Assembly (NCBI RefSeq): GCF_029502005.1
Contig: NZ_JAMQOT010000004.1
Location: 124,001-188,000 of the forward strand
Reading direction: 5' to 3'
Source of the DNA: Natrinema salsiterrestre
GTDB lineage: Archaea; Halobacteriota; Halobacteria; Halobacteriales; Natrialbaceae
DNA length: 64,000 bases
Shown: positions 1 to 64,000 of the stretch, one piece after another
Numbering within the stretch: the first letter of the stretch is position 1
How the letters are laid out: every line of letters begins with the position of its first letter
Translations under genes and position numbers: made by a program
Notes under the pieces: generated by a model
What the model was told of the DNA's origin: nothing
The model's input: only the letters and a program-made list of their open reading frames with translations
Database searches by the model: none

Positions 1-1714
1 GAACGCCCTTGCCGGTGATCGCATCGAAGCCCGAGACGTCGGAATCGTCCGCCTCGATCCCCCGTTCCGCTGCGTAGCCGACGATCGCTCGCCCGATCGG
101 GTGTTCGCTCCGGCGCTCGGCCGCGCTCGCTCGTCGGAGGACGTCGTCCTCGTCGGCCCCCTCGAGGGGAACCACGTCGGTCACCGACAGATCGCCGGTC
201 GTGAGGGTCCCGGTCTTGTCGACCGCGAGCGTGTCGCTCTCGGCGACCGCCTCGAGGTGACGCCCGCCCTTGATGAGGACGCCGTTGCGCGCGGCGCTCG
301 TGATGCCCGAGACCACGCTGACCGGCGTGGAGATGACGAACGCGCAGGGACAGGCGATGACCAGCAGGGTCAGTCCGCGCAGGAACCACGTGTTCCAGGC
401 AGCGTCGACCAGAAGCGGCGGCCCGGCGGCGACCGCGATCGCGAGCGCGACGACGATCGGCGTGTAGACGCTCGCGAACCGGTCGACGAACTGCTCGCGT
501 TTGGTCTGCTCGCGCTCGGCGTCCTCGACGAGCCGAACGATCCGGTCGATCGTCGAGTCGCCGGCCTCGCTCTCGACCGCGATCTCGAGATAGCCGGACT
601 CCGCGATCGTCCCGGCGAACACCTCGTCGCCCTCGGTCTTGTCCGCGGGCACGCTCTCGCCCGTGATCGGCGACTGATCGACCGCGCTCTCGCCGTCGAC
701 GACGGTACCGTCGGCGGGGATCTTCTCACCGGGCCGAACGACGACGCGGTCGCCGATCGCGAGTTCCTCGGCCGGGATCGTCTCCTCCGAGCCGTCGGCG
801 CGCTTGACCGTGGCCGTATCCGGCGAGAGGTCCATCAGCTCTCGCAGGGAGTCGCGCGCGCGGTCCATCGAGAACTGCTCGAGCAGCTCGGCGATGCTGA
901 AGAGGACGGCGAGCATCGCCCCCTCGAAGGGGTGGTGGGCGGCGACCGCGGCGACGATGCCGACGCTCATCAGGAAGTCGATGTCGAGGCTTCGATTGCG
1001 CGCGGAGTAGTAGCCGTTCCGGAAGATCGGCGCGCCGGCGACGGCCGCAGTGGCGACGAACAGCAGGGCCGCGAGGTCGTAGCTCCGACCGACGGCCGTA
1101 AACAGCGTCGGATCGGCAGCAGTGAAGACGAACTCGAGAGCCATGCCGACGGCGACCGCGACTGCCCCTGCACCGGTGATGGCGGCCCGTCGGCTCTTCC
1201 AGACGGGTTCGCTACCGCCCATCGGATCGCTGTCGTCGCCGATCGGCATCGCGTCGTACCCCGCCGACCCGATCGCGTCGACGACCGTCTCGGGACCGGT
1301 ATCGGCATCGACCGTCACCGTCACGCGCCCGGAGGCGGGACGGGTCTCGATTTCTCTGACGCCGTCGACGCCCTCGAGCGCGTTCTCGACCTTGTTGGCA
1401 CACGAGGCACAGTCCATGTCGGGGACGGACACCGACAGCTCGGTTCCCGCCGACTCGATCGCGTACCCCGCCGCACGGACGCGCTCGCGAACCGCGTCCT
1501 CGCTCGTCCGCGTCGGGTCGTACTCGACGACGAGCCGGCCGCTCGTCACTCGCGGGTCGAGGTCGTCGATTCCCTCGAGTCGCTCGACGCTCTTGGTCAC
1601 TTTCCCGGCACAGGAGGGACAGTCCATGTCCGGTATCCGGAGCTCGAGGGTCCGACTCGAGCTCTCGGGATCCGTCTCCGAACCCGGCGGCGTCGGTGGT
1701 CGGGAGTCGCTCAT
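1..1714 (-). CDS. Heavy-metal P1B-type ATPase, Zn/Cd/Pb class (3' part missing)
   Basis: ATP-driven efflux pump of the cytoplasmic membrane; the first 571 residues are in the window and the C-terminal nucleotide-binding part runs off the left edge. Two N-terminal heavy-metal-associated domains carry the metal sites CPSC (residues 32-35) and CASC (102-105). The membrane metal site CPC is near residue 454 and is followed by ISTP rather than the ATP seen in copper pumps, which favours the zinc/cadmium/lead class. The phosphorylation motif DKTGT is near residue 499. TGES of the actuator domain is also visible. It lies 90 bases downstream of a cysteine-rich HTH regulator on the same strand, so regulator and pump are probably co-transcribed. 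Metal specificity is inferred from the CPC context only. Confidence 0.93.
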   Translation of the reverse strand, partial: MSDSRPPTPPGSETDPESSSRTLELRIPDMDCPSCAGKVTKSVERLEGIDDLDPRVTSGRLVVEYDPTRTSEDAVRERVRAAGYAIESAGTELSVSVPDMDCASCANKVENALEGVDGVREIETRPASGRVTVTVDADTGPETVVDAIGSAGYDAMPIGDDSDPMGGSEPVWKSRRAAITGAGAVAVAVGMALEFVFTAADPTLFTAVGRSYDLAALLFVATAAVAGAPIFRNGYYSARNRSLDIDFLMSVGIVAAVAAHHPFEGAMLAVLFSIAELLEQFSMDRARDSLRELMDLSPDTATVKRADGSEETIPAEELAIGDRVVVRPGEKIPADGTVVDGESAVDQSPITGESVPADKTEGDEVFAGTIAESGYLEIAVESEAGDSTIDRIVRLVEDAEREQTKREQFVDRFASVYTPIVVALAIAVAAGPPLLVDAAWNTWFLRGLTLLVIACPCAFVISTPVSVVSGITSAARNGVLIKGGRHLEAVAESDTLAVDKTGTLTTGDLSVTDVVPLEGADEDDVLRRASAAERRSEHPIGRAIVGYAAERGIEADDSDVSGFDAITGKGV

Positions 1715-1804
1715 TACCCGTCTCTACTCGCTCGTTACCTATACCGGTTATTCGGCGTGCGCCAACTCGATTTCCCTCGCGCGACCGGGTCGGTCGGGGG
1801 CCCG

Positions 1805-2551
1805 TCAGTGACCCGCCGCGAGCGTCTCGAGCGAGTCGTCTTCCGTCACGAACGTCGTCGCGAGGCTCGCTTCGGCCCGCCGAAGGCGGTAGGAGAGCGT
1901 CGACCGCGGAACGTTCAGTTCGTCCGCGAGCGCGGAGAGATCGATCCGTCGGGGCGTCTCGTAGTACCCGTGTTCGACGGCCGCCCGCAGCGCGTCCCGT
2001 TGTTCGGCCGGCAGCGCGTCGTCGGACTCGGGGCGGGTCCGGTCAGGATCGAGATCGGTCAGCCGCAGCATCTCCATGCCCGCACACTCGCCGACCTCGT
2101 CGCCGAGCGCGTCGAAGAAGTCGTGGATCGGCGCGTCGCTCCCGAGGACGATCCGCCAGCGGTACCGCCGACCTTCCCGGTAGGTCTCGAACAGCAGCCC
2201 CTCGCCGAGGTACTCGAGCGCGAGATGGGGAACCGACGTACAGACGTCCGTCCGGTCCCAGTAGGTGTAGACGACGAGCTCGTCGCTCGAGCGGTCGAGG
2301 ACCTGCGTCTCGCAGTCGGCACCGCAATCGTTCCTGACCAGACAGTCCGCACAGTAGGAAGGTTCCCGATAGGCGGCCTCGAGCGCCTCGACCCCCTCCG
2401 CGGAGCCGGTCGCGTGATCGACGCGCCAGAGGCTCTCCGGCGTCACGTGACACGACAGCGACCGAACCGTCGTGTCCGGATGCGCCTCGAGGGCGTCCGC
2501 GACCGGATTCGTTCCGGGGTCGTACTCGAGGGCGAAGACGAACTCTCTCAT
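1805..2551 (-). CDS. HTH-10 (bacterio-opsin activator type) transcriptional regulator, probably metal-responsive
   Basis: A 248-residue DNA-binding protein. The C-terminal 55 residues form the HTH-10 domain typical of haloarchaeal Bat-like regulators (ending in SALADELNVPRSTLSYRLRRAE). The N-terminal two thirds form the variable sensor region and contain a cysteine cluster (SYCADCLVRNDCGADC, about residues 84-99) that could bind a metal ion. ATG at 2551 was chosen over an upstream in-frame start at 2578 because MREFVFALEYDP is the usual beginning of this family. It precedes the heavy-metal ATPase on the same strand, so it probably controls that pump; this is inference from position and the cysteines. 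An inverted repeat lies 70-90 bases upstream. Confidence 0.85.
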   Translation of the reverse strand: MREFVFALEYDPGTNPVADALEAHPDTTVRSLSCHVTPESLWRVDHATGSAEGVEALEAAYREPSYCADCLVRNDCGADCETQVLDRSSDELVVYTYWDRTDVCTSVPHLALEYLGEGLLFETYREGRRYRWRIVLGSDAPIHDFFDALGDEVGECAGMEMLRLTDLDPDRTRPESDDALPAEQRDALRAAVEHGYYETPRRIDLSALADELNVPRSTLSYRLRRAEASLATTFVTEDDSLETLAAGH

Positions 2552-2620
2552 AGTGAGTGCATGGGGCCGACGTGACAAATGGTTTCCCGCTCAGCAGACT
2601 CGGCGCCGAATTAACCTCAA

Positions 2621-2640
2621 CTAATGCATATTGCCATTAG
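2621..2640. promoter_or_regulatory. Inverted repeat CTAATG-N8-CATTAG between divergent units
   Basis: Perfect 6-base arms (2621-2626 and 2635-2640) in an AT-rich stretch between the metal regulator (minus strand) and the leader RNA/zinc-ribbon unit (plus strand). The right arm abuts the plus-strand TATA-like sequence. It could be an operator for either side. No direct evidence of binding. Confidence 0.4.
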
Positions 2641-2651
2641 ATATAATAATA
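2639..2651 (+). promoter_or_regulatory. TATA-like promoter of the first leader RNA/zinc-ribbon unit
   Basis: The run AGATATAATAATA is the only strong TATA-like sequence in the gap. It lies 63-75 bases before the conserved RNA block. The second copy of the unit has a TATA-like sequence (AATTATAAG) at almost the same distance, which supports the assignment. Confidence 0.5.
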
Positions 2652-2713
2652 CGTGTGAACGAAATCAAAGCGGAGGCCGCGTCTCAAGCGGTGGGGGCGG
2701 TAGCGGAACGAAC

Positions 2714-2838
2714 GCCCCGGGTGATGGCACACCCGAGACTGGCTTCCAGACCCGTGAGAGTTCAGGAAGCATGACGCAGTACATTCCATCGGGACATAAA
2801 CGTCCCACACGACAGTCGAATCACCCGCCACAGTCACC
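2714..2838 (+). ncRNA. Structured leader RNA, copy 1 (three conserved hairpins)
   Basis: This stretch aligns end to end with 39591-39714. Hairpin 1: CGGGTG (2718-2723) pairs with CACCCG (2730-2735); the loop is 6 bases here and 7 in the other copy. Hairpin 2: GCTTCC (2742-2747) pairs with GGAAGC (2765-2770). Hairpin 3: GGGAC (2791-2795) pairs with GTCCC (2802-2806) around ATAAAC. Stems are kept while loops vary in length and sequence, which argues for RNA rather than protein coding. It begins about 65 bases after a TATA-like promoter and ends about 50 bases before a zinc-ribbon gene, so it is probably the 5' leader of that gene or an independent small RNA. The strand is inferred from promoter and gene direction. 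I do not recognise it as a known RNA family. Confidence 0.6.
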
Positions 2839-2885
2839 TTCAGTACCGATTTCCCAACCGAGACGGCTCGCGGACCGTGGTCGCG

Positions 2886-3050
2886 ATGCGGCGTGATCGA
2901 TCGAGGTCCGAGGTCGAGTCCTCGAACCCCGTATGCCCGCGTTGTGGCGATCCCGTCACGTTCGTCACCGCCGTCGGACCCCAGACCGGTACCGCCAGTC
3001 CCTGCGGCTGTTCGGTCTCGCCCGGGTTGATCGAGTGCGAGAACGACTGA
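2886..3050 (+). CDS. Small zinc-ribbon protein, 54 residues (copy 1)
   Basis: ATG at 2886 to TGA at 3050. The protein has CPRCGDPV at residues 17-24 and PCGCS at 39-43, two CxxC/CxC pairs suited to binding one zinc ion, with a near-invariant spacer (GPQTGTASPCGCS). The gene at 39760-39924 encodes a protein of the same length whose C-terminal 36 residues match at most positions. Tiny zinc-finger proteins are common in haloarchaea, but I cannot assign a role. The start is not certain; residues 1-16 are poorly conserved between copies. A structured leader lies upstream in both copies. Confidence 0.65.
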   Translation: MRRDRSRSEVESSNPVCPRCGDPVTFVTAVGPQTGTASPCGCSVSPGLIECEND

Positions 3051-3385
3051 TTTCGGGTGCTGCCTCGAGCTCCGGCGGCCAGTCGAGATCTCTATCACCC
3101 GATTCCTCGAGACTACTTGCCGTTCAGTCAGCCGAAACGTGTCTCGAGTCTCTCCGTTTCGAAATTGAATCGAGAAAATGGCCGGGAGCGCGCCCGAACG
3201 ACTGTGAGGGCGCGCGACTCGGGGGAGGGCAGGCACTTACCCGATATCCACCGCGAGCGACCGAAGGGAGTGAGCGGGCCGACGACTGACTCGGAGCGAG
3301 CGGTTGCGCGGCGCGTAGCGCCGCGGATAGACGAGCGGTGAAACCGCGAGTCAGCGAGCGGAGAGGAAGGAGGAGTGCTTTTGAT
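3051..3385. other. Intergenic, no gene seen
   Basis: No convincing reading frame. It contains GC-rich degenerate repeats of the GCGAGCGACCGAAGGGAGTGAGC kind that are frequent between haloarchaeal genes. Confidence 0.5.
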
Positions 3386-3453
3386 CGAAATTTTACCGAG
3401 GGACATCGCGGTCGCGGGATCGCGACCGCGATAGACCGCAGCGTAAAATTTCG
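3386..3453. repeat. Nested perfect palindromes downstream of acyl-CoA dehydrogenase
   Basis: Outer arms CGAAATTTTAC (3386-3396) and GTAAAATTTCG (3443-3453) are perfectly complementary. Inside them ATCGCGGTCGCG (3405-3416) and CGCGACCGCGAT (3421-3432) form a second perfect 12-base stem with a GGAT loop. The element ends 4 bases from the stop codon of the minus-strand dehydrogenase gene, so it may act as a transcription terminator or 3' RNA stabiliser. The AT-rich outer arms with a GC-rich core could also be the trace of a small inverted-repeat element. Confidence 0.7.
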
Positions 3454-3457
3454 TTCG

Positions 3458-4603
3458 TTAGTCGTCCAGCAGCTCCCGCGCGATCACGTTCTTCTGGATC
3501 TCGGTGGTGCCCTCGTAGATCTGGGTGATCTTCGAGTCCCGGTAGAAGCGCTCGACGGGGAAGTCGTTGACGTAGCCGGCACCGCCGTGGATCTGGACGG
3601 CCTCGTTGGCGACGTCGACGGCGACGCGGGAGGCGTACTCCTTGGCCATCGAGGCGAGCTTGGTGATGTCGTTGCCCTGATCGACGTTCCAGGCGGCCTT
3701 GTAGGTCAGGTTGCGGGCGGCCTCGGTTTCGGTGGCCATCTCCGAGAGCTTGTGCTGGATGGCCTGGAACTCCGAGATGGACTGGCCGAACTGTTCGCGG
3801 TCCTCCGCGTACTCGAGGGCGGCGTCGAGCGCGCCCTTGGCGATGCCCAGTCCCTGTGCGGCGACGCCGGTTCGGGTGGCGTCGAAGAACTGCATCTGCT
3901 GGAGGAACGCGGCGTCGCGGTCGCCGATGAGGTTCTCCTCGGGGACGCGGACGTCGTCGAAGATGAGTTCGGCGGTGTCGGAGGCGCGGATGCCGAGTTT
4001 GCCGGTGATCTTCTCCGCGCTGAAGCCGTCGCGGTCGGACTCGATGACGATCTGGCTGAAGCCGTCGTAGCGGCTCTCGGCGTCGGGGTCGGTCTTACAG
4101 AGCGCGACGAAGAAGTCGCCGACGCTGCCGTTGGTGATCCACATCTTGTTGCCGTTGATCACCCACTCGTCGCCGTCCTTCTCGGCGCGCGTCGAGACGG
4201 AGGAGACGTCCGAGCCGGTGTCGGGTTCGGAGATCGCCGCGCCGGAGATCTTCTCACCGGTAGCGACGGGCTCGAGGAAGCGTTCCTTCTGGTCTTCGGT
4301 CCCGAACTCGCGGATGGACTCGGTCCCGAACGAACAGGCCATGATCGAGAGCGCGATCCCCGGGTCGACCGAGAACAGCTCCTCGGCGATGATGACCGAC
4401 TCGAGCGTCGAGTAGCCGGCACCGCCGTACTCGATGGGGATCGTGGAGCCGACCAGTCCCATCTCGACGGCCTTGTCGACGACCTCGTGGGGGAACTTCT
4501 CCGCGGTGTCGTACTCTTCGGCGTGGGGCTCGATCTCGTTCTCCGCGAACCGGCGGACCTCTTCGCGAATCTGCTCTTGCTCTTCGTTGAGTCCGAATTC
4601 CAT
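3458..4603 (-). CDS. Acyl-CoA dehydrogenase
   Basis: FAD enzyme that introduces the trans-2 double bond into acyl-CoA, the first step of beta-oxidation. It has 381 residues, the full length for the family. Visible signatures are the FAD/substrate segment SEPDTGSDVSS (about residues 128-138), WITNG, and the catalytic-base region YEGTTEIQ near residue 366, where the Glu is the expected base. The gene is divergent from the hydroxyacyl-CoA dehydrogenase/hydratase fusion with 115 bases between them, so both are probably induced together. Chain-length specificity cannot be read from the sequence. Confidence 0.95.
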   Translation of the reverse strand: MEFGLNEEQEQIREEVRRFAENEIEPHAEEYDTAEKFPHEVVDKAVEMGLVGSTIPIEYGGAGYSTLESVIIAEELFSVDPGIALSIMACSFGTESIREFGTEDQKERFLEPVATGEKISGAAISEPDTGSDVSSVSTRAEKDGDEWVINGNKMWITNGSVGDFFVALCKTDPDAESRYDGFSQIVIESDRDGFSAEKITGKLGIRASDTAELIFDDVRVPEENLIGDRDAAFLQQMQFFDATRTGVAAQGLGIAKGALDAALEYAEDREQFGQSISEFQAIQHKLSEMATETEAARNLTYKAAWNVDQGNDITKLASMAKEYASRVAVDVANEAVQIHGGAGYVNDFPVERFYRDSKITQIYEGTTEIQKNVIARELLDD

Positions 4604-4718
4604 GAATAGTCGTTATTATCCGAACGATAAAGACCTTTGTAACCAGTAGTAAACAGAAGTATAGTTTCTATTAGGTGAGAGGGAAACGTTGAAACGGGTC
4701 CGAATTGGATATCTGACC

Positions 4719-6692
4719 ATGGACCTTGAGGATATCAACACCATCGCAGTTCTGGGTGCGGGAAACATGGGCCACGGTATCGCGGAGGTCGCCGCGATGG
4801 CGGGCTACGACGTGAACATGCGCGACATCAAAGACGAGTTCGTTCAGAACGGCTACGACCAGATCGAGTGGTCGCTGAACAAGCTTGCCGAAAACGACCA
4901 GCTCACCCAAGAGGAGGCCGACGCCGCCCTCGACCGCGTGACGCCGCTGGTCGACATGAAAGAAGCGGTCAGCGACGCCGACTTCGTCATCGAGGCGGTC
5001 CCCGAACAGATGGAGATCAAGGAGGACGTCTACACCGAACTCGAGGGCGCCGCGCCGGATCGCGCCATTTTCGCGACGAACACTTCGAGCCTCTCGATTA
5101 CGGATCTCGCGGAGTTCACCGAGCGTCCCGAACAGTTCTGCGGGATGCACTTCTTCAACCCGCCGGTTCGGATGCCCCTCGTCGAAGTGATTTCGGGCGC
5201 CGAAACCGCCGACGCGACGCTCGACGTCACCGAGCAACTCGCCGAGGACCTCGACAAGGCCCCGGTCAGAGTCCACAAAGACTCGCCCGGCTTCATCGTC
5301 AACCGGATCCTCGTGCCGCTGATGAACGAGGCGGCGTGGCTCGTCAGTAACGACGAGTCGACCATCGCAGAGGTCGACTCGACGACCAAGTACGGCATGG
5401 GGCTGCCGATGGGCAGCTTCGAACTCGGCGATCAGGTCGGCAACGACGTCAGCTACCACGTCCTCGAGTACATGAACGAGGTGCTGGGCGAGGCCTACGA
5501 ACCCGCACCGCTGCTGGTGGAGAAAGTCGAGAACGAGGAACTCGGAAAGAAGACGGGCAAGGGCTTCTACGACTACGAAAACGGTGAGGGCGTGCAGATC
5601 CCGTCGGATCAGCAGTCCGAGTTCGTCGAGGAGCGACTCCTCGCGACGATGGCCAACGAGGCCGCCAAGCTGATCGGCGGCGACGTCGCCCCGCCGGAAT
5701 CCATCGACGAGGCCGTCCAGCTCGGGGCCGGCTTCCCCGACGGCCCGGTCAAGCTCGTCGACGAGTACGGCCTCGCGACTCTCCACGAGACGCTCGAGGA
5801 GGCCCACGAGAAGACCGGCCACGAGCGGTACGCGCCCGCGGAGTACCTCGCGGAGCGGGCCGCGGAAGGCGGCTTCTACGATGCCGACGAGGACTCGGAC
5901 GCCCTCGCGTTCGAGACGATCCGCGTCGAGTACCCCGGCGACATGGTCGGTCACGTCGTCATCGATCGGCCCCACCGGATGAACACGATCAGCGACGACC
6001 TGCTCGAGGAGCTGTCGGCCGCGATCGAGCAACTGGAAGCCGACGACGAGGTTCGCGCGCTCCTGATCACCGGCGAGGGCGAGAAAGCGTTCTCCGCGGG
6101 TGCGGACGTCCAGGGCATGGCCGGCAACGGTGTCGACCCGCTCGAGGGACAGGAACTCTCGCGGCTCGGCCAGTCGACGTTCGGCGAACTCGAGGCCTGC
6201 GACATGCCCGTGGTCGCGGGGATCGACGGGTTCTGTCTCGGCGGCGGGATGGAGCTGGCGACCTGTGCCGACCTGCGCGTCGCGAGCGACCGCTCGGAGT
6301 TCGGCCAGCCCGAAATCGATCTCGGACTGATCCCCGGCTGGGGCGGCACCCAGCGTCTCAAGCACATCGTCGGCGAGGGCCGCGCGAAGGAGATCATCCT
6401 CACCGCCGAGCGCTACGACGCCGAGACGATGGCAGACTACGGCTTCGTCAATGAACGGGTCGACAACGACGAGCTCGAGGACCGCGCACTCGAGCTGGCG
6501 ACCGATCTCGCCGGCGGCCCGCCGATCGCACAGAAGTTCACCAAACGCGCGATGCTCGCCGGCCGCGACGATACCGACGCCGGGCTCGAGTACGAGGCCT
6601 CGGCCTTTGGCCACCTGATGGCGACGGACGACCTGATGGAGGGTATTACGGCCTTTATGGGGGACGGCGAGCCGGAGTTCGAAGGGAAGTAA
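4719..6692 (+). CDS. 3-hydroxyacyl-CoA dehydrogenase / enoyl-CoA hydratase fusion
   Basis: Bifunctional beta-oxidation enzyme of 657 residues catalysing hydration of enoyl-CoA and NAD-dependent oxidation of 3-hydroxyacyl-CoA. The NAD-binding domain comes first (GAGNMGHG near residues 11-18), then the helical C-terminal dehydrogenase domains to about residue 390, then a crotonase domain from about 400. This order is the reverse of bacterial FadB and is the usual one in archaeal fusions. The hydratase part keeps both catalytic glutamates (GGGMELA and GQPEIDLG). ATG at 4719 was chosen because MDLEDINTIAVLGAG is the normal start of the Rossmann fold; an upstream TTG in frame gives an implausible extension. 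Confidence 0.95.
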   Translation: MDLEDINTIAVLGAGNMGHGIAEVAAMAGYDVNMRDIKDEFVQNGYDQIEWSLNKLAENDQLTQEEADAALDRVTPLVDMKEAVSDADFVIEAVPEQMEIKEDVYTELEGAAPDRAIFATNTSSLSITDLAEFTERPEQFCGMHFFNPPVRMPLVEVISGAETADATLDVTEQLAEDLDKAPVRVHKDSPGFIVNRILVPLMNEAAWLVSNDESTIAEVDSTTKYGMGLPMGSFELGDQVGNDVSYHVLEYMNEVLGEAYEPAPLLVEKVENEELGKKTGKGFYDYENGEGVQIPSDQQSEFVEERLLATMANEAAKLIGGDVAPPESIDEAVQLGAGFPDGPVKLVDEYGLATLHETLEEAHEKTGHERYAPAEYLAERAAEGGFYDADEDSDALAFETIRVEYPGDMVGHVVIDRPHRMNTISDDLLEELSAAIEQLEADDEVRALLITGEGEKAFSAGADVQGMAGNGVDPLEGQELSRLGQSTFGELEACDMPVVAGIDGFCLGGGMELATCADLRVASDRSEFGQPEIDLGLIPGWGGTQRLKHIVGEGRAKEIILTAERYDAETMADYGFVNERVDNDELEDRALELATDLAGGPPIAQKFTKRAMLAGRDDTDAGLEYEASAFGHLMATDDLMEGITAFMGDGEPEFEGK

Positions 6693-6990
6693 CTCACGCG
6701 AGTATCGGCGCTGCGGGGAACGAGCGGTTTCGGTCGGTGTATCGCGTCTCGATTCGGTCCCATCGCTCCGCTTCCGCCGTCTTTCTTGCGGACCGTTCTC
6801 ATGGCTGTCGCGGAGCCGTACCGATAGACTGACACTCCTCCTCGGCAAATAGGATAAATAACTGGATAGTAGAACGTATTTGAGGCCGATATTGATATGA
6901 AAACTGATGTTTGGTCGCGAGATTTATCACAGAGAGGTACCATTGGTGACGCGTGGCTGTATTCGATGAAGAGAATGGAGGGGATATCCA

Positions 6991-7563
6991 ATGAGTGACG
7001 GGCCCGAGGTGCTCGTCGTCGACGACGAAGCTCGTCTCGCGGATCTGTTCGCCGCGTGGCTGCAGGGCGAGTGGGCCGTCGAGACAGCGTACGACGGGGA
7101 GGAAGCGCTCGAGAAGATGGCCGACTCCGTCGAGGTCGTCCTGCTGGACCGGCGAATGCCGGGACTCTCCGGTGACGAAGTCCTCGAGCAGATCCGCGAT
7201 CGGGGTTACGATTCCCGCGTGGTCATGGTGACGGCGGTGGATCCGGACTTCGACATCATCGAGATGGGGTTCGACGACTACCTCGTCAAACCGGTCTCGA
7301 AGGACGAACTCGTCGATATGGTCGACGACGTCGCGGATCGCTCGGATTACGAGTCCGACATTCAGGAGTACTACGCGCTCGTCTCGAAGAAGGCGCTGCT
7401 CGAGTCCGAGAAGGCAGACCGCGAACTCGCCGATAACGAGGAGTATCAGGACCTTCGTGACCGCGTCGACACGCTCGCGGAGCGAGTCGACGAGACGGTG
7501 TCCGGCATGTCTTCCCACGACGATTTCGTCGGCGCGTTCCAGGACCTGCAGTCCGAGAACTAG
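6991..7563 (+). CDS. HalX-domain response regulator
   Basis: A 190-residue regulator. A receiver domain fills residues 1-115 with the acidic pair DDE near residue 11, the phosphoacceptor Asp in VVLLDRRMPG (about residue 53), the switch Thr in VMVTAVD and Lys in LVKPVSK. It is followed by the HalX domain, a haloarchaeal helical output domain without a known DNA-binding fold. The stop overlaps the stop of a convergent histidine kinase by 3 bases, so the two are likely partners, though a cognate pairing is inferred from position only. A TATA-like AGATTTATCA lies near 6919. Confidence 0.92.
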   Translation: MSDGPEVLVVDDEARLADLFAAWLQGEWAVETAYDGEEALEKMADSVEVVLLDRRMPGLSGDEVLEQIRDRGYDSRVVMVTAVDPDFDIIEMGFDDYLVKPVSKDELVDMVDDVADRSDYESDIQEYYALVSKKALLESEKADRELADNEEYQDLRDRVDTLAERVDETVSGMSSHDDFVGAFQDLQSEN

Positions 7564-9533
7564 CCCGTGGTTTCGAACTCGAATCGAGCCCCTCCTCCGT
7601 CGCTTTCCGTCGCGATGACGGACCATCCGTGTCCGGTAGCGACCTCTCTGACGATCCAGAGGCCGATTCCGAGCCCCTCCGCCGACGACGACACGGACGG
7701 ATCGAAGATCCGGTCCCTGAGTTCGTCGGGGAGCCCATCGCCGTCGTCTTCGAGATAGAAACCGCGCTCGCGTTCGCCTCCCCGCCCGCCCTCGAGTAGA
7801 CCGACGCGAACGGTCGCGGTCGTTTCGCCGTGTTCGATACTGTTGCGGAAGCAGTTCTCGAGGAGTCGCAGCAGTCGCGACCGGTCGGCCTCGAGCGTCA
7901 TCGTATCCGTGACCGACAGCGACACCCCCTCGGTCGAGACGTGATCCCACGCTTCGCGGGCGACCGACTCGAGGTCGACGGGGTCGGTCTCGGTGGCCCA
8001 CTCGCCCTCGCGGGCGATGGCGAGGACGTCCTCGATGATCGACTCCATTCGGTCGAGGCCGTCGTGGATCTTGTCGGCGTACTCGGGATCGCCCGTGTCC
8101 TCGAGCAACTCGAGGTACCCCTGAGCGACGCCGAGGGGATTGCGGAGGTCGTGACTGACGATTCGTGCGAAGGCGTCGAGTCGCTCGTTGCGCTCCCGGA
8201 GTTTCCGTTCGCTTCGCTTCCGCTCGGTTACGTCGCGGAGCACGCCGACCGAGCCGAGGAAGTCGCCGCCGGGAACGAGGACGGCGATCTGTGCTTCGCA
8301 GGGGATCGTCTCTGCGGCTTTCGTTTCGAGGTCGAGTTCGAGCGTATCGGTGTTGTTCCCAGTCTCGAGCAGCGATCGAATAATGTCCTCGCCGGCCGCG
8401 ACGTCGCCGGAATCGAATAGGATCGACGCGTGTTCGCCCAGTAGTCCTTCGCGGGTGTAGCCGGTCATCTCGACGAGTGCGTCGTTGACCGTCATGAAAT
8501 GCCCCGCATCGTCGAGGACGTACATGCCGTCACCCGCCGTTTCGACGAGTCGCTCGTACCGGTGGAGGGTTCGCTCTTGCTGTTTGAGTCGGCCGCGGAC
8601 GGCGATCGTCTCGAGGACGTGCGATGCGGCTGCAACGCTCGAGCGGATCGCGGCCCGTTCGTGACCGGAAATCGGCTCGGTCGCGTAGACGACGGTGACG
8701 CCGTACAGTTCGCCGTCCGCGGCGAGCGGTGCGATGGCGACCGACCGCACCCCGTGATCGTACGCGCGGTCGCCGAACGGGACCGCGTCGCGACTGTCGT
8801 CGTCGTACTGTCGGTACTCGAGGTTGCGGGTTCGTATCACTCGCTCGAGCAGCGGGTGATCGCCGGGTCCGATGCTGAACGTTCGTTGCAGCGGCCACTC
8901 CATGGCGTCAGGGTCGGAGAGCCACGGAATGATCGCGCGTTCGCCCCGATCGTACTCGCCGACCCAGGCGAACGCGAACCGGTCGTTATCGGTCAACTCC
9001 TCGCGCAGCACTCGTTCGACCGTGAGCGTCGACGTGGCGTCGACCAGTCGGCACCGAACGCGACCGACGAGCGCCTCGAGGTCGTCGGGAAGATCCGGAA
9101 TCGACGACGGAGTCCCGCCGGCGTCGGAATCGCTCGCGGTGGCATCGGGGCTGATGTCCGCCCGTCTCTCGGCACCGGCTCTGACGTCGATGCGGTCGGT
9201 GATCGTGTTCGCCAGCCGAGTCGCCGACGTCGTGTCGTCGGCCCGGTCGATGATGTCGCCCAGTACGGCACCGTCGTCGGCGGTTTCGTCCCAGTGGACG
9301 AACGTCGGCGTGCCGGGGGCCTCGGACTCGACGGCGTCGACGAGCGCCGGCACGTTCGCGACGGTCCCCGCGTCGATGACGACCGCGTCGATCAGCTCCC
9401 GCTCGAGCCGGTCGATCGCCTCGGCGGATCGCTGGGCGATGACGACGTCGACGGGTGCGTCGGTGAGCGACAGCGTGATCGATGCTCGCGTCGAGCGGTT
9501 GCTGCTCACGCAGAGCACGCGTGGCCGGCTCAT
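7560..9533 (-). CDS. Sensor histidine kinase with N-terminal pseudo-receiver, GAF and PAS
   Basis: A 657-residue soluble sensor kinase. Residues 1-115 look like a receiver domain, but the acidic cluster is replaced by VSSNRS, so it probably cannot be phosphorylated normally. A GAF-like region spans about 170-310, a PAS domain about 325-440 (DGMYVLDDAG), then the dimerisation helix with the phospho-His in FARIVSHDLRNPLG, and the ATPase domain with N-box ENCFRNSIEH and G-box GLGIGLWIVRE. No membrane segments are seen. ATG at 9533 (MSRPRVLCVSSN) is preferred over a start 20 codons upstream. It is tail-to-tail with the HalX regulator, its likely partner. Confidence 0.9.
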   Translation of the reverse strand: MSRPRVLCVSSNRSTRASITLSLTDAPVDVVIAQRSAEAIDRLERELIDAVVIDAGTVANVPALVDAVESEAPGTPTFVHWDETADDGAVLGDIIDRADDTTSATRLANTITDRIDVRAGAERRADISPDATASDSDAGGTPSSIPDLPDDLEALVGRVRCRLVDATSTLTVERVLREELTDNDRFAFAWVGEYDRGERAIIPWLSDPDAMEWPLQRTFSIGPGDHPLLERVIRTRNLEYRQYDDDSRDAVPFGDRAYDHGVRSVAIAPLAADGELYGVTVVYATEPISGHERAAIRSSVAAASHVLETIAVRGRLKQQERTLHRYERLVETAGDGMYVLDDAGHFMTVNDALVEMTGYTREGLLGEHASILFDSGDVAAGEDIIRSLLETGNNTDTLELDLETKAAETIPCEAQIAVLVPGGDFLGSVGVLRDVTERKRSERKLRERNERLDAFARIVSHDLRNPLGVAQGYLELLEDTGDPEYADKIHDGLDRMESIIEDVLAIAREGEWATETDPVDLESVAREAWDHVSTEGVSLSVTDTMTLEADRSRLLRLLENCFRNSIEHGETTATVRVGLLEGGRGGERERGFYLEDDGDGLPDELRDRIFDPSVSSSAEGLGIGLWIVREVATGHGWSVIATESDGGGARFEFETTG

Positions 9534-9731
9534 GACGACTGTAGTCTGGCTGCGGGCATCTCCATCACGACGGTACCAGTCTTGTCCGGGCAAATGACGG
9601 TGGGGAAGATTGTTCTTTCGACTACGTCGTCTCGGCGGGGAGGTCGGAACGGAAGGGGTGGTAACGCCGACGCAATTCAGCGCGACGAATCTGGATCAAG
9701 GACCGTGCTAGCGCCGGGTTCGAGCGGGTAC

Positions 9732-10883
9732 TCAGGGCGCCTGTCCGTATATCAGGTTGCGCTGGATCTCGTTCGCTCCCTCGTAGATGACCGGGATTCG
9801 CGCGTCGCGGTAGACGCGAGCGATGCGGCGCTCGTCCAGGATCGAGCGCCCGCCGTGGAACTGCATGCCCTGCTCCGCGACGTCGACGGCCGTCTCCGTC
9901 GCCTTGGTCTTCGCCATCGCGGCCCAGTAGCCGGCGTCGTCCTGCGTTTCGACTTTCTCGCGGGCGCGCCAGACGAGCGTTCGGGCGCTCTCGAACTCGA
10001 CGAGCATGTCCGCGAGGCCGTGCTGGACGGCCTGGAAGTCGCTTATCGTCTTCCCGAACTCCTCGCGGTCGTGGGTAAACTCCCAGGCTTCCTCGATCGC
10101 GGCCGCGGCGATGCCGAGCCCGTGGCCGGCGACGGCGACGCGGCCGTGGTTGAAGAAGTCCGCGAGTAGCATGAAGCCGTCACCCTCCGAACCGATCAGG
10201 TTCTCCTCGGGGATCCGACAGTCGTCGAACTCGATGTGGGCCTGCTTCGAGGCGCGCATCGCCATCTTCTCCGGGATGTGTTCGGCGTCGTAGCCGTCGG
10301 TATCGGTCGGGACGATGAACATCGAGTGATTCCCGTAGCGGTTGTCATCGTCGTCGCCCGTGCGTGCGTAGAGCGTTATCCAGTCGGCCTCGACGCCGTT
10401 GCCGATCCAGTACTTCTCGCCGTTGATGACGTACTCGTCGCCGTCCTTTTCGGCCGTGGTCTGCATCCCCGCGAGGTCGCTCCCGGTGTCCGGTTCCGAC
10501 ACCGCGAGTCCCGAGCGCTGCTCGCCCTCCGCCACGGGGCGGATGTACTCCTCGCACTGCTCGTCGGTGCCGTGTTCGTACGTGATCTCGCAGCCGAAAC
10601 TCGCCAGCTGGAGCGTCAGCGCGATCCCCGCGTCGGCCCGATAGAACTCCTCGGTCATCGCGAGCAACTGCGCGAGATCGAGCCCCCGGCCGCCCCATTC
10701 CTCGGGGATATCCTGCGCCACGAGGTCGGCGTCCCGGCCGGCCTCGAGGATCTCCTCCGGATACTCGCCCGACTGGAAGTACTCCTGGGCGTTCGGTTTG
10801 ATGTGCTCGCGTGCGAACTCGCGAGCTTCGGCTTTGACGTCGTGAGCGTGCTCCGGGACGATGCTGTCGTCGAGTAGTTCCAT
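9732..10883 (-). CDS. Acyl-CoA dehydrogenase (second copy)
   Basis: FAD-dependent acyl-CoA dehydrogenase of 383 residues. Signatures: SEPDTGSDLAG, YWIGNG, the catalytic region YEGANEIQRN near the C-terminus. It is clearly diverged from the copy at 3458-4603 (for example an IGNG in place of WITNG), so a different substrate range is likely. ATG at 10883 (MELLDDSIVPEH) was chosen; a longer reading frame upstream gives no recognisable sequence. It stands alone, with a membrane protein gene behind it on the same strand upstream. Confidence 0.94.
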   Translation of the reverse strand: MELLDDSIVPEHAHDVKAEAREFAREHIKPNAQEYFQSGEYPEEILEAGRDADLVAQDIPEEWGGRGLDLAQLLAMTEEFYRADAGIALTLQLASFGCEITYEHGTDEQCEEYIRPVAEGEQRSGLAVSEPDTGSDLAGMQTTAEKDGDEYVINGEKYWIGNGVEADWITLYARTGDDDDNRYGNHSMFIVPTDTDGYDAEHIPEKMAMRASKQAHIEFDDCRIPEENLIGSEGDGFMLLADFFNHGRVAVAGHGLGIAAAAIEEAWEFTHDREEFGKTISDFQAVQHGLADMLVEFESARTLVWRAREKVETQDDAGYWAAMAKTKATETAVDVAEQGMQFHGGRSILDERRIARVYRDARIPVIYEGANEIQRNLIYGQAP

Positions 10884-10980
10884 ACCAGTATGACGGTCGC
10901 ACGCGGGGAAATACCCGGGGTCGAATATTGCAACCCCAGATCGCTCGCGGCATCGACCGTTCGTCCGGACCAGAGGACCG

Positions 10981-11427
10981 TTATCCGATGATATCCGCGA
11001 GATCGTCCGTCGAGGCCGCCGTCTCGGCGTGTCGCTCGAGCAGCCGGATGTCCCAGACGAGATCGGCAAGCAGGTGCGCGTAGAGGACGACGCCGGTCAC
11101 GATCGCGAGCGGGACGCTGAGGAGTGCGAGCAGCGGGACCGCGACGCCGCCGATCACCACGTGGCTCAGGAGTCGCGAGAGGACGCCGACGTCGCCGGGT
11201 TCGAAGATTTTCGACTGGTCGGCGACCGCCGCACGCGGGTTCGACAGGCAGAAGCGAACGGCGTCCCAGGAGCCGGTCTTGAATCGAGCGATGAGGAAGT
11301 GATCGAGATCGATGAAGACGCCGACGGCGGTACCGTACGCGACGACGATCACGGCCGGAACGGGAACACCGAAGAGGGAGATCGGGGGAAGCAGGGCGGC
11401 CAGTATCCCGGCGATGACGACCGACAC
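10981..11427 (-). CDS. YdjM/DUF457-like membrane protein, start codon unclear
   Basis: A protein of about 148 residues with four hydrophobic segments. The motif GVFIDLDHF followed by SHVVIGG and HLLADLVWD resembles the metal-dependent hydrolase-like membrane family (YdjM/DUF457), where conserved His and Asp residues line the membrane face. The annotated start is GTG at 11427. The reading frame, however, continues upstream as IYSKHHAVVS after an in-frame stop, with ATT at 11449-11451 where an ATG would be expected, so the true start may have been mutated or be non-standard. Function is not known. Confidence 0.65.
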   Translation of the reverse strand: MSVVIAGILAALLPPISLFGVPVPAVIVVAYGTAVGVFIDLDHFLIARFKTGSWDAVRFCLSNPRAAVADQSKIFEPGDVGVLSRLLSHVVIGGVAVPLLALLSVPLAIVTGVVLYAHLLADLVWDIRLLERHAETAASTDDLADIIG

Positions 11428-11546
11428 GACCGCGTGGTGTTTCGAGTAAATCGGGACTCACCTGCCGGAGACGACCACCCGAGGTCACTAAATCGTCCCG
11501 CAGATCTTCGGGGCGCTGGATCGAGCGGTTTCGTCCCGATCTGGGA

Positions 11547-11924
11547 CTACCCGGCGAACCCCGAAAGGAGCCACTCGTCGCCGTCGCCGTCGTCGTCCGC
11601 GATACTCGGCGCGCTCACGAGGACGAACGCGCTCTCAGCGTCCCCGTTCCGTATCTGGCGCGTCGACGATGGCGGGATCCACAGCGCGTCACCGGCCTCC
11701 ATCGTCACCGGTTCGTCGTCGACGACCACCGTCGCGTCGCCCTCGATGAGCACGTAGATCTCCTCGTGTTCGTTGTCGGTGTGGTCGTGGGGCTTACTGT
11801 TCCAGCCGGGATCGCAGCGCGCCACCGTCACCCCCACCTGCTCGGTCTCGAGCGGGTCGCTGAGAAAGTGCATCGCGCTCGAGACCTGCTCGACGTCTTC
11901 GTAGTTGACCTTCCGGTATGTCAT
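11547..11924 (-). CDS. Cupin-domain protein
   Basis: A 125-residue single-domain cupin. Motif 1 (HDHTDNEHEEIYVLIEG) supplies two His and a Glu as metal ligands, and motif 2 is less clear (PPSSTRQIRN lacks the usual His). The fold binds small molecules or metals, and the substrate cannot be predicted. The C-terminus is acidic. It is transcribed alone, divergent from a nuclease-like gene about 210 bases away. Confidence 0.85.
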   Translation of the reverse strand: MTYRKVNYEDVEQVSSAMHFLSDPLETEQVGVTVARCDPGWNSKPHDHTDNEHEEIYVLIEGDATVVVDDEPVTMEAGDALWIPPSSTRQIRNGDAESAFVLVSAPSIADDDGDGDEWLLSGFAG

Positions 11925-12137
11925 ACGGTCCCTTTCGAGGGATGGCAGTAAAACTATACTGTCTCCCCTCCCGGTTCGGCGGCGTCCACGAGCCGGCGAA
12001 CACTACGGACTGCCGTCTGGTCCGGCTGGCGCTCACGGCGCGGAAACTGGACAGCTGATGGACGAGAACTCGAATATCACATCAGGGAACGGTCTCGATC
12101 TGAGTACTTATCACGACCCCGTCCAAACGCAGTGGCC

Positions 12138-12656
12138 ATGGCACCACAACCGAGAGCCGGCGAAATGCTGGTCGGTGCGTACCTCAAACTGGTCGAAGAA
12201 TGCGAGGTCGTCGCCTACGGCCAACACTCCCCGGTCGCGGGTGACCAGATGGAAGTCGACGTGATCGGCATCCAACCCGCCGGCGAACGGGAGGTCATCA
12301 CCTGTGAGGTCGCAACCCATCTCGGGGGACTCGGGTATGGGAATTCCGACGAGAACCGTGACAGGGTAGCGGCGAAGTTCCGGAACGCGGAGAGATACGT
12401 CGATCGGGTGTTCGGTCCGTCCGAGTCCCATCGGTTCCAGTTCTGGAGTCCGAACGTCCCGGACGCGTCGGCGACGAAACTGGAGACCGTCGCGACCGAA
12501 TTTCGGGAGCGAACGGACTCCGAGCTGGAACTGATCGTGAACGACGACTACGCGGACCGAATCGACGACTTGCGGGACGTGGCGGGAGCGACGGTTTCCC
12601 AGCGGAACGAACTCGCGTTTCGCTTCCTGCAGATACTGGAACACCTTCGAGAGTAG
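12138..12656 (+). CDS. Uncharacterised protein with possible PD-(D/E)XK nuclease-like core
   Basis: A 172-residue protein that I do not recognise by name. The N-terminal half has a helix with Glu (AGEMLVGAYL), then a strand with Asp (QMEVDVIGI), then a strand with Glu (ITCEVATHL), the spacing of a PD-(D/E)XK nuclease core. The catalytic Lys that normally follows the Glu is absent (EVATH), so it may be inactive or use another residue. The C-terminal half is helical. The start at 12138 is preferred to a GTG 6 bases earlier. A TATA-like TACTTATC about 30 bases upstream fits a leaderless transcript. Confidence 0.6.
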   Translation: MAPQPRAGEMLVGAYLKLVEECEVVAYGQHSPVAGDQMEVDVIGIQPAGEREVITCEVATHLGGLGYGNSDENRDRVAAKFRNAERYVDRVFGPSESHRFQFWSPNVPDASATKLETVATEFRERTDSELELIVNDDYADRIDDLRDVAGATVSQRNELAFRFLQILEHLRE

Positions 12657-12742
12657 ATCGGTTCCGACGCGTCGAGAGCATTGCAGCCCCGAAACCGCGT
12701 GTCGGTTCGATCCATCCGTTCCGTGTCGATCGTGCAGCGACG

Positions 12743-13168
12743 CTATCCCTGCGCGAGCGGGTCGAAGCTGTCGACCGGGATGACGGAATAGTCGACCGTC
12801 AGCGCGTCCTTGGTCGCGCGGATCTTGCCGACGAACGTCGAGATGTCCTCGAGTTCGCCCTCGAGGACGAACAGTTCCATGCAGTAGTGATCGCCCACGT
12901 GGCTGTGGAAGTTCGACGCGACGAGGTCCTCGTGTTCGTGGCGGAGGTGCATCATCCGCTCTTCGACGCTTGTCGTCTCGTAGTCGAAGAGGACGGTGAT
13001 GATTCCCATCAGGTCTCGCTCCTCGAGTCGAGTGTCCTCGAACTCGCCGAGGAGGTTCCGCGAGGCTTCCCTGACGACTTCGCTCCGGCCGGTGTACCCG
13101 TGCTCCTCGGCGAACTGGTCGAGTCGCTCCAGGAGTTCGTCGGGCATCGAGACGCTGACGACTGCCAT
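12743..13168 (-). CDS. nikR: NikR-family nickel-responsive regulator
   Basis: A 141-residue repressor. The N-terminal ribbon-helix-helix DNA-binding domain (residues 1-50, [21 protein letters not shown]) is joined to the ACT-like metal-binding domain. The nickel-site residues are recognisable as [18 protein letters not shown] (about 90-107), with His-x-His and Cys in the expected order. No nickel transporter is adjacent, so its targets lie elsewhere or are unknown. ATG at 13168 was chosen because [12 protein letters not shown] is the family start. Confidence 0.9.
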
Positions 13169-13340
13169 GTAATAACTCGAGGGGGAGAATCTATTAAGGA
13201 TTACTATCGATCGGGCGGGCGAGCGCGATACAACCGTCGCCGGCCGAGTTTCATCGCTCGGATATCGCGAGTTCATGACCGTTTTCGACAGATTCGTTCG
13301 AGCCGAAACTGCTATTGCGGTCGTCTCTAGCTGTCATGGT

Positions 13341-14486
13341 ATGTCACGGGGAGTGTCTCGACGGGCAGCCATCGCGACGGCTGCGATCACCGTCGCCACG
13401 AGCGGGTGTCTCAGACCCGAATTGGGAGAACAAAACTCGTCGAACGGGTCCGAAGCAACGGAGGGGAACGTCTCGCCGACCCGGGCTGACCCGCCCGCAG
13501 TCGAGGAGCCGTGGACGTTCCGTGCGCAGGCCGGAATGGCGACGCCGCCCACGCTGGCCGGAGAGTCACTCTTCGCCGGAAGCGTCGACGATTCGCTCTA
13601 CGCGCTCGACGCCGCTACCGGCGAACAACGGTGGGCGTTCGACGTCGGCGATGAACCCCGGCTCGTCCACGTCGCCGGCGAAGAGGTGTTCGTCACCTCC
13701 TCACGCGAAACCTACGGCCTCGGCGTCGCCACCGGAGAGGAACGGTTCCACGCCGACGTCGGCGTCAACTTGTCGCGACCGATCGTGACTGGCGACACGC
13801 TTTATCTGGCCGACGATTCGACGTTTTACGCGCTGGACCGTCGCGACGGGAGCGAGCGGTGGTCGTTCCGCGGAAAGGGGACGCTGGGTTACGGCGCGAC
13901 CGAACGCGACGGCATCATCGTTACGACCGATCAGGGGGACGTGGACAGGTTACCGAACGACGTCAGTACCGTCTACGGCCTCGACGCCGAGTCCGGCGAG
14001 GTGCTGTGGGAAACGCCGATCGAGGACGACGCCCTGATCTCCGAGGTCGCATTCGGTGACGGCGTCGCCACGATTGCCGGCCGCTACGGGCTGGTAGCGG
14101 GGTTCGACGCGGAGACGGGCGAGATCGTCTGGGAGCACGCCGTCGAAAAGGGCGGAAACCACCCGCAGACGCCGATCGCCGCTCGAGGCCGCGTCTACTT
14201 CACCGTCGGCGCTACTACGTACGCGCTGGAACAGGACACGGGAGCGGTCGTCTGGGAGGCGCGCGGCGGGGGGAGCGACGTCCGGTACCGCGACGGACGG
14301 ATCTACGTCGCACCGAACGGACTGACCCTCCTCGGATACGACGCCGACGACGGCCGAAAGCTGTTCGAGCAGCGCCTGGATCCGCGAATGGAGCGGCGGC
14401 CGCCGGCGATCAGCGACTCCGCGATCTATTACGTCGACGGCGCAGTTCAGGCGGTACCGCGGGACAACGAGGTGCAAGCGCAATGA
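13341..14486 (+). CDS. PQQ-like beta-propeller lipoprotein
   Basis: An exported protein of 381 residues. The N-terminus has a Tat-type twin-arginine stretch (SRRAAIATAA) and a lipobox ending in TSGC, so it is predicted to be a lipid-anchored protein on the outer face of the membrane. The mature part is a series of PQQ/WD-like blades (repeats such as YALDAATGEQRWAFDVG, YGLDAESGEVLWETPI and GFDAETGEIVWEHAV). Such propellers can bind PQQ or act as scaffolds; no enzymatic residues can be assigned. It overlaps the next, related gene by 4 bases (ATGA), so the two are an operon. Confidence 0.87.
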   Translation: MSRGVSRRAAIATAAITVATSGCLRPELGEQNSSNGSEATEGNVSPTRADPPAVEEPWTFRAQAGMATPPTLAGESLFAGSVDDSLYALDAATGEQRWAFDVGDEPRLVHVAGEEVFVTSSRETYGLGVATGEERFHADVGVNLSRPIVTGDTLYLADDSTFYALDRRDGSERWSFRGKGTLGYGATERDGIIVTTDQGDVDRLPNDVSTVYGLDAESGEVLWETPIEDDALISEVAFGDGVATIAGRYGLVAGFDAETGEIVWEHAVEKGGNHPQTPIAARGRVYFTVGATTYALEQDTGAVVWEARGGGSDVRYRDGRIYVAPNGLTLLGYDADDGRKLFEQRLDPRMERRPPAISDSAIYYVDGAVQAVPRDNEVQAQ

Positions 14487-15721
14487 CGGCGGAACACGAC
14501 GATTCCGAAGCCGACGTGCGCGACCGTTACCGCCGTCGGACGGCGCTCGGAACGATGGCGATCGGGCTGTTCGCCGGCTGCCTCAACTTGCGCGAGGAGA
14601 CCGAGCAGGGCACCCAGTCGAACGGCGACGCGACGGAACCGACGACCGAAACTGACGACCAGCCCGACGAACCAACCCCGGACTCCGTCTCGTCGTACGA
14701 TCTCGAGGAGCGGTGGGTGGCCGATCTCGAGACGGGCACGGTGGCCGCCCTCGAGCAGGCGAGCGGCGACGGCGCGCTCTACGCGGCGGGCGGTGATCCG
14801 GCCACCGTCGTCCGGGTATCGCCTGCCGACGGAACGACGCGTTGGTCCCGTTCGCTCGAGGCGCCCCTCCCGGACGAGGATGCGATCGAGCTGTCGTCGG
14901 ACGAGGAAGTCCTCGCTGTCGGGATCAAGGCAGGGACGGTTCGGCTCCTCGATGCGGACGACGGGACGACCCTGTGGGAGCGAGAGACGGTCCACTCCGA
15001 GCACATTGGGATCGCGCTCGGTTCGGAAAACGTCATTGTTCTGTCGGATACTACGGATGACGAGGGCGGGGCGGTGACGGCGCTGAACCGATCGACGGGC
15101 CGAATCGAGTGGCGGAATACCCGCGAGGACTTCCTCGCGGTCGACGACTCGCCGGTGTTACTGTCGCAGGTGTCGGCACCGGTCGACGGCTGGATCTTCG
15201 TCGGGGGCTGGAACGGGAGCTATCGGATCGCGACGGCCGACGGGTCGATCGACGGCGAGGAGTTCCGGTCCGCCTCCCGCGGGTGGACGACCGTCGGTGA
15301 TCGATTCTACGTGCCCGATCGGGAGGGCATCAACGCCGTTTCGGTACCGGCGTGGCAGCGGCGCTGGCGGGCGGAATCGCTCGGCAGAGTCAGGAATCGT
15401 CCGGCACTCGCCGACGGAAGCGTTTACTTCGGCGCGGAGGACGACGGCTACTACGCCGTCGACGCGGAGACCGGCGACCGAGAGTGGCGTCTCCGGTTCG
15501 TAGAGGCCCGCGGACCGCCGCCCGAGCCCGCAGTGAGCACCGACCGCGTCTGGGTGTCCGACCGAGTGCGGTCCGTGTACGGAATCGACCGGGCGACCGG
15601 CGAACTGGACGGCGTCCAGGAACTCGAGTCGGAATCCGGTTCGATACGGTCGGTTCGGACCCGAGCTGACTCGATTCTCGTTCTCGAAACCGGGGCGCTC
15701 CGCTGCTTCGAACTCCCGTGA
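14483..15721 (+). CDS. PQQ-like beta-propeller lipoprotein (second of pair)
   Basis: A 412-residue exported propeller protein, translationally coupled to its homologue by the 4-base overlap. The signal region has RRRTALGTMAIGLFAGC, a Tat motif plus lipobox. After a Thr/Glu-rich linker the blades read YAVDAETGDREWRLRF, YGIDRATGELDGV and similar. The two proteins are related in fold but not close in sequence, so they may form a complex on the membrane surface. Ligand unknown. Confidence 0.87.
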   Translation: MTAEHDDSEADVRDRYRRRTALGTMAIGLFAGCLNLREETEQGTQSNGDATEPTTETDDQPDEPTPDSVSSYDLEERWVADLETGTVAALEQASGDGALYAAGGDPATVVRVSPADGTTRWSRSLEAPLPDEDAIELSSDEEVLAVGIKAGTVRLLDADDGTTLWERETVHSEHIGIALGSENVIVLSDTTDDEGGAVTALNRSTGRIEWRNTREDFLAVDDSPVLLSQVSAPVDGWIFVGGWNGSYRIATADGSIDGEEFRSASRGWTTVGDRFYVPDREGINAVSVPAWQRRWRAESLGRVRNRPALADGSVYFGAEDDGYYAVDAETGDREWRLRFVEARGPPPEPAVSTDRVWVSDRVRSVYGIDRATGELDGVQELESESGSIRSVRTRADSILVLETGALRCFELP

Positions 15722-15758
15722 CCGCCGCGGCCCGGGGTCCGAGCCGTGTCGGATCGGC

Positions 15759-16529
15759 CTACACGTGGTCTTTCGGTAGGAGGTCCTCGAACTCCTGCGC
15801 GGCGAGCCATTCGCAGAGCTGGACGAGCTGATCGCTCGCCGCTTCGAAGAGCCGCCGGCCCTTTTCGGCCGACGCATCCGTCTGATCCCCCAGCACGCCG
15901 TTGTCGGTATTGTCCGCCGCGTCGAAGAACGTCCGCGATCCGTGTTTGACGGTTCCGGCCGCCTCGACGCTCGGAATCCCGGTATCCCTTGCCTCCTCGA
16001 GGCGGTCGTCGTGGACGAGGTCGGGCTCGAGATACTGGATCATCGAGGTCTCCTTCGGCCCGCCGTGGGGACCGTTCTGTTCGAACAGGTCGTCGACGAG
16101 GTCGGGGATCGACTCGTCCCACATCCACTCGATCGCGTAGGCGACCCCGTCTTGGCGGAGTCGACCGCCGACCTCCCGGAGGTGCGGAACGTTCCCGCCG
16201 TGGGCGTTCACGTAGATCACCCGATCGATGCCGTGAGAGGTGAGATTCCGCGTCAGCGATTCCATGTACTGCCTGAACGCCGGCGGCTCGACCCACATCG
16301 TCCCGTGGAACTGGCGGTGGTGACCGCTCACGCCGACGTTGATCGTCGGGGTACACAGGTAGCCGGTCCGGTCGGCGGCCTCCCGCGCGAACGCTTCCCC
16401 GATGAGGTGGTCCGTCGCCTCCGGGAGATGCGGCCCGTGCTGTTCCGTCGACCCCAGCGGGACGAGCGCGAGCGACTCCGATTCGAAGTACGTCTCCAGA
16501 TCCGGCCAGGCTTCGTCTGCGAGATACAT
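15759..16529 (-). CDS. Creatininase-family amidohydrolase (possible ArfB)
   Basis: A 256-residue metal-dependent amidohydrolase. The metal ligands appear in GSTEQHGPHLP (about 36-46), TDHLIGE, GHHRQFHGT and VNAHGGN, followed by Glu further on. The family includes creatininase, the formamide hydrolase ArfB of archaeal riboflavin/F420 synthesis, and mycofactocin MftE. Because a GTP cyclohydrolase III gene (the step before ArfB) is also in this window at 35426-36196, ArfB is an attractive but unproven assignment. ATG at 16529 (MYLADEAWPDLE) was chosen over one 9 codons upstream. Confidence 0.85.
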   Translation of the reverse strand: MYLADEAWPDLETYFESESLALVPLGSTEQHGPHLPEATDHLIGEAFAREAADRTGYLCTPTINVGVSGHHRQFHGTMWVEPPAFRQYMESLTRNLTSHGIDRVIYVNAHGGNVPHLREVGGRLRQDGVAYAIEWMWDESIPDLVDDLFEQNGPHGGPKETSMIQYLEPDLVHDDRLEEARDTGIPSVEAAGTVKHGSRTFFDAADNTDNGVLGDQTDASAEKGRRLFEAASDQLVQLCEWLAAQEFEDLLPKDHV

Positions 16530-17270
16530 GGTAGTCCCTCGTGCGCGGATCACCAATAGCGTAGTGTCCGAGACGCGACCGGATGCTCCCGATTCCGATA
16601 CACGGACTCGACATCGCGCCCGGAAACGATCTGAGTTCGGATCGCTCCGGCGAAAATTGACGATGACGGGGCTGACGGGTAATATCGTATTACCGAAATC
16701 GGGTCGCTCACCGAGTGGGTGACGAACCGCCGTCGTCTTTTTTCCGACAAACTATCGTTCTGATTCGGGATCGGGAACTATATTCGAGCTATGGGTGATC
16801 GAACCGAGTATATAGATACTATTGCAACCGAAAAACGCATAATCCGGATCCGTCGATTACGGCGCGATCAGTCGTGTTCCGTGCCGGCGCCACCGGCGTC
16901 TACTCACCGAACACCGGTCGATCTTCGACGGGACATCGGCCACATCCCATGAGTGAAACTAGACAGGTTCGGTCGGCCGGGAACGAACGGCAATCGCGAC
17001 CCGCGTCCCGTCGTGGCGGCCCCGATTTCGAACGGGGTCGCAAAACGCGTTTATCGCACGACCGCTCGAGGTCCGTTCCGTAATCGAGCGCGACCGGTTT
17101 TCTCGGCTCGGTGCGAATCCGTATCGATCCGTCACGGTACGATTACCGCGCAATTCGCCGTAACGGACACTTCAATCGCGGTACCGACATCGGCCGTGAT
17201 TGGTTGGTTTCATGACTGATTGATAGGCACTCAATTACAAAGGACGAACGCGACCACTCGCGAATCGTCC
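16530..17270. other. Long intergenic region, no supported gene
   Basis: About 740 bases with no frame that looks coding. It contains AT-rich blocks (near 16740-16840) with possible TATA elements and a short palindrome GGTAAT-ATCGT-ATTACC at 16678-16694. Short arginine-rich frames between 16874 and 17219 are judged spurious from composition. Confidence 0.5.
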
Positions 17271-18086
17271 ATGTTCCCACCGTACATCCCCGCTCAAGCA
17301 CAGGTGCCGGACTGGTTACAGGATCCGATCGCACAGTTGATAACGTTCCTCCCGCGGATAATCGGCGCGCTGGTGATCCTCTTCATCGGCTGGATCGTCG
17401 GTCGGCTGGCCGCTCGCGTCGTCGGGCGGATCGCCGACGGCGTCGAACTCGATCGAATGGTCCTCGAGACGCCGCTCGGCCGGATACTCGGCGGGACGGA
17501 ACAGTCAGTCTCGAGCGCGTTCGGGTCGCTGGCGAAGTGGTTCGTCTACGGCCTCGCGATCCTCGCGGCCGCGAACGCGCTCGCGATCGCGACGCTGTCG
17601 GAGTGGATCTCGACGGCGGTCTCGTACTTGCCGGCGTTCATCGCGGGACTGCTCGTCATCACCTTCGGGTTCGTCATCGCCGATTTCATCGGCGACGCCA
17701 TCGAGCGGACCCGGGCGGCGACGGAGTCGGCCTACACCGGCTTGTTCGCGAACGGGGCTCGAGTGTTCCTCTACTTCACGGCGATCGTGATCGGTCTCGA
17801 CACGATGGGAATCGACGTCGGCATCCTCTACGTGTTCGCTCGAGCGCTCGCCTGGGGGCTCGGCGCGGCCGTCGCCATCGGCGCGGGGATCGCCTTCGGC
17901 TGGGGCGGCAAGGACTACGTCTCCGAGAACATCGACAACTGGATGGGACGGACGAGCAACGTCGCACCGAGCGAGGGCGAGTCATCCGGGGGCCAGTCCC
18001 GAACCGGTGACCGAACCGACAGCGGTCGGAGCGCCGATCGGGAGCGCGGCTCCGAGCCCGGCCCGGGACCGAGCGAGGACGACTGA
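17271..18086 (+). CDS. Membrane protein with conserved TM-helix repeats (PF05552-like, MscS-related)
   Basis: A 271-residue protein with about four to five membrane helices. Two copies of the conserved TM-helix motif are visible: PRIIGALVILFIGWIVGRLA (about 29-48) and PAFIAGLLVITFGFVIADFI (about 122-141). A third hydrophobic stretch ends in GWGGKDYV. This module occurs in small-conductance mechanosensitive channel relatives, but the cytoplasmic MscS beta-domain is missing. The C-terminal 45 residues are charged and disordered. ATG at 17271 is the first sensible start. Role in osmotic response is inferred. Confidence 0.82.
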   Translation: MFPPYIPAQAQVPDWLQDPIAQLITFLPRIIGALVILFIGWIVGRLAARVVGRIADGVELDRMVLETPLGRILGGTEQSVSSAFGSLAKWFVYGLAILAAANALAIATLSEWISTAVSYLPAFIAGLLVITFGFVIADFIGDAIERTRAATESAYTGLFANGARVFLYFTAIVIGLDTMGIDVGILYVFARALAWGLGAAVAIGAGIAFGWGGKDYVSENIDNWMGRTSNVAPSEGESSGGQSRTGDRTDSGRSADRERGSEPGPGPSEDD

Positions 18087-18135
18087 CCGGCCTCCGCCGG
18101 CCGGCCCACCGCAGGCGGTCCCGACTGGGCGACGA

Positions 18136-18669
18136 TCAGTCGGCTTCGATCCCGGCCGCCGTCCGATCCGGTTCCGGACCGTCACCCTCCTCGCGCGGAA
18201 AGAGCGGTTTGACCGGGACGATCACGTGCGCTCGCACGAGCCGGTCCCCGTTCCGCCGCCACTTTTTCAGGTGCGCTACCGAGTGTGACCCGTCGTAGCC
18301 GGCTTCGATCCGCTCACAGAGCGCGTCGAATTCGTCCTCATCGAACAGCGCGGCCGAGACGCGATCCGTCTCGACCGCGACGCGTCCCCGCCGAGCGTAG
18401 ACGTCGAGGCGTCCCTCGAAGGCGTGCTCGAGGGCCTCGATCCAGTCGTGGATTTCGCCGACCGTCGGCTGATCGGGAGCGGTCGGAAAGGTGATCGACG
18501 CCTGGTACTGGTCGGGGCGCTCCCGAGCGTGTCGCTGCCAGAATCGTCCCGCGGACCGCGCGATCGCGGTTCCCGGAACTCGCGACACGACGCTGGTTAT
18601 CCGATCCGTCGCGGCCGCCACGCGCTGCCGAAGAGCCGTCGCGGGTTCGGCTCCGTCGCGTTCCCTCAT
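18136..18669 (-). CDS. Uncharacterised haloarchaeal protein
   Basis: A 177-residue soluble protein without a recognised domain. The N-terminal 50 residues are basic and helical (RQRVAAATDRITSVVSRVPG), the middle is a mixed alpha/beta region, and the C-terminus is acidic. Convergent with the TM-repeat protein 49 bases away. ATG at 18669 was chosen; a GTG lies 9 bases upstream. Confidence 0.6.
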   Translation of the reverse strand: MRERDGAEPATALRQRVAAATDRITSVVSRVPGTAIARSAGRFWQRHARERPDQYQASITFPTAPDQPTVGEIHDWIEALEHAFEGRLDVYARRGRVAVETDRVSAALFDEDEFDALCERIEAGYDGSHSVAHLKKWRRNGDRLVRAHVIVPVKPLFPREEGDGPEPDRTAAGIEAD

Positions 18670-18807
18670 TGGTCTCACGTTCGAGTTGCGGGCACCGGTA
18701 ATACGTCCTTTGTTGTACCGATGTGGTCTCCCGACGGAAAGTCAGTCGATCCGGACGATCGCCGGTCCGCGGGAGTTTTGTGCAATCGATTACTACCGGG
18801 CCTCAGA

Positions 18808-19260
18808 ATGCCTCGTTCAGGCCCAAACCACTCGGTTCCGGTCCTCGCCGGGTCGGTAGCGATCGTCGCGACCGGCGTCGCGGTTAATACCGGCTTAGAC
18901 ACCTCGGCTCGAACCGTTCCGGCCCTCCTGTTGATCGCGCTCGGCGTCGCCGGCGTCACGAGTACAGCACGGGAGTCCAGTACGGTACGACTCCGCCGCG
19001 GAGCGAAACGATGGTGGCTGCTCGCCTTCGCGGCGTTTCTCCCCTACGCGCTCGCGACGGCACCCGACAGCGAGTCGGCAGCGGCCGTCGGTGACGCGTT
19101 CGCCGGCCCGGTCGTCGGCCTGGCCCTCGAGTCCATCGCGGGCGCGATGGTCTGCTGTGCGGTGGCGATGACGGTCCTCTACGCCTTCGCCTGGTACGGG
19201 ATCCATCCCGGCCGACCGACGCCCGAGGAACGGGTCCTCACTGACGGCGGCGACGAGTAA
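18808..19260 (+). CDS. Small membrane protein, four hydrophobic segments
   Basis: A 150-residue protein with hydrophobic segments near residues 9-27, 35-50, 68-82 and 100-130 and a short charged tail (PTPEERVLTDGGDE). No family recognised. ATG at 18808 follows a non-coding stretch; longer frames upstream run through the promoter region. It is followed 136 bases later by a large sensor kinase on the same strand, but a separate promoter is likely. Confidence 0.65.
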   Translation: MPRSGPNHSVPVLAGSVAIVATGVAVNTGLDTSARTVPALLLIALGVAGVTSTARESSTVRLRRGAKRWWLLAFAAFLPYALATAPDSESAAAVGDAFAGPVVGLALESIAGAMVCCAVAMTVLYAFAWYGIHPGRPTPEERVLTDGGDE

Positions 19261-19396
19261 TACGATCCGACGGGCCGATCTGTCGATCGGCTACCGAGAG
19301 TACGACCGCCGAATTCTGTTGTAAGGAGCAGTGAAACACTCGAATAGTGGCGTATTCGGCGCTGGGCTTATCCGTTCGAGCGGCCTCTGTGAGCCA

Positions 19397-22300
19397 ATGA
19401 CCGAACGGGTGGAACAGACGGATCCAGTTCCCTGGAGCGACGACGGCGATCGAGCGGCGTTCGAGTGGTATCGGACGCTCGTCGATACCGTTCCGGACGG
19501 CGTGTTTCAGCTGGACGACGAGGATCGAATCGTTGCGATCGACGACACCCTCCTCGAGATGACGGGCCGGGCCCGCGAAGCGATCCGCGGCGAGCACGTT
19601 TCGCTGCTGCTGGGCGAATCCGGAATCGAGGCCCTCGGTCGAGATTCGTCGGCCGGATCCGGCGAAGCGGCGGCCGATGGCGACGGTCCCCCCGAACCCA
19701 CCACCGCCGTCGTCGAGAGTCGAATTCGAACTGCGACCGAGAGCTGGCTTCGCTGTGAACTCCGACTCGGAACGGTCCCGGCCGGCGAGGATCGACGGGG
19801 AACGGTCGGCCTCGTCCGAGGAATCGAGCCTCGAGCGGGGGACGCCGATCCGGAATCCGAAGCGAATGGTGACCCGTCGTTCGATGCGATTACGACAGTG
19901 TTCGAAGGGGCCGACGTCGGCGTATTCGTGCTCGACCCGGAGTTCGACGTCGCGTGGATCAACGACGCCACCGAACGATACTTCGGTCTCGACTCGACGC
20001 CGGTGATCGGCCGGGACAAACGGCAGTTGGTCGACGAGACGATCCGCACGCGAATCGACGACTCGGATCGGTTCGTCGAGATTCTCGAGTCGACCTACGA
20101 CGACGACAGCGACACGGAGCGGTTCGAATGTCACGTCACGGGGGGTGATACCCGCGAGGAGCGCTGGCTCGAGCACCGGAGCAGTCCGATCGAATCGGGA
20201 CCGTACGCGGGCGGTCGAGTCGAGCTCTACTACGATATCACCGGTCGGCACCGGCGTGCCTCCCAGCTCCGCCGGTTGAACGAAACCGTTCGCGACTGGT
20301 TCGAGGCCGACACGCGCGAAGGGGTCGCAGATCGAGCCTGTCGTCACCTCGTCGACGTTCTCGACCTCGACGTCAACGGCATCTTCCTCCACGATCCGGA
20401 AACGGCGGTGCTCGAGCCGATCGCCTGGTCCGAAGCGGCCGGCGAGTTGATCGACGAGCACCCGACGTTCGCGGACGGGGAGGGCATCGCCTGGCGCGTC
20501 TTCGAGTCGGGCGAGCCGGCTATCTACGACGACGTCAGAGCCGACTCGGACGTCTACAACCCGGAGACGCCGATTCGGAGCGAAATCTGTCTCCCGATCG
20601 GCGATCACGGGGTCGTCATCATCGGTTCCGAAGAGCGAACCGCGTTCGACGACGCCGATCTCTCGCTCGCGAAGATCGTCGCCTCGAGTCTGGAGATGAC
20701 CTTCGATCGCATCAGTCACGAACGGACGCTGGAGCGCGAGCGCTCGCAGACCGAGGCGCTCCTCCGGACCGCTCCGGTCGCGATATCGGTCGAAGACGCC
20801 GACGGTGAGACGGTGCTGGCGAATCGACACGCGCAGACGGCGCTCGGGCTCGCCGGCGAGGCGCTCGGCGAGACCGACCTCCTCGCTCGGCAGACCGTCG
20901 TCGACGCCGATGGGGAGCGGATCGATTCCGAGGAGGGTCCCTCGGCACGCGTCAGGGCGACCGGGGATCCGGTTCGCGACGAGGTGCTGCTGATCGAAGG
21001 GGCGTCCGGGGAGCAGACGTGGTTTTCGATTACCGCCGTTCCCGTCCTCGGTCCCGACGGGTCGCTCGAGCGAGTCATTTCCGCCGGTGAAGACATCACC
21101 GCGCTCAAAGAACAGGAGCGACGCCTCGAACGCCGCAAGCGGGAACTCGAGACCGAGCTGGGCGAGATACTCGGGCGCGTCTCGGACGCGTTCTACGCGC
21201 TCGACGACGAGTGGCGGTTCACGCACGTCAACGATCGCGCGGCGACGCTGCTCGGCTATTCGGAGTCGGAACTCGTCGGCCGGAATATCTGGGAGACGTT
21301 CCCGAACGGCACGAGATCCGATCTGGCCGACCGCTATCGGGAGGCGATGGAGACCCAACGCCCCGTGTCGTGGGAGCGCTACTCCGAGACGCTCGAGATC
21401 TGGATGGAGATCCAGGCGTACCCCTCCGAGACGGGACTGTCGGTCTACTTCAGAGACGTCACCGATCGAAAGGTACGCGAGCGGCAACTGGAGCAGTACG
21501 AGCGGATAATCGAAACCGTCGAAGACGGCATCTACGTGCTCGACGACGACGGCCGGTTCACGACGGTCAACGAGGCCTACGAGTCTCTCACCGGGTACGA
21601 TCGCGCTGAACTGCTCGGGCGCCACGCCTCGCTCGTCGTCGACGAGCAAGTGATGGAACTCGCCCGGAATATCGCCGCGGACGAGACCCGGCTGCCGACG
21701 GTGGAAGCGGAACTCGAGACGAAATCCGACGATCGGGTTCCGATAGAGGCGACGGTGACGTCGATCGCGTCTACCGGTACTGACGGCGAACGGATCGGCG
21801 TCGTTCGGGACGTCACCGAACGGAAGGAACGACAGCGTCGACTCGAGGCGAGCGAACAGCGGTATCGAACTCTCGCCGAGAACTTCCCGAACGGGATCGT
21901 CGCCCTGTTCGACGACGAACTGCGGTACACGGCCGCCGGCGGGCAGCTCCTCGGTGAGATCGGCATCGATCGGGAAACCGCAATCGGCCAGTCGATCTAC
22001 GAACGCTACCCCGACGAACTGGTCGCGGAGATCGAACCGCACTTTCGGGCCGCACTCGAGGGCGACGAGCGATCCTTCGAGTTGGCCTACCGCGACCGGC
22101 AGCTCCGGGCTACGACCCTCCCCGTCCGGACCGGCGGCGAGGTCACCGGTGGAATGCTCGTCGTCCAGGACATCACCGAGCGAACCGAGTACCAGCGCAA
22201 GCTCGAGGAATCGAACGAGCGACTCGAACAGTTCGCATACGCCGCCTCGCACGACCTGCAGGAGCCCTTGCGGATGGTCACGAGCTATCTCCGGTTGATC

Positions 22301-22897
22301 GAGGGACGGTACGCGGACGAGCTCGACGCGGACGGCGAGGAGTTCATCGACTACGCCGTCGACGGTGCCGAGCGGATGCGCGAGATGATCGACGGCCTGC
22401 TGGCGTACTCCCGGGTCGAAACGCAGGGCGACCCGCTCGAGCCGGTCGATCTCGATGCGGTCTTCGCGGCCGTCCGCGAGGATCTCCAGGTCCGTATCGA
22501 CGAAACGGACGCCGAGATCACGGCGGAGTCGCTCCCTCGCGTCGCCGGCGACGCGAGCCAGCTTCGACAGGTGTTCCAGAACCTGCTCGCGAACGCGATC
22601 GAGTACAGCGGGGACGAACCCCCGCGGATCCACGTCAGCGCCGACCGCGACGGCGGCGACTGGGAGATTTCGGTCCGCGACGAGGGGATCGGCATCGACC
22701 CGTCGGATCAGGACCGGATCTTCCGCGTCTTCCAGCGCCTCCACAGTCACGAGACCCACGACGGAACGGGGATCGGCCTCGCGCTCTGTCACCGGATCGT
22801 CGAGCGCCACGGCGGCGAGATCCGGGTCGACTCCGAACCCGGTGACGGGGCGACGTTCTCGATTACCCTGTCAGCTACCGACGCGGCCGCGAACTGA
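19397..22897 (+). CDS. Large multi-PAS/GAF sensor histidine kinase
   Basis: A 1166-residue soluble kinase. Several PAS domains are visible: about 20-140 (DGVFQLDDEDRIVAIDDTL), 155-275 (GVFVLDPEFDVAWIND), 440-570, 575-690 (AFYALDDEWRFTHVND), 695-815 (GIYVLDDDGRFTTVNE) and 820-935. A GAF domain lies at about 285-435. The dimerisation helix contains the phospho-His in YAASHDLQEPLRMV, and the ATPase domain has NAIEYSG, DEGIGIDP and GTGIGLALCHRIVE. This kinase core resembles that of phytochrome-like kinases. No receiver or regulator is adjacent, so the partner is unknown. ATG at 19397 (MTERVEQTDP) is preferred to a start 22 codons upstream. Confidence 0.93.
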   Translation: MTERVEQTDPVPWSDDGDRAAFEWYRTLVDTVPDGVFQLDDEDRIVAIDDTLLEMTGRAREAIRGEHVSLLLGESGIEALGRDSSAGSGEAAADGDGPPEPTTAVVESRIRTATESWLRCELRLGTVPAGEDRRGTVGLVRGIEPRAGDADPESEANGDPSFDAITTVFEGADVGVFVLDPEFDVAWINDATERYFGLDSTPVIGRDKRQLVDETIRTRIDDSDRFVEILESTYDDDSDTERFECHVTGGDTREERWLEHRSSPIESGPYAGGRVELYYDITGRHRRASQLRRLNETVRDWFEADTREGVADRACRHLVDVLDLDVNGIFLHDPETAVLEPIAWSEAAGELIDEHPTFADGEGIAWRVFESGEPAIYDDVRADSDVYNPETPIRSEICLPIGDHGVVIIGSEERTAFDDADLSLAKIVASSLEMTFDRISHERTLERERSQTEALLRTAPVAISVEDADGETVLANRHAQTALGLAGEALGETDLLARQTVVDADGERIDSEEGPSARVRATGDPVRDEVLLIEGASGEQTWFSITAVPVLGPDGSLERVISAGEDITALKEQERRLERRKRELETELGEILGRVSDAFYALDDEWRFTHVNDRAATLLGYSESELVGRNIWETFPNGTRSDLADRYREAMETQRPVSWERYSETLEIWMEIQAYPSETGLSVYFRDVTDRKVRERQLEQYERIIETVEDGIYVLDDDGRFTTVNEAYESLTGYDRAELLGRHASLVVDEQVMELARNIAADETRLPTVEAELETKSDDRVPIEATVTSIASTGTDGERIGVVRDVTERKERQRRLEASEQRYRTLAENFPNGIVALFDDELRYTAAGGQLLGEIGIDRETAIGQSIYERYPDELVAEIEPHFRAALEGDERSFELAYRDRQLRATTLPVRTGGEVTGGMLVVQDITERTEYQRKLEESNERLEQFAYAASHDLQEPLRMVTSYLRLIEGRYADELDADGEEFIDYAVDGAERMREMIDGLLAYSRVETQGDPLEPVDLDAVFAAVREDLQVRIDETDAEITAESLPRVAGDASQLRQVFQNLLANAIEYSGDEPPRIHVSADRDGGDWEISVRDEGIGIDPSDQDRIFRVFQRLHSHETHDGTGIGLALCHRIVERHGGEIRVDSEPGDGATFSITLSATDAAAN

Positions 22898-22967
22898 GCA
22901 CCCCGGGGCACCGAGACCGGCGACGCCACGACCGAGGCTCGAGCGATCCGCTCGAGGAGGCCAGCCA

Positions 22968-22982
22968 ACAGCTATATAACCG
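22968..22982 (+). promoter_or_regulatory. TATA box for the membrane protein at 23008
   Basis: CAGCTATATAACCGG lies about 30 bases before the GTG start at 23008, the distance expected for a leaderless haloarchaeal transcript. It supports that GTG as the start. Confidence 0.6.
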
Positions 22983-23007
22983 GCCGCCTACTCAACTCGC
23001 CAAAGCC

Positions 23008-23466
23008 GTGTCCGACGTGATTCCGACGAGAGACGGTTCGGACCGATTCCCGCTCGCCGCGTCACTCGCCTGTTTCGCCGTCGCCGGCATTGCGACCGTC
23101 GTCGTCGACGGGGTCGGGTTCACGCTCGGAGCGACCGGGCTCGCCGTCGGCGGCGTCTACTGTCTCGCACGCGATGCCGAATCCGTGACCCGGCAGACCC
23201 TGGCTCACACGGCACTCGGACTGTGGATCGCGTTTCTGGGAATCGCTGCGATCCACGCGATCGGTCTCGAGGCGATCGGTGCGACCGTGCCGGGCCCCAC
23301 GCTGGTGACGGTCGTCGCCGTGTCGGGGGCCACGTGGGCCACGCTGCTCGGTGCCGCCGGAGCGACGATCTTTCTCGGCTTCCGGGAGTACGGCTCCTCC
23401 GTCCCCGTCGACGACCCCGACGACGCCGTGTTCGACGGCGAGACGTCCGATTACTCGACTCGATAG
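23008..23466 (+). CDS. Small membrane protein, uncharacterised
   Basis: A 152-residue protein starting with GTG. Four hydrophobic segments (about 16-35, 37-52, 70-92, 98-126) and a short acidic C-terminus. No family recognised. The last 16 bases overlap the end of the convergent methyltransferase gene. The start is supported by the TATA box about 30 bases upstream. Confidence 0.68.
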   Translation: MSDVIPTRDGSDRFPLAASLACFAVAGIATVVVDGVGFTLGATGLAVGGVYCLARDAESVTRQTLAHTALGLWIAFLGIAAIHAIGLEAIGATVPGPTLVTVVAVSGATWATLLGAAGATIFLGFREYGSSVPVDDPDDAVFDGETSDYSTR

Positions 23467-24119
23467 CTCACTGCGATCCCCTCGCCGAGCGGAACGACGA
23501 CCGTCTCGAAGGCCGGATCCGCGCCGACAGTCTCGAGGTAGTCGATCACTCCCCGCGTGTGTTCGTCGACGGCCGTCGGCGAGCCGCCCTCGGCCCACTC
23601 GAGGAGCGCGTCGAAGTCGACGACGCTCGCCGTGATCGCGTTGTCGGCGACGACGACGCCGCCGACCGGTATCTTCGATCGAACGGCTTCGAACGCGTCC
23701 GCGTAGCGTTCCTTCTGGTGGTCGATCAGCACGACGTCGAACGGACCGTCGTAGCGGTCGATACTCTCCATCGCGTCACCGAGTTCGTACGTCGTGAGTC
23801 CGTCGTACCCGCCCGCGGCCATGTACTCCCGGGCGAGCTCGAGTTCGGCCTCGTCGACCTCGGTGAGGACGAGCTCGCCGTCGTCGGGGAGCGCGTCGGC
23901 GAACCAGTAGGCCGAGTAGCCGTAGCCCGAGCCGAACTCGAAGACGCGCTCGGCCTCGTTCAGTCGGGCCACGAATCGGAGGAACGCGCCGACATCGGGG
24001 CCGACGTGGGGGAAGCCCTCGGCGGCGGCGTACTCGTCCATCTCGATCAGCGTCTCGTCGGGATCCGGGCCGACTGCGCGCACGAAGCGGGCAATCTCGT
24101 CGGAGAGGACGTCGGTCAT
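23451..24119 (-). CDS. O-methyltransferase family 3 (SAM-dependent)
   Basis: A 222-residue Rossmann-fold methyltransferase. SAM motif I is VFEFGSGYGYSAYWFA (about 59-74), then LVLTEVDE (motif II), the metal-binding Asp in FDVVLIDHQKE, and GGVVVADNA. This is the catechol O-methyltransferase-like family, which usually needs a divalent cation. Substrate is unknown. Its 3' end overlaps the convergent membrane protein gene. Confidence 0.9.
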   Translation of the reverse strand: MTDVLSDEIARFVRAVGPDPDETLIEMDEYAAAEGFPHVGPDVGAFLRFVARLNEAERVFEFGSGYGYSAYWFADALPDDGELVLTEVDEAELELAREYMAAGGYDGLTTYELGDAMESIDRYDGPFDVVLIDHQKERYADAFEAVRSKIPVGGVVVADNAITASVVDFDALLEWAEGGSPTAVDEHTRGVIDYLETVGADPAFETVVVPLGEGIAVSYRVE

Positions 24120-24182
24120 GGACGAGTATACGATCCCCAGCCCATAGGGTTCGGGGAGTCCGACCGGACTCCCCGGGAGCCG

Positions 24183-25136
24183 TTACCGGTTCCGACTCAC
24201 CGGGAACGAGATCCGATCCGGATTCTTCTTGAATCGCTCGAGAATCCGCTCGTAGAGGTCGTTTTTCGCCCGCTGCCCTCGTCGCGGGTGGACGAGGTAT
24301 CGGAGTCGGAGCTCGACCCACGACTCCTGCTGGACGACGTTGACCGTCGGACCGTCCCGAACCTCGAGTTCGACCGGCGTCTCGGCCAGGAGTTCGCGGT
24401 AGCGGGCGATGTTCTGCGCCATACGTTCGCCGAGGTAGTCGTCGGCGACGTCGGTCAGTTCCTGCCGGGCGAACGCGAGGTCGGTCTCGTAGGAGAGCTG
24501 GATCGAAATCTCGTTCCAGACGTAGGGAAACTCCTCCCACGAGAAGTTGTAGACCTCCGACGAGAGGACGGTACTGTTCGGCAGGGTCACGACCCGACCC
24601 GAGGGCTGATTCGAGGAGACGAGTTCGCCGTTGATCTCCCACAGCGTGGTCACGAGGAAGTCGACCTCGATCACGTCGCCTTTGGCGTCCCCGATTCGGA
24701 CCCGGTCACCGACCTGATAGGGGCGTTTGACCATGATGTAGATCCACCCCATCAGCGAGAACAGCGGTTGCTGGAGTGCGAAGGTAACCGCGAACCCGAC
24801 GATACCCAGCGAGAAGAGCACGCCGACCCACTGCTCCGTCAGGACGCCGAGCAGGCCGATGATCGTCACGGCACCGAGACCGAAGCGGAGCACGTTCCGC
24901 ACGTCGTGGGCACGGCGCTTGCTCGCGATCCGCCGAACCAGCAGATGCCGCACCAGATGATAGATTCCGTAGGTTCCGGCGACGACGGCGACCGCCAGCA
25001 GGGTCTTCTGTGCGATGACGCCGCCTTCGATGCCCCCGGTCGAGAGCCACGTCAGATCACCCGTCGACACCGCGTTCGCAGCGACCGTGGCGACGACCGA
25101 AACGATCAGCGAGAAAATCCCCAGGAGCCTGTTCAC
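24183..25136 (-). CDS. MscS-family small mechanosensitive channel
   Basis: A 317-residue channel protein that opens on membrane stretch and releases solutes during hypo-osmotic shock, relevant for a halophile. Three to four membrane helices fill residues 1-125. The pore-lining region precedes the beta-domain with QVGDRVRIGDAKGDVIEVDF and the PNS motif (TLPNSTVLSS). The C-terminal alpha/beta domain is of normal length. The start is GTG at 25136. It is divergent from a dUTPase-like gene. Confidence 0.92.
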   Translation of the reverse strand: MNRLLGIFSLIVSVVATVAANAVSTGDLTWLSTGGIEGGVIAQKTLLAVAVVAGTYGIYHLVRHLLVRRIASKRRAHDVRNVLRFGLGAVTIIGLLGVLTEQWVGVLFSLGIVGFAVTFALQQPLFSLMGWIYIMVKRPYQVGDRVRIGDAKGDVIEVDFLVTTLWEINGELVSSNQPSGRVVTLPNSTVLSSEVYNFSWEEFPYVWNEISIQLSYETDLAFARQELTDVADDYLGERMAQNIARYRELLAETPVELEVRDGPTVNVVQQESWVELRLRYLVHPRRGQRAKNDLYERILERFKKNPDRISFPVSRNR

Positions 25137-25241
25137 TCCAGCGGGTTTCGATGCGCGAGTGAAAACGATTGTGTTGGCGGCGACTCCGTGGAGTCACTGA
25201 CAGTATCCTTTTTTGTTCTCGAAACCGTTTTTCCACGCGAC

Positions 25242-25697
25242 ATGTCCCCCGACCATCCCCTCTCCGAGGCCGTCGACAACCTGGTGTACGAACCGGTACA
25301 GGTCACCGATCACGGCGTCGATCTGACGGTCAGCGCCGTCTACGAGGTCGCCGCCGCCGGCCGCCTCGACTTCGGCGGCGACGAACTCGAGGACGCCGAC
25401 CTCGAGCCCGTCCCGACGGAGATGGAACACCCACACGACGAGTTCGGCTGGTGGCACCTCGAGGGCGGCCAGTACGTGCTCCAGCACAACGAGTTCCTCA
25501 CCGACCTCTCTGAGCCGGCACAGCTCCAGCCGCGCAACGAACTGCTCGCTCGCGGCGGCTCGCATCCCTCGATGCAGGTCCGCGATCACCTGCCCCTGAT
25601 CCCGCTGACGGTCGCCGACGGCGGGCTCAAGATCAAGGAGAACGCGCGGGTATCGACGCTCGTCCCCGTCGGGAACGGGTCAGCATCGATCGAGTAA
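25242..25697 (+). CDS. dCTP deaminase/dUTPase-family protein
   Basis: A 151-residue protein of the trimeric dUTPase fold. The N-terminal VTDHGVDLTVSAVYEV and the C-terminal GGLKIKENARVSTLVPVG fit the haloarchaeal dCTP deaminase-like/dUTPase proteins, and WWHLEGGQYVLQHNEFL matches the strand with the usual phosphate-contact region. Activity (dUTP hydrolysis or dCTP deamination) cannot be settled by eye. ATG at 25242 was chosen from the family start; it lies about 40 bases after a T-rich promoter-like stretch. Confidence 0.75.
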   Translation: MSPDHPLSEAVDNLVYEPVQVTDHGVDLTVSAVYEVAAAGRLDFGGDELEDADLEPVPTEMEHPHDEFGWWHLEGGQYVLQHNEFLTDLSEPAQLQPRNELLARGGSHPSMQVRDHLPLIPLTVADGGLKIKENARVSTLVPVGNGSASIE

Positions 25698-25714
25698 CTG
25701 CGTCTCGAGGAAAA

Positions 25715-25930
25715 TCACTCCGATTCGTAGGCGATGTGTTCGACGGCAACCACCAGTCGATAAAACAGGAATAGGAGAGCGACTACGCCAAGGACGCCGA
25801 GCGGGAGGATGAAATAGACGAAGACGGAACTGGGGCTAACGAAACCGTATCCGATTGTCACAAGCCAGAGAAGAACAAGTACGATTCCGGCAGGCGACCG
25901 GATCAGATCGCGGAGCGGGGAGGGCGACAT
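25715..25930 (-). CDS. Small two-helix membrane protein
   Basis: A 71-residue protein with two hydrophobic helices (about residues 14-33 and 37-58) and a polar tail. ATG at 25930 (MSPSPLRDLIRSP) was chosen; a start 9 codons upstream is possible. No family recognised. Convergent with the dUTPase-like gene, 17 bases between the stops. Confidence 0.6.
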   Translation of the reverse strand: MSPSPLRDLIRSPAGIVLVLLWLVTIGYGFVSPSSVFVYFILPLGVLGVVALLFLFYRLVVAVEHIAYESE

Positions 25931-26022
25931 AGGAAAGCGTTCTAACAAAAACATCAAAATAATTTCGAAGAGCGTCCGTTACGAAACGATTCGGAGCCAC
26001 ATCCGAACCGGCGGTGGCCGGC

Positions 26023-26823
26023 CTATCGACCTTCGTACTCGGGATCGCGATCCTCGAAGAAGGCGTTGACGCCTTCCTCGTGATCCTCGGTCTCGAAGAC
26101 GATCCCCTGTGCCGTCGCCTCGTCGGTCAGGGCCTGCCCGAGGGACTTCTCGAGGCCCTCGCCGAGGAGGCGGTTGGCGTGACGCAGCGCGATCGGCGGG
26201 CCGGAGACGATCTTCCCGACGAACTCCTCGAGTCGCTCGTCGAACTCCTCGGCCCCGTAGACGTGGTTGACCAGTCCGAGATCGAGGGCGCGGTCCGCAC
26301 CGATGATGTCGCCCGTGAGGACGAGCCCCTTCGCGACGTTCTCGCCGACGACCCGGGGGAGGAGATAGGAAGTCCCCGCGTCGACGCTCAGTCCGACCTG
26401 CCGGAAGACGAATCCGAAGACGGCGTCTTCGGTAGCGAGTTGCATGTCACAGGCGAGCGCCAGGTTGGCGCCGGCACCGACTGCGGGACCGTCGATGGCC
26501 GCGACCGTCGGCACCGGGAACTCGACCAGCCGCCGCATCAGTTCGTTCGTCGACCGCTCGAGCGTGCGGACCCGTTCGTCGGCGGGAACCTCGTTTTCGA
26601 TGCCCTCCACCATCGATTCGATGTCGCCGCCGGCCGAGAAGGAGCCGCCCGAGCCCTCCACGACCACGCAGCGGGCGTCGCTGTCTTCGATCTCGTCGAA
26701 GGCCTCGCTGAGCCCGGCGCTGATTCCCTCCGAGAGCGGGTTCCGTCGGTCCGGCTGGTTGAGCGTAATCGTCGCGACCCCCTCGTCTTCGATCTCGAGG
26801 AGGACGTCGTCACCGAGAGACAT
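26023..26823 (-). CDS. Enoyl-CoA hydratase/isomerase family protein, PaaG-like
   Basis: A 266-residue crotonase-fold enzyme. The oxyanion-hole region FSAGGDIESM and GPAVGAGANLALACD are normal. Both catalytic glutamates of true hydratases are missing: the GAGANLA segment has Asn where GGCELA has Glu, and RQVGLSVDAGTSYLLPR has no Glu but carries an Asp in the position of the isomerase PaaG (ring-opening isomerase of phenylacetate degradation and related delta-enoyl isomerases). It is therefore more likely an isomerase than a hydratase. Start ATG overlaps the stop of the upstream acyl-CoA ligase (TAATG), so they form an operon. Confidence 0.85.
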   Translation of the reverse strand: MSLGDDVLLEIEDEGVATITLNQPDRRNPLSEGISAGLSEAFDEIEDSDARCVVVEGSGGSFSAGGDIESMVEGIENEVPADERVRTLERSTNELMRRLVEFPVPTVAAIDGPAVGAGANLALACDMQLATEDAVFGFVFRQVGLSVDAGTSYLLPRVVGENVAKGLVLTGDIIGADRALDLGLVNHVYGAEEFDERLEEFVGKIVSGPPIALRHANRLLGEGLEKSLGQALTDEATAQGIVFETEDHEEGVNAFFEDRDPEYEGR

Positions 26824-28394
26824 TATTCGTCACCCCCCTCCTGCTCGCGAAGCTTAAATTTCTGCACTTTCCCGGTCGTGGTTCGCGGGAGCTCCTCGAC
26901 GAACTCGACTTCGCGTGGGTGCTTGTACTCCGCGAGGTTGGTCAGGCAGTACTCCTTGATCTCCTCCTCCGTGACGTCGCCGTCCGGAGTGCGAACGACG
27001 AACGCCTTGACGGTCTCGCCGCGGCGGTCGTCGGGGATGCCGGCCACGGCGGCGTCGGCGACGTCCTCGTGCTCGAAGAGCAACTCTTCGACCTCCCGCG
27101 GGTAGACGTTGTACCCGCCGGTGACGATCATGTGTTTCTCGCGGTCGACGACGTAGAAGAAGCCGTCCTCGTCCTGATACCCGATGTCGCCGGTGTGGAA
27201 CCAGCGCCGGCCGCCCTCCTCGGTGAAGGCTTCCTCGTTCGCTTCGGGCAGGCGGTAGTAGCCCTTCATCACGTTCGGCCCGGCGACGACGATCCCGCCG
27301 GTGATATCGCGGAGATCGGCGTTCTCCTCGTCGATCGGCCCCTCCTCGACCGGCGGGACTTCTTCGAAGTCCTCGTCGACGACTTTCGAGTCGACGTCGG
27401 GAACGGTTTTGCCCACGCTACCGACGCGACGGCCGTCGAGCGGGCTGTTGAAGTGAGTGATCGGACTGGTCTCGGTCAGGCCGTACCCCTCGTAGACCTT
27501 CGGCTCGTAGAGTTCCTCGAACCGGCGCAGGACCTCGACGGGGATGCCCGAGCCGCCGACGCCACAGAGCCGTACCGACGAGAGGTCGAACTCCTCGGCG
27601 TCGGGCTGGTTGATGACGTCGTTGTACATCGCCGGCACGCCGTGCATGATCGTCAGCTCCTCGTCCTCGATGAGCGAGACGGCGTCCTGTGCGTCCCACG
27701 AGGCCATCGGGTAAAAGGCAGCGCCGTTGAAGAGCGCCGTGTTCATCACGACGGTCATCCCGTAGATGTGGAACAGCGGCAACACGCCGAGCTGTTTGTC
27801 GTCCGGCCGGATCCCGTCCGGAATGAGCTTCGACGCCGAGTTCGCGTTCGACGCGAGGTTGCTGTGGGTGAGCTGGACCCCCTTCGGCTGGCCGGTCGTC
27901 CCGGACGTGTACGGCTGGACCGCGACGTCGTCGTCGTCGCGGTCAGCGATGTCGGGATCGCCCGGCTCGAGGAACTCCTCGAGCGGCGTGGCGCCCTCGG
28001 CGTCGCCGCCGATGCTGACGACGTGCTCGACGTCCGTCTCGTCTTTGACTTCGCTGACGAAGGGGACGAGGTCGGCTAGGGCGACGACGACTTTCGCCTC
28101 GCTGTCGCCGAGCAGGTGGCCGATCTCTCGAGCTTTGTACTGGGGATTCATCGGGACGACGACGCCGCCGGCCCGAAGGGTCCCGTGGAAGGCGATCAGG
28201 AACGGCGGGACGTTCGGCAGATAGAGCGCGACCCGGTCGTCCTCGCCGAGCCCTCGCTCCTCGAGCGCGTTCGCGAAGGCACCCGTTTGCCCCCAGAACT
28301 CCTCGTAGTTCGTCTCCGACCCCCGAAAACTGATCGCGGTGTTGTCGCCGTGGTCCGCGACGGCGTCCGCGACGTTAGTGACAAGATTTGTCAT
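26823..28394 (-). CDS. Acyl-CoA ligase (AMP-forming)
   Basis: A 523-residue adenylate-forming enzyme that activates a carboxylic acid with ATP and CoA. The P-loop YTSGTTGQPKGV (about 170-181), GYGLTETSP, the hinge/ATP motif HTGDIGYQDEDGFF, DREKHMIVTGGYNVYP and the C-terminal catalytic Lys in RTTTGKVQKF are all present. Translationally coupled to the PaaG-like enzyme behind it, so its substrate is probably an acid that needs an isomerase in its breakdown, such as an unsaturated fatty acid or aryl-acetate; this is inferred. ATG at 28394 (MTNLVTNVADAV) is preferred to one 4 codons upstream. Confidence 0.92.
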   Translation of the reverse strand: MTNLVTNVADAVADHGDNTAISFRGSETNYEEFWGQTGAFANALEERGLGEDDRVALYLPNVPPFLIAFHGTLRAGGVVVPMNPQYKAREIGHLLGDSEAKVVVALADLVPFVSEVKDETDVEHVVSIGGDAEGATPLEEFLEPGDPDIADRDDDDVAVQPYTSGTTGQPKGVQLTHSNLASNANSASKLIPDGIRPDDKQLGVLPLFHIYGMTVVMNTALFNGAAFYPMASWDAQDAVSLIEDEELTIMHGVPAMYNDVINQPDAEEFDLSSVRLCGVGGSGIPVEVLRRFEELYEPKVYEGYGLTETSPITHFNSPLDGRRVGSVGKTVPDVDSKVVDEDFEEVPPVEEGPIDEENADLRDITGGIVVAGPNVMKGYYRLPEANEEAFTEEGGRRWFHTGDIGYQDEDGFFYVVDREKHMIVTGGYNVYPREVEELLFEHEDVADAAVAGIPDDRRGETVKAFVVRTPDGDVTEEEIKEYCLTNLAEYKHPREVEFVEELPRTTTGKVQKFKLREQEGGDE

Positions 28395-28554
28395 ACTCCG
28401 TGCCATACGTTTGCGTGTATCGTAAAAAAGATTTACATCGTTCGACGACGACGGCGGCTTTCCTTACCAGCGATAAGGGCGTTGCCGCGTATCGGATAGT
28501 GACAGAAATCGGGGATCGAACTCGGCGTGCGGTCCGGGATCCGCCGGGATGGAG

Positions 28555-29382
28555 TCAGTCCTCGGGGAAAACCCCGTTCGGATCGAGGTCCTCGAGCGGA
28601 CCGACCCGTTCGCCGGTGGCCGCGTACCGATAGAGTGCGGTGCGAACGATCATGCCGAGAACCTGTGCGACGACGATCGTCGCGACGAGGAGGGCGCCGC
28701 CCGCGATTCCCACCACGTACGCCCCGATGTTCGGCGTTGAAACGAACGCGACGCCGAGGAGGACGAGTCCGAACACGCTCACCGGAAGCAGGACGAGCCC
28801 GATTCCGACGGTGGCGGAGATGCTCTCGCCCCACGTTCGGGAGAACGCACCGCCGCTCTTTCGCAGGTCCGATCTGAGCGCGTCGGTGCGATCCGTGACG
28901 ATCACCGGAACGACGAAGAACGTCAGGAGCCCCCAGCTCAGATCGAGGATCGACCGGGTGAGCGTCCCGACTCCGGGGACGTTGTCCTCGGCGATGTAGA
29001 GGGCGGTGCCGATAGTCGCGGACAGCAAACTCCACTTCGCGATCCGGCCGCGGGCGTCCCACGCGGCGGCCAGCCCGTCGCGGGCGGTCGGCTCTTCCCC
29101 CGCGAAGTGTCGAGCCGCGCAGTGGACGACTGCGGCGTTGAAGAAGACCCCGATCCCCGAGGCGACGGCGATTGCCGCAAACATCGCACCGTACTTCACG
29201 AAATTGTTGGTGAACACGGCAGTCACGAGCCCGTAGTGTAGCATCGCCACGGCGATAGCTCCGTACGCGCTACCGACGACGGCGAGGCTCAACAGCGGGA
29301 GGATCGCGAGGCGTGGACGGGCTCGAAACACGTCGAGGCTGGCATCGACGGCGACGAATCCGCGTCTGAATCGTCCTATCAT
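28555..29382 (-). CDS. DUF6159-like membrane protein
   Basis: A 275-residue protein with about six membrane helices. The N-terminal IGRFRRGFVAVDASLDVFRA and the segments around SWGLLTFFVVPVIV and RTWGESI resemble the DUF6159 family of archaeal and bacterial membrane proteins with no known function. Divergent from a universal stress protein gene with AT-rich promoters between them. Confidence 0.75.
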   Translation of the reverse strand: MIGRFRRGFVAVDASLDVFRARPRLAILPLLSLAVVGSAYGAIAVAMLHYGLVTAVFTNNFVKYGAMFAAIAVASGIGVFFNAAVVHCAARHFAGEEPTARDGLAAAWDARGRIAKWSLLSATIGTALYIAEDNVPGVGTLTRSILDLSWGLLTFFVVPVIVTDRTDALRSDLRKSGGAFSRTWGESISATVGIGLVLLPVSVFGLVLLGVAFVSTPNIGAYVVGIAGGALLVATIVVAQVLGMIVRTALYRYAATGERVGPLEDLDPNGVFPED

Positions 29383-29501
29383 ATTTTCACTTGATCGTCC
29401 GAAATATATATTCCTGTCGTTCGGTTGACTTCCTGTGGAGGACCGTCCCCGTACAGACGGACTCGAGGGTATTTACGAACGCACACCTAATCTCCCGCAA
29501 C

Positions 29502-30122
29502 ATGTATCAGGACGTCCTCATCCCGACGGACGGGAGCGACGGGACTCGCCGGTCGATCAATCACGGCCTGACGATCGCGGGTCGGTTCGACGCCACGGTT
29601 CACGCGCTGTCCGTCGTTCCGGAGGGGCCACTGGGAACGCTGCAGACCGACGAGGCGATCCCGGCCGCGGAACGGGCGGTCGAGCGCGTGGAGACCGAAG
29701 CGACGCGGGAGGGAGTCGACGTCGTCACCGCGGTCGAACAGGGCGTGCCTCACGAGGAAATCCTCGCGTACGCCGACGACCACGGGATCGACATGATCGT
29801 CATGGGCACGCAGGGCCGGACCGGGCTCGACCGCGTGCTGGTCGGCAGCGTTACCGAGCGAATCGTCCGAATGGCCGACGTGCCGGTCGTGACCGTTCGT
29901 CTGACCGAGGATATCCGGATCGAGGACCCCGACGAGGCCGCGGAGATCGCCCGAAAGACGGCCGAGCGAGAGGGGTACGAGGACGTGACCGTTCCGGAGG
30001 AGCCACATCGGACCAGCGCCTCCTGGATCGTGCCCCTCGAGACCGATAGGGGACCCCTTCACGTCCACGTCGACGCCGTCACGAGCGAGGGGCGCGTCGC
30101 GACGGGACCCGAAACCGAGTAA
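29502..30122 (+). CDS. Universal stress protein with C-terminal extension
   Basis: A 206-residue protein. Residues 1-140 form a UspA domain with the ATP-binding signature G-x2-G-x9-G-S in GTQGRTGLDRVLVGSV and the start YQDVLIPTDGSDG. About 60 further residues (RTSASWIVPLETDRGPLHVHV) form an extra domain not found in short Usp proteins; its role is unknown. ATG at 29502 was chosen as the family start. Confidence 0.92.
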   Translation: MYQDVLIPTDGSDGTRRSINHGLTIAGRFDATVHALSVVPEGPLGTLQTDEAIPAAERAVERVETEATREGVDVVTAVEQGVPHEEILAYADDHGIDMIVMGTQGRTGLDRVLVGSVTERIVRMADVPVVTVRLTEDIRIEDPDEAAEIARKTAEREGYEDVTVPEEPHRTSASWIVPLETDRGPLHVHVDAVTSEGRVATGPETE

Positions 30123-30365
30123 CGACCGTTCGCGACGCCGAGCGACCACACGCCCGAAGCGAACTCGACGCGAGTCCGAAGCGAACCCGGGGAAATCTCG
30201 ATACCAGTACGCGGTGAGAGCGTTCGTCGACCCACCCACGGAGTAGGGAGACCCAACGTCCGTTCGGGGGCCCCATACCGAGCAAACGATCCGTTATCCC
30301 CTCGTAACGAAGCGACTGCTTTTTGTTCGGGATTCCGGTCGACGGTCACGAATGGGGGACACAGC

Positions 30366-31397
30366 GTGAATCGGCGATCGCTCTTGCGAGGCACAGCGGC
30401 GAGTGGCATCGGTCCCGTCTCGGCTCGCACGGTCCGATCTCGGTCCGACGGGGAACGGCCGGTCGCCGACGGCTCGGGCGTGATCGTCCGACTCGCGGAC
30501 GTAACCGACCCGATCGACGGCGGCGACTCGCTCGAGTGGACGGCCGAACTCGAGAACGCGACGGATCGGTCGGTGCGTCCGACCGTCGAGTACACGGTCG
30601 ACGGCGAACCGGCTGGAGCCGTCACCCTCACGCTCGGCCCGGGAGAGACGGAGCGGCCGTTTTCCGGGAACCGCCGGGTCGAACCGGCGGCCGAGGATCG
30701 CGAGGTGTCGCTTCGAGTCACGGCCGCCGGCGATTCGGCCGAGCGAACGGTCACGGTGCTCGGGGTCGACGAACTCGAGGCCGAGCGGAGCCGTCCGGCT
30801 GAGGACCTCGCCGTCCGGCCGGGAACGACGGTTCTCTTCGAAGCGGGAGCCGTCGATCCGAACGCGTCGCAGTTTACGAGTTGGTGGGCGAACGGAGACC
30901 GCGTGGGCGACTCGATGGTCGGGCCCGCGTGGCAGTCGATCTACTACGCGGAGCGACACGCCCACTACTGGCAGTACACGGCCGAGTCAGCGGGTCGCCA
31001 CGAGATAACGGCCGGAATCGATACCGATGTCGGGAACTACCGGGTCGACTGGACGGTCAACGTCACGCCCGACGGGCGACCGTCACCGACGATCGACGAC
31101 GCGCGTCCGGAACCAGGGCGGCTGCCCGTCGATCGAGCGGAACCGACAGCCCTCGAGGTCGACGTCGCCGATCCGGACGGACGGCTCGAGCGCGTCGTCT
31201 GGTGGCTCGGCCAGGCGGACCAGATCATCGGAACGTCCGAGATCAGCGGGACCACGGACACGGTGTCGCTGACGGTCGAGGAGGGCCTCTGTCAGACGTG
31301 CCCGATCATCGTCTGGGTGATCTGTACGGACGGGCGATTCACTTCGGAGTCCCTCTGGGAGGTCGACGTCACCGCTGACGGGACTGGCACCGGCTGA
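30366..31397 (+). CDS. Exported protein with Ig/CARDB-like domains
   Basis: A 343-residue protein starting with GTG. The N-terminus NRRSLLRGTAASG has a Tat-like twin arginine and a short hydrophobic stretch but no lipobox Cys. Residues 40-130 resemble a CARDB-type Ig fold (EWTAELENATDRSVRPTVEY). Residues 150-230 and 250-340 are further beta-rich domains with CQTCPIIVWVICTDG near the end. Likely a cell-surface protein. Downstream in another frame lies a short CARDB-like stretch, suggesting a truncated C-terminus. Confidence 0.7.
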   Translation: MNRRSLLRGTAASGIGPVSARTVRSRSDGERPVADGSGVIVRLADVTDPIDGGDSLEWTAELENATDRSVRPTVEYTVDGEPAGAVTLTLGPGETERPFSGNRRVEPAAEDREVSLRVTAAGDSAERTVTVLGVDELEAERSRPAEDLAVRPGTTVLFEAGAVDPNASQFTSWWANGDRVGDSMVGPAWQSIYYAERHAHYWQYTAESAGRHEITAGIDTDVGNYRVDWTVNVTPDGRPSPTIDDARPEPGRLPVDRAEPTALEVDVADPDGRLERVVWWLGQADQIIGTSEISGTTDTVSLTVEEGLCQTCPIIVWVICTDGRFTSESLWEVDVTADGTGTG

Positions 31398-31399
31398 GC

Positions 31400-31483
31400 A
31401 TCTTGACTCTCGAAACGAACGATGCCGTCGAGGTCGGTGGGGTGCTCGCGGTGGCTGCTACCCTCGAGGACAGACGGGTCTAG
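31400..31483 (+). pseudogene. Possible CARDB-like coding remnant
   Basis: Directly after the stop at 31397, in another frame, the translation reads LETNDAVEVGGVLAVAATLED and then stops at TAG 31481-31483. The pattern resembles the start of a CARDB domain (xVxVGxxLxVxATLEN). It may be a decayed C-terminal domain of the upstream gene. The match is short, so confidence is low. The rest of the gap up to 31718 shows no gene. Confidence 0.3.
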
Positions 31484-31718
31484 CCCCTCGGGTCGTCGAA
31501 TCTGTCGAGGATAGCGAGCCGACTGTCGTGGATGCGCCGAGTTCCCATCGGCGCAGCCGATTCGACCCGATTGCGCTCGAATTCGAAACGGCGATCGTCG
31601 GAACCGATCCGGGACGAGAGCTACTTCTTCCGGAGAACTCTCGTTCCAGATCGAACCAGTTCCGCAGGGACAGTTCCGCGACAGGTATCTTTTTGTGAGT
31701 GTGTTCGCATGGTACCGT

Positions 31719-31889
31719 ATGGCAAGTAGTGAGGACCAACTGTCTTCGATGGGGAGAACTACCGCAAGCCCAGGGCGAGTAGACCGGCTTCTCGACCGGA
31801 TCGGCTCGCCCGAGGTTGCGGCTCTGGTATCGATAGCGGCTCTGTTTTTCGCGTTTCTCGTCATCGGCAATCAACTCGGACTCTGGTAA
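31719..31889 (+). CDS. Small single-helix membrane protein (56 residues)
   Basis: ATG at 31719 to TAA at 31889. The N-terminal half is polar (SSMGRTTASPGRVDRLLDRI) and the C-terminal half is one membrane helix (VAALVSIAALFFAFLVIGNQ) ending in LGLW. A TATA-like stretch with T-run (ATCTTTTTG) lies about 27 bases upstream. No family recognised. Confidence 0.55.
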   Translation: MASSEDQLSSMGRTTASPGRVDRLLDRIGSPEVAALVSIAALFFAFLVIGNQLGLW

Positions 31890-32746
31890 CGGCTCGCCGA
31901 CCGCCGAATCGCCGTCCCGAGCATGCTGATCGCGCACTACCGGTCGCTTTCGCTCGCGAGACTGGCCGGGTAGTCTCTTCGGCAGACTCACCTGTCTCAC
32001 GTGACGGAGAGCTGCGACGAACGCAACCGCGACCGCTTCGGTTTCAATCGGCGGTCACCGACGGCTCGTCGCGAGGGGGGACTCTCGAACTCGCTGTCCC
32101 AAAACGGAAGATGGAGTGGGGAGAGGGGGGCCTCTGGATGGGGATGCAGAGGCGGTTAATTGTTGTTAGATATCACTATTAACAGTTTCGATACACAGCC
32201 GGTCGGCGTGGGCCTTCCGTCCCGGACCTCGGACGAGGGCGGAATAAATCGGTATGGGGCGAGCATGTGGTACTCGAGTCGGTCGCGACTGCCCGACCGC
32301 ACGCGTTCGGACGGCTCCGCGGGAGTTCTTCGACTCGGTTTCCGCACGGTGCGTTATCGCCGAGCCTCGGCGTCCCGCGTCGCCCCCAGGGGGCTTTCGA
32401 TGAGACAGACCGGCGACCGGGCCCTATCAGCGACGGGCTTCGACACGGACGTCGCCCCTGGCGGCCGTGTCCTCGGCCACGAGAGGCTTTGTCGCGTGCG
32501 TCCACCGGCCCTTTCGGTCCCGATCGCTACGGACTGCCTTTTGTTCCGCCGGGGGCAGGGAGTGACCCCCATAGTTGGATATCTCACACTATTATGTAAT
32601 CCTTTCGAACAGTCGCCGGTCCATCGGGCTGCGACCGGTGGCGTTTCAGCGGCGATTCCGCTCGAGAGTGGTCCCGTTTGCGGATTCGGATTTGTGGCCG
32701 GCGATACGGATGGGCTCCTTGGCTCGGTCTCGAGAGAAAATCGGAA
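31890..32746. other. Long intergenic region rich in GC palindromes, candidate unknown RNA
   Basis: About 860 bases with no plausible protein frame. A hairpin at 32130-32153 (GCCTCTG/CAGAGGC) is followed by an AT-rich block that could be a terminator or promoter (32156-32200). Between 32330 and 32570 there are many short stems: CGCCGAG/CTCGGCG, CCCCC/GGGGG, GACACGG/CCGTGTC and GGGGG/CCCCC. I could not match it to RNase P RNA or SRP RNA by their conserved boxes. Confidence 0.4.
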
Positions 32747-32836
32747 GTGGGATTCGAACTACGGTCGTTCCGCTCCGCTCTCGCTTCAAATCCCGTAGAG
32801 ACGTTTCGCTCGCTCACGTCCGTTCGCGAGCAGAAA
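32747..32836 (-). repeat. tRNA-3'-end-like inverted repeat and hairpin downstream of tRNA-Thr
   Basis: Read on the minus strand after tRNA-Thr: a hairpin GCTCGC/GCGAGC (plus-strand arms 32808-32813 and 32826-32831), then GGGATTTGAA (32785-32794 complement), about 22 bases, then GTAGTTCGAATCCCAC (32747-32762 complement). The last element copies the T-arm of a tRNA, and GGGATTTGAA is its inverse. The same arrangement occurs at 47761-48005 behind tRNA-Ser. Confidence 0.6.
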
Positions 32837-32910
32837 AGCCAGGGGTGGGATTTGAACCCACGAAGTCTCGATTACAAGTCGAGTGCATGAACCGCCCATG
32901 CTCCCCTGGC
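32837..32910 (-). tRNA. tRNA-Thr (anticodon UGU)
   Basis: Acceptor GCCAGGG pairs with CCCTGGC, with U as discriminator, as expected for archaeal tRNA-Thr. D-arm GCAT...ATGC, anticodon stem CTCGA/TCGAG with loop CTTGTAA giving anticodon TGT, variable loop ACTTC, T-arm GTGGG-TTCAAAT-CCCAC. No CCA encoded, no intron. It starts only 12 bases after the stop of the acetyltransferase gene on the same strand, so it may be co-transcribed with it. Confidence 0.96.
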
Positions 32911-32922
32911 GCAGGCCGTTGG

Positions 32923-33438
32923 TTAGCCGTCCTCCTTTGAATGTGTATCGTTTTCGTCCGGATCCGCGAGCGAGCGCCCCATCGTCACCCGGAACTCGTC
33001 GTACCCCTCGCGGCGGTAGAACCGACGGGCCGACTCGTTGCCGGCCATCACTTCGAGGAGCATCACGTCGACGCCCCGCCGGGCGAGCGATTCTTCGGCG
33101 GCCTCGAGCAGCGCGGAGCCGATCCCGCGATCCCGATAGTCGGGTTTCACGTAGATATTCGAGAGCAGGCCGCGGTCGGTATCGAGCTCGAGCGAGCCGT
33201 GCTCGACAGTAATGGAGGCGAAGCCGGCGATCGTCTCGCCGACGCGGGCGACGAGCAGGCCGTCGTTGACCTGATACGCCGCGAGCGTTTCGCGCATGGT
33301 CTCGCGGTTCGCATCGGCGCAAACGGCCGCATCGTACTGACGCTGGTCCCGCGCGAGGCGAACCCAGAGCTCGGCGAGGGCATCGAGGTCGTCCCGAGCG
33401 GCCGGTTCAATCGTCGGCTGCGGGTCGTTGGGGTGCAT
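32923..33438 (-). CDS. GNAT-family N-acetyltransferase
   Basis: A 171-residue acetyltransferase. The acetyl-CoA pyrophosphate loop is RDRGIGSALL (about 121-130), preceded by the strand LLSNIYVKPDYR and followed by NESARRFYRREGYDEF, all standard for the fold. Substrate unknown; may be RimI-like or small-molecule. Its start lies inside the end of the phosphoglycerate kinase gene (32-base overlap), showing translational coupling. tRNA-Thr follows 12 bases downstream. Confidence 0.92.
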   Translation of the reverse strand: MHPNDPQPTIEPAARDDLDALAELWVRLARDQRQYDAAVCADANRETMRETLAAYQVNDGLLVARVGETIAGFASITVEHGSLELDTDRGLLSNIYVKPDYRDRGIGSALLEAAEESLARRGVDVMLLEVMAGNESARRFYRREGYDEFRVTMGRSLADPDENDTHSKEDG

Positions 33439-34630
33439 TCTCGAGTGCGGTCACGGCGGGAAGCGATTCGGCGGTGAGCATCCGTAGCGCGGCCCCGCCG
33501 CCGGTACTGACGTGGGAGAAGCCGTCGACGCCGAGTCTGCGCAGGGCGGCGGCCGTGTCGCCCCCGCCGACGATACTCGTCGGAATGTCGGTCGCGGCCT
33601 CGTAGAGCCGTCGGGTCCCCGTCTGAAACCGATCGTCCTCGAAGACCCCGGCGGGGCCGTTGAGGATGACCGTCTCCGCGTCCGCGAGGATCCGTCGGTA
33701 GTAGTCCAGCGTGGACTCGCCGATGTCCATCGCGGCCTCGCCGTCGCCGGGCGGCAAGGCGTTGACGCCGAGTTCGTGGCGGTCCTCGCCGCGGTCGACG
33801 GCGACGTCCCGGGGGAGCGCGATCCGGTCACCGTAGGCGTCGAGCAGGTCGGCGGCGCGATCGATCTCGTCCCAGTAGCCCTGATCGTAAATGAAATCCG
33901 AGCTCGCGTCGCCGAGATCGACGCCGTCCGCGACGAGGAAGACGTTGCCGACGACGCCCGCGGTGAGAATGTGGTCGGCCAGCCCCTTCTCGAGGACGGA
34001 CCAGGCGACGTCGATCGAATCCGAGACTTTCGCGCCGCCGAGCACGTAGACCCGTGGTTCGCTGGTCTCCTCGATCGATCCCAGCACGTCGAGTTCGGTT
34101 TCCATCACGCGGCCGGCGTAGCCGGGAAGGACGGTCGGGAGGCCGACGAGCGACGGCTGCGAGCGGTGGGCCGCGGCGAAGGCGTCGTTGACGTAGGCGT
34201 CGAGCACCGGCTCGAGCCCCTCCACGAGGTGGGTTCGAGCCGCCCGCTCCGGGTCGAACTCCATGTACTCCTCGCTGTAGAAGCGCGTGTTCTCGAGGAC
34301 GACGCAGTCGCCGTTCGAGAGGTCCCTGACGGCCTCGCGGGCGGCTTCGGTGAAGGTCGCGTCGACGTAATCGACGGGCTGGCCGAGCAGTTCGGCGAGC
34401 CGATCGGCGTGGGACTCGAGGGAGACGAAATCGTCGCCGCCGGGGCGGCCCTGGTGGGCCAGGACGGCGACGCGGCCGCCGCGGTCGAGCAGTTCCGCGA
34501 GCGTATCGACGTGAGCGCGGAGTCGAGCGTCGTCCGCGAGCGTCCCGTCGTCGTCGATCGGACTATTGACGTCGACGCGGACACCGACGGTAGTCCCTTC
34601 GACGGTCAGGTCGTCGAGGGTCTCGATCAT
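33407..34630 (-). CDS. pgk: Phosphoglycerate kinase
   Basis: Glycolytic/gluconeogenic enzyme that interconverts 1,3-bisphosphoglycerate plus ADP and 3-phosphoglycerate plus ATP. It has 407 residues, the normal length. Signatures: GVRVDVNSP near the N-terminus, HQGRPGGDDF, ENTRFYSEE, NDAFAAAHRSQPS, LGGAKVSDSI, NGPAGVFED and the C-terminal nucleotide motif VGGGDTAAA. ATG at 34630 (MIETLDDLTVEG) chosen over one 5 codons upstream. Coupled by overlap to a GNAT gene downstream. Confidence 0.97.
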   Translation of the reverse strand: MIETLDDLTVEGTTVGVRVDVNSPIDDDGTLADDARLRAHVDTLAELLDRGGRVAVLAHQGRPGGDDFVSLESHADRLAELLGQPVDYVDATFTEAAREAVRDLSNGDCVVLENTRFYSEEYMEFDPERAARTHLVEGLEPVLDAYVNDAFAAAHRSQPSLVGLPTVLPGYAGRVMETELDVLGSIEETSEPRVYVLGGAKVSDSIDVAWSVLEKGLADHILTAGVVGNVFLVADGVDLGDASSDFIYDQGYWDEIDRAADLLDAYGDRIALPRDVAVDRGEDRHELGVNALPPGDGEAAMDIGESTLDYYRRILADAETVILNGPAGVFEDDRFQTGTRRLYEAATDIPTSIVGGGDTAAALRRLGVDGFSHVSTGGGAALRMLTAESLPAVTALENAPQRPAADD

Positions 34631-34732
34631 TATCGACCTGTCCACCGCGCCTCCCGAAAGGTCTTTCTATCGGAGAGATACGGACTGATGGTTGTTGACA
34701 CTCCGCATGCCGTTTTTCGGGCTGTCAACTGG

Positions 34733-35341
34733 TCATACTGTCCGGCAGTCGGAGCAGACCAGTTGCCCGTTGGCGTCCCACAGCGAATCAGCGAGGGAAC
34801 CACAGGCTTCGCAGACGCCCTGGGTCGTGTACTCGTCGCCGCCGTTGGGGCGGACGCCGGTCTCGCCCTCGTCGTTCAGCGGAGCGGCTGCGGGGTCGGC
34901 GACCGCGCGGTCGCGGTCGATCGGCGGCTCGCTCGAGCGAGCGGGGGTCATCGTCGCCTGGAACGAGCCCGCAGCGGCGATGACGTCGCGCTGTGTGACC
35001 AGCCCGACGATCCCGGTCTCGTCTTCGACGACGACGTTGCGGATGTTCTGTCGGGCCATCGTGGTAGCGACGTCGGTGAGCGACCGGTCGGGACCCGCCG
35101 TGATAACCGGCGTCGTCATCACGTCGCCGACGGTCGTGTCGTCGGGATCGTGGCCGTCGGCGACGAGCCCGAGCACGTCCCACTCGGTCACGATGCCGAC
35201 CGGTTCCGCGCCCCGAACCACCAGCGCGCAGCTCGTTCGTTCTTCCCGCATGAGCCGGACGACACCGCGGAGCGAGTCCGATTCGCTGACGCCGACGTAG
35301 TCGGTCGTCAAGACGTCTCTGACTGATAGTTCCGATTCCAT
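34733..35341 (-). CDS. CBS-domain protein with C-terminal zinc ribbon
   Basis: A 202-residue protein. Two CBS motifs at about residues 8-62 (VLTTDYVGVSESDSLRGVVR) and 72-128 (VMTTPVITAGPDRSLTDVAT) form one Bateman module, which commonly binds adenine nucleotides. The C-terminus has CEACG and CSDC spaced as a zinc ribbon (about 173-199). Such proteins probably sense energy state and bind nucleic acid or a partner. It is transcribed on its own promoter upstream of pgk. Confidence 0.9.
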   Translation of the reverse strand: MESELSVRDVLTTDYVGVSESDSLRGVVRLMREERTSCALVVRGAEPVGIVTEWDVLGLVADGHDPDDTTVGDVMTTPVITAGPDRSLTDVATTMARQNIRNVVVEDETGIVGLVTQRDVIAAAGSFQATMTPARSSEPPIDRDRAVADPAAAPLNDEGETGVRPNGGDEYTTQGVCEACGSLADSLWDANGQLVCSDCRTV

Positions 35342-35425
35342 GTGTGAATGAATCCCACGAACAGGCTAAAAGCTACCTCCGTCACACTTAACCGAACCGG
35401 CGGCGAAGTCTACGAACTCCGGTGG

Positions 35426-36196
35426 TTAGGACGTTTCCCACTCGAGTTCGACCCGGGTGCCGTCCGCCCGGCAGGTCTCGAGGGCGTGTTTCGCCTCGAA
35501 GCCCGCCTCGTGGGCGCTGACTCCGCGGCCGACGCCGACCTGCATCTCCACGTCGACGGCCTCCGCGACGTGGGAGACCGCTTCCTCGTAATCGCCTTTC
35601 TCGAGGTCAGGACAGACGACGATGACGTTGTCGCCGCCGACGAAAAAGGAGAGGCTCTCGTGGGTGTACCGCATGTGTCGCATGAGTTCCGCGTAGCCCT
35701 GTTCGATCTCGATGAAGGTGTCGAACGCGTTGAGTTCGTCCGTGTAGTTGCCGGTCGCGTTGACCACGTCGAAGTGGGCGATCTGGACGTCGTCGTCGGT
35801 CCGGTGGGGGTCGTCGATGACACGGCCCTCGAGACACTCGCGGCGGTCCTTGTCCTGTGCGCTGCCGGCGTCCTGCAGTCGTTCGGTCGCGTCCGAGAGG
35901 GCGTGAACGGGGCTCGTGCCGGTCGCGACGCCGAGGCTGAGCGTCACGGGATAGCGGTTCCCGACCGACTCCTGGAGGAGGGCGTGGTCCTCGAGCGAGC
36001 AGCCGTTCGTGACCGCGATCATGTTGTCGAAGCGGGTGAAGAAGACGTACCCGCCGCGGTTGCCGACGAACTGCGAGATATCCGCGAACAGCCGGGACTG
36101 CATGGTCTGGAGGTCGGCCTCCCGCCGTGGCTCCGGCGTCACTGTCCACGGCCCGTAGTTGTCGATCTGAACGAGCGTAACCTGCGTGTTAGTCAC
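35426..36196 (-). CDS. GTP cyclohydrolase III (ArfA-type)
   Basis: A 256-residue enzyme that opens the imidazole ring of GTP to give the formylamino-pyrimidine intermediate, first step of archaeal riboflavin and F420 synthesis. The N-terminus VTLVQIDNYGPWTVTPEPRR, GGYVFFTRFDNMIAVTNG, the second repeat SFFVGGDNVIVV and GVGRGVSAHEAG are characteristic of the family and reflect its two nucleotidyl-cyclase-like halves. Start is GTG at 36196. The next enzyme of the path (ArfB) may be the creatininase-family protein at 15759-16529. Confidence 0.95.
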   Translation of the reverse strand: MTNTQVTLVQIDNYGPWTVTPEPRREADLQTMQSRLFADISQFVGNRGGYVFFTRFDNMIAVTNGCSLEDHALLQESVGNRYPVTLSLGVATGTSPVHALSDATERLQDAGSAQDKDRRECLEGRVIDDPHRTDDDVQIAHFDVVNATGNYTDELNAFDTFIEIEQGYAELMRHMRYTHESLSFFVGGDNVIVVCPDLEKGDYEEAVSHVAEAVDVEMQVGVGRGVSAHEAGFEAKHALETCRADGTRVELEWETS

Positions 36197-36271
36197 GGTG
36201 GCCGACTCTTTCGAACGCCGTCGTATAAGTGATACGTAATCCAGATTCGTGATGGGGCTGCAGAGCGGGGC

Positions 36272-36598
36272 TCAGGCGTGTTTCTTTTCGGGGTTTTTCC
36301 CCTTCGGGTGGTACAGCCAGAAGTCCCCCTCGCGCATCGCCGCGCCCACGGCCTTGTGCATGTCGAGCAGCGTCTCGAACTCCTCGGGTTCGACGTACTC
36401 GAAGATCTCGCTGAGCGGGACCACCGTCTTGTAATTGATCCGGATCGGGTAGTCGCCGTACTCCTCGACGAATTCGTCGCGAACCATCGGGAAGTCCTCC
36501 TCCTCGTCGACCTTGTCCGCGATGATCCGCATGTCGAACTTGCGCATTCCCTCGCTGCCCTCCTCGCCGTCGGGATCGACCGGCCAATCGGTACTCAT
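36272..36598 (-). CDS. DUF5785-family protein
   Basis: A 108-residue conserved haloarchaeal protein (MSTDWPVDPDGEEGSEGMRK start, then FPMVRDEFVEEYGDYPIR and MREGDFWLYHPKGKNPE). No function known. ATG at 36598 follows 56 bases after the convergent-side kinase stop; it lies 75 bases upstream of the GTP cyclohydrolase start on the same strand, so the two may share a transcript. Confidence 0.85.
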   Translation of the reverse strand: MSTDWPVDPDGEEGSEGMRKFDMRIIADKVDEEEDFPMVRDEFVEEYGDYPIRINYKTVVPLSEIFEYVEPEEFETLLDMHKAVGAAMREGDFWLYHPKGKNPEKKHA

Positions 36599-36654
36599 AC
36601 CCGAACGTGCGTAGGGGTCCCGCAAAAGGATTACTCCTCGCAGCCGTCGCCTCG

Positions 36655-38847
36655 TCACCGGTCGATGAGATCGATACCAGTGATATCGAACCGCGAACCG
36701 CCGCGTTCTCCCTCCCTGACGGTCACGGTCCACCCGTGTACGCCGGCGGTCTGCTCGACGATCGCGAGCCCGAGGCCGGTTCCGCCGCCGTCGCTCGAGT
36801 ACCCGCTCTCGAATACGTTCTCGCGTTCAGCGGGCGGGATACCGGGGCCGTCGTCCGCGACGAAAAAGCCATCGCCGTCCCCGTCGGTGCAGTCGCCGAC
36901 CGTGAGCGTGACCTCGGGGCCGCCGTGTTCGACGGCGTTGCGGATCAGGTTCTCGAGGAGTTGCGTCAGCCGAGCGCGATCGGCTCGAACGACGGCGTCC
37001 GTCTCGATTCGGAGCGTCGCGTCGGCCGTCTCGACGTGTCGCCAGCAGTCTTCCACGAGCGTCGCGAGCTCGATCGGTTCGGTCTCCGGGCTCGGATCGC
37101 GCTCCCGTGCGATCGCCAGGATGTTTTCGATCAGAACCGCCATTCGGTCGTGGGCCCAGGCGACGGCCTCGAGGTCCTCGCCGTCACAGTCGGGGTTCTC
37201 GCGGGCCTGCTCGAGTCGGCCCTGCGCGACGTTGAGCGGGTTCCGGAGGTCGTGGGAGACGATACTGGCGAAGCGGTCGAGTCGCTCGTTCTGTGCTTTC
37301 AGCTCGCGCTCGCGGGCCTTGCGCTCGGTGATGTCGCGCAGTACGCCGACGGTTCCCCGAAACCGTCCGTCGTCGTCGGGCGGAAGGATCGCGATGTGGT
37401 TCTCGATGGGAACCCGCGTCCCGTCGACCGTGATGATGTCCATCTCGAAGGAGGTGTGTTTGCGGTCGTCGTCTCTCAGCAGCGCGACGATTTCCGCCTC
37501 TCCCTCGGCGATATCGTCCGGGTCCATGATCCGCGAAACGTGTTCGCCGACCAGTTCCTCCGGGGCGTACCCCGTCGTCGTCACGTCGGCATTGATCGGC
37601 GGCACGACCCTGGTGAAGTAGCCCTCGGGGTCGAGACTGTACACCTCGTCCGGGATCGTGTCGAGGATCGTCTCGTACTGCTCGAGTTCGCGTTCGCGCC
37701 GCGTGCGCTCGGTGATGTCGCGAACGACGCCGGCGACGCCCCTGTAGCGGCCGTCCTCCAGCGGGAGCAACGAGACGTGATCCTCACAGCGGATCGACTC
37801 GCCGTCGCTCGTCTCGACGGTGATTTCGTAGGTCCCCTGGCACCCAGTGGTGTCCTCGGAGAGCAGCGAGCGGACGCAGTCTTCGCCCCGCTCGACGGAG
37901 GCCCCGTCGAGCAGGAACGACACGTGCTCCCCGACGAGCTCGCGTTTTTCGTAGCCGGTCATCTCGGCGTAGGCGTCGTTGACGAACTCGTATCGCCCGT
38001 CGGCATCGACCGTATAGACGGGGTCACCCAGCGCGTCGATGATCGTCTCGTAGCGCTCGAGGGTGCGTTCGCGCTCCTTGCGGTCCGTAATGTCCTGGAC
38101 CATGCAGATCATGTCGCCGTTGCCGGTCGTCGAGAGCGAGTGGGATTCGACGAACGTACTGCCGTCGGCTCGGAGACCCGTCGTCTCGCCGTGCCAGTCA
38201 CCCTCATCGATCACCGCCGGAATGATCTCCTCGTGGGCGGCCCGGACGTCTTCGGCGGGGTAGAGCAGCTCCCAGTGCTCGCCGATCATCTCGTCCGGGT
38301 CGTAGCCGTAGAGGTCGGCGTAGGCCCGATTCACGTACGCCAACCGTCCGTCGGCGTCGATCAGACTGATACCCTCCTGAGCGGTTTCGATGGCCTGTAC
38401 CTGACGATCCCGTCGCAGGTGGGCACGAGCCGTTTCGACGGCGTTGACAGTTCTGTCGACCAGCCTCGCGTACTGCTCGTCGCCCTCGCCTTTCGGCACG
38501 TAGTCCGTCGCACCGGCACCGATCGCCTCGCTCGCGAGGGACTCCGATCCCGAGCCGGTAAAGAAGACGAACGGGAGGTCCTCGTGGGACTCCCGGACGG
38601 TCGCCAGAAACGTCAGTCCGTCCGTGTCGGGGAGCGCGTACGCCGAGACGATGCAGTCGATCTCGGTCGTCTCGAGGCGCTCGAGCGCATCGCTCGCGGT
38701 GGTCGCACCCAGCGGTTCGATCGGGACGGTCGCTCGCTCGAGGAACTCGGCCACCGTCGCCGTACACTCGGGGTCGTCGTCCACGTGTAATACGCGGATC
38801 GGATCCATCGAGACGCTTCCCGGGAAGGGTTCGTCTCGGATGCTCAT
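36655..38847 (-). CDS. Receiver-PAS-PAS-PAS histidine kinase with degenerate receiver
   Basis: A 730-residue soluble sensor kinase. The receiver (about 17-135) has the acidic triad HVDDDPE and the Lys region DYVPKGEGD, but the phosphoacceptor Asp is replaced (IVSAYALPDTDG instead of SDYxMP), so it is probably not phosphorylated. Three PAS domains follow (about 145-265, 275-395, 405-520). The dimerisation helix has ASIVSHDLRNPLNVAQG, and the ATPase domain has NLIRNAVEHGG and GTGLGLAIVEQTAG. A TATA-like CTATATG about 28 bases upstream supports ATG at 38847. Confidence 0.92.
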   Translation of the reverse strand: MSIRDEPFPGSVSMDPIRVLHVDDDPECTATVAEFLERATVPIEPLGATTASDALERLETTEIDCIVSAYALPDTDGLTFLATVRESHEDLPFVFFTGSGSESLASEAIGAGATDYVPKGEGDEQYARLVDRTVNAVETARAHLRRDRQVQAIETAQEGISLIDADGRLAYVNRAYADLYGYDPDEMIGEHWELLYPAEDVRAAHEEIIPAVIDEGDWHGETTGLRADGSTFVESHSLSTTGNGDMICMVQDITDRKERERTLERYETIIDALGDPVYTVDADGRYEFVNDAYAEMTGYEKRELVGEHVSFLLDGASVERGEDCVRSLLSEDTTGCQGTYEITVETSDGESIRCEDHVSLLPLEDGRYRGVAGVVRDITERTRRERELEQYETILDTIPDEVYSLDPEGYFTRVVPPINADVTTTGYAPEELVGEHVSRIMDPDDIAEGEAEIVALLRDDDRKHTSFEMDIITVDGTRVPIENHIAILPPDDDGRFRGTVGVLRDITERKARERELKAQNERLDRFASIVSHDLRNPLNVAQGRLEQARENPDCDGEDLEAVAWAHDRMAVLIENILAIARERDPSPETEPIELATLVEDCWRHVETADATLRIETDAVVRADRARLTQLLENLIRNAVEHGGPEVTLTVGDCTDGDGDGFFVADDGPGIPPAERENVFESGYSSDGGGTGLGLAIVEQTAGVHGWTVTVREGERGGSRFDITGIDLIDR

Positions 38848-39060
38848 GGAGTCCCTCTCGGGACGACGGGCATATAGATTGGGGCCAACCCCACTCGAGT
38901 TCTCCGGATATGTGCCGTCTTCGGTCGATTTTTCTGAATTAGTATCGCAAAGGTAAGTCGTCGAATCGGAAAGGGTCGTACCGACGACAGCGTTTCGAGA
39001 TCTCGCGGTCGAGCGGGTACCCCCGAACCGCGTCGACGGGGGGCCAGGGTTTCGGTCCGG

Positions 39061-39333
39061 TTACTGCTCACCGGTCCCATCGCCGAGATCGATGTTGGTC
39101 TGGTCGGCGATGTCGGCCAGGATCGCACTGGCCCGATCGTCGTCGACGTCGTCGAGGAGACAGCCGATAAAGGAGGCGAGGAGTTCCGGTCGTATCCGAA
39201 GGTCGACGTAGCCTACTTCGCCGCCGGCGACGACGAAATCGACATCCCACTCGTTCGCTTCCGGATCGGTCATGCGGATATCCGCCCACTCGTCGGCCGG
39301 AGTCTCAGGGTCTGTGAAAATTTCGTTCGGCAT
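39061..39333 (-). CDS. Uncharacterised acidic protein (90 residues)
   Basis: A 90-residue protein rich in Asp and Glu, predicted mixed beta/alpha (EWDVDFVVAGGEVGYVDLRI then a helix ELLASFIGCLLDDVDDDRAS). No family recognised. Composition and codon use look like a real haloarchaeal gene. Confidence 0.6.
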   Translation of the reverse strand: MPNEIFTDPETPADEWADIRMTDPEANEWDVDFVVAGGEVGYVDLRIRPELLASFIGCLLDDVDDDRASAILADIADQTNIDLGDGTGEQ

Positions 39334-39590
39334 GAGTATACGTTACTGGCGGCCAGCGCGTATAACTGCTCCGTCGCGTCGCAGAAACTGAATCGGGGGA
39401 GAGACCGTCTCGAACCCGCACACAGCCGCACCGGTCACTCGGAGTCGCTCGGGAACGTCAATGGCTCGAGCAGTCGAGGGCAATCGGACTCGAGCCTCCG
39501 TCGAAAATCCCAATTTTCATCGGTAATTATAAGTTGGGACAGGTTGGAGATTAAATCGGAAGCGGACCTCACAGAGGGCTGCATCGAAAT
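39334..39590. other. Upstream region of the second leader RNA
   Basis: No gene seen. A TATA-like AATTATAAG at 39525-39533 lies 58-66 bases before the conserved RNA block, matching the spacing at the first copy. Confidence 0.45.
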
Positions 39591-39714
39591 GCCCCGGGTG
39601 CTGGAACCACCCGAGGCCTGCTTCCAAATCCCGAACAGGGATTGCAAGCATGATTCCATACATACTACCGGGATATAAACGTCCCGCACGACAACCGGCT
39701 CACCTGCCACAACC
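39591..39714 (+). ncRNA. Structured leader RNA, copy 2
   Basis: Counterpart of 2714-2838. Hairpin 1: CGGGTG (39595-39600) with CACCCG (39608-39613), loop of 7. Hairpin 2: TGCTT (39619-39623) with AAGCA (39646-39650), enclosing a second perfect stem AATCCC (39627-39632) with GGGATT (39638-39643). Hairpin 3: GGGAT (39670-39674) with GTCCC (39681-39685) around ATAAAC, extended by a C-G pair. Relative to copy 1 there are single-base insertions in the first two loops, which would break any reading frame but keep all stems. It ends about 45 bases before the zinc-ribbon gene. Confidence 0.6.
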
Positions 39715-39759
39715 GTTATTGGCTCCGTATTCGGGGCCTCGAGCGATGGGGAGGGTTCG

Positions 39760-39924
39760 ATGAAGGGCGACGTCGGCGCGAGTCCCGGGCGGGACTCTTC
39801 GCCGCTCCCCGACTGTCCCAGCTGCGGCGATCCCGTCAGCTTCGTCACCGTCACCGGTCCCCACACCGGCTCGGCCAGTCCCTGCGGCTGCTCCGTCCCG
39901 CCCGGCCTGCTCGAGCGAGACTAG
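39760..39924 (+). CDS. Small zinc-ribbon protein, 54 residues (copy 2)
   Basis: ATG at 39760 to TAG at 39924. CPSCGDPV at 19-26 and PCGCS at 41-45, with the shared spacer FVTVTGPHTGSAS. Length equals that of the copy at 2886-3050 and the region from the first Cys is closely similar, while the N-terminal 18 residues differ. An upstream minicistron ATG (39746-39763) ends in TGA overlapping this start codon, so translation might be coupled to it. Function unknown; a nucleic-acid or protein-binding zinc ribbon is likely. Confidence 0.65.
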   Translation: MKGDVGASPGRDSSPLPDCPSCGDPVSFVTVTGPHTGSASPCGCSVPPGLLERD

Positions 39925-40175
39925 ATCGGGGCTCACTCGAGTCCCCGACGATCAGCCGGCCGGTCGACGACCCCATTCGGGATCATCACACCACCGACTC
40001 CGTCGAGACCGTTCGTCGGCCGGTCGGCTCGGATGCGGGGCCGCTCGAGTCTGACTGTTCGCAGTAGAGTACGACTACCCACTCGAATTAGTTGGCAACG
40101 AAATCGCCGACCGAACGCTCGACTGCCGGCGACTGATGGGGTCGACTGCTGTCAGACGAGTACTCGACTAAAGGA

Positions 40176-40427
40176 CTATGCGTTGTGGTCGAGCCAGTCA
40201 CAAAACGCTTCGAAGTCCCGTGCACCTGCGCTGTCAGCGATATCACGGAGCGTTCCTGTTCGAAGTTCGTCGTGAAGCGGAACCGTTACCTGCCGACGAT
40301 CGTCTTCGTTCGTTGGGTGTTCGTAATACAGGTGGGCGTGGTCACCGGTCGTCCGACGCCATTCGAATCCACCAACGTTGACTAGCACTTTCACGACCTC
40401 TTTGCCGGAAAACGTGCGCCGCCCCAT
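40176..40427 (-). CDS. hicA: HicA-family toxin
   Basis: An 83-residue mRNA interferase-like protein with the dsRBD-like HicA fold. The start GRRTFSGKEVVKVLVNVGGF, the active-site region TTGDHAHLYYEHP with the catalytic His, and VTVPLHDELRTGTLRDIADS are characteristic. It follows hicB by 2 bases on the same strand. In this family the antitoxin HicB neutralises HicA; both together form a stress-linked type II module. Confidence 0.93.
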   Translation of the reverse strand: MGRRTFSGKEVVKVLVNVGGFEWRRTTGDHAHLYYEHPTNEDDRRQVTVPLHDELRTGTLRDIADSAGARDFEAFCDWLDHNA

Positions 40428-40429
40428 CC

Positions 40430-40699
40430 CTATTCGAGGACGTCTGGCGGGTCTCGATCACCAGTCGTGTTCTCCGCGGGATCGATACCCAGGTTACGGA
40501 GTTCTGCGTCGGTAGGTTCCCGACCAGTATCCCCGTTGTGCAATGCAACTGCTTCGTCGAGGTTGTCGAGTGCAGCGCCTCGAGAGTCGCCCTGTGTCGT
40601 GACGCCCGTTTCGACGTCGGTAGCGATCCACCAGTCCTCTTCCCGCCAGAGACGGATCTCTCCGTCGTGAACGCTCCCGTCACTCGTCGAACTGGCCAT
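40430..40699 (-). CDS. hicB: HicB-family antitoxin
   Basis: An 89-residue partner of HicA. The HicB partial RNase H-like fold is seen in IRLWREEDWWIATDVETGV and TTQGDSRGAALDNLDEAVAL. No separate DNA-binding domain is visible at the C-terminus, so autoregulation may need the complex or another factor. It is the first gene of the pair (antitoxin first). A TATA-like TTTATACG about 25 bases upstream of the ATG indicates a leaderless transcript. Confidence 0.92.
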   Translation of the reverse strand: MASSTSDGSVHDGEIRLWREEDWWIATDVETGVTTQGDSRGAALDNLDEAVALHNGDTGREPTDAELRNLGIDPAENTTGDRDPPDVLE

Positions 40700-40815
40700 T
40701 GTATTCGAACGTTGTCCGACGATTCGTATAAATATTCGGCTCAGCGACTGGAACGAGGAGACGTGCTTCTCGTCCCGGTTCTACAGTCGTTGGCTGAGAT
40801 ACTTCCGGAGCGTGC

Positions 40816-41991
40816 TCAGTCGTCGGCCGCTTCGGCGTCGGACGTCTCGCCCAGTACCTCCTCGCGGTGCTCGTCGAGCAGCGGCGCGCGGCCGCGGGGT
40901 TCGGGGTTCGTCTCGGTCATTTTGATCGGGGTGCCGGCGATCTCGACGTCCCTGTCCGCGCCGGGCTGTTCGACGGGAACGAGCATGTCTCGAGCGTGGA
41001 CGTGCGGATCGTCGAAGATCTCCTCGGTGTTCTGGACGGGTGCGGCGGGGACCCGACCCTCGAGCATGCCGACGAGTTCGTCGTTGGTCTGCTCGAGGGC
41101 CCAGTCGGCGAGCTCCTCGCGGAGGTCCTCGCGGTTCGCGAGTCGCTCCGGCGTGGTGGGATACTCTTCGGCGAGGTCCTCGCGGTCCATCACGTCGCAG
41201 AGCTCGGCCCAGTGGTTGTTGTTGAAGGCGGCGATGACGGCGTAGCCGTCGTCGGTCTCGAAGGCGTTGTAGGGAAACAGCGTGGGGTGGGAGTTGCCCC
41301 GACGGGTAGGGGCCTCGCCGGTGTAGGACTGCTGGTAGATGGCGCGTTCGGTGAAGCTGAGCATCGAGTCGTACATGCCGGTGTCGACGTACTGGCCCTC
41401 GCCGGTCTGTTCGCGGTGATTGACCGCCGCGAGGATGCCGATGCAGTTCAGCGTCGCGGTGAAGAGGTCCCCGACGCCGGGACCGGTCTTCGTCGGCGGG
41501 CCGTCGGGTTGCCCGGTGGTTTCCATGACGCCCCCGAGCGCCTGCGCGATGAGGTCGAAGGAGGGCTGGCCCTGTCGGTCGGTCTCGCCCGTTCGCGGGT
41601 CGCCGAAGCCGCGGATCGAGGAGTAGATGATATCCTCGTTGTACTCAGTCAGCGTCTCGTAGCCGAGATCGTACTTCTCCATCGTTCCCGACCGGTAGTT
41701 CTCGACGACGATGTCGGCCTCTTCGACGAGCGAGAGAAAGTCGGCGCGATCCTCGTCGTCGCCGAGGTTCAGTTCGATGCTCTTCTTCCCCCGGTTGACG
41801 CTCTGGAAGTAGCCGCCGTAGGCTTCGTCCTCGGGGTCGTCGACGAACGGCGGGTTCGACCGGATCATGTCGCCGCCCGGGCGCTCGATCTTGACCACGT
41901 CCGCGCCCATGTCCGCGAGCAACATCGTACAGTACGGCCCGGCGAGCACCTGGGTCAGATCCAGCACGCGAAGGTTCGAGAGTGCACCCAT
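40816..41991 (-). CDS. mct: Class III CoA-transferase, probable succinyl-CoA:mesaconate CoA-transferase
   Basis: A 391-residue enzyme. Signatures: LRVLDLTQVLAGPYCTMLLA, GADVVKIERPGGD, NRGKKSIELNL and the region FGDPRTG of the class III (CaiB/BaiF) family, with the catalytic Asp expected in YDSMLS. The gene is divergent from the methylaspartate cycle operon, and in haloarchaea with this cycle a CoA-transferase (Mct) moves CoA to mesaconate. Specificity is thus inferred from position. ATG at 41991 (MGALSNLRVLDLT) was chosen over an upstream in-frame start. Confidence 0.88.
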   Translation of the reverse strand: MGALSNLRVLDLTQVLAGPYCTMLLADMGADVVKIERPGGDMIRSNPPFVDDPEDEAYGGYFQSVNRGKKSIELNLGDDEDRADFLSLVEEADIVVENYRSGTMEKYDLGYETLTEYNEDIIYSSIRGFGDPRTGETDRQGQPSFDLIAQALGGVMETTGQPDGPPTKTGPGVGDLFTATLNCIGILAAVNHREQTGEGQYVDTGMYDSMLSFTERAIYQQSYTGEAPTRRGNSHPTLFPYNAFETDDGYAVIAAFNNNHWAELCDVMDREDLAEEYPTTPERLANREDLREELADWALEQTNDELVGMLEGRVPAAPVQNTEEIFDDPHVHARDMLVPVEQPGADRDVEIAGTPIKMTETNPEPRGRAPLLDEHREEVLGETSDAEAADD

Positions 41992-42075
41992 ATCTGTAGT
42001 CGTCCCTTCCGAAACCACTACCAAAACCCTTACCATCGATCATGTAGTTTGTCTCTTCGTACCAACGGTCGTGTG

Positions 42076-42107
42076 AACATCCAACATAGAGACGCTGTTA
42101 GGATGTT
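42076..42107. promoter_or_regulatory. Imperfect inverted repeat between mct and mamA
   Basis: AACATCC (42076-42082) is followed by AACA, 9 bases, TGTT, a single A, and GGATGTT (42101-42107), forming a nearly perfect palindrome of about 11-base arms. It is placed about 35 bases before the TATA box of mamA, a good position for an activator or repressor that controls both directions. Confidence 0.5.
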
Positions 42108-42137
42108 TAAGGAGTATTATCATGGAAGATCATTAGG

Positions 42138-42144
42138 TTTATAC
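42138..42144 (+). promoter_or_regulatory. TATA box of mamA
   Basis: TTTATAC lies about 30 bases before ATG 42171 but only about 15 before ATG 42156. Since transcription normally starts about 25 bases after the TATA centre, the later ATG is the likely start. Confidence 0.6.
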
Positions 42145-42170
42145 GGTGGTCCATCATGGTTTCGGATACG

Positions 42171-42611
42171 ATGTCCCAAACGGTCGTCCTCGGCGTGATC
42201 GGCTCCGATGCCCACGTCGTTGGCATCACAATCTTAGAGCAAGCCTTCAGTGCAGCCGGCTTCGATGTCGTGAACCTCGGCGTTCAGACCTCTCAGGAGG
42301 AGTTCGCCGACGCGGCGAAGACCCACGACGCGAACGCTGTACTGGTCTCCTCGCTCTACGGCCACGCCGAGCAGGACTGCCAGGGATTCCACAGCGTCCT
42401 CGAGGACGCGGGCGTCGACGCGGTCAGCTACATCGGCGGTAACCTCGCCGTCGGACAGGACGACTTCGAGCAGACCCGGAAGACGTTCCGGGAGCTCGGG
42501 TTCGACCGCGTGTTCGACTCCGAAACGGATCCCGAGGACGCGATCGCTGCGCTCCGCGAGGACCTCCAGATCTCGCCGACGGAGTCGGAGCGAGCGACTA
42601 TTACCTCCTAG
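42171..42611 (+). CDS. mamA: Glutamate mutase, small (B12-binding) subunit
   Basis: A 146-residue adenosylcobalamin-binding subunit that, with the large subunit, rearranges L-glutamate to (2S,3S)-3-methylaspartate, the entry to the methylaspartate cycle. The B12 motif DxHxxG is SDAHVVG (about 13-19), where the His replaces the cobalt lower ligand; later parts LVSSLYGHAE and YIGGNLAVG fit the family. First gene of a five-gene plus-strand cluster. Start chosen from the TATA position. Confidence 0.95.
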   Translation: MSQTVVLGVIGSDAHVVGITILEQAFSAAGFDVVNLGVQTSQEEFADAAKTHDANAVLVSSLYGHAEQDCQGFHSVLEDAGVDAVSYIGGNLAVGQDDFEQTRKTFRELGFDRVFDSETDPEDAIAALREDLQISPTESERATITS

Positions 42612-42619
42612 ATGTCTAG

Positions 42620-44053
42620 ATGATACGAGACGAACGCATTCCGTCCGACGAGCTACGGCGTATCGACGAAGAGATCCGATCGAACTGGCCGACGGGGGAG
42701 GGCGTCGACTTCGAGGACGCCATCGAGTACCACGAGTCGCTGCCGGATCACAAGCGATTCGCAGACGTCCTCGAGTCGGCAGACAAACCCCTCCTGCAGC
42801 CGCGAGCCGGCGTTCCACGGCTCGACGATCAGATCGAACTCCTCCAGTACCTGCTCGAAGAGGGGCAGGCCGATCTCCTGCCGACGACGATCGACTCGTA
42901 CACGCGCGACAACGAGTACGAGAAGGCCCAGCAGGGGCTCGACAAGGCCCTCGAGACGGGCGACGATACCCTGAACGGCTTCCCCGCGGTCAACCACGGG
43001 GTCGACGGCTGCCGGGAACTGATCGACGCGGTCGACGCGCCGATCGAGGTCCGTCACGGGACGCCCGACGCCCGGTTGCTCGCGGCGATCACCTTCGCCG
43101 GCGGCTTCCAGAGCTTCGAGGGCGGCCCGATCTCCTACAACATTCCGTACACGAAGCGCCACGGGCTCGAGGAGACCATCGAGAAGTGGCAGTTCGTCGA
43201 CCGGCTGGCGGGGGCCTACACCGAACGCGGCGTGCGGATCAACCGCGAGCCGTTCGGTCCCCTCACCGGGACCCTCGTCCCGCCCTCGATCGCGATCGCG
43301 ATCATGATCGTCGAGGGCAAGCTGGCGGCGACACAGGGCGTGCGATCGATCACGCTCGGCTACGGCCAAGTCGGCAACATCGTCCAGGACGTGGCCGCGC
43401 TGCACGCGCTCAAGAAGCTGGGCAACGAGTACCTGCCCGACGAGGTCGTCGTCACCACCGTCTTCCACGAGTGGATGGGCGGCTTCCCGCCGGACGAGGC
43501 TCGCGCCAACGGCGTCATCAGCCTCGGCGGCATGACCGCCGCCATCGCCCAGCCGGACAAGGTCATCACCAAGTCGCCCCAGGAGTTCCAGGGTGTGCCG
43601 ACCATGGAAGCCAACTCGGCCGGCCTCCGCACGACCCGGCAGGTCATCGACATGGCCATCGAGCAGAAGATCGACATCGACGGTATCGAGGAGGAACAGG
43701 ACCTCATCGAGCGCGAGACCCGGTGTCTGATGGACACCATCTTCGAGCACGGCGACGGCGACGTCGTCCAGGGCACGCTCAAGGCCTTCGACTCCGGCGC
43801 GCTCGACGTGCCGTTCGCACCGAGCGACAGCGCACAGGGTGCCGTCCTCCCCGCGCGGGACGACGACGGTCGCGTCCGCATCTTCGAGTGGGCCGATCTC
43901 GAGATGGACGACGACATCAAGGAAATTCACAAGGCCAGACTCTCACAACGCGCCACGACCGAGGGCCGCGACCAGTCGTTCCGGATGGTCGCGGACGACG
44001 TCGACGCGATCAGCGACGGCAAACTCATCGGCCGACCGCAGGGTGACGTCTAA
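42620..44053 (+). CDS. mamB: Glutamate mutase, large catalytic subunit
   Basis: A 477-residue TIM-barrel subunit that binds glutamate and generates the radical with the cobalamin from MamA. It matches the family along its length, for example AVNHGVDGCRELID, FEGGPISYNIPYTK, EPFGPLTGTLVPPS, TTVFHEWMGGFPPDEA and TMEANSAGLRTTRQ. It starts 8 bases after mamA and is followed immediately (TAA then ATG) by the ammonia-lyase gene, so the operon is tightly packed. Confidence 0.96.
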   Translation: MIRDERIPSDELRRIDEEIRSNWPTGEGVDFEDAIEYHESLPDHKRFADVLESADKPLLQPRAGVPRLDDQIELLQYLLEEGQADLLPTTIDSYTRDNEYEKAQQGLDKALETGDDTLNGFPAVNHGVDGCRELIDAVDAPIEVRHGTPDARLLAAITFAGGFQSFEGGPISYNIPYTKRHGLEETIEKWQFVDRLAGAYTERGVRINREPFGPLTGTLVPPSIAIAIMIVEGKLAATQGVRSITLGYGQVGNIVQDVAALHALKKLGNEYLPDEVVVTTVFHEWMGGFPPDEARANGVISLGGMTAAIAQPDKVITKSPQEFQGVPTMEANSAGLRTTRQVIDMAIEQKIDIDGIEEEQDLIERETRCLMDTIFEHGDGDVVQGTLKAFDSGALDVPFAPSDSAQGAVLPARDDDGRVRIFEWADLEMDDDIKEIHKARLSQRATTEGRDQSFRMVADDVDAISDGKLIGRPQGDV

Positions 44054-45325
44054 ATGGAAATCACAGGATTACACGCCACGCCCGGCTACTCCGGGTTCTT
44101 CTTCGACGACCAGCGCGCGATCAAACAGGGAGCGGAACACGACGGCTTCACCTACGAGGGCGAGCCCGTCACCGACGGCTTCGACGAGATTCGCCAGGCC
44201 GGCGAGACGCTCATCGTCGACATCGAACTCGCGGACGGTTCCGTCCTTCGGGGCGACTGCGCCGCGGTCCAGTACTCCGGTGCCGGCGGCCGCGACCCGC
44301 TCTTCCAGGCCGAGGAGTACGCGCCCGTCATCGAGGGCCCCGTCGCCGACGAACTCGTGGGTCGTGACGCGACCGACTTCCTCGCCAATGCGGAACTGCT
44401 TGAGGAGCTGCAGGTGGACGGCGATCGCCTCCACACGGCGATCCGATACGGCGTCTCGCAGGCCCTGCTCGCAGCGGCCGCCGAGGCCGAGAACACGACC
44501 CGCACGGACGTGATGGCCGACGCGCTCGGCACCGAGCCGGCGACCGAGCCGGTGCCCGTCTTCGGGCAGTCCGGCGACGACCGCTACAACAATACGGAAA
44601 AGATGTTCGTCAAGGGCGTTCCCGTCCTGCCCCACGCCCTGATCAACAGCGTCGAGAAGATCGGCGAGAACGGGGAGACGCTCCTCGAGTACGTGGAGTG
44701 GCTCGTCGAGCGCTCCCAGGAACTCGGCCCCGAGGGCTACGAGCCCCGCTTCCACATCGACGTCTACGGCATGATCGGGGAGATCTTCGGCGCTCCCTAC
44801 GACCGCGACGAGGTCGTCGACTACTTCGCCGCGCTCGAGGCGGCCGCAGCGCCGTACCCGATCCAGATCGAGGGGCCGATGGACGTCGGGAACCGCGCGG
44901 ACCAGATCGACGCGATGGTCGAGCTCCGCGAGGGGCTCGCCGACGCCAACGTCGGCGTCGGAATCGTCGCCGACGAGTGGTGTAACACCTTCGAGGACGT
45001 CCAGGCGTTCGTCGACGCCGGTGCAGCCGACCTCGTGCAGGTGAAGACGCCCGATCTGGGCGGCATCCACCGTAGCGGACAGGCGGTCCGCTACTGCGAG
45101 GGGACGGACACGCGCGCCTACCTCGGCGGCACCTGCAACGAGACGGAAACCTCCGCGCGGGCCTGCGCCCACGTCGCGCTCGCGACGAACGCCGCGCAGG
45201 TGCTCGCCAAGCCCGGCATGGGCTTCGACGAGGGGTACATGATCGTCGAGAACGAGATGCGACGGACGATCGCCCGCCGCGAGCGGGACCGACAACAGAC
45301 TGACGAGGTGACTGCAGATGACTGA
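44054..45325 (+). CDS. mal: Methylaspartate ammonia-lyase
   Basis: A 423-residue enolase-superfamily enzyme that eliminates ammonia from 3-methylaspartate to give mesaconate. Family traits: VFGQSGDDRYNNTEKMFVKG, HIDVYGMIGE, the metal ligands in QIEGPMDVGN and GIVADEWCNT, and the catalytic Lys in LVQVKTPDLGG. It begins right after the mamB stop. Last 8 bases overlap the next gene. Confidence 0.96.
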   Translation: MEITGLHATPGYSGFFFDDQRAIKQGAEHDGFTYEGEPVTDGFDEIRQAGETLIVDIELADGSVLRGDCAAVQYSGAGGRDPLFQAEEYAPVIEGPVADELVGRDATDFLANAELLEELQVDGDRLHTAIRYGVSQALLAAAAEAENTTRTDVMADALGTEPATEPVPVFGQSGDDRYNNTEKMFVKGVPVLPHALINSVEKIGENGETLLEYVEWLVERSQELGPEGYEPRFHIDVYGMIGEIFGAPYDRDEVVDYFAALEAAAAPYPIQIEGPMDVGNRADQIDAMVELREGLADANVGVGIVADEWCNTFEDVQAFVDAGAADLVQVKTPDLGGIHRSGQAVRYCEGTDTRAYLGGTCNETETSARACAHVALATNAAQVLAKPGMGFDEGYMIVENEMRRTIARRERDRQQTDEVTADD

Positions 45326-46382
45326 TTGGACAGACCCCGACACGTTCGCACAGGCGCTCGAGGAAGTCGAGACCAAGGAGAAGGGCAACTGCTTCGAGGA
45401 CTTCGAGGAGGGTGACCTCATCGAGCACGACCCCGGTCTCACGCTCACCGAGTGGGGCAACGAACAGTGGATGAGCCAGACGCTCAACCACGACCCCGCC
45501 TACTGGCGGAGCGACGCCGCCGCGGAGCGCGGGTTCGACGAACCGCCGATCCACCCGGACTACCTCACCGCCGCGACGCTCGGCATCACCGTCGAGGACC
45601 TCAGCGAGAAGGGCGGCTACTTCCTCGGCCGGACCGACGTCCGCTTCCCCGAGTCGCCCGTCTACGCGGGCACCGAACTCCACGTCGAGAGCGAGGTCGT
45701 CAACTGTGCGACCTCGAGTTCCCGACCCGAGTACGGCATCGTCTCCTGGCGCACTCGAGGCAAGGACGCCGAGACCGGCGACGTCCTCTGCTCCTACGAG
45801 CGGACGAACATGATTCCGCGGCGCGAGCCGATGGCGACGGACGGGAGCGGGGCGGCGGCCGCTGAAGGAGACGGCGACGGCCCCGAACTCCCCGACGAGT
45901 TCGTCGCACCCGAGGGCGGCTACTACGAGGACTTCGTGGAGGCGCTCGAGGAGGCCGACGACCGCGATGCCGCCGTCGCCTACCGCCACGAGCGCGGTCG
46001 CACGCAGGACGACGTCACCGTCGCTTCACTTCCGTTGGCAACGCTCAATACGGCCAAACAGCACCACAACGTCGACGTCATGGCCGATTCGCCGTCGGGC
46101 AACATCGTCACCTACGGGGACGTGACCCGATCGACCGCACTGGGCCACGCTCGCTCGGACGAGCAGACCTGGCGCGAGGTCGGCTTCGACGACGAATCGT
46201 TCCACACCTTCGTGGCGGTGGGCGACACCGTCTACGCCTTTACGCGCGTGATCGAGGCCGACGACGACGCCTCGAGCGACGAGGCGGGGACGGTCACGTT
46301 CGAGCACATCGCGTTCAACCAGGACGACGAACCCGTCTACTCGGGGACGCGAACCGCCGAGATTCGAAAGCGTTCTAACTGA
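45318..46382 (+). CDS. mch: Mesaconyl-CoA hydratase (MaoC-like)
   Basis: A 354-residue protein of two fused MaoC-like hot-dog domains that hydrates mesaconyl-CoA to methylmalyl-CoA. The N-terminal segment FEDFEEGDLIEHDPGLTLTE and the double-domain length fit bacterial and haloarchaeal mesaconyl-CoA hydratases. An acidic linker (GSGAAAAEGDGDGPELPD) separates the halves. Translationally coupled to mal through an 8-base overlap. Confidence 0.92.
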   Translation: MTDWTDPDTFAQALEEVETKEKGNCFEDFEEGDLIEHDPGLTLTEWGNEQWMSQTLNHDPAYWRSDAAAERGFDEPPIHPDYLTAATLGITVEDLSEKGGYFLGRTDVRFPESPVYAGTELHVESEVVNCATSSSRPEYGIVSWRTRGKDAETGDVLCSYERTNMIPRREPMATDGSGAAAAEGDGDGPELPDEFVAPEGGYYEDFVEALEEADDRDAAVAYRHERGRTQDDVTVASLPLATLNTAKQHHNVDVMADSPSGNIVTYGDVTRSTALGHARSDEQTWREVGFDDESFHTFVAVGDTVYAFTRVIEADDDASSDEAGTVTFEHIAFNQDDEPVYSGTRTAEIRKRSN

Positions 46383-46436
46383 CACGATCGAACATCATAA
46401 TCGACTGCAGACAACTACGAACTCAGACACGTACAC

Positions 46437-47480
46437 ATGACTGACGACATTCGACTCTGCCGCACGTTCCAGACCGCACCGGCCGCCGTTCCGAAAGACG
46501 ACTCGGCGAAGTATCTGACCTCCGCCCTCGAGGCGGAGGGGTTCCAGGCCCCCGACTGGCTCGTCCCCGACATGGAAGACGGGACGGCACCGGACATGAA
46601 AGCCGAGGGGCTCGAGAACACCATCGAGAAGGTTCCCCAGTACGACTTCCCCGGCGAGATCTGGCCCCGCGTCGAGTGGAGCTACGAGGACGAGGAGTAC
46701 TGCGACAAGGGCCGCAACCAGATCGACCGCCTCGTCGGCGAGATCGGCGACGAGATCGACGGCGTCGTCGTCCCCAAGGTCGGCCGCCTCGAGGACGTGA
46801 AACGCGCCGCCGAGGTCGTCGCCGACGCCGAGGCCGAGCACGGCTACGACGACGGCTCGATCGGCCTCTCGATCATCATCGAGACCGGCCGCGCCCGCTC
46901 CGACCTGCGCGAGATCTCCAAGTTCGGTGAAGACTCCCGACTCACCGCGCTCGTCTTCGGCCCCGTCGACTACGCGGCCGAACTCGGCGGCCGCGACCTC
47001 GGCGACGGCATGCCCCGCTGGGACGGCCTCCTCGAGGCGCTCTCGAACGAAGCCAGCGCCGGCGGCCTGCTCTCGATCGGCGGCCCCTTCGACGACCTGT
47101 TCAAAGAGCGCGCCGGCCTGACTTACTACAACGCCGACGAGTACGCCGATCAGGTCGAACACGAGGCCCAGCTCGGCCTCGACGGCTCCTGGTCGCTGTA
47201 CCCCAAGCAGACGATCCAGGCCAACACCGTCCACATGCCCACGCCCGAGGAACTCGAGCGCGACGTCCACAAGATCGAGCGCTTCAACGAGGCCAAACGC
47301 GAGGGCACCGGCGCGGTCACCATCGACGGCCAGATGGTCGACGAAGCCACCTTCAAGAACTTCCGCAACACCGTCCAGCAGGTCCGCGCGATCGACGACA
47401 TCCGACCCGCACAGACCGAGGACTACTACGATGCGGAGTTGCTCGACCGAGCGCGGGAGCTCGAGCTGTCCTACCGCTGA
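46437..47480 (+). CDS. Beta-methylmalyl-CoA lyase (CitE-like family)
   Basis: A 347-residue member of the CitE/malyl-CoA lyase family that would split methylmalyl-CoA into propionyl-CoA and glyoxylate, closing the cluster's reaction sequence. Traits: VPDMEDGTAPDMK (metal and CoA contacts), DGVVVPKVGRLEDVK, IIETGRARSDL, LVFGPVDYAAELGG and the C-terminal region of family-typical length. Separated by 54 bases from mch. Position in the cluster supports the assignment; paralogues acting on malyl-CoA exist, so biochemical specificity is inferred. Confidence 0.92.
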   Translation: MTDDIRLCRTFQTAPAAVPKDDSAKYLTSALEAEGFQAPDWLVPDMEDGTAPDMKAEGLENTIEKVPQYDFPGEIWPRVEWSYEDEEYCDKGRNQIDRLVGEIGDEIDGVVVPKVGRLEDVKRAAEVVADAEAEHGYDDGSIGLSIIIETGRARSDLREISKFGEDSRLTALVFGPVDYAAELGGRDLGDGMPRWDGLLEALSNEASAGGLLSIGGPFDDLFKERAGLTYYNADEYADQVEHEAQLGLDGSWSLYPKQTIQANTVHMPTPEELERDVHKIERFNEAKREGTGAVTIDGQMVDEATFKNFRNTVQQVRAIDDIRPAQTEDYYDAELLDRARELELSYR

Positions 47481-47760
47481 GGTCCTGAGCAGGATCTGAG
47501 CTCGCCGATCAACCGATCTCATATTTCAGCTGATAAATCCGTCTCAGTAGTAGCACGTCAATTCTCTCTGTGACACCTGATCCGTCCTCCCGATGTGCGG
47601 TGGCGCGCGCTGTCGGCCGACTGAGCGCCTCGCAAAGCGAAGTCGGCCGACGACGTTGTGCGAGGGATGAGTGAGCGAGCACAGCGAGCGAACGAATCGG
47701 TTGGGGAGGGCGTGGCGATTCCCTGTTACCACGATAGCAGGACTGCTGTTTTCGTTTAGG
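47481..47760. other. Intergenic, repeats of GTCGGCCGAC
   Basis: No gene seen. The palindrome GTCGGCCGAC occurs twice (about 47613 and 47650), separated by a GC-rich spacer with AAAGCGAA. An AT-rich patch at 47520-47545 follows the end of the methylaspartate operon and may hold a terminator. Confidence 0.45.
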
Positions 47761-48005
47761 GTATCTCATTCGAACTACGCCCAGGCATGCTCGCTTCGCT
47801 GCGCGCGACTTAATTCAAATCCCACCGTTCCTTCTCCGCTCGAGAGATTCCTCACTGCGTTCGTCGTATTCTCTCGCGGAAAACGGTGGGGATGGGATTC
47901 GAACCACGGTCGGAGCCAAGCTCCTCCCTGATTCAAATCCCAACGTGTCGTCTTCTCACTCGCGATACTCCTCGCGGTGCTCGTCGTATTGTGCTCGTGA
48001 GAAGA
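47761..48005 (-). repeat. Array of tRNA-3'-end-derived repeats downstream of tRNA-Ser
   Basis: Read on the minus strand from the tRNA end: a hairpin with perfect arms GTCTTCTCAC/GTGAGAAGAC (47997-48006 and 47950-47959), then TTGGGATTTGAATC (47932-47945), about 25 bases, then GTGGTTCGAATCCCATCCCC (47887-47906) followed by ACCG and TTTTCC; a second hairpin CGAGAGA/TCTCTCG (47841-47847, 47870-47876), GGGATTTGAA (47814-47823), then GTAGTTCGAATGAGATAC (47761-47778). So the 3' end of a tRNA is copied at least once almost perfectly and again in decayed form, each time with its inverse beside it. Confidence 0.65.
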
Positions 48006-48089
48006 CGGTGGGGATGGGATTTGAACCCATGAGGCTTGACAGCCACCTGCTCTCAAGGCAGGCGCGTTGGGCCGCTCTGCCACCCCACC
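48006..48089 (-). tRNA. tRNA-Ser (anticodon UGA)
   Basis: Acceptor GGTGGGG pairs with CCCCACC, discriminator G as expected for serine. Anticodon stem CCTGC/GCAGG with loop CTTGAGA, anticodon TGA. The long variable arm (class II) is TGGCTGTCAAGCCTC-like, and the T-arm is ATGGG-TTCAAAT-CCCAT. No CCA encoded, no intron. Confidence 0.95.
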
Positions 48090-48130
48090 TCACTTACCCG
48101 TTCTCCACACGTTCAAAAAGGGTTGTCGGT

Positions 48131-48871
48131 CTATTCGCGCTCGAGCGCGCCGCCTTCCCCGACAGTAATCCCCAGTTCGTCCACCAGTGCCGCCGTCGCC
48201 TCGGCACCCGGCCGACCGGCGGCCCGTCTGGCTTCGAGTCCGGCGACGGTTTCACGCAACCCGGCCGGGCTCGAGACGGTCGGAAGCATCGGCGCGAATC
48301 CCACACCCCGTCCCGCATCGGCCGCCCGCCCAGCCAGCGTCGACAGTTCGGGCGTTGCATACGCATCGGCAAAGTCGATCGGTTCGGAAAAGCCCGCGAA
48401 GTACGCGTCCCCGCCGGTCGACGGTCCCAGCACGACCTCGTGACGCCGCAAGGACATCGCCGCGCCGTCGATTTCCGTCCGACCCACCAGCGGTACCGTC
48501 GGCTCGAGCACTCCCACGCTCTGAGCACCCTCTTCCTCGAGCAGGTGCGTGACGGTGTTGCCGACGCGGGCCGAGCGACTCGAGCCGACCTGTCGTTCGA
48601 ACCGCACGTCGGCGTCCTCGCCGAGCGCGTCCAGCGCGAGCGCCCGGACCTCGGCTTCGGGGTCGCCGTCCGCGTGTGCGTTGGGGAGTGTCTCCGCATC
48701 GCGGTAGTTGATCAGGAGGTCGCCGCCGCTCGAGGAGACGGCCCACAGGACGTCGGCGACGGTCGCCTCGTAGAGCGCGACGGCTTCGGTTTCGGTGAGC
48801 GGTGATCCGTCGACGAGTGCGGACAGGACGAGCCCCGCCCGCGGCGGATCGACCGGAACGACGACGATCAT
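48131..48871 (-). CDS. DUF2064-like (nucleotidyltransferase-fold) protein
   Basis: A 246-residue protein. The N-terminus IVVVPVDPPRAGLVLSALVD and the later region LGPSTGGDAYFAGFSEPIDF followed by a helical tail with LPTVSSPAGLRETV resemble DUF2064/TIGR04282 glycosyltransferase-like proteins, in which a diphosphate-sugar or nucleotide is handled. Identification is by pattern only. It lies 41 bases downstream of tRNA-Ser on the opposite side of its 5' end, same strand. Confidence 0.65.
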   Translation of the reverse strand: MIVVVPVDPPRAGLVLSALVDGSPLTETEAVALYEATVADVLWAVSSSGGDLLINYRDAETLPNAHADGDPEAEVRALALDALGEDADVRFERQVGSSRSARVGNTVTHLLEEEGAQSVGVLEPTVPLVGRTEIDGAAMSLRRHEVVLGPSTGGDAYFAGFSEPIDFADAYATPELSTLAGRAADAGRGVGFAPMLPTVSSPAGLRETVAGLEARRAAGRPGAEATAALVDELGITVGEGGALERE

Positions 48872-48984
48872 GCTTCGTCCTCCGATCGCACGGTCCTTGA
48901 ACGCGGCGCTTTTCGGGGCTCGAGCGACGGATCCCGACGCTGAAATGATAACGAATTATAGTGGTGTAGTCCCTCGGCCCTGAT

Positions 48985-49203
48985 ATGGACGAACGAACGA
49001 TCGCCGGACTGCTGGGAACGCTCGTCATCGCCGCGCTGGCAGTCCTCGGCGCGTACGGATTCGGAACCGGCTACCTGCTCGACTCACCCGGCGCGTTCTT
49101 CGCGCCGACGATCGGCGTCCTCGTCGTGGCGGTCCTCGCCGTCGGCGCGCTGATCGCCTCGGGTATCGGCTCGAAACGCTGGCGTGCGAACCCCTACTGG
49201 TAG
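48985..49203 (+). CDS. Small two-helix membrane protein (72 residues)
   Basis: Two membrane helices (about residues 8-27 and 40-61) and a basic C-terminus (GSKRWRANPYW). A TATA-like GAATTATAGTGG about 30 bases upstream fits a leaderless transcript. Divergent from the DUF2064-like gene. No family recognised. Confidence 0.7.
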   Translation: MDERTIAGLLGTLVIAALAVLGAYGFGTGYLLDSPGAFFAPTIGVLVVAVLAVGALIASGIGSKRWRANPYW

Positions 49204-49225
49204 TCGCTCGCGCCGTCGCTGATTC

Positions 49226-49867
49226 TCACCGCTCCTGCCGCCCCTTCGTCTGCCGGTAATCGGAGGCCATCAGTTCGACGAAGGCCTCGAGCCACGCCTG
49301 CGTCTCCGCGTCGGACTGCTCCCTGGGCTCGATCATCGGAACGAGTTCGAACCCGCGGCCCCGGATCCGCGCGGCGTGGTCGTCCGGAAGCGCGAGCTCG
49401 TCGACCGGCGTCGTCGTGTACTCCGCACCGAGTTCCCGGAGCGCGCGCTCGCCGACGGGGACGAGAATTTCGGGGTTGATCATCCTGATCTCGGCGTTGA
49501 GGTACGGGTCGCAGTTGCCGATCTCCTCGTCGGTCGGCTCCCGGTCTGGATCGCGACAGCGGGTGAGGTTCGTCAGGTAGACGTTCTCGAGCCCGGGCGC
49601 GTCCGCCGGCGACGTGACGTCACAGAGCCCGAGGCGCTCGAGCATCCGCCGCAGCCCGCCGTCGCCGTCGCTGCCGCCCTCGCCGGCGAACGGGACGCCG
49701 ACCTCGTCCGCCCGATCCGTCGGTCGCTCGCCGACGAAGAGGAAGTCCGCGCCGACGTCGCCGTAGCCGTGGACGACCTGCGCGCGCGTCTCACAGAGCG
49801 CCGGGCAGTTCCGACACGCCTCGTCCATCCCGTAGGGGTTCGCTCGAGACCGTTGATTCGCGTCCAC
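49226..49867 (-). CDS. Uracil-DNA glycosylase superfamily protein (family 4/5-like)
   Basis: A 213-residue DNA-repair protein starting with GTG at 49867 (VDANQRSRANPYGMDEACRN). The Cys cluster CRNCPALC (about 18-25) plus CRDP and NCDPY further on are suited to a 4Fe-4S cluster as in family 4 enzymes. Motif A is FVGERPTDRADEVGVPFAG. The motif with the conserved His near the C-terminus is not clear (PMIEPREQSD in its place), so activity or lesion specificity may differ. An ATG 13 codons later is an alternative start. Confidence 0.82.
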   Translation of the reverse strand: MDANQRSRANPYGMDEACRNCPALCETRAQVVHGYGDVGADFLFVGERPTDRADEVGVPFAGEGGSDGDGGLRRMLERLGLCDVTSPADAPGLENVYLTNLTRCRDPDREPTDEEIGNCDPYLNAEIRMINPEILVPVGERALRELGAEYTTTPVDELALPDDHAARIRGRGFELVPMIEPREQSDAETQAWLEAFVELMASDYRQTKGRQER

Positions 49868-50039
49868 ACTCCCGTTTCGGAAGCGGAAAAGAAAAGGAAC
49901 GCGTCTGGCCGGCGGGTGGCACGCAGAACCGAAGTCGGTGATCGTCAGCGTCGGCAGACGACGATGCGCCGGGCGAAATGGGCTCACGAACCGAACTGCC
50001 GGATGCGGACTCCCGCTGGCCAGTGCCTTCGATGGTCGA

Positions 50040-51047
50040 TTACGTGTGGGACTGGGCGGCCTGAATCCAGTCGGCTGCGCGGGCCTGGGAGATCTCTGCG
50101 GCCTCGGCGACGGTGTTCGCTTCCGTCCTGGAGAGGTCTGCGAGAGTTTCGATGCCCGCCTCCGCGAGCCGGTCGGCGTAGGTCTGGCCGACTCCGTCGA
50201 TGGCTTGCAGGTTCCGCTCCGTAGCGTCTGCCCCCTGCTCGGACGCGGTTTCGATCGCGTCCGTCGTATCGACCGCCAGCTCTTCGGTCGCGTCGGCAGC
50301 GTCGTCGATCGTTTCCTGGGCGCTCTCTCGAGTCGTCTCGGCGACCGATTCGGCTTCGCCCTGCGCCGTCCGCATCGTGGCGTCGGTTCCCTGCTGGATG
50401 CTCTGGGTCACCTCTTCGGTCTGGCGCTGGACGGTTCCGACGGTTTCCTCGGCTCGGTCGACGATCTCGATCGTCTGCTGTTCGGTCTCCGCCTGTGCGT
50501 CGAGGACCGAGTCGATCGACTCGGCGAGCACCCGCCGTTGCTGATCGGTGAGATCCTCGACCGCGTGGAAGAATTCCGTCTCGAACTCGTCCCAGACCCG
50601 ATCCTGGCTCCGCTCGAACTCGTCGAACTGCCGGTCGACGGTCGATCGAACGTCCGACCCGTTTCCGTCGAGCGCCGACTCGAGCGCGTCGAGCTGTGCG
50701 TGGAGCAGTTGCCGGAACAGCTCCGCGACCTGCTCGAATCCGTCGTTGAGGAGCTGCTGTGTCTGTTCCGTTCCCTCTTCGAATCCCTCGTCGATGGTCG
50801 ACCGGATGTCGTACCCGTCCTCGTCGAGGACCGACTCGAGGGCCTCGAGCTGCGCGTCGATGAGCTGTCGGGCGAGTTCGGTTCCCTGACGCTGGGCGCT
50901 TCGCTGCATCGCCATACTGTTCCGCAGGAACGTCTCGGCGGCGTTCTCCTGGAACGCGAGTCCCTGCCGGAATAGCTGCTGGCTCTGTTCGATCGACTGG
51001 CGCTGCATTTCGAACGTGCGTTCGATGGGTGATGTGGTGTCGGTCAT
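50040..51047 (-). CDS. Phasin-like coiled-coil protein with C-terminal helix-hairpin-helix domain
   Basis: A 335-residue, almost entirely helical acidic protein. Residues 1-60 resemble phasins (EMQRQSIEQSQQLFRQGLAF). Two copies of a 40-residue repeat follow (about 62-100 and 114-150: AQLEALESVLDEDGYDIRST and AQLDALESALDGNGSDVRST). Residues 150-275 are a long Gln/Glu/Ala-rich coiled coil. The C-terminal 50 residues contain IDGVGQTYADRLAEAGIETL, a helix-hairpin-helix fold of the kind that binds DNA or proteins. Phasins coat polyhydroxyalkanoate granules, but no PHA synthase is nearby. Function unproven. ATG at 51047 chosen by the TATA-like GACTTATGCG upstream. Confidence 0.7.
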   Translation of the reverse strand: MTDTTSPIERTFEMQRQSIEQSQQLFRQGLAFQENAAETFLRNSMAMQRSAQRQGTELARQLIDAQLEALESVLDEDGYDIRSTIDEGFEEGTEQTQQLLNDGFEQVAELFRQLLHAQLDALESALDGNGSDVRSTVDRQFDEFERSQDRVWDEFETEFFHAVEDLTDQQRRVLAESIDSVLDAQAETEQQTIEIVDRAEETVGTVQRQTEEVTQSIQQGTDATMRTAQGEAESVAETTRESAQETIDDAADATEELAVDTTDAIETASEQGADATERNLQAIDGVGQTYADRLAEAGIETLADLSRTEANTVAEAAEISQARAADWIQAAQSHT

Positions 51048-51375
51048 GGCTGGTGGTACCAGTGACGGAACGAATCGATGCCCCGTCGCTGTTTCCTGGT
51101 CGGACGGACAGCGGCCACACGCATAAGTCGAACCCCTAAATGGTTTTAGAGGGTATTTGATACCACAGATTGGCATGCGATCTCGATGCGGTGCCGTCTC
51201 GCAGTTTCGCGTTTCATCTCTCACCGCGATCGTAGATAGACCGCCGTTGCTCGGGCCGGGCATGGCGTAGTCCCGGCTGAATCACCTTCCATCGACTCGA
51301 CACGCAGTATACGACCGGGAGAGGAAGAACAAGGGGGCGCGGGTAGGACGGTGACGGTATCACCCCGACCGAGGC
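51048..51375. other. Intergenic between two minus-strand genes
   Basis: No gene seen. It has the promoter of the coiled-coil protein (AT-rich 51125-51170, including GGTATTTGATACC, a short palindrome) and an untranslated stretch behind the chemoreceptor gene. Confidence 0.5.
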
Positions 51376-54249
51376 TCACTCCGGGAGCAACATCACGACG
51401 GAGGTCGTGTTGTGATAGCCGCTCATCTGTCCGCGTTCCATGCAGAGTTCGCCGTAGGTCTCGAACCCGCTGAAGGGAACTCCCAGTTCCTCGTCCATCG
51501 CGTTCACCGCCTCGTCGAAGTTCTCACCGAGGATGATCGAACGACACGCACAGTCGTAGATGAAGCCGCCGGCGACGTTGCCGGGTGCGTCCCGAATCGC
51601 CGCAGTGGCCGTATCGCGTGCGGAGACGATCTGCTCGTCCGCGGGGCTGTGCATCACGCGAACCACCGTCCCTTCGGGGACGCCGACGGGGAAGTCGAGC
51701 GGCCCCTCCTTCGAGAGCCGTAACCCGGGCCAGCGGATCTTGTATCCGTCACTGATCGCCCCGTGGCCTTCCTCGATTCCGAACTCGAACTCCGTCAGGA
51801 GTCCGAGCAGCTCCATGCTCTCGTTCTCGACGGCATCGAAGTCGACCTGCTGGCCCGTCTCAGCGAGGTACGACTCGACCGACTCGCGCCACGCCTCGAA
51901 CGCCGGCTTGCCGTCGATCTCGAGAACCGTTCCGCCCTCGGCCTTCGTCACCGTCATCGGTTCGGAGATGGGTGAGTGACCGTGGTCGACCGTAATCGTC
52001 ACGGGTTCCTTCGAGGCCATGAGGCCGATGACCACCGAATCGCTCGCGATGGTGTCGCCGTGGAAGACGTGCGTCGCCTCCATCGCGAGGTCGTCACCCG
52101 CGGAGCCGCCGGCGAAGCTGACATCGTGGCCGAGGTTCCGCTGCGTGACGACCGCGATCTGGTCGCTGATCCCGGCCAAGCCATCGTGGAGGTTGATCGC
52201 CGAGAGGTGCGGGTACCCATCGACCGAGGCGGGGAGCGTTTCGACCGCTTCGTTCACTGCACTCGCGACCCCATCGGAGAGATCGGTACCGAGTCCCGTG
52301 AAGAACTTGATCGTGTCACTGGCGACGAGCGAAACCGTCACGGTTCCGTCTGACACCGCCTTCTCGGTGAATTCGCCCGACGACGACGCACCGATCAACT
52401 TCGCGTCCGGTCCGATGACGTCGCGAATCCCCTCGAGGACGTCGGCGTACTCGTACTCGGGCGAACAGAAGACCTGACAGAAGTCGACGCGGTCGGTACC
52501 CAAGTCGTCGAACGCCATCGTCGCTGCACGACGCCCCGTATCGAAACTATCGTCACCGGTCGCCATCCCCGTCTGGAACTTCGTCGGCAGTCCGGTGGTC
52601 TCAGTCGTGTTCCCGAACGTGAACTCATCGGAGCCGGCCGCCTCCGGCGAACTCGAGGCCGTCTCGGAGCGGGACGACGTTTCGGGTGTCGCGTCGGTCG
52701 TCGACGATGCCGAAGCGACGTCACCACTTCCTGTCGACGCCTGTCCCTCGGACGGAGAACCGGCGAGTTCGGTCGGTGACTGCCGATCCATCGCCGGCAC
52801 GTCCTGGCGCGCTTTGTACATGTCGAGGGTGTCACTGAGCCAGTTCGCGTTTTCGGCGAGCTGTTTGGTGCTGTCGGAGACGTCCGTGAGCGCGGCCGTC
52901 TGTTCCTCCGCGGAAGCCGTGACGTCTTCGGCCAGGTCCGAGGTCTGATCGCTGATCGTGGCCGTCTCCTCGACGAGCGCGACCACCTGCTGTGTCGACT
53001 TCGCCTGTTCGTCTGCGGCCATGTGCATCTCCTGGACGCCGTGGTTGGTCTCCTCGGCGTACTCCGCGATTTCCCCGAGTGCCTCGAGCGCGTTTTCGAC
53101 CGAATCGGTGTGTTCCGCGACGCGATCTTCGGTCTCTCGAACGGTGTTCGTCGCGACCTCGGTCTGTTCGTGAATGTCCGCGATACGCTTCTCGATGTTT
53201 TCGGCGGCGTCCTTGCTCTTCGCAGCGAGCTCCTTGACTTCGTTCGCGACCGCGGCGAACCCTTCGCCGGAGCCGTCGCCGCCGCTGCGAGTCGCCTCGA
53301 TGTTGGCGTTCAACGCGAGCATGTTCGTCTCGCGGGCGACTTCGCTGATGAACTCGACCAGTTCGTCGATCGCCTCCATCTCCGTTTGCAGCGTCTCGAT
53401 CGCTTCGACCGCTTCCGCTGACCCGTCCTCCATCTCGTTCAACCCATCGATCGCCGTTTTCGCTGCTTCCTGTCCCTGGCGACCGACTTCCGTCGTCCGT
53501 TCGGACAGCGTCGCGACCTCGTCAGAGAGACTCGCGATCTCCTCGATGCTCGAGGAGAGGTTCTCCATCTCCCCGTTGACCGACTGCAGGCGCTCGGACT
53601 GCACCGTCGCACCCTCCGCGATCTCCTGAATCGTCGCGCTGATCTCGTCGCTCGCTTCGCTGACTTCTTCGGTTCCCGACATCACTTCGTTGCTCGAGGA
53701 GACGACGAGCGCGATGAAGTCCTTGAGGTGCCGCATCGTTCCCTCGAGTTCGTCCATCATCTCGTTGAAGTCGTCCGCCACGTCCAGCGGTGACTCCTCG
53801 TCGGAATCGATCCGATGCGTGAGCTGGCCGGCGGCACACAGCTGCATCGCGTCCTGTAACGCTTCGGTCTGGGACTTGATACGTTCGTTTCGGTGCCGAG
53901 TGCCCTCGAGCTCCGACTCGAGGTCGTCGAGTTGCGTCCGGAGCTGGCGATTCTCGGTGACGCGCTTTTCGAAGGCGGTATCCAGTTCCCGAATCCCGCC
54001 GTCAGTGACGGCCGGATCGGGTTCGTCGATCACCGCTTCGACGCTCGAAACGACGTCCTCGTGCTCACTGTCGACGCGACGACCGAGGACAGTTCCCGTC
54101 CCGCCGACGACTATCGCACCAGCGAGTAGTCCGAGAACGCCACCGAAATGTCCGGCCGCCGCCATGACAACTGCCGCGACAAAGAGAGCCGCCCCGAACT
54201 GTACGGCGTAGTTCGGACCCCCTGTCTCCGTTTGCAAACCATCGTCCAT
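51376..54249 (-). CDS. Methyl-accepting chemotaxis protein fused to a FIST sensor domain
   Basis: A 957-residue receptor. Two membrane helices at about 14-33 and 36-56 with almost no external loop, so sensing is cytoplasmic. A HAMP-like segment (115-170) leads into the methyl-accepting coiled coil (180-460) with the hairpin tip RETNMLALNANIEA. A Ser/Thr-rich linker of about 60 residues follows (residues 480-545), then FIST_N (DLGTDRVDFCQVFCSPEYEY; about 570-760) and FIST_C (ESVESYLAETG to the end, with CACRSIILGEN). FIST domains are ligand-binding sensors. ATG at 54249 was chosen since the upstream frame is non-coding. No che genes are adjacent. Confidence 0.9.
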   Translation of the reverse strand: MDDGLQTETGGPNYAVQFGAALFVAAVVMAAAGHFGGVLGLLAGAIVVGGTGTVLGRRVDSEHEDVVSSVEAVIDEPDPAVTDGGIRELDTAFEKRVTENRQLRTQLDDLESELEGTRHRNERIKSQTEALQDAMQLCAAGQLTHRIDSDEESPLDVADDFNEMMDELEGTMRHLKDFIALVVSSSNEVMSGTEEVSEASDEISATIQEIAEGATVQSERLQSVNGEMENLSSSIEEIASLSDEVATLSERTTEVGRQGQEAAKTAIDGLNEMEDGSAEAVEAIETLQTEMEAIDELVEFISEVARETNMLALNANIEATRSGGDGSGEGFAAVANEVKELAAKSKDAAENIEKRIADIHEQTEVATNTVRETEDRVAEHTDSVENALEALGEIAEYAEETNHGVQEMHMAADEQAKSTQQVVALVEETATISDQTSDLAEDVTASAEEQTAALTDVSDSTKQLAENANWLSDTLDMYKARQDVPAMDRQSPTELAGSPSEGQASTGSGDVASASSTTDATPETSSRSETASSSPEAAGSDEFTFGNTTETTGLPTKFQTGMATGDDSFDTGRRAATMAFDDLGTDRVDFCQVFCSPEYEYADVLEGIRDVIGPDAKLIGASSSGEFTEKAVSDGTVTVSLVASDTIKFFTGLGTDLSDGVASAVNEAVETLPASVDGYPHLSAINLHDGLAGISDQIAVVTQRNLGHDVSFAGGSAGDDLAMEATHVFHGDTIASDSVVIGLMASKEPVTITVDHGHSPISEPMTVTKAEGGTVLEIDGKPAFEAWRESVESYLAETGQQVDFDAVENESMELLGLLTEFEFGIEEGHGAISDGYKIRWPGLRLSKEGPLDFPVGVPEGTVVRVMHSPADEQIVSARDTATAAIRDAPGNVAGGFIYDCACRSIILGENFDEAVNAMDEELGVPFSGFETYGELCMERGQMSGYHNTTSVVMLLPE

Positions 54250-54467
54250 AGGAGACAAACGAATAGAATAGGTAAGAACTTGTCGGCCAAATTTAATGTA
54301 TGTCAAACACACACAGTGTTTGTTACTAGCATTTGAGAACCAATGAGAACGGTATAGCAGTTTCACCGGCCGAACATGTCTGTTTCTCATATTATTTGGT
54401 GGGCCGAGAGCCGCGCCTGCAGTCGTTCGAACCGACGGATTCGATAGAGCGGTTTCGAGTCGAGCGC

Positions 54468-54725
54468 TCAGCGCTCGAGACCGCCCCGCTCGTTGACCTC
54501 GAGAATGAACTTCACGTTGCGGACGATTTCTTCGGGAGAGGTCTCCTCGCGCTCGTCGTAGAGGTCGCTGGTCCGGTACAGGATGTTCGCGAGCTGTTTG
54601 CTCTCGCTGGTGTCACCGCGAACGTCGTCGGCGAGCTCGCGGAGGCGTTCGACGCGCTCGGGATCGGGCTCGAAGCCGTCATCCGAGTCGATGCCGGCCT
54701 CCTCGTCGTCACCGCTCGAGCTCAT
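54468..54725 (-). CDS. Small acidic protein coupled to Mrp
   Basis: An 85-residue acidic protein (MSSSGDDEEAGIDSDDG start, helical VERLRELADDV and EIVRNVKFILEV). Its ATG overlaps the stop of the Mrp gene by 3 bases (ATGA arrangement), so it is translated with it. No family recognised; it may help Mrp in cluster assembly. Confidence 0.6.
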   Translation of the reverse strand: MSSSGDDEEAGIDSDDGFEPDPERVERLRELADDVRGDTSESKQLANILYRTSDLYDEREETSPEEIVRNVKFILEVNERGGLER

Positions 54726-55798
54726 CGGTCGGGGGAAGCGGCCTCGTTGCGACGGCTCTGAGAGATCCCCTGCCGGTGGACGATCCCGGTGTTGTTGGCG
54801 ACGTTCTCGGTGATCGTTCGGAGCGCGTCGCTCGTGTCGTCCCCGTCTTTCAGGACCGTCGGCTTCCCGCCGTCGCCGCCCTCGCGGACGGCGGGATCGA
54901 GCGGGATCGAGCCGAGGAAGGGGAGTTCGTGCTCCTCGGCGAAGTCTTCGCCGCCGCCGGAGCCGAAGATGTCGTGTTCGCCGCCGCAGTCGGGACAGGC
55001 GAACGTCGACATGTTCTCGGCGATCCCCAGCACGACCGTGTCGTGTTTGGCGAACATCTCGAGGCCCTTGCGGGCGTCGTCCAGCGCCACGTCCTGGGGC
55101 GTCGTGACGATGACCGCGCCGGTGACGGGCATGGTCTGGAGCATCGTCAACTGCGTGTCGCCGGTCCCCGGCGGGAGGTCGACCACGAGATAGTCGAGGT
55201 GGCCCCACTCGACGTCCTCCGTCAGCTGGGTGATGACCTTGTGGACCATCGGACCGCGCCAGATGACCGGGTCGTCCTCGCCGGTGAGGAAGGCCATGCT
55301 CATGAGTTTCACGCCGTACTTCTCGGGGGGAACGAGGGTCTCGTCCTCGGTGGCCATCGGCGGCTCGTCGGCGTCGACCATCCGCGGGACGTTCGGCCCG
55401 TAGACGTCGGCGTCGAAGAGGCCGACGCGGGCACCCAGCTGCGAGAGCCCGGCGGCGAGGTTGACCGCGACGGTCGACTTGCCGACGCCGCCCTTTCCGG
55501 AGGCGACGGCGATGACGTTCTTGACGTTCGGCAGTACCTGTTCCTCGCTCGTGAGATCGTCGCGATCGGGCACGCTCGCGGTCAGGTCCGGCTCGAGGCC
55601 CTCGGCGGTGAGCACCTCGCGCACCTCGGCGGCGATGTCGCTCTCGCTCGGGGAGTAGGGAGCGCCCAGTGCGAGATCGATATCGACCTCGTCGCCGTCG
55701 ACGGTGATGTCGTTGACGAGTCCGAGCGAAACGATGTCGTCGCCGAGTTCCGGATCCTCGACCGCCCGAAGGCGGTCGCGAACGGCGGCTTCGTCCAT
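54722..55798 (-). CDS. Mrp/ApbC-type P-loop ATPase (iron-sulfur carrier)
   Basis: A 358-residue protein. The N-terminal MIP18-like (DUF59) domain covers 1-80 (VEDPELGDDIVSLGLV). The deviant Walker A is ASGKGGVGKSTVAV (about 98-111), followed by FDADVYGPNVPRM and DLPPGTGDTQLT. A Cys pair CPDCGG near residue 272 is the expected site for cluster binding between subunits. Such proteins deliver Fe-S clusters. Start ATG at 55798. Overlaps a small gene at its 3' end. Confidence 0.95.
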   Translation of the reverse strand: MDEAAVRDRLRAVEDPELGDDIVSLGLVNDITVDGDEVDIDLALGAPYSPSESDIAAEVREVLTAEGLEPDLTASVPDRDDLTSEEQVLPNVKNVIAVASGKGGVGKSTVAVNLAAGLSQLGARVGLFDADVYGPNVPRMVDADEPPMATEDETLVPPEKYGVKLMSMAFLTGEDDPVIWRGPMVHKVITQLTEDVEWGHLDYLVVDLPPGTGDTQLTMLQTMPVTGAVIVTTPQDVALDDARKGLEMFAKHDTVVLGIAENMSTFACPDCGGEHDIFGSGGGEDFAEEHELPFLGSIPLDPAVREGGDGGKPTVLKDGDDTSDALRTITENVANNTGIVHRQGISQSRRNEAASPDR

Positions 55799-56117
55799 GT
55801 CACTAGGTACTTGCCAGCGTCGAAAAGGGTTGTGTTCCCGCCTTTTTTCTTCGGGTTGCTGAGAAACCGTCGGTTTCCCGGACATCGCGAAGTCTGACGG
55901 GACGTACGTCCAGCTTCGCTCAGTCACGAAACGGCTCCGCCGTTTCGAACGACCACCCTCGCAGGGCTCGGTCGAACCGCTCGAAAAAATCTGGGCCAAA
56001 ACACCGGAAGAACGCAGTTCTTCCGAGCCCTCGTTCACTTCGTTCAGGAGAAAAGCCGCTCACTCCCGCTGGTCGTTCGCGGGACCAATACGTGCGACTC
56101 AACCACGTCACAGGGAC
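55799..56117. repeat. Intergenic region with GC stem-loops
   Basis: No gene seen. Perfect hairpins: CGAAACGGC (55927-55935) with GCCGTTTCG (55939-55947), and CGGAAGAAC (56005-56013) with GTTCTTCCG (56017-56025). An AT-rich stretch with a T-run at 55840-55850 lies in front of the Mrp gene and may be its promoter. The hairpins could be terminators for the minus-strand gene at 56118. Confidence 0.55.
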
Positions 56118-56441
56118 TTATCCGTTGAAATCGAACCGCGGCCCGCCGTAGGTCGGCGGATCGGGATCGAGTTCCACTCCCCGCTCGTAGCGCACGAAAT
56201 TCAGATAGAAGGGGCGGCCACAGCCGTCGATGGGGTCCCCCTCGAGATCGGTGACGGTGCCGTCTTCGCCACAGAGGAATTCGATCCCGTCCGCCGATTC
56301 GCGGTCGGGATCGTCCGGGCTCGCATACTCCCAACCCGGTTGTGCGACCTTCGTGACCGACCGGTCCGCCAGATCCGGGGGTCGCTCGAGGCTGACCACG
56401 GCGTTGCAGTGAGGACAGGTGTATCGGACGGTGACGGTCAT
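56118..56441 (-). CDS. Uncharacterised zinc-ribbon protein
   Basis: A 107-residue protein. CPHC (residues 9-12) and a second pair formed by Cys in FLCGEDG and GCGRPFY further on give a likely zinc site. Acidic, with a C-terminal beta-rich part. ATG at 56441 chosen because the zinc ribbon follows directly. Divergent from the DUF5783 gene. Confidence 0.65.
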   Translation of the reverse strand: MTVTVRYTCPHCNAVVSLERPPDLADRSVTKVAQPGWEYASPDDPDRESADGIEFLCGEDGTVTDLEGDPIDGCGRPFYLNFVRYERGVELDPDPPTYGGPRFDFNG

Positions 56442-56557
56442 CGGCGGATCTAGGGGGCTCGCGGACGTAAGCCTGCGGGCACCGGTTGGTGTTTCGGCCA
56501 CTCGATCGTTGAACCGTATCCCGAACGGTTTACCGGACAGCGTGCCGACGGAGGCCT

Positions 56558-56881
56558 ATGACGGAGTTCGACCCCGAGAAGTTCGAGGAGAAGTACGTCT
56601 ACTATTTCGAGGAACTCGAAGAGGCCTACTCCGCGGCCTACCAACAGCTACACGGCCAGTACGATTCGGCGGTGCTCCGCGCGATCGATCGACAGGTGCT
56701 CAGCGAGAGTGAGCCATTCTACGACGGGGACGGCGAATTCCGGGTCGAGCTCCCCGAGAACCCGCGAGAACGAGCCGGGGCGGCGGCCGAGCACGAACAG
56801 TTCGAGGCCGTCCTCGAGGCGTTCGTCGACCGGATCGAGCGCGAGCTACGGCGGATTTTCGGATTCGACGAGACCGCGTGA
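56558..56881 (+). CDS. DUF5783-family protein
   Basis: A 107-residue helical haloarchaeal protein (MTEFDPEKFEEKYVYYFEEL start, later EPFYDGDGEFRVELPENP and RIERELRRIFGFDE). Function unknown. ATG at 56558 is the clear family start. Confidence 0.8.
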   Translation: MTEFDPEKFEEKYVYYFEELEEAYSAAYQQLHGQYDSAVLRAIDRQVLSESEPFYDGDGEFRVELPENPRERAGAAAEHEQFEAVLEAFVDRIERELRRIFGFDETA

Positions 56882-56962
56882 GGGCGAGCCAGTGACGGGA
56901 TCGCGACGGGACGGCTGCGAGGTCCCGGAACACCTTTTGCGCTGACCGAAAACCATCCGGGT

Positions 56963-57814
56963 ATGATCGACGAGACGGCCGAGGAAATCCGCGAGATGCA
57001 GACGCACAGCTCCTCGGTGGTTGCCGTACGCGCCGCCCGGGCCCTCGAGGAGCTGACCGAGCGGGAGTTCGCCACCGTCGAGGAGTACATCCGCGGGCTC
57101 GAGCGCAACGGCTCCGTGTTGCGGCGGGCGAACCCCTCCCACGCGTCGCTCCAGAACGCCGTTCGGGAGATCGTCGACGACGTGATCGACGCCGACCCCG
57201 ACAGCGTCGAGGAGGCGCGACGACTCACCAGCGAGACGATCGACGCGGTCGTTTCGCGGATCGAGTCCGGCAAGCGACTGGCCGCCGAAAACGCCGCGGC
57301 GTTCCTCGCGGACGGCGCGACGATCCTGACCCACGACTATTCTTCGACGGTGATCGAGGCCCTCGAGCAGGCCACCGAGGCCGGCAAGACGTTCGACGTC
57401 TACGTCACCGAGGCCCGGCCGCGGTACATCGGTCGCAAGACCGCCCGGACGCTCGCGGATCTCGAGGGCGTCGACCCGACGTTACTCACCGACAGCGCAC
57501 ACGGGATCTATCTCGAGGAGTGCGACCGCGTGGTCGTCGGCATGGACTGTATCGTCGACGGGACGCTGTACAACCGCGTGGGCACGTTTCCGATCGCGTC
57601 GACGGCCGCACAGCTGGACGTGCCGGTCACCGTACTGGGCTCGGCCTCGAAGATCGTCAGCGAGGGGTTCGTCTTCGAGAACGAGTACCGGCCGGGCAGC
57701 GAGGTGATGCCCGAACCTGCCGACGGGTTCGACGTCGAGAATCCCGCGTACGACGCGACGCCGGTCGACCTGCTCGAGAGCGTTATTACGGACGAGGGTC
57801 GCCAGGAGTTCTGA
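56963..57814 (+). CDS. eIF2B-like protein, probable ribose-1,5-bisphosphate isomerase
   Basis: A 283-residue member of the eIF2B/ribose-1,5-bisphosphate isomerase family. Visible features: ILTHDYSSTVIEAL, VTEARPRYIGRKTA, the signature GMDCIVDGTLYNRVGTFPI and SKIVSEGFVFENEYRPG. In archaea such proteins act in nucleoside degradation via ribose-1,5-bisphosphate to ribulose-1,5-bisphosphate; eIF2B-like translation roles are an older annotation. 81 bases after DUF5783, possibly one transcript. Confidence 0.85.
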   Translation: MIDETAEEIREMQTHSSSVVAVRAARALEELTEREFATVEEYIRGLERNGSVLRRANPSHASLQNAVREIVDDVIDADPDSVEEARRLTSETIDAVVSRIESGKRLAAENAAAFLADGATILTHDYSSTVIEALEQATEAGKTFDVYVTEARPRYIGRKTARTLADLEGVDPTLLTDSAHGIYLEECDRVVVGMDCIVDGTLYNRVGTFPIASTAAQLDVPVTVLGSASKIVSEGFVFENEYRPGSEVMPEPADGFDVENPAYDATPVDLLESVITDEGRQEF

Positions 57815-57926
57815 GCGGGACCGGTTCCGGTCTCCGTCTCGGACGGGAGCGATCGAATCTCCCCGTGAGTCTGATAGTCGGTATCGTGTGACAATAGACT
57901 ATGCCGATCACCGGTGTAGTGGGCGT

Positions 57927-59219
57927 ATGCGTCTCGTACAGGTATTCGTGCCCCGTGGCGAGCTGGACCTCGTACTCGAGACGGCGGATGCTGCCGGCGT
58001 CGACTACACAGTCTCGCGGGACACGGATCGCGGGGAGTTCGAAGCGCTGGTTTCGGTCCCCGTTCCGCCGTCGGCCGTCGAACCGCTGTTGTCCGACCTC
58101 CGAGACGCGGGCCTCGACGACCGCTCGTACACGGTTGTGACCGAGGCTGAAACGATCGTCTCGAGTCGAACCGATGCTCTGACGGGACGGTTTTCGGGTA
58201 CCAGGATTTCCCGGGAGGAACTCCAGTCTCGAGCGGCCGATCTCGCACCGGCGGCGTCGACCTACTTCAGCCTGCTCGTCGTGAGTACGGCGATCGCGAC
58301 GGCCGGCCTGTTGCTCGATTCCGCAGCGACGATCATCGGTGCGATGGTCGTTGCGCCGTTGATGGGACCCGCGCTCGCTGCGAGCGTCGGCGTCGTCGTT
58401 AACGATGATGGACTCGCGACACGCGGTATCGTGCTTCAGGGAACCGGACTCGCGGTCGCAGTCGCGACAGCCGCAGTAATCGGCTGGCTACTCAGAGGAA
58501 CGGTGTTGCTTCCACCGGGGTTCGATATCACGACGGTACCCCAGATCGAGGAACGCATCACGCCGGACGTGCTCGCGCTGTTCCTCGCGCTGGGATCCGG
58601 TGTGGCTGCCGTCGTCAGCCTCACTCGCAACGTCGGCTCGGTTCTCGTCGGCGTGGCGATCGCCGTCGCGCTCGTTCCGCCCGCCGCCACGGCCGGACTC
58701 GGTATCGCCTGGGGGAATTCGGAGGTCGTCCTCACAGCCGGCACGCTCGTGCTCGTCAATATACTCTCGATCAACCTCACGGCGTTGCTCCTGTTGTGGG
58801 CGTCCGGGTACAGGCCACACCGGTCCGCTGACATCGGGCGCGTCTACGATCGACTTCGCTCCCGGGTGATCGTGCTCTTCGTAGCGATCGCCGTCCTCTC
58901 CGTCGTTCTCGGTGGCGTCACCTACGGCACGTATCAGACTGCAGCGGTCGAACACGACGTTCGGACCGAACTCGAAGCGATGAGCGAGGACCCGCCGGCC
59001 GACGGTCCCGATCTACAGTTCCAGGAGGTTGCCGTCGACTACGAACTCGTCGACGTCTACGCCGACGAAACCCCCGTCGTGACCGTCCTCGTCGAACGAC
59101 CGCCGGGTGAGCGATTGCCGGCCGATTTCGCGGATACGGTTCGGGAACGGCTGGAAGCGGCTGCGAACGTCGATCTCGAGGTCGTCGTCGAGCTCGTCGC
59201 GACCCGGCGAAGCGGATGA
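57927..59219 (+). CDS. DUF389 (TIGR00341) membrane protein
   Basis: A 430-residue protein with an N-terminal soluble ferredoxin-like domain (residues 1-85, MRLVQVFVPRGELDLVLETA), then at least five to six membrane helices, including SAATIIGAMVVAPLMGPALA, the hallmark of this family, and a C-terminal soluble domain after residue 330. Function unknown, perhaps transport. ATG at 57927 chosen; earlier in-frame codons give no membrane protein features. Confidence 0.9.
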   Translation: MRLVQVFVPRGELDLVLETADAAGVDYTVSRDTDRGEFEALVSVPVPPSAVEPLLSDLRDAGLDDRSYTVVTEAETIVSSRTDALTGRFSGTRISREELQSRAADLAPAASTYFSLLVVSTAIATAGLLLDSAATIIGAMVVAPLMGPALAASVGVVVNDDGLATRGIVLQGTGLAVAVATAAVIGWLLRGTVLLPPGFDITTVPQIEERITPDVLALFLALGSGVAAVVSLTRNVGSVLVGVAIAVALVPPAATAGLGIAWGNSEVVLTAGTLVLVNILSINLTALLLLWASGYRPHRSADIGRVYDRLRSRVIVLFVAIAVLSVVLGGVTYGTYQTAAVEHDVRTELEAMSEDPPADGPDLQFQEVAVDYELVDVYADETPVVTVLVERPPGERLPADFADTVRERLEAAANVDLEVVVELVATRRSG

Positions 59220-59304
59220 CCCGGGCGTGACCCCTAGTGCCACTGAAACGATTCACACACTAATCGAAACGTCGTTCGATCGGCTGTACACTGACTTTCA
59301 GTGG

Positions 59305-60000
59305 CTACTCCCGCTGGCCGAACGTCCGCGGCGAGCCTTCGGTCGGGGCAGCCCACTCGACGGCGTTGCGAAGCACCCGCCGAATCGCCTCGTTCTCGTA
59401 GATGGGATACGTCTCGTGACCCGGCCGGAAGTAGAAGATGCGGCCGTTTCCGCGCCGGTAACAACAGCCGCTGCGGAACACCTCGCCGCCCTCGAACCAG
59501 CTGACGAACACCTGTCGGTCCGGTTCCGGAACGTCGAACGGCTCGCCGTACATCTCCGTTTTCGGGAGTTCGATCGACTCCGCGAGCCCGTCGGCGATCG
59601 GATGGCCGGGGTCGACGACCCAGAGCCGCTCGGTGCCGCCGTCTTCGCGGTACTGCAGGCTGCAGGACGTTCCCATGAGCCGCTTGAACGGCTTCGAGTA
59701 GTGGGCCGAGTGGAGGGGGAGCAGTCCCATACCCTCGAGCACGCGCTCCTGTACCCGATCGACGACGGCGTCGCTCACCTCGTCGTGGGCCTCGTGGCCC
59801 CACCACAGCAACACGTCGGTCGACTCGAGGACCTCGTCCGTGAGGCCGTGCTCGGGCTCGTCGAGCGTCGCGGTTCGGACCGTGTGATCGTCCGCGAGCG
59901 CGTCGGCGAGCGTCTCGTGGATGCCGTCCGGATAGACGGCCGCGACCTCGTCGTCCTCGCGTTCGTGACGGAACTCGTTCCAGATCGTGACGGTGACCAT
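59305..60000 (-). CDS. ThuA-family protein
   Basis: A 231-residue protein similar to ThuA of trehalose utilisation: a glutamine-amidotransferase-like fold with [28 protein letters not shown], and the region [14 protein letters not shown]. Usually found near sugar dehydrogenases, as here, where a Gfo/Idh/MocA oxidoreductase lies divergent. The specific reaction is not known. ATG at 60000 chosen. Confidence 0.9.
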
Positions 60001-60064
60001 ACCGGTCCGGTCCGCGGCCGGAGCCTTAGCTGGGCCGATTCGCGAGAATACATTCACGAAAAAA

Positions 60065-60091
60065 TACCATATTTATTCACCCGATATGGTA
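60065..60091. promoter_or_regulatory. Palindromic operator TACCATAT-N11-ATATGGTA
   Basis: Perfect 8-base inverted arms (60065-60072 and 60084-60091) spaced by 11 bases in the AT-rich region between the divergent ThuA and oxidoreductase genes. The centre-to-centre distance of 19 bases, about two helix turns, fits a dimeric repressor. It lies 65 bases before the ThuA start and 190 bases before the oxidoreductase start. Confidence 0.6.
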
Positions 60092-60278
60092 CTCGGTTCC
60101 GTAATAGTATAGTAACTCGTGAAATATGAAGTGATTGTACAGATTAATCGGTCACAACCCTTATTTCGATCGCCCGACTGCCACTCTCTATGGAACGGGA
60201 TCGAACACAAATGATGTCGAAATGGCTGGTTTCTCACTCCCTCCACGCTGTTGTGACACCGAGATCGAGGGTTCGGAC

Positions 60279-61403
60279 ATGATCGGCGACGGGATCGGCG
60301 TCGGTATCGTCGGCTTGGGCGGTATGGGCAATCTCCACGCGCGAAGCGTGACGGAACTCGGCGCGAACGTCGTCGCAGGCGCTGACCTCGTTCCGGAACA
60401 ACGCGACCGATTCGCCGAGGAGTACGGCGCGCGGACGTACGAGACCCACGACGAACTCGTCGCCGACGACGCGGTCGACGCCGTCATCGTGACGACGCCC
60501 AACCGGTTCCACGAACCGATCGCCGTCGCGGCTCTCGAGCGAGACCTGGACGTTCTCGTCGAGAAGCCGCTCGCGCACACGCTGGAAAGCGCCGAGCGGA
60601 TCGCGGAAGCCGCGGCCCGATCGGCGGGGATCTGTATGGTCGGGTTCCACAACCGACACGCCGCGTCGATGGCCATGTTCGACGAGCAACACGCGCGCGG
60701 CCGTTTCGGTGACCTCACCCACGTCGAAGCCAACTACGTCCGTCGGCGCGGCGTTCCCGGCCCCGGCTCGTGGTTCACCGACTCCGAACTCGCCGGCGGC
60801 GGCTCCCTGCTCGATATCGGCGTTCACGCGCTCGACCTCGCGCTCTACGCGCTCGACTTCCCCGAGATCGTCGAAGTGAGCGGCGTCTCGCGCACAACCT
60901 TCGGTACCAGCGAAGAGTACGCCGATCCCGACGGGTTCGGCGACAACTGGGACGCCGAGGCGGAGACCTACGACGTCGACGACTCCGTCAGCGCCTTCAT
61001 CCGCTGTGCCGACGGCCAGACTATCTCGCTCGAGGCCGCGTGGGCGACCAACCGCGAGGAGAGCATGGACTTCCGCGTGCGCGGCACCGATGCGGGCGCC
61101 CAGTTCGACATCGGCGACACCGACCTGCGGATCCTCGAGGCCGGCACGGCCGGCTGCGATCACTACGCCAACGTCGACATGACCGGCGACGCCGCGGTGA
61201 CCGGCTATACCGAACAGGACGAACGGTTCCTCGAGGCGATCGCGACGACCGGCGCTCCGGAGACGAACACGGTCGAGGAAGCGCTGACGGTCCAGCGCGT
61301 CATCGACGCGATCTATCGCTCGAGCGAGTCCGGCCGGGCGACGACGCTCGCTGACTCCCGTATCAGCGAGGCGCAACTCGAGCAGGCGGCTCGGCTCGAC
61401 TGA
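60279..61403 (+). CDS. Gfo/Idh/MocA-family oxidoreductase
   Basis: A 374-residue NAD(P)-dependent sugar or inositol dehydrogenase. The nucleotide loop is VGLGGMGNLHARS, then ADLVPEQRDR, the EKP motif VEKPLAHTLE, VGFHNRHA and the catalytic region GGSLLDIGVHALDLALY with its His. ATG at 60279 (MIGDGIGVGIVGLGG) was chosen; upstream starts exist but give sequence without family match. With ThuA it likely handles an oxidised sugar such as a 3-keto-glycoside. Confidence 0.93.
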   Translation: MIGDGIGVGIVGLGGMGNLHARSVTELGANVVAGADLVPEQRDRFAEEYGARTYETHDELVADDAVDAVIVTTPNRFHEPIAVAALERDLDVLVEKPLAHTLESAERIAEAAARSAGICMVGFHNRHAASMAMFDEQHARGRFGDLTHVEANYVRRRGVPGPGSWFTDSELAGGGSLLDIGVHALDLALYALDFPEIVEVSGVSRTTFGTSEEYADPDGFGDNWDAEAETYDVDDSVSAFIRCADGQTISLEAAWATNREESMDFRVRGTDAGAQFDIGDTDLRILEAGTAGCDHYANVDMTGDAAVTGYTEQDERFLEAIATTGAPETNTVEEALTVQRVIDAIYRSSESGRATTLADSRISEAQLEQAARLD

Positions 61404-61599
61404 CCGACTCGATACTTTTGCGTTCGGTTCTCGTCTGTGACGGATCGGGAGCCGGTGAAACACCGGTCGCGCCGCTTGTGTCGATGTCTCGCGACGGACG
61501 GGCGAGGAACTCCGAGACGGAGCCGAAAGCCACACCGGTGCGACCGCTGTCCGGACCCGAGAGAGCCGCAAAAACCGCTCGTTTCGCTCGCTTCCCGAT

Positions 61600-62331
61600 C
61601 TAGAGCACGTCGTCGAAGTCGTGATGGCCGTGGATGTCGACGCCCTCGCCGGTGATCTCCGCGAGGAAGACGCCGTTCCCGGAGCCGGTGTCGCGCTCGA
61701 CGGCGGACTTGATGCCGCGGGCCGCGACGGTCTTCGCCTCCTCGTTGGACATGTCCGGTTCGTAGGCCTGCTCGAGATGACCGTAGGCGAGTTGCATCCC
61801 GCTGCCGGTGACGGTGTAGTCGTCGCCCATGACGCCGCCGGCGGGATCGATGCTGTAGACGTGGCTGCCCTGATCGTCGACGCCGCCGAGGATCGGGTGG
61901 ATGGCGAAGAACGGGCCGCCGCGGGCGAAGTTGCCCGCGAGCGTCGCCAGCGCCTCGATGCTCATGTTCTCCCCGCGGCGGGCCTCGTAGAGGTTGACTT
62001 CGGCGCGAAGCGTCGAGATGAACGACTGGGCACCGCCGACGCTGCCGACGAGCGTGAGCGCGCCGGTGGGGTGGATCTGCTCGACCTTCTGGACGTTCTT
62101 GTTCGAGACGAATCGGCCGCCGAGGCTGGCGCGCATGTCCGTCGCGATGATGACGCCGTCGGCGGTGGAGATACCGATCGTCGTCGTCCCGGTCTTGTTG
62201 ACGTTGTCGAGGTCTGCCTGGCTCATATCGTTTTCCGGCATCGATCCGACCGCCGGTTCGTAGGGGTTCGGATCGTCGGCCAACTTATCGACCGTCCGAG
62301 AGAAGTCCGAGTCGTGTGTGGGCGTATGCAT
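61600..62331 (-). CDS. psmB: Proteasome beta subunit
   Basis: A 243-residue peptidase subunit. The propeptide ends at TG with Thr49 (TTTIGIST) as the N-terminal nucleophile. The family segments IATDMRASLG, GGRFVSNKN and LLVGSVGGAQ-like VGSVGGAQSF are visible, and GSGMQLAYGHLE follows. Start ATG at 62331 is supported by a TATA box (GGTATAAAAC, 62356-62364) about 28 bases before it. The 48-residue propeptide is typical for haloarchaea. Confidence 0.97.
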   Translation of the reverse strand: MHTPTHDSDFSRTVDKLADDPNPYEPAVGSMPENDMSQADLDNVNKTGTTTIGISTADGVIIATDMRASLGGRFVSNKNVQKVEQIHPTGALTLVGSVGGAQSFISTLRAEVNLYEARRGENMSIEALATLAGNFARGGPFFAIHPILGGVDDQGSHVYSIDPAGGVMGDDYTVTGSGMQLAYGHLEQAYEPDMSNEEAKTVAARGIKSAVERDTGSGNGVFLAEITGEGVDIHGHHDFDDVL

Positions 62332-62355
62332 TGATCGAAGCATACGACCGGGACG

Positions 62356-62364
62356 GTATAAAAC
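62356..62364 (-). promoter_or_regulatory. TATA box of psmB
   Basis: GTTTTATAC on the minus strand about 28 bases before the psmB start codon. It implies a near-leaderless transcript and supports the start at 62331. Confidence 0.6.
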
Positions 62365-62580
62365 ACCGGCGGTCACCGCTCTGGTTTCCGCTTCCGCGCG
62401 CTCGGAATCGAGATGGCTCGAGCGGCGCGCTATCGGTACTCGAGCGGTGGGCAGTTCGACACGCTTCGGGTCGGTTCAGCGGCGCACCGGTCCAGCGGTG
62501 CGGTCCGCGATCGATCGGGTCGGCGGCCGAGGGGCTCGCCGGTCGATGGGCGGCAAAACCAGACGGCGTCTACCGCTCGA

Positions 62581-62751
62581 TCAGTGCTGTGCGGACTCGT
62601 AGGCCGCTTCGACGTTGGCGAGGACGCGGTGGACCGGAATGGTGAATCCGGCTTGCCGGGCGGCGATGGCGAGTGGCATCGCGGCGATGCCGAGCATAAT
62701 GCACAGCTGGTACAGTGCGAACAGGGTCGCGTGGTACGCGCGGGATATCAT
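62581..62751 (-). CDS. Small membrane protein (56 residues)
   Basis: ATG at 62751, TGA at 62581-62583. The protein reads MISRAYHATLFALYQLCIML then GIAAMPLAIAARQAGFTIPV with a polar tail, so it has one long or two short membrane helices. The same kind of short protein (MISRTYHATLF-like) is common in haloarchaea as I recall. A strong TATA box (TATATATAAAC on the plus strand at 62780-62790, reading as TTTATATATA on the minus strand) is about 30 bases before the start. Confidence 0.72.
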   Translation of the reverse strand: MISRAYHATLFALYQLCIMLGIAAMPLAIAARQAGFTIPVHRVLANVEAAYESAQH

Positions 62752-62779
62752 CGACGTTCACCGATGCCCAGACGGAGGG

Positions 62780-62790
62780 TATATATAAAC
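62780..62790 (-). promoter_or_regulatory. TATA box of the 56-residue membrane protein
   Basis: GTTTATATATA on the minus strand, about 30 bases before ATG 62751, the normal position for a leaderless haloarchaeal transcript. Confidence 0.65.
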
Positions 62791-63083
62791 TTTCCCCCAG
62801 ATATCTCATTCATAATGGTCGTTCGTGCCCGACCGGGTCGCCGCCCGCATGCGGTTCAATTTCACTTTCCGTGCGAACAACTCGAGGCGCACTCGAGCCG
62901 ATCCATGGCTATGGCTGAGGGAATCGATGGGGTGATTTCTCGTAAGTTATGGGAATCATCCGGTTCGCGTACGCACCTCGCGAGCGCCAGTGCGCCGCGA
63001 GTGAGCGTGTGACGTGGTGGCTCGACGGGGCGACGCCACCGACGAACCGCAAAGCAGGAAACCCCCCGGACCGTCGGAACGGT
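62791..63083. other. Intergenic upstream of UPF0212 gene
   Basis: No further gene seen. The stretch contains an AT-rich promoter-like segment around 62935-62950 (TTCTCGTAAGTTATGG), which is too far from the start at 63084 to be its TATA box with certainty. Confidence 0.4.
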
Positions 63084-63440
63084 ATGGGCAACTATCTCGT
63101 CGCGATGGAAGCGGCATGGCTCGTTCGTGACGTCGATGCGATCGACGACGCGATCGGCGTCGCCGTCAGCGAAGCCGGGAAGCGACTCAACAGCGAAGAC
63201 ATGGACTACGTCGAGGTCGAGGTCGGCGCGACGGGCTGTCCGGCCTGTGGCGAACCGTTCGACTCCGCCTTCATCGCGGCCGACACCGCGCTCGTCGGCC
63301 TCGCACTCGAGATGGAGGTCTTCAACGCCGACGGCGAGGAGCACGCCTCCCGAATCGCAAAGAGCGAGGTCGGCGGCGCGCTGCGCGACGTGCCGCTGTC
63401 GGTCGTCGACATCATCGAGACCGAACCGGAAGACGAGTAA
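63084..63440 (+). CDS. UPF0212 (DUF555) family protein
   Basis: A 118-residue conserved archaeal protein. MGNYLVAMEAAWLVRDVDAI is the family start; GATGCPACGEPFDSAFIAA provides a CxxC pair, and SEVGGALRDVPLSVVDIIE closes the conserved region. Function unknown. Confidence 0.92.
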   Translation: MGNYLVAMEAAWLVRDVDAIDDAIGVAVSEAGKRLNSEDMDYVEVEVGATGCPACGEPFDSAFIAADTALVGLALEMEVFNADGEEHASRIAKSEVGGALRDVPLSVVDIIETEPEDE

Positions 63441-63651
63441 GGCCACACCGTCGCGTACCCGGTTCGTCTTCTGACGCCGCGCCGTACCCTGAACCCGACC
63501 GAGATCGGTAGTCGTTTCTCGAGCGATCGGTTCGTACAGGTGCGCGATCCGTGACGATCGGGCGGTGCTCGGCTTCTCCTCCTTTCGGAAGCGAGTGCGG
63601 TCTCGATCCGTCGTCCGATCTGTCACGCGAGTTAGATCCAACCCAAAGTAC

Positions 63652-63661
63652 TTTCTATAAC
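63652..63661 (+). promoter_or_regulatory. TATA box of the HTH-CBS gene
   Basis: TTTCTATAAC about 24 bases before the ATG at 63680. It fits a leaderless transcript. Confidence 0.6.
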
Positions 63662-63679
63662 CCGTAGTTATGGATGCGT

Positions 63680-64000
63680 ATGGAACTCCCGACGCCCGCG
63701 GATCTCCGTCAGCGCCGTACCGAACTCGGGCTCACGCAGAGCGAACTGGCCGACACGGCCGACGTCTCCCAGCCGCTGATCGCCCGCATCGAAGGCGGCG
63801 ACGTCGACCCGCGCCTGTCGACGCTCCGGCGGATCGTCAACGCCCTCGAGAAGGCCGAGAGCGACGTCATCCGCGCCGACGATCTGATGAACGAGGCCGT
63901 TGTCAGCGTCGCCCCCGACGATCCCGTCAGTCAGGCGGCCCAGAAGATGGAGGAAGAAGCCTACTCGCAGCTGGCAGTCATTCAGGACGGGATTCCCGTG
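63680..64000 (+). CDS. Xre-type HTH protein with CBS domains (3' part missing)
   Basis: The first 107 codons lie in the window. Residues 1-65 form a Cro/C1-type helix-turn-helix (LRQRRTELGLTQSELADTAD and SQPLIARIEGGDVDPRLSTL), followed by the first part of a CBS domain (DLMNEAVVSVAPDDPVSQAA). Such HTH-CBS proteins are widespread in archaea and probably sense nucleotides. The gene continues beyond the right edge. An earlier ATG at 63670 is out of frame. Confidence 0.9.
   Translation, partial: MELPTPADLRQRRTELGLTQSELADTADVSQPLIARIEGGDVDPRLSTLRRIVNALEKAESDVIRADDLMNEAVVSVAPDDPVSQAAQKMEEEAYSQLAVIQDGIPV

Follow-up and report, generated by a model that had tools for sequence, protein, structure and literature searches.

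What is the block that occurs twice, at 2714-2838 and 39591-39714, in a 64,000-nucleotide stretch of the Natrinema salsiterrestre genome (the window), each time shortly before a small zinc-ribbon gene? A sequence-only reading had proposed a functional structured RNA with covarying stems, standing free between a TATA-like sequence and the zinc-ribbon gene, with no named archaeal RNA family known to share its structure. We examined both copies, their homologues in the genome and genus, and haloarchaeal genomes at large.

The repeated block is the 3' portion of an mRNA leader

Comparison of the two copies confirmed that the blocks can be aligned and that the stems lie where they had been placed: the stem of hairpin C is kept around a loop of 6 nt in copy 1 and 7 nt in copy 2, and hairpin D, the second of the proposed hairpins, pairs through different bases in each (Table 1). 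The stems of the third, hairpin E, are likewise present, but they lie within the coding sequence of a short open reading frame (ORF). The distances to the TATA-like sequence (about 65 bases) and to the zinc-ribbon gene (about 50 bases) proved correct. The interval itself was real but truncated the element, beginning within hairpin B and omitting the 5' strand of a long-range helix, P1. Through this choice of interval P1 and B were lost, and the description as three local hairpins (C, D and E) was incomplete, overlooking both P1 and the alternative pairing.

The block is the 3' portion of a 5' mRNA leader that extends from about 2672 to the first codons of a gene. When the window was scanned with the leader model, only two copies emerged, one at 2672-2773 and one at 39558-39652, each on the plus strand. 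Folding of 2700-2840, which does not include the P1 5' strand, returned modest z-scores of -1.6 and -2.6; the true support for the element is comparative and does not come from these values.

Table 1. Parts of the two leader copies and of the genes that follow them (positions in the window).
Feature	Position	Strand	Basis or remark
TATA-like promoter box, copy 1	2642..2651	+	sequence; P1 5' strand starts 30 nt past box start
P1 5' strand, copy 1 (GGAGGCC..GTCTC)	2672..2685	+	
Hairpin B, copy 1 (GGGGCG/CGCCCC)	2694..2718	+	sequence; self-versus-cross z -7.5
Hairpin C, copy 1 (CGGGTG-ATGGCA-CACCCG)	2718..2735	+	genus-wide invariant stem, highly variable loop
Switch strand, copy 1 (GAGACTGGCTTCC)	2735..2747	+	partner is P1 5' strand (2672-2685) or D 3' arm (2765-2770)
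Hairpin D, copy 1 (GCTTCC...GGAAGC)	2742..2770	+	3' arm adjoins ATG
ORF1, copy 1 (MTQYIPSGHKRPTRQ...), 41 codons, coupling cistron	2771..2896	+	start ATG 2771
Hairpin E, copy 1 (GGGAC-ATAAAC-GTCCC), within ORF1	2790..2806	+	
ORF2, copy 1, CPxCG zinc-ribbon small protein	2886..3050	+	start overlaps ORF1 stop by 11 nt
TATA box, copy 2 (TTATAAGT)	39527..39534	+	
P1 5' strand, copy 2 (GGAAGCGGACCTC)	39558..39570	+	
Hairpin B, copy 2	39576..39594	+	sequence
Hairpin C, copy 2 (CGGGTG-CTGGAAC-CACCCG)	39595..39613	+	
Switch strand, copy 2 (GAGGCCTGCTTCC)	39613..39625	+	
Hairpin D, copy 2 (TGCTT/AAGCA + AATCCC/GGGATT)	39619..39650	+	outer pair includes A of ATG
ORF1, copy 2 (MIPYILPGYKRPARQ...), 37 codons	39650..39763	+	start ATG 39650
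Hairpin E, copy 2 (CGGGAT-ATAAAC-GTCCCG)	39669..39686	+	
ORF2, copy 2, zinc-ribbon protein	39760..39924	+	ATGA overlap with ORF1 stop

Among the neighbouring genes, a Bat-type HTH_10 regulator with an HVO_2928_N domain (1805-2578, minus strand) is divergent from copy 1. This neighbour and the Brz literature prompted a search for an association with such regulators, which was rejected: HTH_10 genes, of which the genome has 49 matches, are not near the other copies. Directly after copy 2 lies a HicA/HicB-like pair (about 40178-40428 and 40432-40700, minus strand), named by resemblance only. The window also contains two tRNA genes (32837-32910 and 48006-48089, both minus strand). Only tRNAs exceeded the Rfam 15 gathering threshold in the window, and a permissive Rfam 15 scan of four leader loci (L186, L194, L196 and L009) returned nothing relevant, so that the absence of a named family for this structure held at both settings.

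A single architecture recurs in the genome and genus

The block recurs far above chance: blastn detected 25 significant copies in the genome and a covariance model 28 (E <= 5e-18). These copies are dispersed over unrelated intergenic sites, and a search around them for a common neighbour gene or a common flanking sequence found none. Copy number in congeners ranges from 0 to 29, with many copies occupying orthologous sites in related species. Tandem copies about 475-494 bp apart were seen at three loci (L094, L106 and L119), the second copy looking decayed in L094 and L106.

Alignment of the genomic copies with those of relatives established one architecture in nearly all Natrinema-type copies examined (n=88). 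In 77 of 87 copies, the distance from a TATA box to the P1 5' strand is 30-31 nt. This strand, of the GGAAGCC..GTCTC type, closes on a GAGAC..GGCTTCC strand located past hairpins B and C. The GGCTTCC strand has an alternative partner, GGAAGC(C), immediately 5' of the ATG, with which it forms hairpin D. Hairpin E (CGGGAT-ATAAAC-GTCCCG) follows 16-20 nt past the ATG, inside the coding sequence.

Hairpin C combines an invariant 5-bp stem with a loop of strictly 6 or 7 nt that takes 63 different sequences in 87 copies; the loop also differs between near-identical leaders of the SWIM type. The idea that it serves as a guide pairing elsewhere in its own transcript was discarded, there being no excess of such matches (51 observed vs 56 expected).

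Two exclusive pairings of one strand covary

We used an alignment-free covariation test in which the duplex formed by a leader's own arms is compared with duplexes of arms swapped between sequences, co-evolving arms giving the better self pairing. Across 87 copies, both alternative pairings were demonstrated (P1, z -6.8; D, z -8.8), as were B (z -7.5) and E (z -6.2), while mismatched arms used as negative controls gave z near 0; a local hairpin at the 5' end, A, covaried only weakly (z -2.2). The shuffles leave some relatedness among the sequences, and control for kinship relies on clustering. Keeping a single sequence from each of 42 clusters at 85% identity gave -7.9 for P1, -7.0 for D and -3.8 for E; at 80% identity (18 clusters), the values were -5.2, -3.1 and -2.9. 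Class-wide, a further 54 distant leaders gave -16.0 for P1 and -8.5 for D against -0.1 for the control, and the 27 dissimilar leaders among them still gave -11.2 and -5.9. The model that found these distant leaders did not include D; P1 was included in the models used, which limits the P1 test. The arm before the AUG and the P1 5' arm are also more alike within a leader than between leaders (z 4.2).

Pair counts in the alignment agree in finding 98.8% of cells paired, with 40 double changes against 8.4 in shuffles; when the count was slid, the paired share fell to 50% or less. The paired cells comprise 154 G-U pairs vs 10 A-C, from which it follows that the RNA is read from the plus strand. 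Together with the hundreds of homologues that a covariance-model search recovered from haloarchaeal genomes, where few would have spoken against the proposal, covariation far above shuffles bears out a functional structured RNA with covarying stems. What did not stand is its free-standing position 50 bases before the gene, as the element comprises an mRNA leader and the start of an ORF.

Among minimum-energy folds of the 87 copies, 51 contained P1 without D, 26 contained D without P1 and 9 contained the two together, indicating that the two states are close in energy in these copies. As isolated duplexes, class-wide means were about -22.6 kcal/mol for P1 vs about -9 kcal/mol for D; with P1 so much stabler, the closed state described below may need help or be transient. 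The lower stem of D is imperfect in some copies, and hairpin E, considered class-wide, is clear in many subfamilies and weak in others. Predicted folding energies disregard molar KCl.

The AUG opens a proposed coupling cistron before the zinc ribbon

In intact Natrinema-type copies, the AUG opens an ORF of 33-64 codons (MIPYILPGYKRPAR...), and a CPxCG zinc ribbon follows nearly every copy of the Natrinema type. A zinc-ribbon ORF2 could be recognised in 83 copies; in every one of them the ORF1 stop and the ORF2 start overlap (at -8, -4 or -11 nt), the two ORFs standing in either relative frame, whereas the other two frames gave no overlap (0 in the 83 copies). This coupling geometry is firmly established, and from it translation of ORF1 is inferred. 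The peptide itself is another matter. In comparable pairs, pN/pS is 1.0 for the variable tail of ORF1 vs 0.49 for ORF2 and 0.27 for the zinc ribbon. In codons 7-13, where the peptide is seemingly conserved, third positions vary no more than the rest, and amino-acid changes in the hairpin E codons preserve pairing (G to R with P to L, R to H, Y to H). A functional conserved peptide is thereby ruled out. ORF1 appears to be maintained as a reading frame for ribosomes and conserved at the RNA level, since the overlap is universal, the tail drifts at a pN/pS of 1.0 and the E codons follow the pairing; it exemplifies ORFs that stay open to ribosomes with a peptide that is free to drift. No Pfam or NCBIfam match above cut-off names the ORF2 family. 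A third CPxCG ORF (MTGPR...KRCPDCGA) was seen after ORF2 in six copies (L011, L013, L015, L016, L017 and L020).

The leader is widespread in haloarchaea and precedes unrelated genes

Matches in other families, ahead of different genes, had already come from the first model. A leader-only model, constructed with 20 diverse members, then documented the element in 141 of the 292 haloarchaeal genomes searched and in 62 of 77 genera. Single genomes hold up to about 28-34 copies. In a sample of 197 genomes of the phylum, 13 carried it, all from one order, and the same model detected none outside haloarchaea. E-values from these home-made models are rough. Named carriers include Natrinema, Natrialba, Halopiger, Haladaptatus and plasmids of Halobacterium salinarum, several matches being on plasmids. 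The annotated CDS start coincides exactly with the leader AUG in Haladaptatus (a SWIM protein) and in halophilic archaeon DL31. The model scores plasmid pNRC200 of H. salinarum NRC-1 only weakly (15.7 bits, E 0.048), but the leader, hairpin E and the VNG_RS11530 AUG can be made out there and show compensatory variation between relatives. A 44-nt coding stretch containing hairpin E is identical between Halobacterium plasmids (L324, 42494-42540; L325, which is pNRC200, 2001-2044) while the preceding leader differs, indicating strong nucleotide-level constraint on the first codons.

At least 24 unrelated gene families lie downstream of the leader, many of them zinc-finger-like: CPxCG ribbons, SWIM zinc fingers, PadR, a TFIIB-repeat protein, Tat-signal proteins, and a zinc-type protein followed by a RAMP-like gene. 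Such diversity implies no single ligand. A strict paired Cys/His motif was present at 20 of 55 leader loci vs 6 of 158 flanking ORFs, and the true zinc-type share is probably higher, because this motif misses SWIM-type fingers. RAMP-like genes (weak PF03787) occur on haloarchaeal chromosomes and plasmids, several with the leader and a small zinc-type protein upstream (L253, L255, L262, L265, L266, L272, L279, L321-L323, L325 on NRC-1 pNRC200, L326 and L327). Their Pfam RAMPs matches (E 0.007-0.017) are below cut-off, and neither PADLOC nor PDB sequences gave support; a possible relation of these operons to HRAMP (PMC8730458) is a lead only.

Proposed mechanism and alternative explanations

The best-supported reading, and in our judgement a likely one although expression, probing and reporter data are lacking, is that of a cis-acting 5' mRNA leader operating as a two-state translational switch at the start codon, because D sits against the AUG and P1 is the alternative pairing. 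Transcription would probably start at, or right beside, the 5' strand of P1. In the open state, this strand and the switch strand would be paired with B and C enclosed, leaving the AUG-adjoining arm free so that ribosomes can start. In the closed state, with the P1 5' strand unavailable, the switch strand and the arm directly before the AUG would form D, hindering initiation. Hairpin E probably belongs to the initiation site. Among Natrinema relatives, ribosomes would read the short ORF, its peptide irrelevant, stop on the zinc-ribbon start and restart there; in other genera, the AUG would often be the start of the regulated gene itself. The assignment of P1 as open and D as closed, and a regulated exchange between them in cells, are inferred, as is the masking of the start site by D, which rests on its position. 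A first guess at the trigger would be that the B/C domain binds some shared protein or ligand, with zinc status or the encoded zinc-binding proteins as candidates.

The main rival is a constitutive translation-initiation element, which we regard as unlikely: the fold (P1, C, the AUG flank and E) would bring ribosomes to mRNAs lacking a Shine-Dalgarno sequence or position them there, and D would be a folding intermediate without a regulatory role. The constant placement of the AUG and of the following hairpin E fits this account, as do P1 being by far the stronger helix and a study (PMC8241225) indicating that haloarchaeal initiation does not require a Shine-Dalgarno sequence. A purely constitutive element would not need D, however, and D covaries independently, even in leaders found by a model without it; many of the gene families with the leader also look like regulated accessory genes. 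Autoregulation, a sub-case of the switch in which the encoded zinc-binding proteins would favour the closed state by binding the leader of their own mRNA, has a small though appreciable chance of being correct. It draws on the zinc ribbon that follows nearly all Natrinema-type copies and on the SWIM and other zinc-type proteins behind many distant leaders, with the motif enrichment given above; yet unrelated folds (SWIM, ribbons, PadR and Tat-signal proteins) would need a common RNA target, and the leader serves no fewer than 24 families.

Two further accounts were weighed. Inverted repeats near the promoter could be transcription factor targets at the DNA level, and hairpin C is indeed a clean palindrome near the TATA box; the preponderance of G-U over A-C mismatches, the single strand with two partners about 50 nt and about 20 nt away, and the preservation of E within an ORF despite amino-acid changes leave this account almost no credence. 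We consider it very improbable that the element is a mobile or viral repeat bringing its own promoter and leader, although its many dispersed copies, their variable number in congeners, the tandem loci and the plasmid matches would suit one: flanks and neighbours are not common between copies, and related species share orthologous sites. A viral origin was rejected, as a SWIM-type leader has no phage match and pattern scans of IMG/VR yielded 28 contigs with only two weak model matches.

Returning to the translational switch, a bolder version, possible but doubtful, would make it a haloarchaea-native ligand-sensing riboswitch class, possibly for zinc or another common signal, controlling dozens of paralogous zinc-protein genes per genome together with RAMP-like (possibly HRAMP, CRISPR-derived) operons such as that on H. 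salinarum NRC-1 pNRC200. To our knowledge, few cis-regulatory RNAs are known in archaea. If the element gates start codons, it would constitute a large native translational control system in archaea, linking many uncharacterised zinc micro-proteins and RAMP-like operons through one shared signal; it also offers candidates in genetically tractable strains.

Comparison with known systems

The element is apparently an undescribed class of bistable leader. We found no description of it in literature on Brz/Brb, haloarchaeal zinc micro-proteins, ribosomal leaders and a synthetic haloarchaeal riboswitch; the search was incomplete and an earlier description is not excluded.

Among the closest known systems is the Brz-Brb operon of Halobacterium salinarum (PMC2253796, PMC3184054), in which a small CPxCG zinc-finger gene is co-transcribed with a small basic ORF and the zinc-finger genes adjoin Bat-type regulators. 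Here, too, an Arg-rich ORF1 and a CPxCG ribbon ORF2 overlap as in an operon, co-transcription being inferred. Unlike Brz-Brb, the gene order is reversed, with the basic ORF first; the ORF1 peptide is not a selected basic protein; and a Bat/HTH_10 neighbour is absent except at window copy 1. The text consulted on Brz-Brb mentions no structured leader. Archaeal ribosomal-protein leaders, such as the Halobacteria S15 leader (PMC7247131), are likewise structured cis-regulatory leaders in haloarchaea, but the genes downstream here do not encode ribosomal proteins and Rfam gives no match. ORF2 is of the same broad type as the CPxCG zinc-finger micro-proteins of Haloferax volcanii (PMC11241148, PMC10716476), although those studies treat proteins and not a leader, and ORF2 falls in no Pfam or NCBIfam family above cut-off.

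The element also resembles, as a general kind, bacterial riboswitches and bistable translational leaders, which likewise place in a 5' leader two exclusive helices with a common strand, one of them beside the start codon. The element lies upstream of the start it would regulate, the AUG standing at the 3' end of D in aligned copies and CDS starts coinciding in the two named records, and it has two exclusive conserved pairings, one of which masks an expression signal as inferred from position. It differs from the bacterial leaders in that the closing hairpin covers the bases right before the AUG, where no Shine-Dalgarno is evident, in that a conserved hairpin continues within the ORF, and in that, in the home genus, the leader drives a coupling cistron free of selection.

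What the first reader, a model, noticed from the sequence alone, without database searches (positions are those of the whole stretch)
32747..32836. Same tRNA-like repeat arrangement behind tRNA-Thr
Downstream of tRNA-Thr there is a stem-loop, then GGGATTTGAA, about 22 bases, then GTAGTTCGAATCCCAC, which is the same order as at tRNA-Ser, although the two tRNAs differ. The GTTCGAATCCCA part is not the 3' end of the adjacent tRNA-Thr (TTCAAATCCCAC), so the repeated unit is its own element and not a simple copy of its neighbour.
Basis: partly seen in the sequence, partly recalled or inferred. Interest (0 to 1): 0.6.

Follow-up and report, generated by a model that had tools for sequence, protein, structure and literature searches.

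The report
Mobile hairpin cassettes behind tRNA genes
Behind the tRNA gene lies a worn copy of a short non-coding DNA cassette that ends in a copy of the tRNA's own last 20 letters; such cassettes sit behind a third to a half of the tRNA genes in the salt-loving archaea examined in full and appear to pass between species as exact units, a kind of genome traffic that seems not to have been described.

Summary
In detail: hairpin, GGGATTTGAA, 22 bases, GTAGTTCGAATCCCAC lie behind tRNA-Thr and, in two rounds, behind tRNA-Ser. The repeated piece is a copy of the neighbouring tRNA's own 3' end (positions 54-73), but here at tRNA-Thr it has decayed (14/20). In four haloarchaeal genomes 36-50% of tRNAs carry such a copy downstream; other tRNAs' tails almost never match there. 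Each unit (about 95-220 bp) is: hairpin 1, an antisense copy of the tail (antitail), hairpin 2, tail copy. The units behave as cassettes. Sister species have filled and empty sites that differ by exactly one unit. Near-identical units (99%) occur in non-sister species whose flanks are only 80% alike. Two of three sister comparisons show the extra unit next to the tRNA. The sense strand folds better than the antisense. The units are too short for a recombinase gene, Rfam has no such family, and literature searches found no description. Best reading: non-coding, tRNA-specific integrative cassettes that recombine within the tRNA tail, perhaps through a folded attC-like hairpin. The enzyme is unknown, and short-homology recombination remains a serious rival.

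The parts
32837..32910 (-). tRNA-Thr(TGT); positions 54-73 (tail TTCAAATCCCACCCCTGGCT) at 32837-32856
   Evidence: ARAGORN; tail located
32795..32836 (-). hairpin 1 of the tRNA-Thr cassette, starting with the T-rich trailer directly after the tRNA
   Evidence: sequence; fold -14.8 kcal/mol, z -1.42
32785..32794 (-). antitail GGGATTTGAA, complementary (one G.T) to the first 10 nt of the tail copy
32759..32784 (-). hairpin-2 region between antitail and tail copy (GCGAGAGCGG...GACCGTAG)
32739..32758 (-). decayed tail copy TTCGAATCCCACTTCCGATT (14/20 to the tRNA-Thr tail)
48006..48089 (-). tRNA-Ser(TGA); tail TTCAAATCCCATCCCCACCG at 48006-48025
47943..48005 (-). hairpin 1 of the first tRNA-Ser cassette
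   Evidence: fold z -5.54
47932..47942 (-). antitail TGGGATTTGAA of the first tRNA-Ser cassette
47904..47931 (-). hairpin 2 of the first tRNA-Ser cassette (TCAGGGAG..CGACCGTGG type)
47884..47903 (-). tail copy TTCGAATCCCATCCCCACCG, 19/20 to the tRNA-Ser tail
47827..47883 (-). hairpin 1 of a second, tandem tRNA-Ser cassette
   Evidence: sequence; the same hairpin type is seen behind tRNA-Ser in G012, G008, G010
47814..47826 (-). antitail GGTGGGATTTGAA of the second cassette
47775..47813 (-). hairpin 2 of the second cassette
47755..47774 (-). strongly decayed tail copy TTCGAATGAGATACCC.. (11/20) closing the second cassette

Best explanation
The unit is a non-coding cassette that lies precisely at the 3' end of a tRNA gene. 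One cassette is hairpin 1 (beginning with a T-rich trailer), an antisense copy of part of the tRNA tail, hairpin 2, and a sense copy of the tRNA tail (tRNA positions 54-73). SHOWN by sequence: the tail copy and the antitail follow the local tRNA in each genome; sister genomes differ by exactly one cassette with intact flanks; cassettes are shared between non-sister species as modules bounded by the tRNA on one side and the tail copy on the other. INFERRED: the tRNA tail is the recombination site, with strand exchange somewhere between TTCRAAT and the 3' end; the tRNA keeps working because the cassette supplies its own copy of the tail, and the old tail is pushed downstream as the copy now seen. 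INFERRED, weaker: insertion is by a site-specific (tyrosine) recombinase that recognises the antitail/tail hairpin of the folded sense strand, as integron integrases do with attC. After insertion cassettes decay in place, as the tRNA-Thr cassette of the window has, or are lost between the direct repeats. My confidence is about 0.85 for the cassette nature (precise, tRNA-specific, exchanged units) and about 0.4 for the recombinase step; the number given is for the combined statement.
For: Tail copies are tRNA-specific: (16/45, 22/44, 24/49, 21/43 against 0/1946, 0/1856, 7/2306, 2/1764); 76 of 117 exact and 96 of 117 at least 18/20 in an independent set from named genomes, control 192 of 12998. 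The antitail follows its own tRNA: Watson-Crick 0.751 at variable positions, permuted mean 0.546, maximum 0.591 of 2000 (114 units). Empty and filled sites: tRNA-Thr G004 (filled) against G007 (empty) aligns 273/301 from base 0 after the copy and after the tRNA, upstream 290/300; G013 against G010 from base 0, 169/250. Scattered distribution on a tree. Cassettes more alike than flanks: tRNA-His G009/G007 101/102 against upstream 322/402; G028/G005 80/82 against 330/401; tRNA-Ser G021/G000 98/102 against 319/400; G002/G020 151/153 against 344/398. The shared tract ends at the tail copy: the next 40 nt align at only 27/45, 26/41, 25/44 and 27/42 in those four pairs. tRNA-proximal addition: G028 against sister G021 and G026 against sister G015. 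Hairpin-1 and hairpin-2 types occur in many combinations behind tRNA-Ser. Sense-strand folding: 87 lower, 25 higher of 114; control 64:67 of 132.
Against: No recombinase is encoded in the cassettes or consistently next to them, and which one would act was not tested. No cassette was found in the phage and plasmid collections with two short queries. Precise absence could also arise by deletion between the 20-nt direct repeats, so filled/empty pairs do not by themselves prove insertion. G011 against G010 shows the extra cassette distal, not proximal. Several cassette pairs are less alike than their flanks, as in ordinary vertical descent (e.g. tRNA-His G026/G015 84/95 against 375/400). Hairpin-2 types are shared between tRNAs with different tails, which movement by the tail alone does not explain. 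Mismatches opposite T and C give only modest strand asymmetry (G.T 31 of 358 against A.C 19 of 363).
Confidence: 0.55

Rival explanations
1. Passive exchange by homologous recombination. The cassettes are moved without any dedicated enzyme: incoming DNA recombines once in the identical tRNA gene (74-84 bp) and once in the 20-bp tail copy, so that only the cassette is transferred; copies multiply by unequal crossing-over between tails.
For: The transferred tract is bounded by the tRNA and the tail copy, which are exactly the identical stretches; cassettes are shared between tRNA genes with equal tails in one genome (Lys-ttt/Lys-ctt in G067, Val-gac/Val-cac in G126, 8 same-tail pairs in all); tandem copies are common (28 of 79 tRNAs with a unit have two or more).
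Against: It does not explain how a cassette with a matching antitail first arose at each of many tRNAs, nor the conserved folded architecture; the second crossover has only 20 bp of homology.
Confidence: 0.3
2. Functional RNA element of the tRNA trailer. The units are transcribed with the tRNA and serve as backup terminators or 3'-processing decoys: the antitail pairs either with the tail copy (harmless hairpin plus T-run) or with the tRNA tail, and selection keeps the RNA fold.
For: Sense strand folds better (87:25 of 114, control 64:67 of 132); a run of at least 3 T in the first 8 nt after 50 of 117 tail copies against 64 of 1781 control places; hairpins and T-stretches can terminate transcription in Haloferax volcanii (PMC7237163, passages only).
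Against: Patchy presence: 4 of 29 genomes at tRNA-Thr (one of them a different kind of duplication), 21 of 30 tRNA-Ser loci, 22 of 29 at tRNA-His; a terminator needs no exact copy of the tRNA tail, and pairing fades from position 64 outward while the copy stays identical to the tRNA to position 73.
Confidence: 0.25
3. Remnants of ordinary integrated viruses or plasmids: the tail copies are old attR sites left after the element decayed.
For: Integrases target tRNA 3' ends in archaea and haloarchaea (PMC8371274, passages and one section; PMC3119063, passages); an 8.4-kb element with two Phage_integrase genes lies between two tRNA-Ser copies in G015; an integrase-like ORF follows the Glu-ctc cassette in G067.
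Against: The stretch from tRNA to the end of the copy is of narrow size (median 122 nt; 5-95% 95-220) with a conserved hairpin/antitail/hairpin layout behind many different tRNAs; random decay would not leave this.
Confidence: 0.1
4. Fold-back (template-switch) replication errors at tRNA genes: the alternating tail / antitail / tail order was written by DNA polymerase copying back over hairpins.
For: The array is an alternation of sense and antisense tail pieces separated by hairpins.
Against: Hairpins 1 and 2 are modules found at several tRNAs and in several species, not local products.
Confidence: 0.05

Closest known systems
Integron gene cassettes with attC sites (architecture recalled; search listing only)
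   Same: Array of small units ending in a folded inverted-repeat site with a variable tip; exchange as precise modules; extra unit next to the fixed site in two of three sister comparisons
   Different: No gene in the unit; the fixed site would be a tRNA tail, different for every tRNA; no integron integrase identified; archaeal
Integrative elements of the archaeal tyrosine recombinases (SNJ2, SSV, pNOB8 and others; PMC8371274, passages and one section read)
   Same: tRNA 3' end as target, restored tRNA, displaced copy of the tRNA end
   Different: Those are kilobase elements that carry an integrase; the units here are about 95-220 bp, without genes, often in tandem, with an antisense arm
E. 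coli tyrT repeats / rtT RNA (recalled, including the Rfam number RF00391)
   Same: Tandem repeats behind a tRNA gene that each contain the 3' end of that tRNA
   Different: One tRNA in one bacterial group, no antitail hairpin recalled, no match to any Rfam family of that kind here
Palindrome about 10 bp downstream of about half of the tRNA genes of Methanopyrus kandleri (PMC5217627, passages read)
   Same: Palindromic element behind about half of the tRNAs of an archaeon
   Different: A short palindrome with one general consensus, no copy of the tRNA tail; reported as specific to M. kandleri

Membership tests
Tyrosine-recombinase integrative element at a tRNA gene | direct repeat equal to the 3' part of the target tRNA at both ends | tested here: met
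   20-nt tail (54-73) repeated
Tyrosine-recombinase integrative element at a tRNA gene | empty target site in relatives | tested here: met
Tyrosine-recombinase integrative element at a tRNA gene | integrase gene within the element | tested here: not met
   units of about 95-220 bp are too short for one; one of the 9 integrase hits of G000 lies within 2 kb of a tRNA (one search compared)
Integron cassette array | attC-like folded site: paired boxes, bulge or loop between, variable tip, one strand favoured | tested here: met
   antitail/tail helix, short inner helix, variable hairpin; sense strand folds better. Resemblance of architecture only, no shared sequence claimed
Integron cassette array | IntI-type integrase encoded next to the attI site | not tested
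   only the general Phage_integrase family was searched, in two genomes; no IntI-specific model was used
Integron cassette array | insertion of new cassettes next to attI | tested here: inconclusive
   two of three sister comparisons proximal, one distal
Rfam RNA family (including rtT) | match to a covariance model | tested here: not met
   11 loci at E up to 1: only tRNA, 5S rRNA, one ribosomal-protein leader and one match below its cut-off
Intrinsic terminator | hairpin followed by T-run | tested here: met
   T-run of at least 3 after 50 of 117 copies against 64 of 1781 controls
Intrinsic terminator | transcription ends there | not testable with these tools
   needs RNA 3'-end data
REP/REPIN or MITE | one dispersed consensus, independent of its neighbours | tested here: not met
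   ends are specific to the neighbouring tRNA

The most novel reading that the evidence does not exclude
Haloarchaea possess an integron-like recombination system in which the 3' tails of tRNA genes act as attI sites, and non-coding cassettes with a tRNA-specific, hairpin-folded attC-like end are captured next to the tRNA, exchanged between species and stacked in arrays, with the recombinase still to be found (possibly a general Xer-type enzyme).
Probability: 0.3. Interest if true: 0.9.

Novelty: new variant of a known kind. Interest (0 to 1): 0.72.

Why it matters
The four haloarchaeal genomes examined in full carry 18 to 40 such units each, behind a third to a half of their tRNA genes, and a strict pattern finds them across the order; yet Rfam has no such family and the literature searched here does not describe them. 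If they are mobile cassettes, they are very small integrative units that need no gene of their own and keep the tRNA intact by carrying its exact tail. They would show how tRNA genes act as recombination hot spots in archaea and offer a natural, portable integration site for each tRNA. If the RNA reading is right instead, they are a large unnoticed class of tRNA trailers.

Tried and rejected
Chance repeat: rejected. Known RNA family: none. Viral or plasmid origin: 38 viral contigs matched the loose pattern; the matched stretches are listed, none looks like the haloarchaeal unit, and most look like chance matches in low-GC DNA. Two short queries found nothing relevant among phage and plasmid records. 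Full integrated elements beside three tRNAs with a nearby integrase (two in G067, one in G000): no convincing distant copy of the tail within the stretches fetched. Kink-turn or guide-RNA reading of the GA-rich internal loops: considered by eye, no box motif found, dropped. The identity column was computed with a two-base offset and is not used; one search replaces it. One search lists 127 tail copies at 14/20 or more, which include second tRNA-Asp genes and a few chance matches; one search keeps 117 with an antisense arm, and drops three of these (two tRNA-Asp second genes, one tRNA-Gln neighbour) and uses 114; searches use the 117. The G021 tRNA-Thr 'copy' is a partial tRNA duplication (positions 27-72) without antitail; it is counted as filled.

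Full report
What was checked. The window is a stretch of a 4.79-Mb haloarchaeal genome (G000, contig C22). Contig lengths suggest that its relative G004 is Natrinema mahii H13 (414,559 and 399,702 bases), so the genus is probably Natrinema. tRNA-Thr(TGT) and tRNA-Ser(TGA) are the only tRNAs found in the window. The reported arrangement is present behind both, on the minus strand, with a second, more decayed round behind tRNA-Ser.

All tRNAs of the genome. RF00005 gives 43 tRNAs in G000; their downstream sequences were collected. Many are followed by the same layout: T-rich trailer and hairpin 1, then a piece complementary to the start of the tRNA's own tail (antitail), hairpin 2, then the tRNA's own last 20 nt from T54 of the T-loop to the discriminator base. 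The arms are tRNA-specific: for example tRNA-His, whose T-loop reads TTCGATT, has GCGAGAATCGAA ... TTCGATTCTCGC.

Statistics. With full tRNA sets of four genomes (G000; G004, same genus; G067, same family; G126, same order), own tails occur downstream of 16/45, 22/44, 24/49 and 21/43 tRNAs at a score of at least 14, against 0/1946, 0/1856, 7/2306 and 2/1764 for other tRNAs' tails; own tails upstream occur 1, 1, 0 and 1 times (the set sizes differ because ARAGORN finds a few extra tRNA-like genes in the fetched stretches). 127 copies at 14/20 or better are listed, up to five behind one tRNA. Of 117 with an antisense arm, 114 remain after dropping three that belong to neighbouring tRNA genes; in these the antitail pairs with its own tail at variable positions in 0.751 of cells, permuted 0.546 (s.d. 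0.013, maximum 0.591 of 2000). Of 79 tRNAs with such a unit, 51 have one and 28 have two to five.

Distribution. The strict pattern GATTTGAA N17-46 TGGTTCAAATC is found in 105 of 149 genomes (the window's own included) with none in the reversed control, and in a phylum-wide draw in 30 of 43 genomes of the same order but 1 of 203 outside it, which looks like chance. Of 127 matches in these stretches 117 lie within 900 nt 3' of a sense tRNA, with own-tail identity 20/20 in 76 and at least 18/20 in 96; other tRNAs' tails reach 18 in 192 of 12998 comparisons. Ten had no such tRNA, four of them near a contig start.

Cassette behaviour. Across 29 genomes of the genus, tRNA-Thr has a copy in 4 (one of them a different, partial tRNA duplication), tRNA-Ser in 21 of 30 loci, tRNA-His in 22 of 29. 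Filled and empty sites differ by exactly one unit: tRNA-Thr of G004 against G007 aligns 273/301 from the first base after the copy (filled) and the first base after the tRNA (empty), upstream 290/300; G013 against G010 likewise from base 0, 169/250. On a tree of the upstream flank the four filled tRNA-Thr genomes are separate tips among empty ones, four changes. Loss between direct repeats cannot be told from never having had a unit by this alone, and some empty sites keep a lone hairpin 1 or a degraded unit (G016, G002, G019), so turnover includes decay.

Horizontal exchange. Cassettes can be far more alike than their flanks: tRNA-His G009/G007 101/102 with upstream 322/402; G028/G005 80/82 with 330/401; tRNA-Ser G021/G000 98/102 with 319/400; G002/G020 151/153 with 344/398; G003/G006 87/94 with 310/392 (which lists 19 pairs at 88% or more; in others the cassettes match about as well as their flanks or less). 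The shared tract stops at the tail copy (the next 40 nt: 27/45, 26/41, 25/44, 27/42, 19/42) and identity is back to background within about 100 nt upstream of the tRNA. Two sister comparisons place the extra cassette next to the tRNA (G028 against G021, homology of the distal cassette judged by eye; G026 against G015, distal cassettes 84/95); a third, G011 against G010, places it distally. In one genome, tRNAs with the same tail share cassettes (Lys-ttt and Lys-ctt in G067, Val-gac and Val-cac in G126; 8 same-tail pairs in all). Behind tRNA-Ser the same hairpin-1 types occur with different hairpin-2 types and vice versa.

Fold. The antitail/tail helix continues inward as a short helix, then an internal loop and a variable hairpin. 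Folded as RNA, the tRNA-sense strand is more stable than its complement in 87 of 114 and less stable in 25; control stretches 64:67 of 132. This fits RNA or the sense strand of DNA. T-runs of three or more follow 50 of 117 copies and 65 of 181 tRNAs, against 64 of 1781 control places, so each tail copy may also act as a transcript end.

Interpretation. The tRNA specificity, the module boundaries and the exchange between species make the unit a cassette; this part I hold at about 0.85. How it moves is not shown. A site-specific recombinase acting at the tail, with the antitail/tail hairpin as an attC-like substrate, explains the boundaries, the exact tails and the folded strand. One review passage reports that an archaeal XerA binds stem-loop structures of att sites with lower affinity than its dif site (PMC8371274, passages and one section read). 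Homologous recombination between tRNA and tail copy is the main rival, and an RNA function of the trailer is a second. Larger integrase-bearing elements do use these tRNAs (G015 tRNA-Ser, two Phage_integrase genes), but are not the cassettes.

Known or not. Searches of the held open-access library returned no description of such units; subscription papers are mostly not covered. The nearest items are the M. kandleri palindrome behind about half of the tRNAs (PMC5217627, passages) and partial tRNA duplications at haloarchaeal prophages (PMC3119063, passages). The E. coli rtT repeats are recalled, not looked up.

The window's own case. The tRNA-Thr unit is a worn cassette: antitail intact for ten pairs, copy 14/20, ordinary folding energy; the first tRNA-Ser unit is fresher (19/20, z -4.41) with a worn second unit behind it.

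Noticed in passing
L501:3013-3085 (G000:C24:45513-45585), L502:1976-2049, L503:1966-2039: A tRNA-His-like gene, 92-93% identical to tRNA-His but with an altered anticodon loop, at a second place in many genomes of the genus; RF00005 did not list it. Not explained.
   Followed up: partly
L027:856-928, minus strand: A second tRNA-like gene that ARAGORN gives an odd four-base anticodon (atgt), near tRNA-Val-cac of the window's genome.
   Followed up: no
L349 (G015:C2:2400800-2411800): About 8.4 kb with two Phage_integrase genes between two tRNA-Ser(TGA) copies; a similar flank follows the tRNA without a cassette on one side and with one on the other.
   Followed up: partly
L096:1104-1162, L101:366-403, L121:10968-11016: High-GC viral contigs hold a near-perfect inverted pair of a tRNA T-arm (CATGGATTTGAACCATG ... 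CATGGTTCAAATCCATG), perhaps an attachment site with an antisense arm.
   Followed up: no
L283:607-1656: Integrase-like ORF (Phage_integrase 24.5 bits, below the curated cut-off) just behind the Glu-ctc cassette of G067.
   Followed up: partly
hairpins of many units, e.g. in L019 and L027: The hairpin core GCGAACGAAGTGAGC / GCGAGCGAAGCGAGC recurs inside hairpins 1 and 2; it reads as stem-GA-pair-GNA-pair-GA-stem, so tandem G.A pairs and a GNA triloop may be selected (by eye).
   Followed up: no
L019:749-848, minus strand: Strong Rfam match to the L4-Archaeoglobi ribosomal leader (RF03135, 74.6 bits) in a haloarchaeon.
   Followed up: no
L289 (G021 tRNA-Thr): Directly behind tRNA-Thr lies a copy of tRNA positions 27-72, a different kind of tail duplication without antitail.
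   Followed up: no
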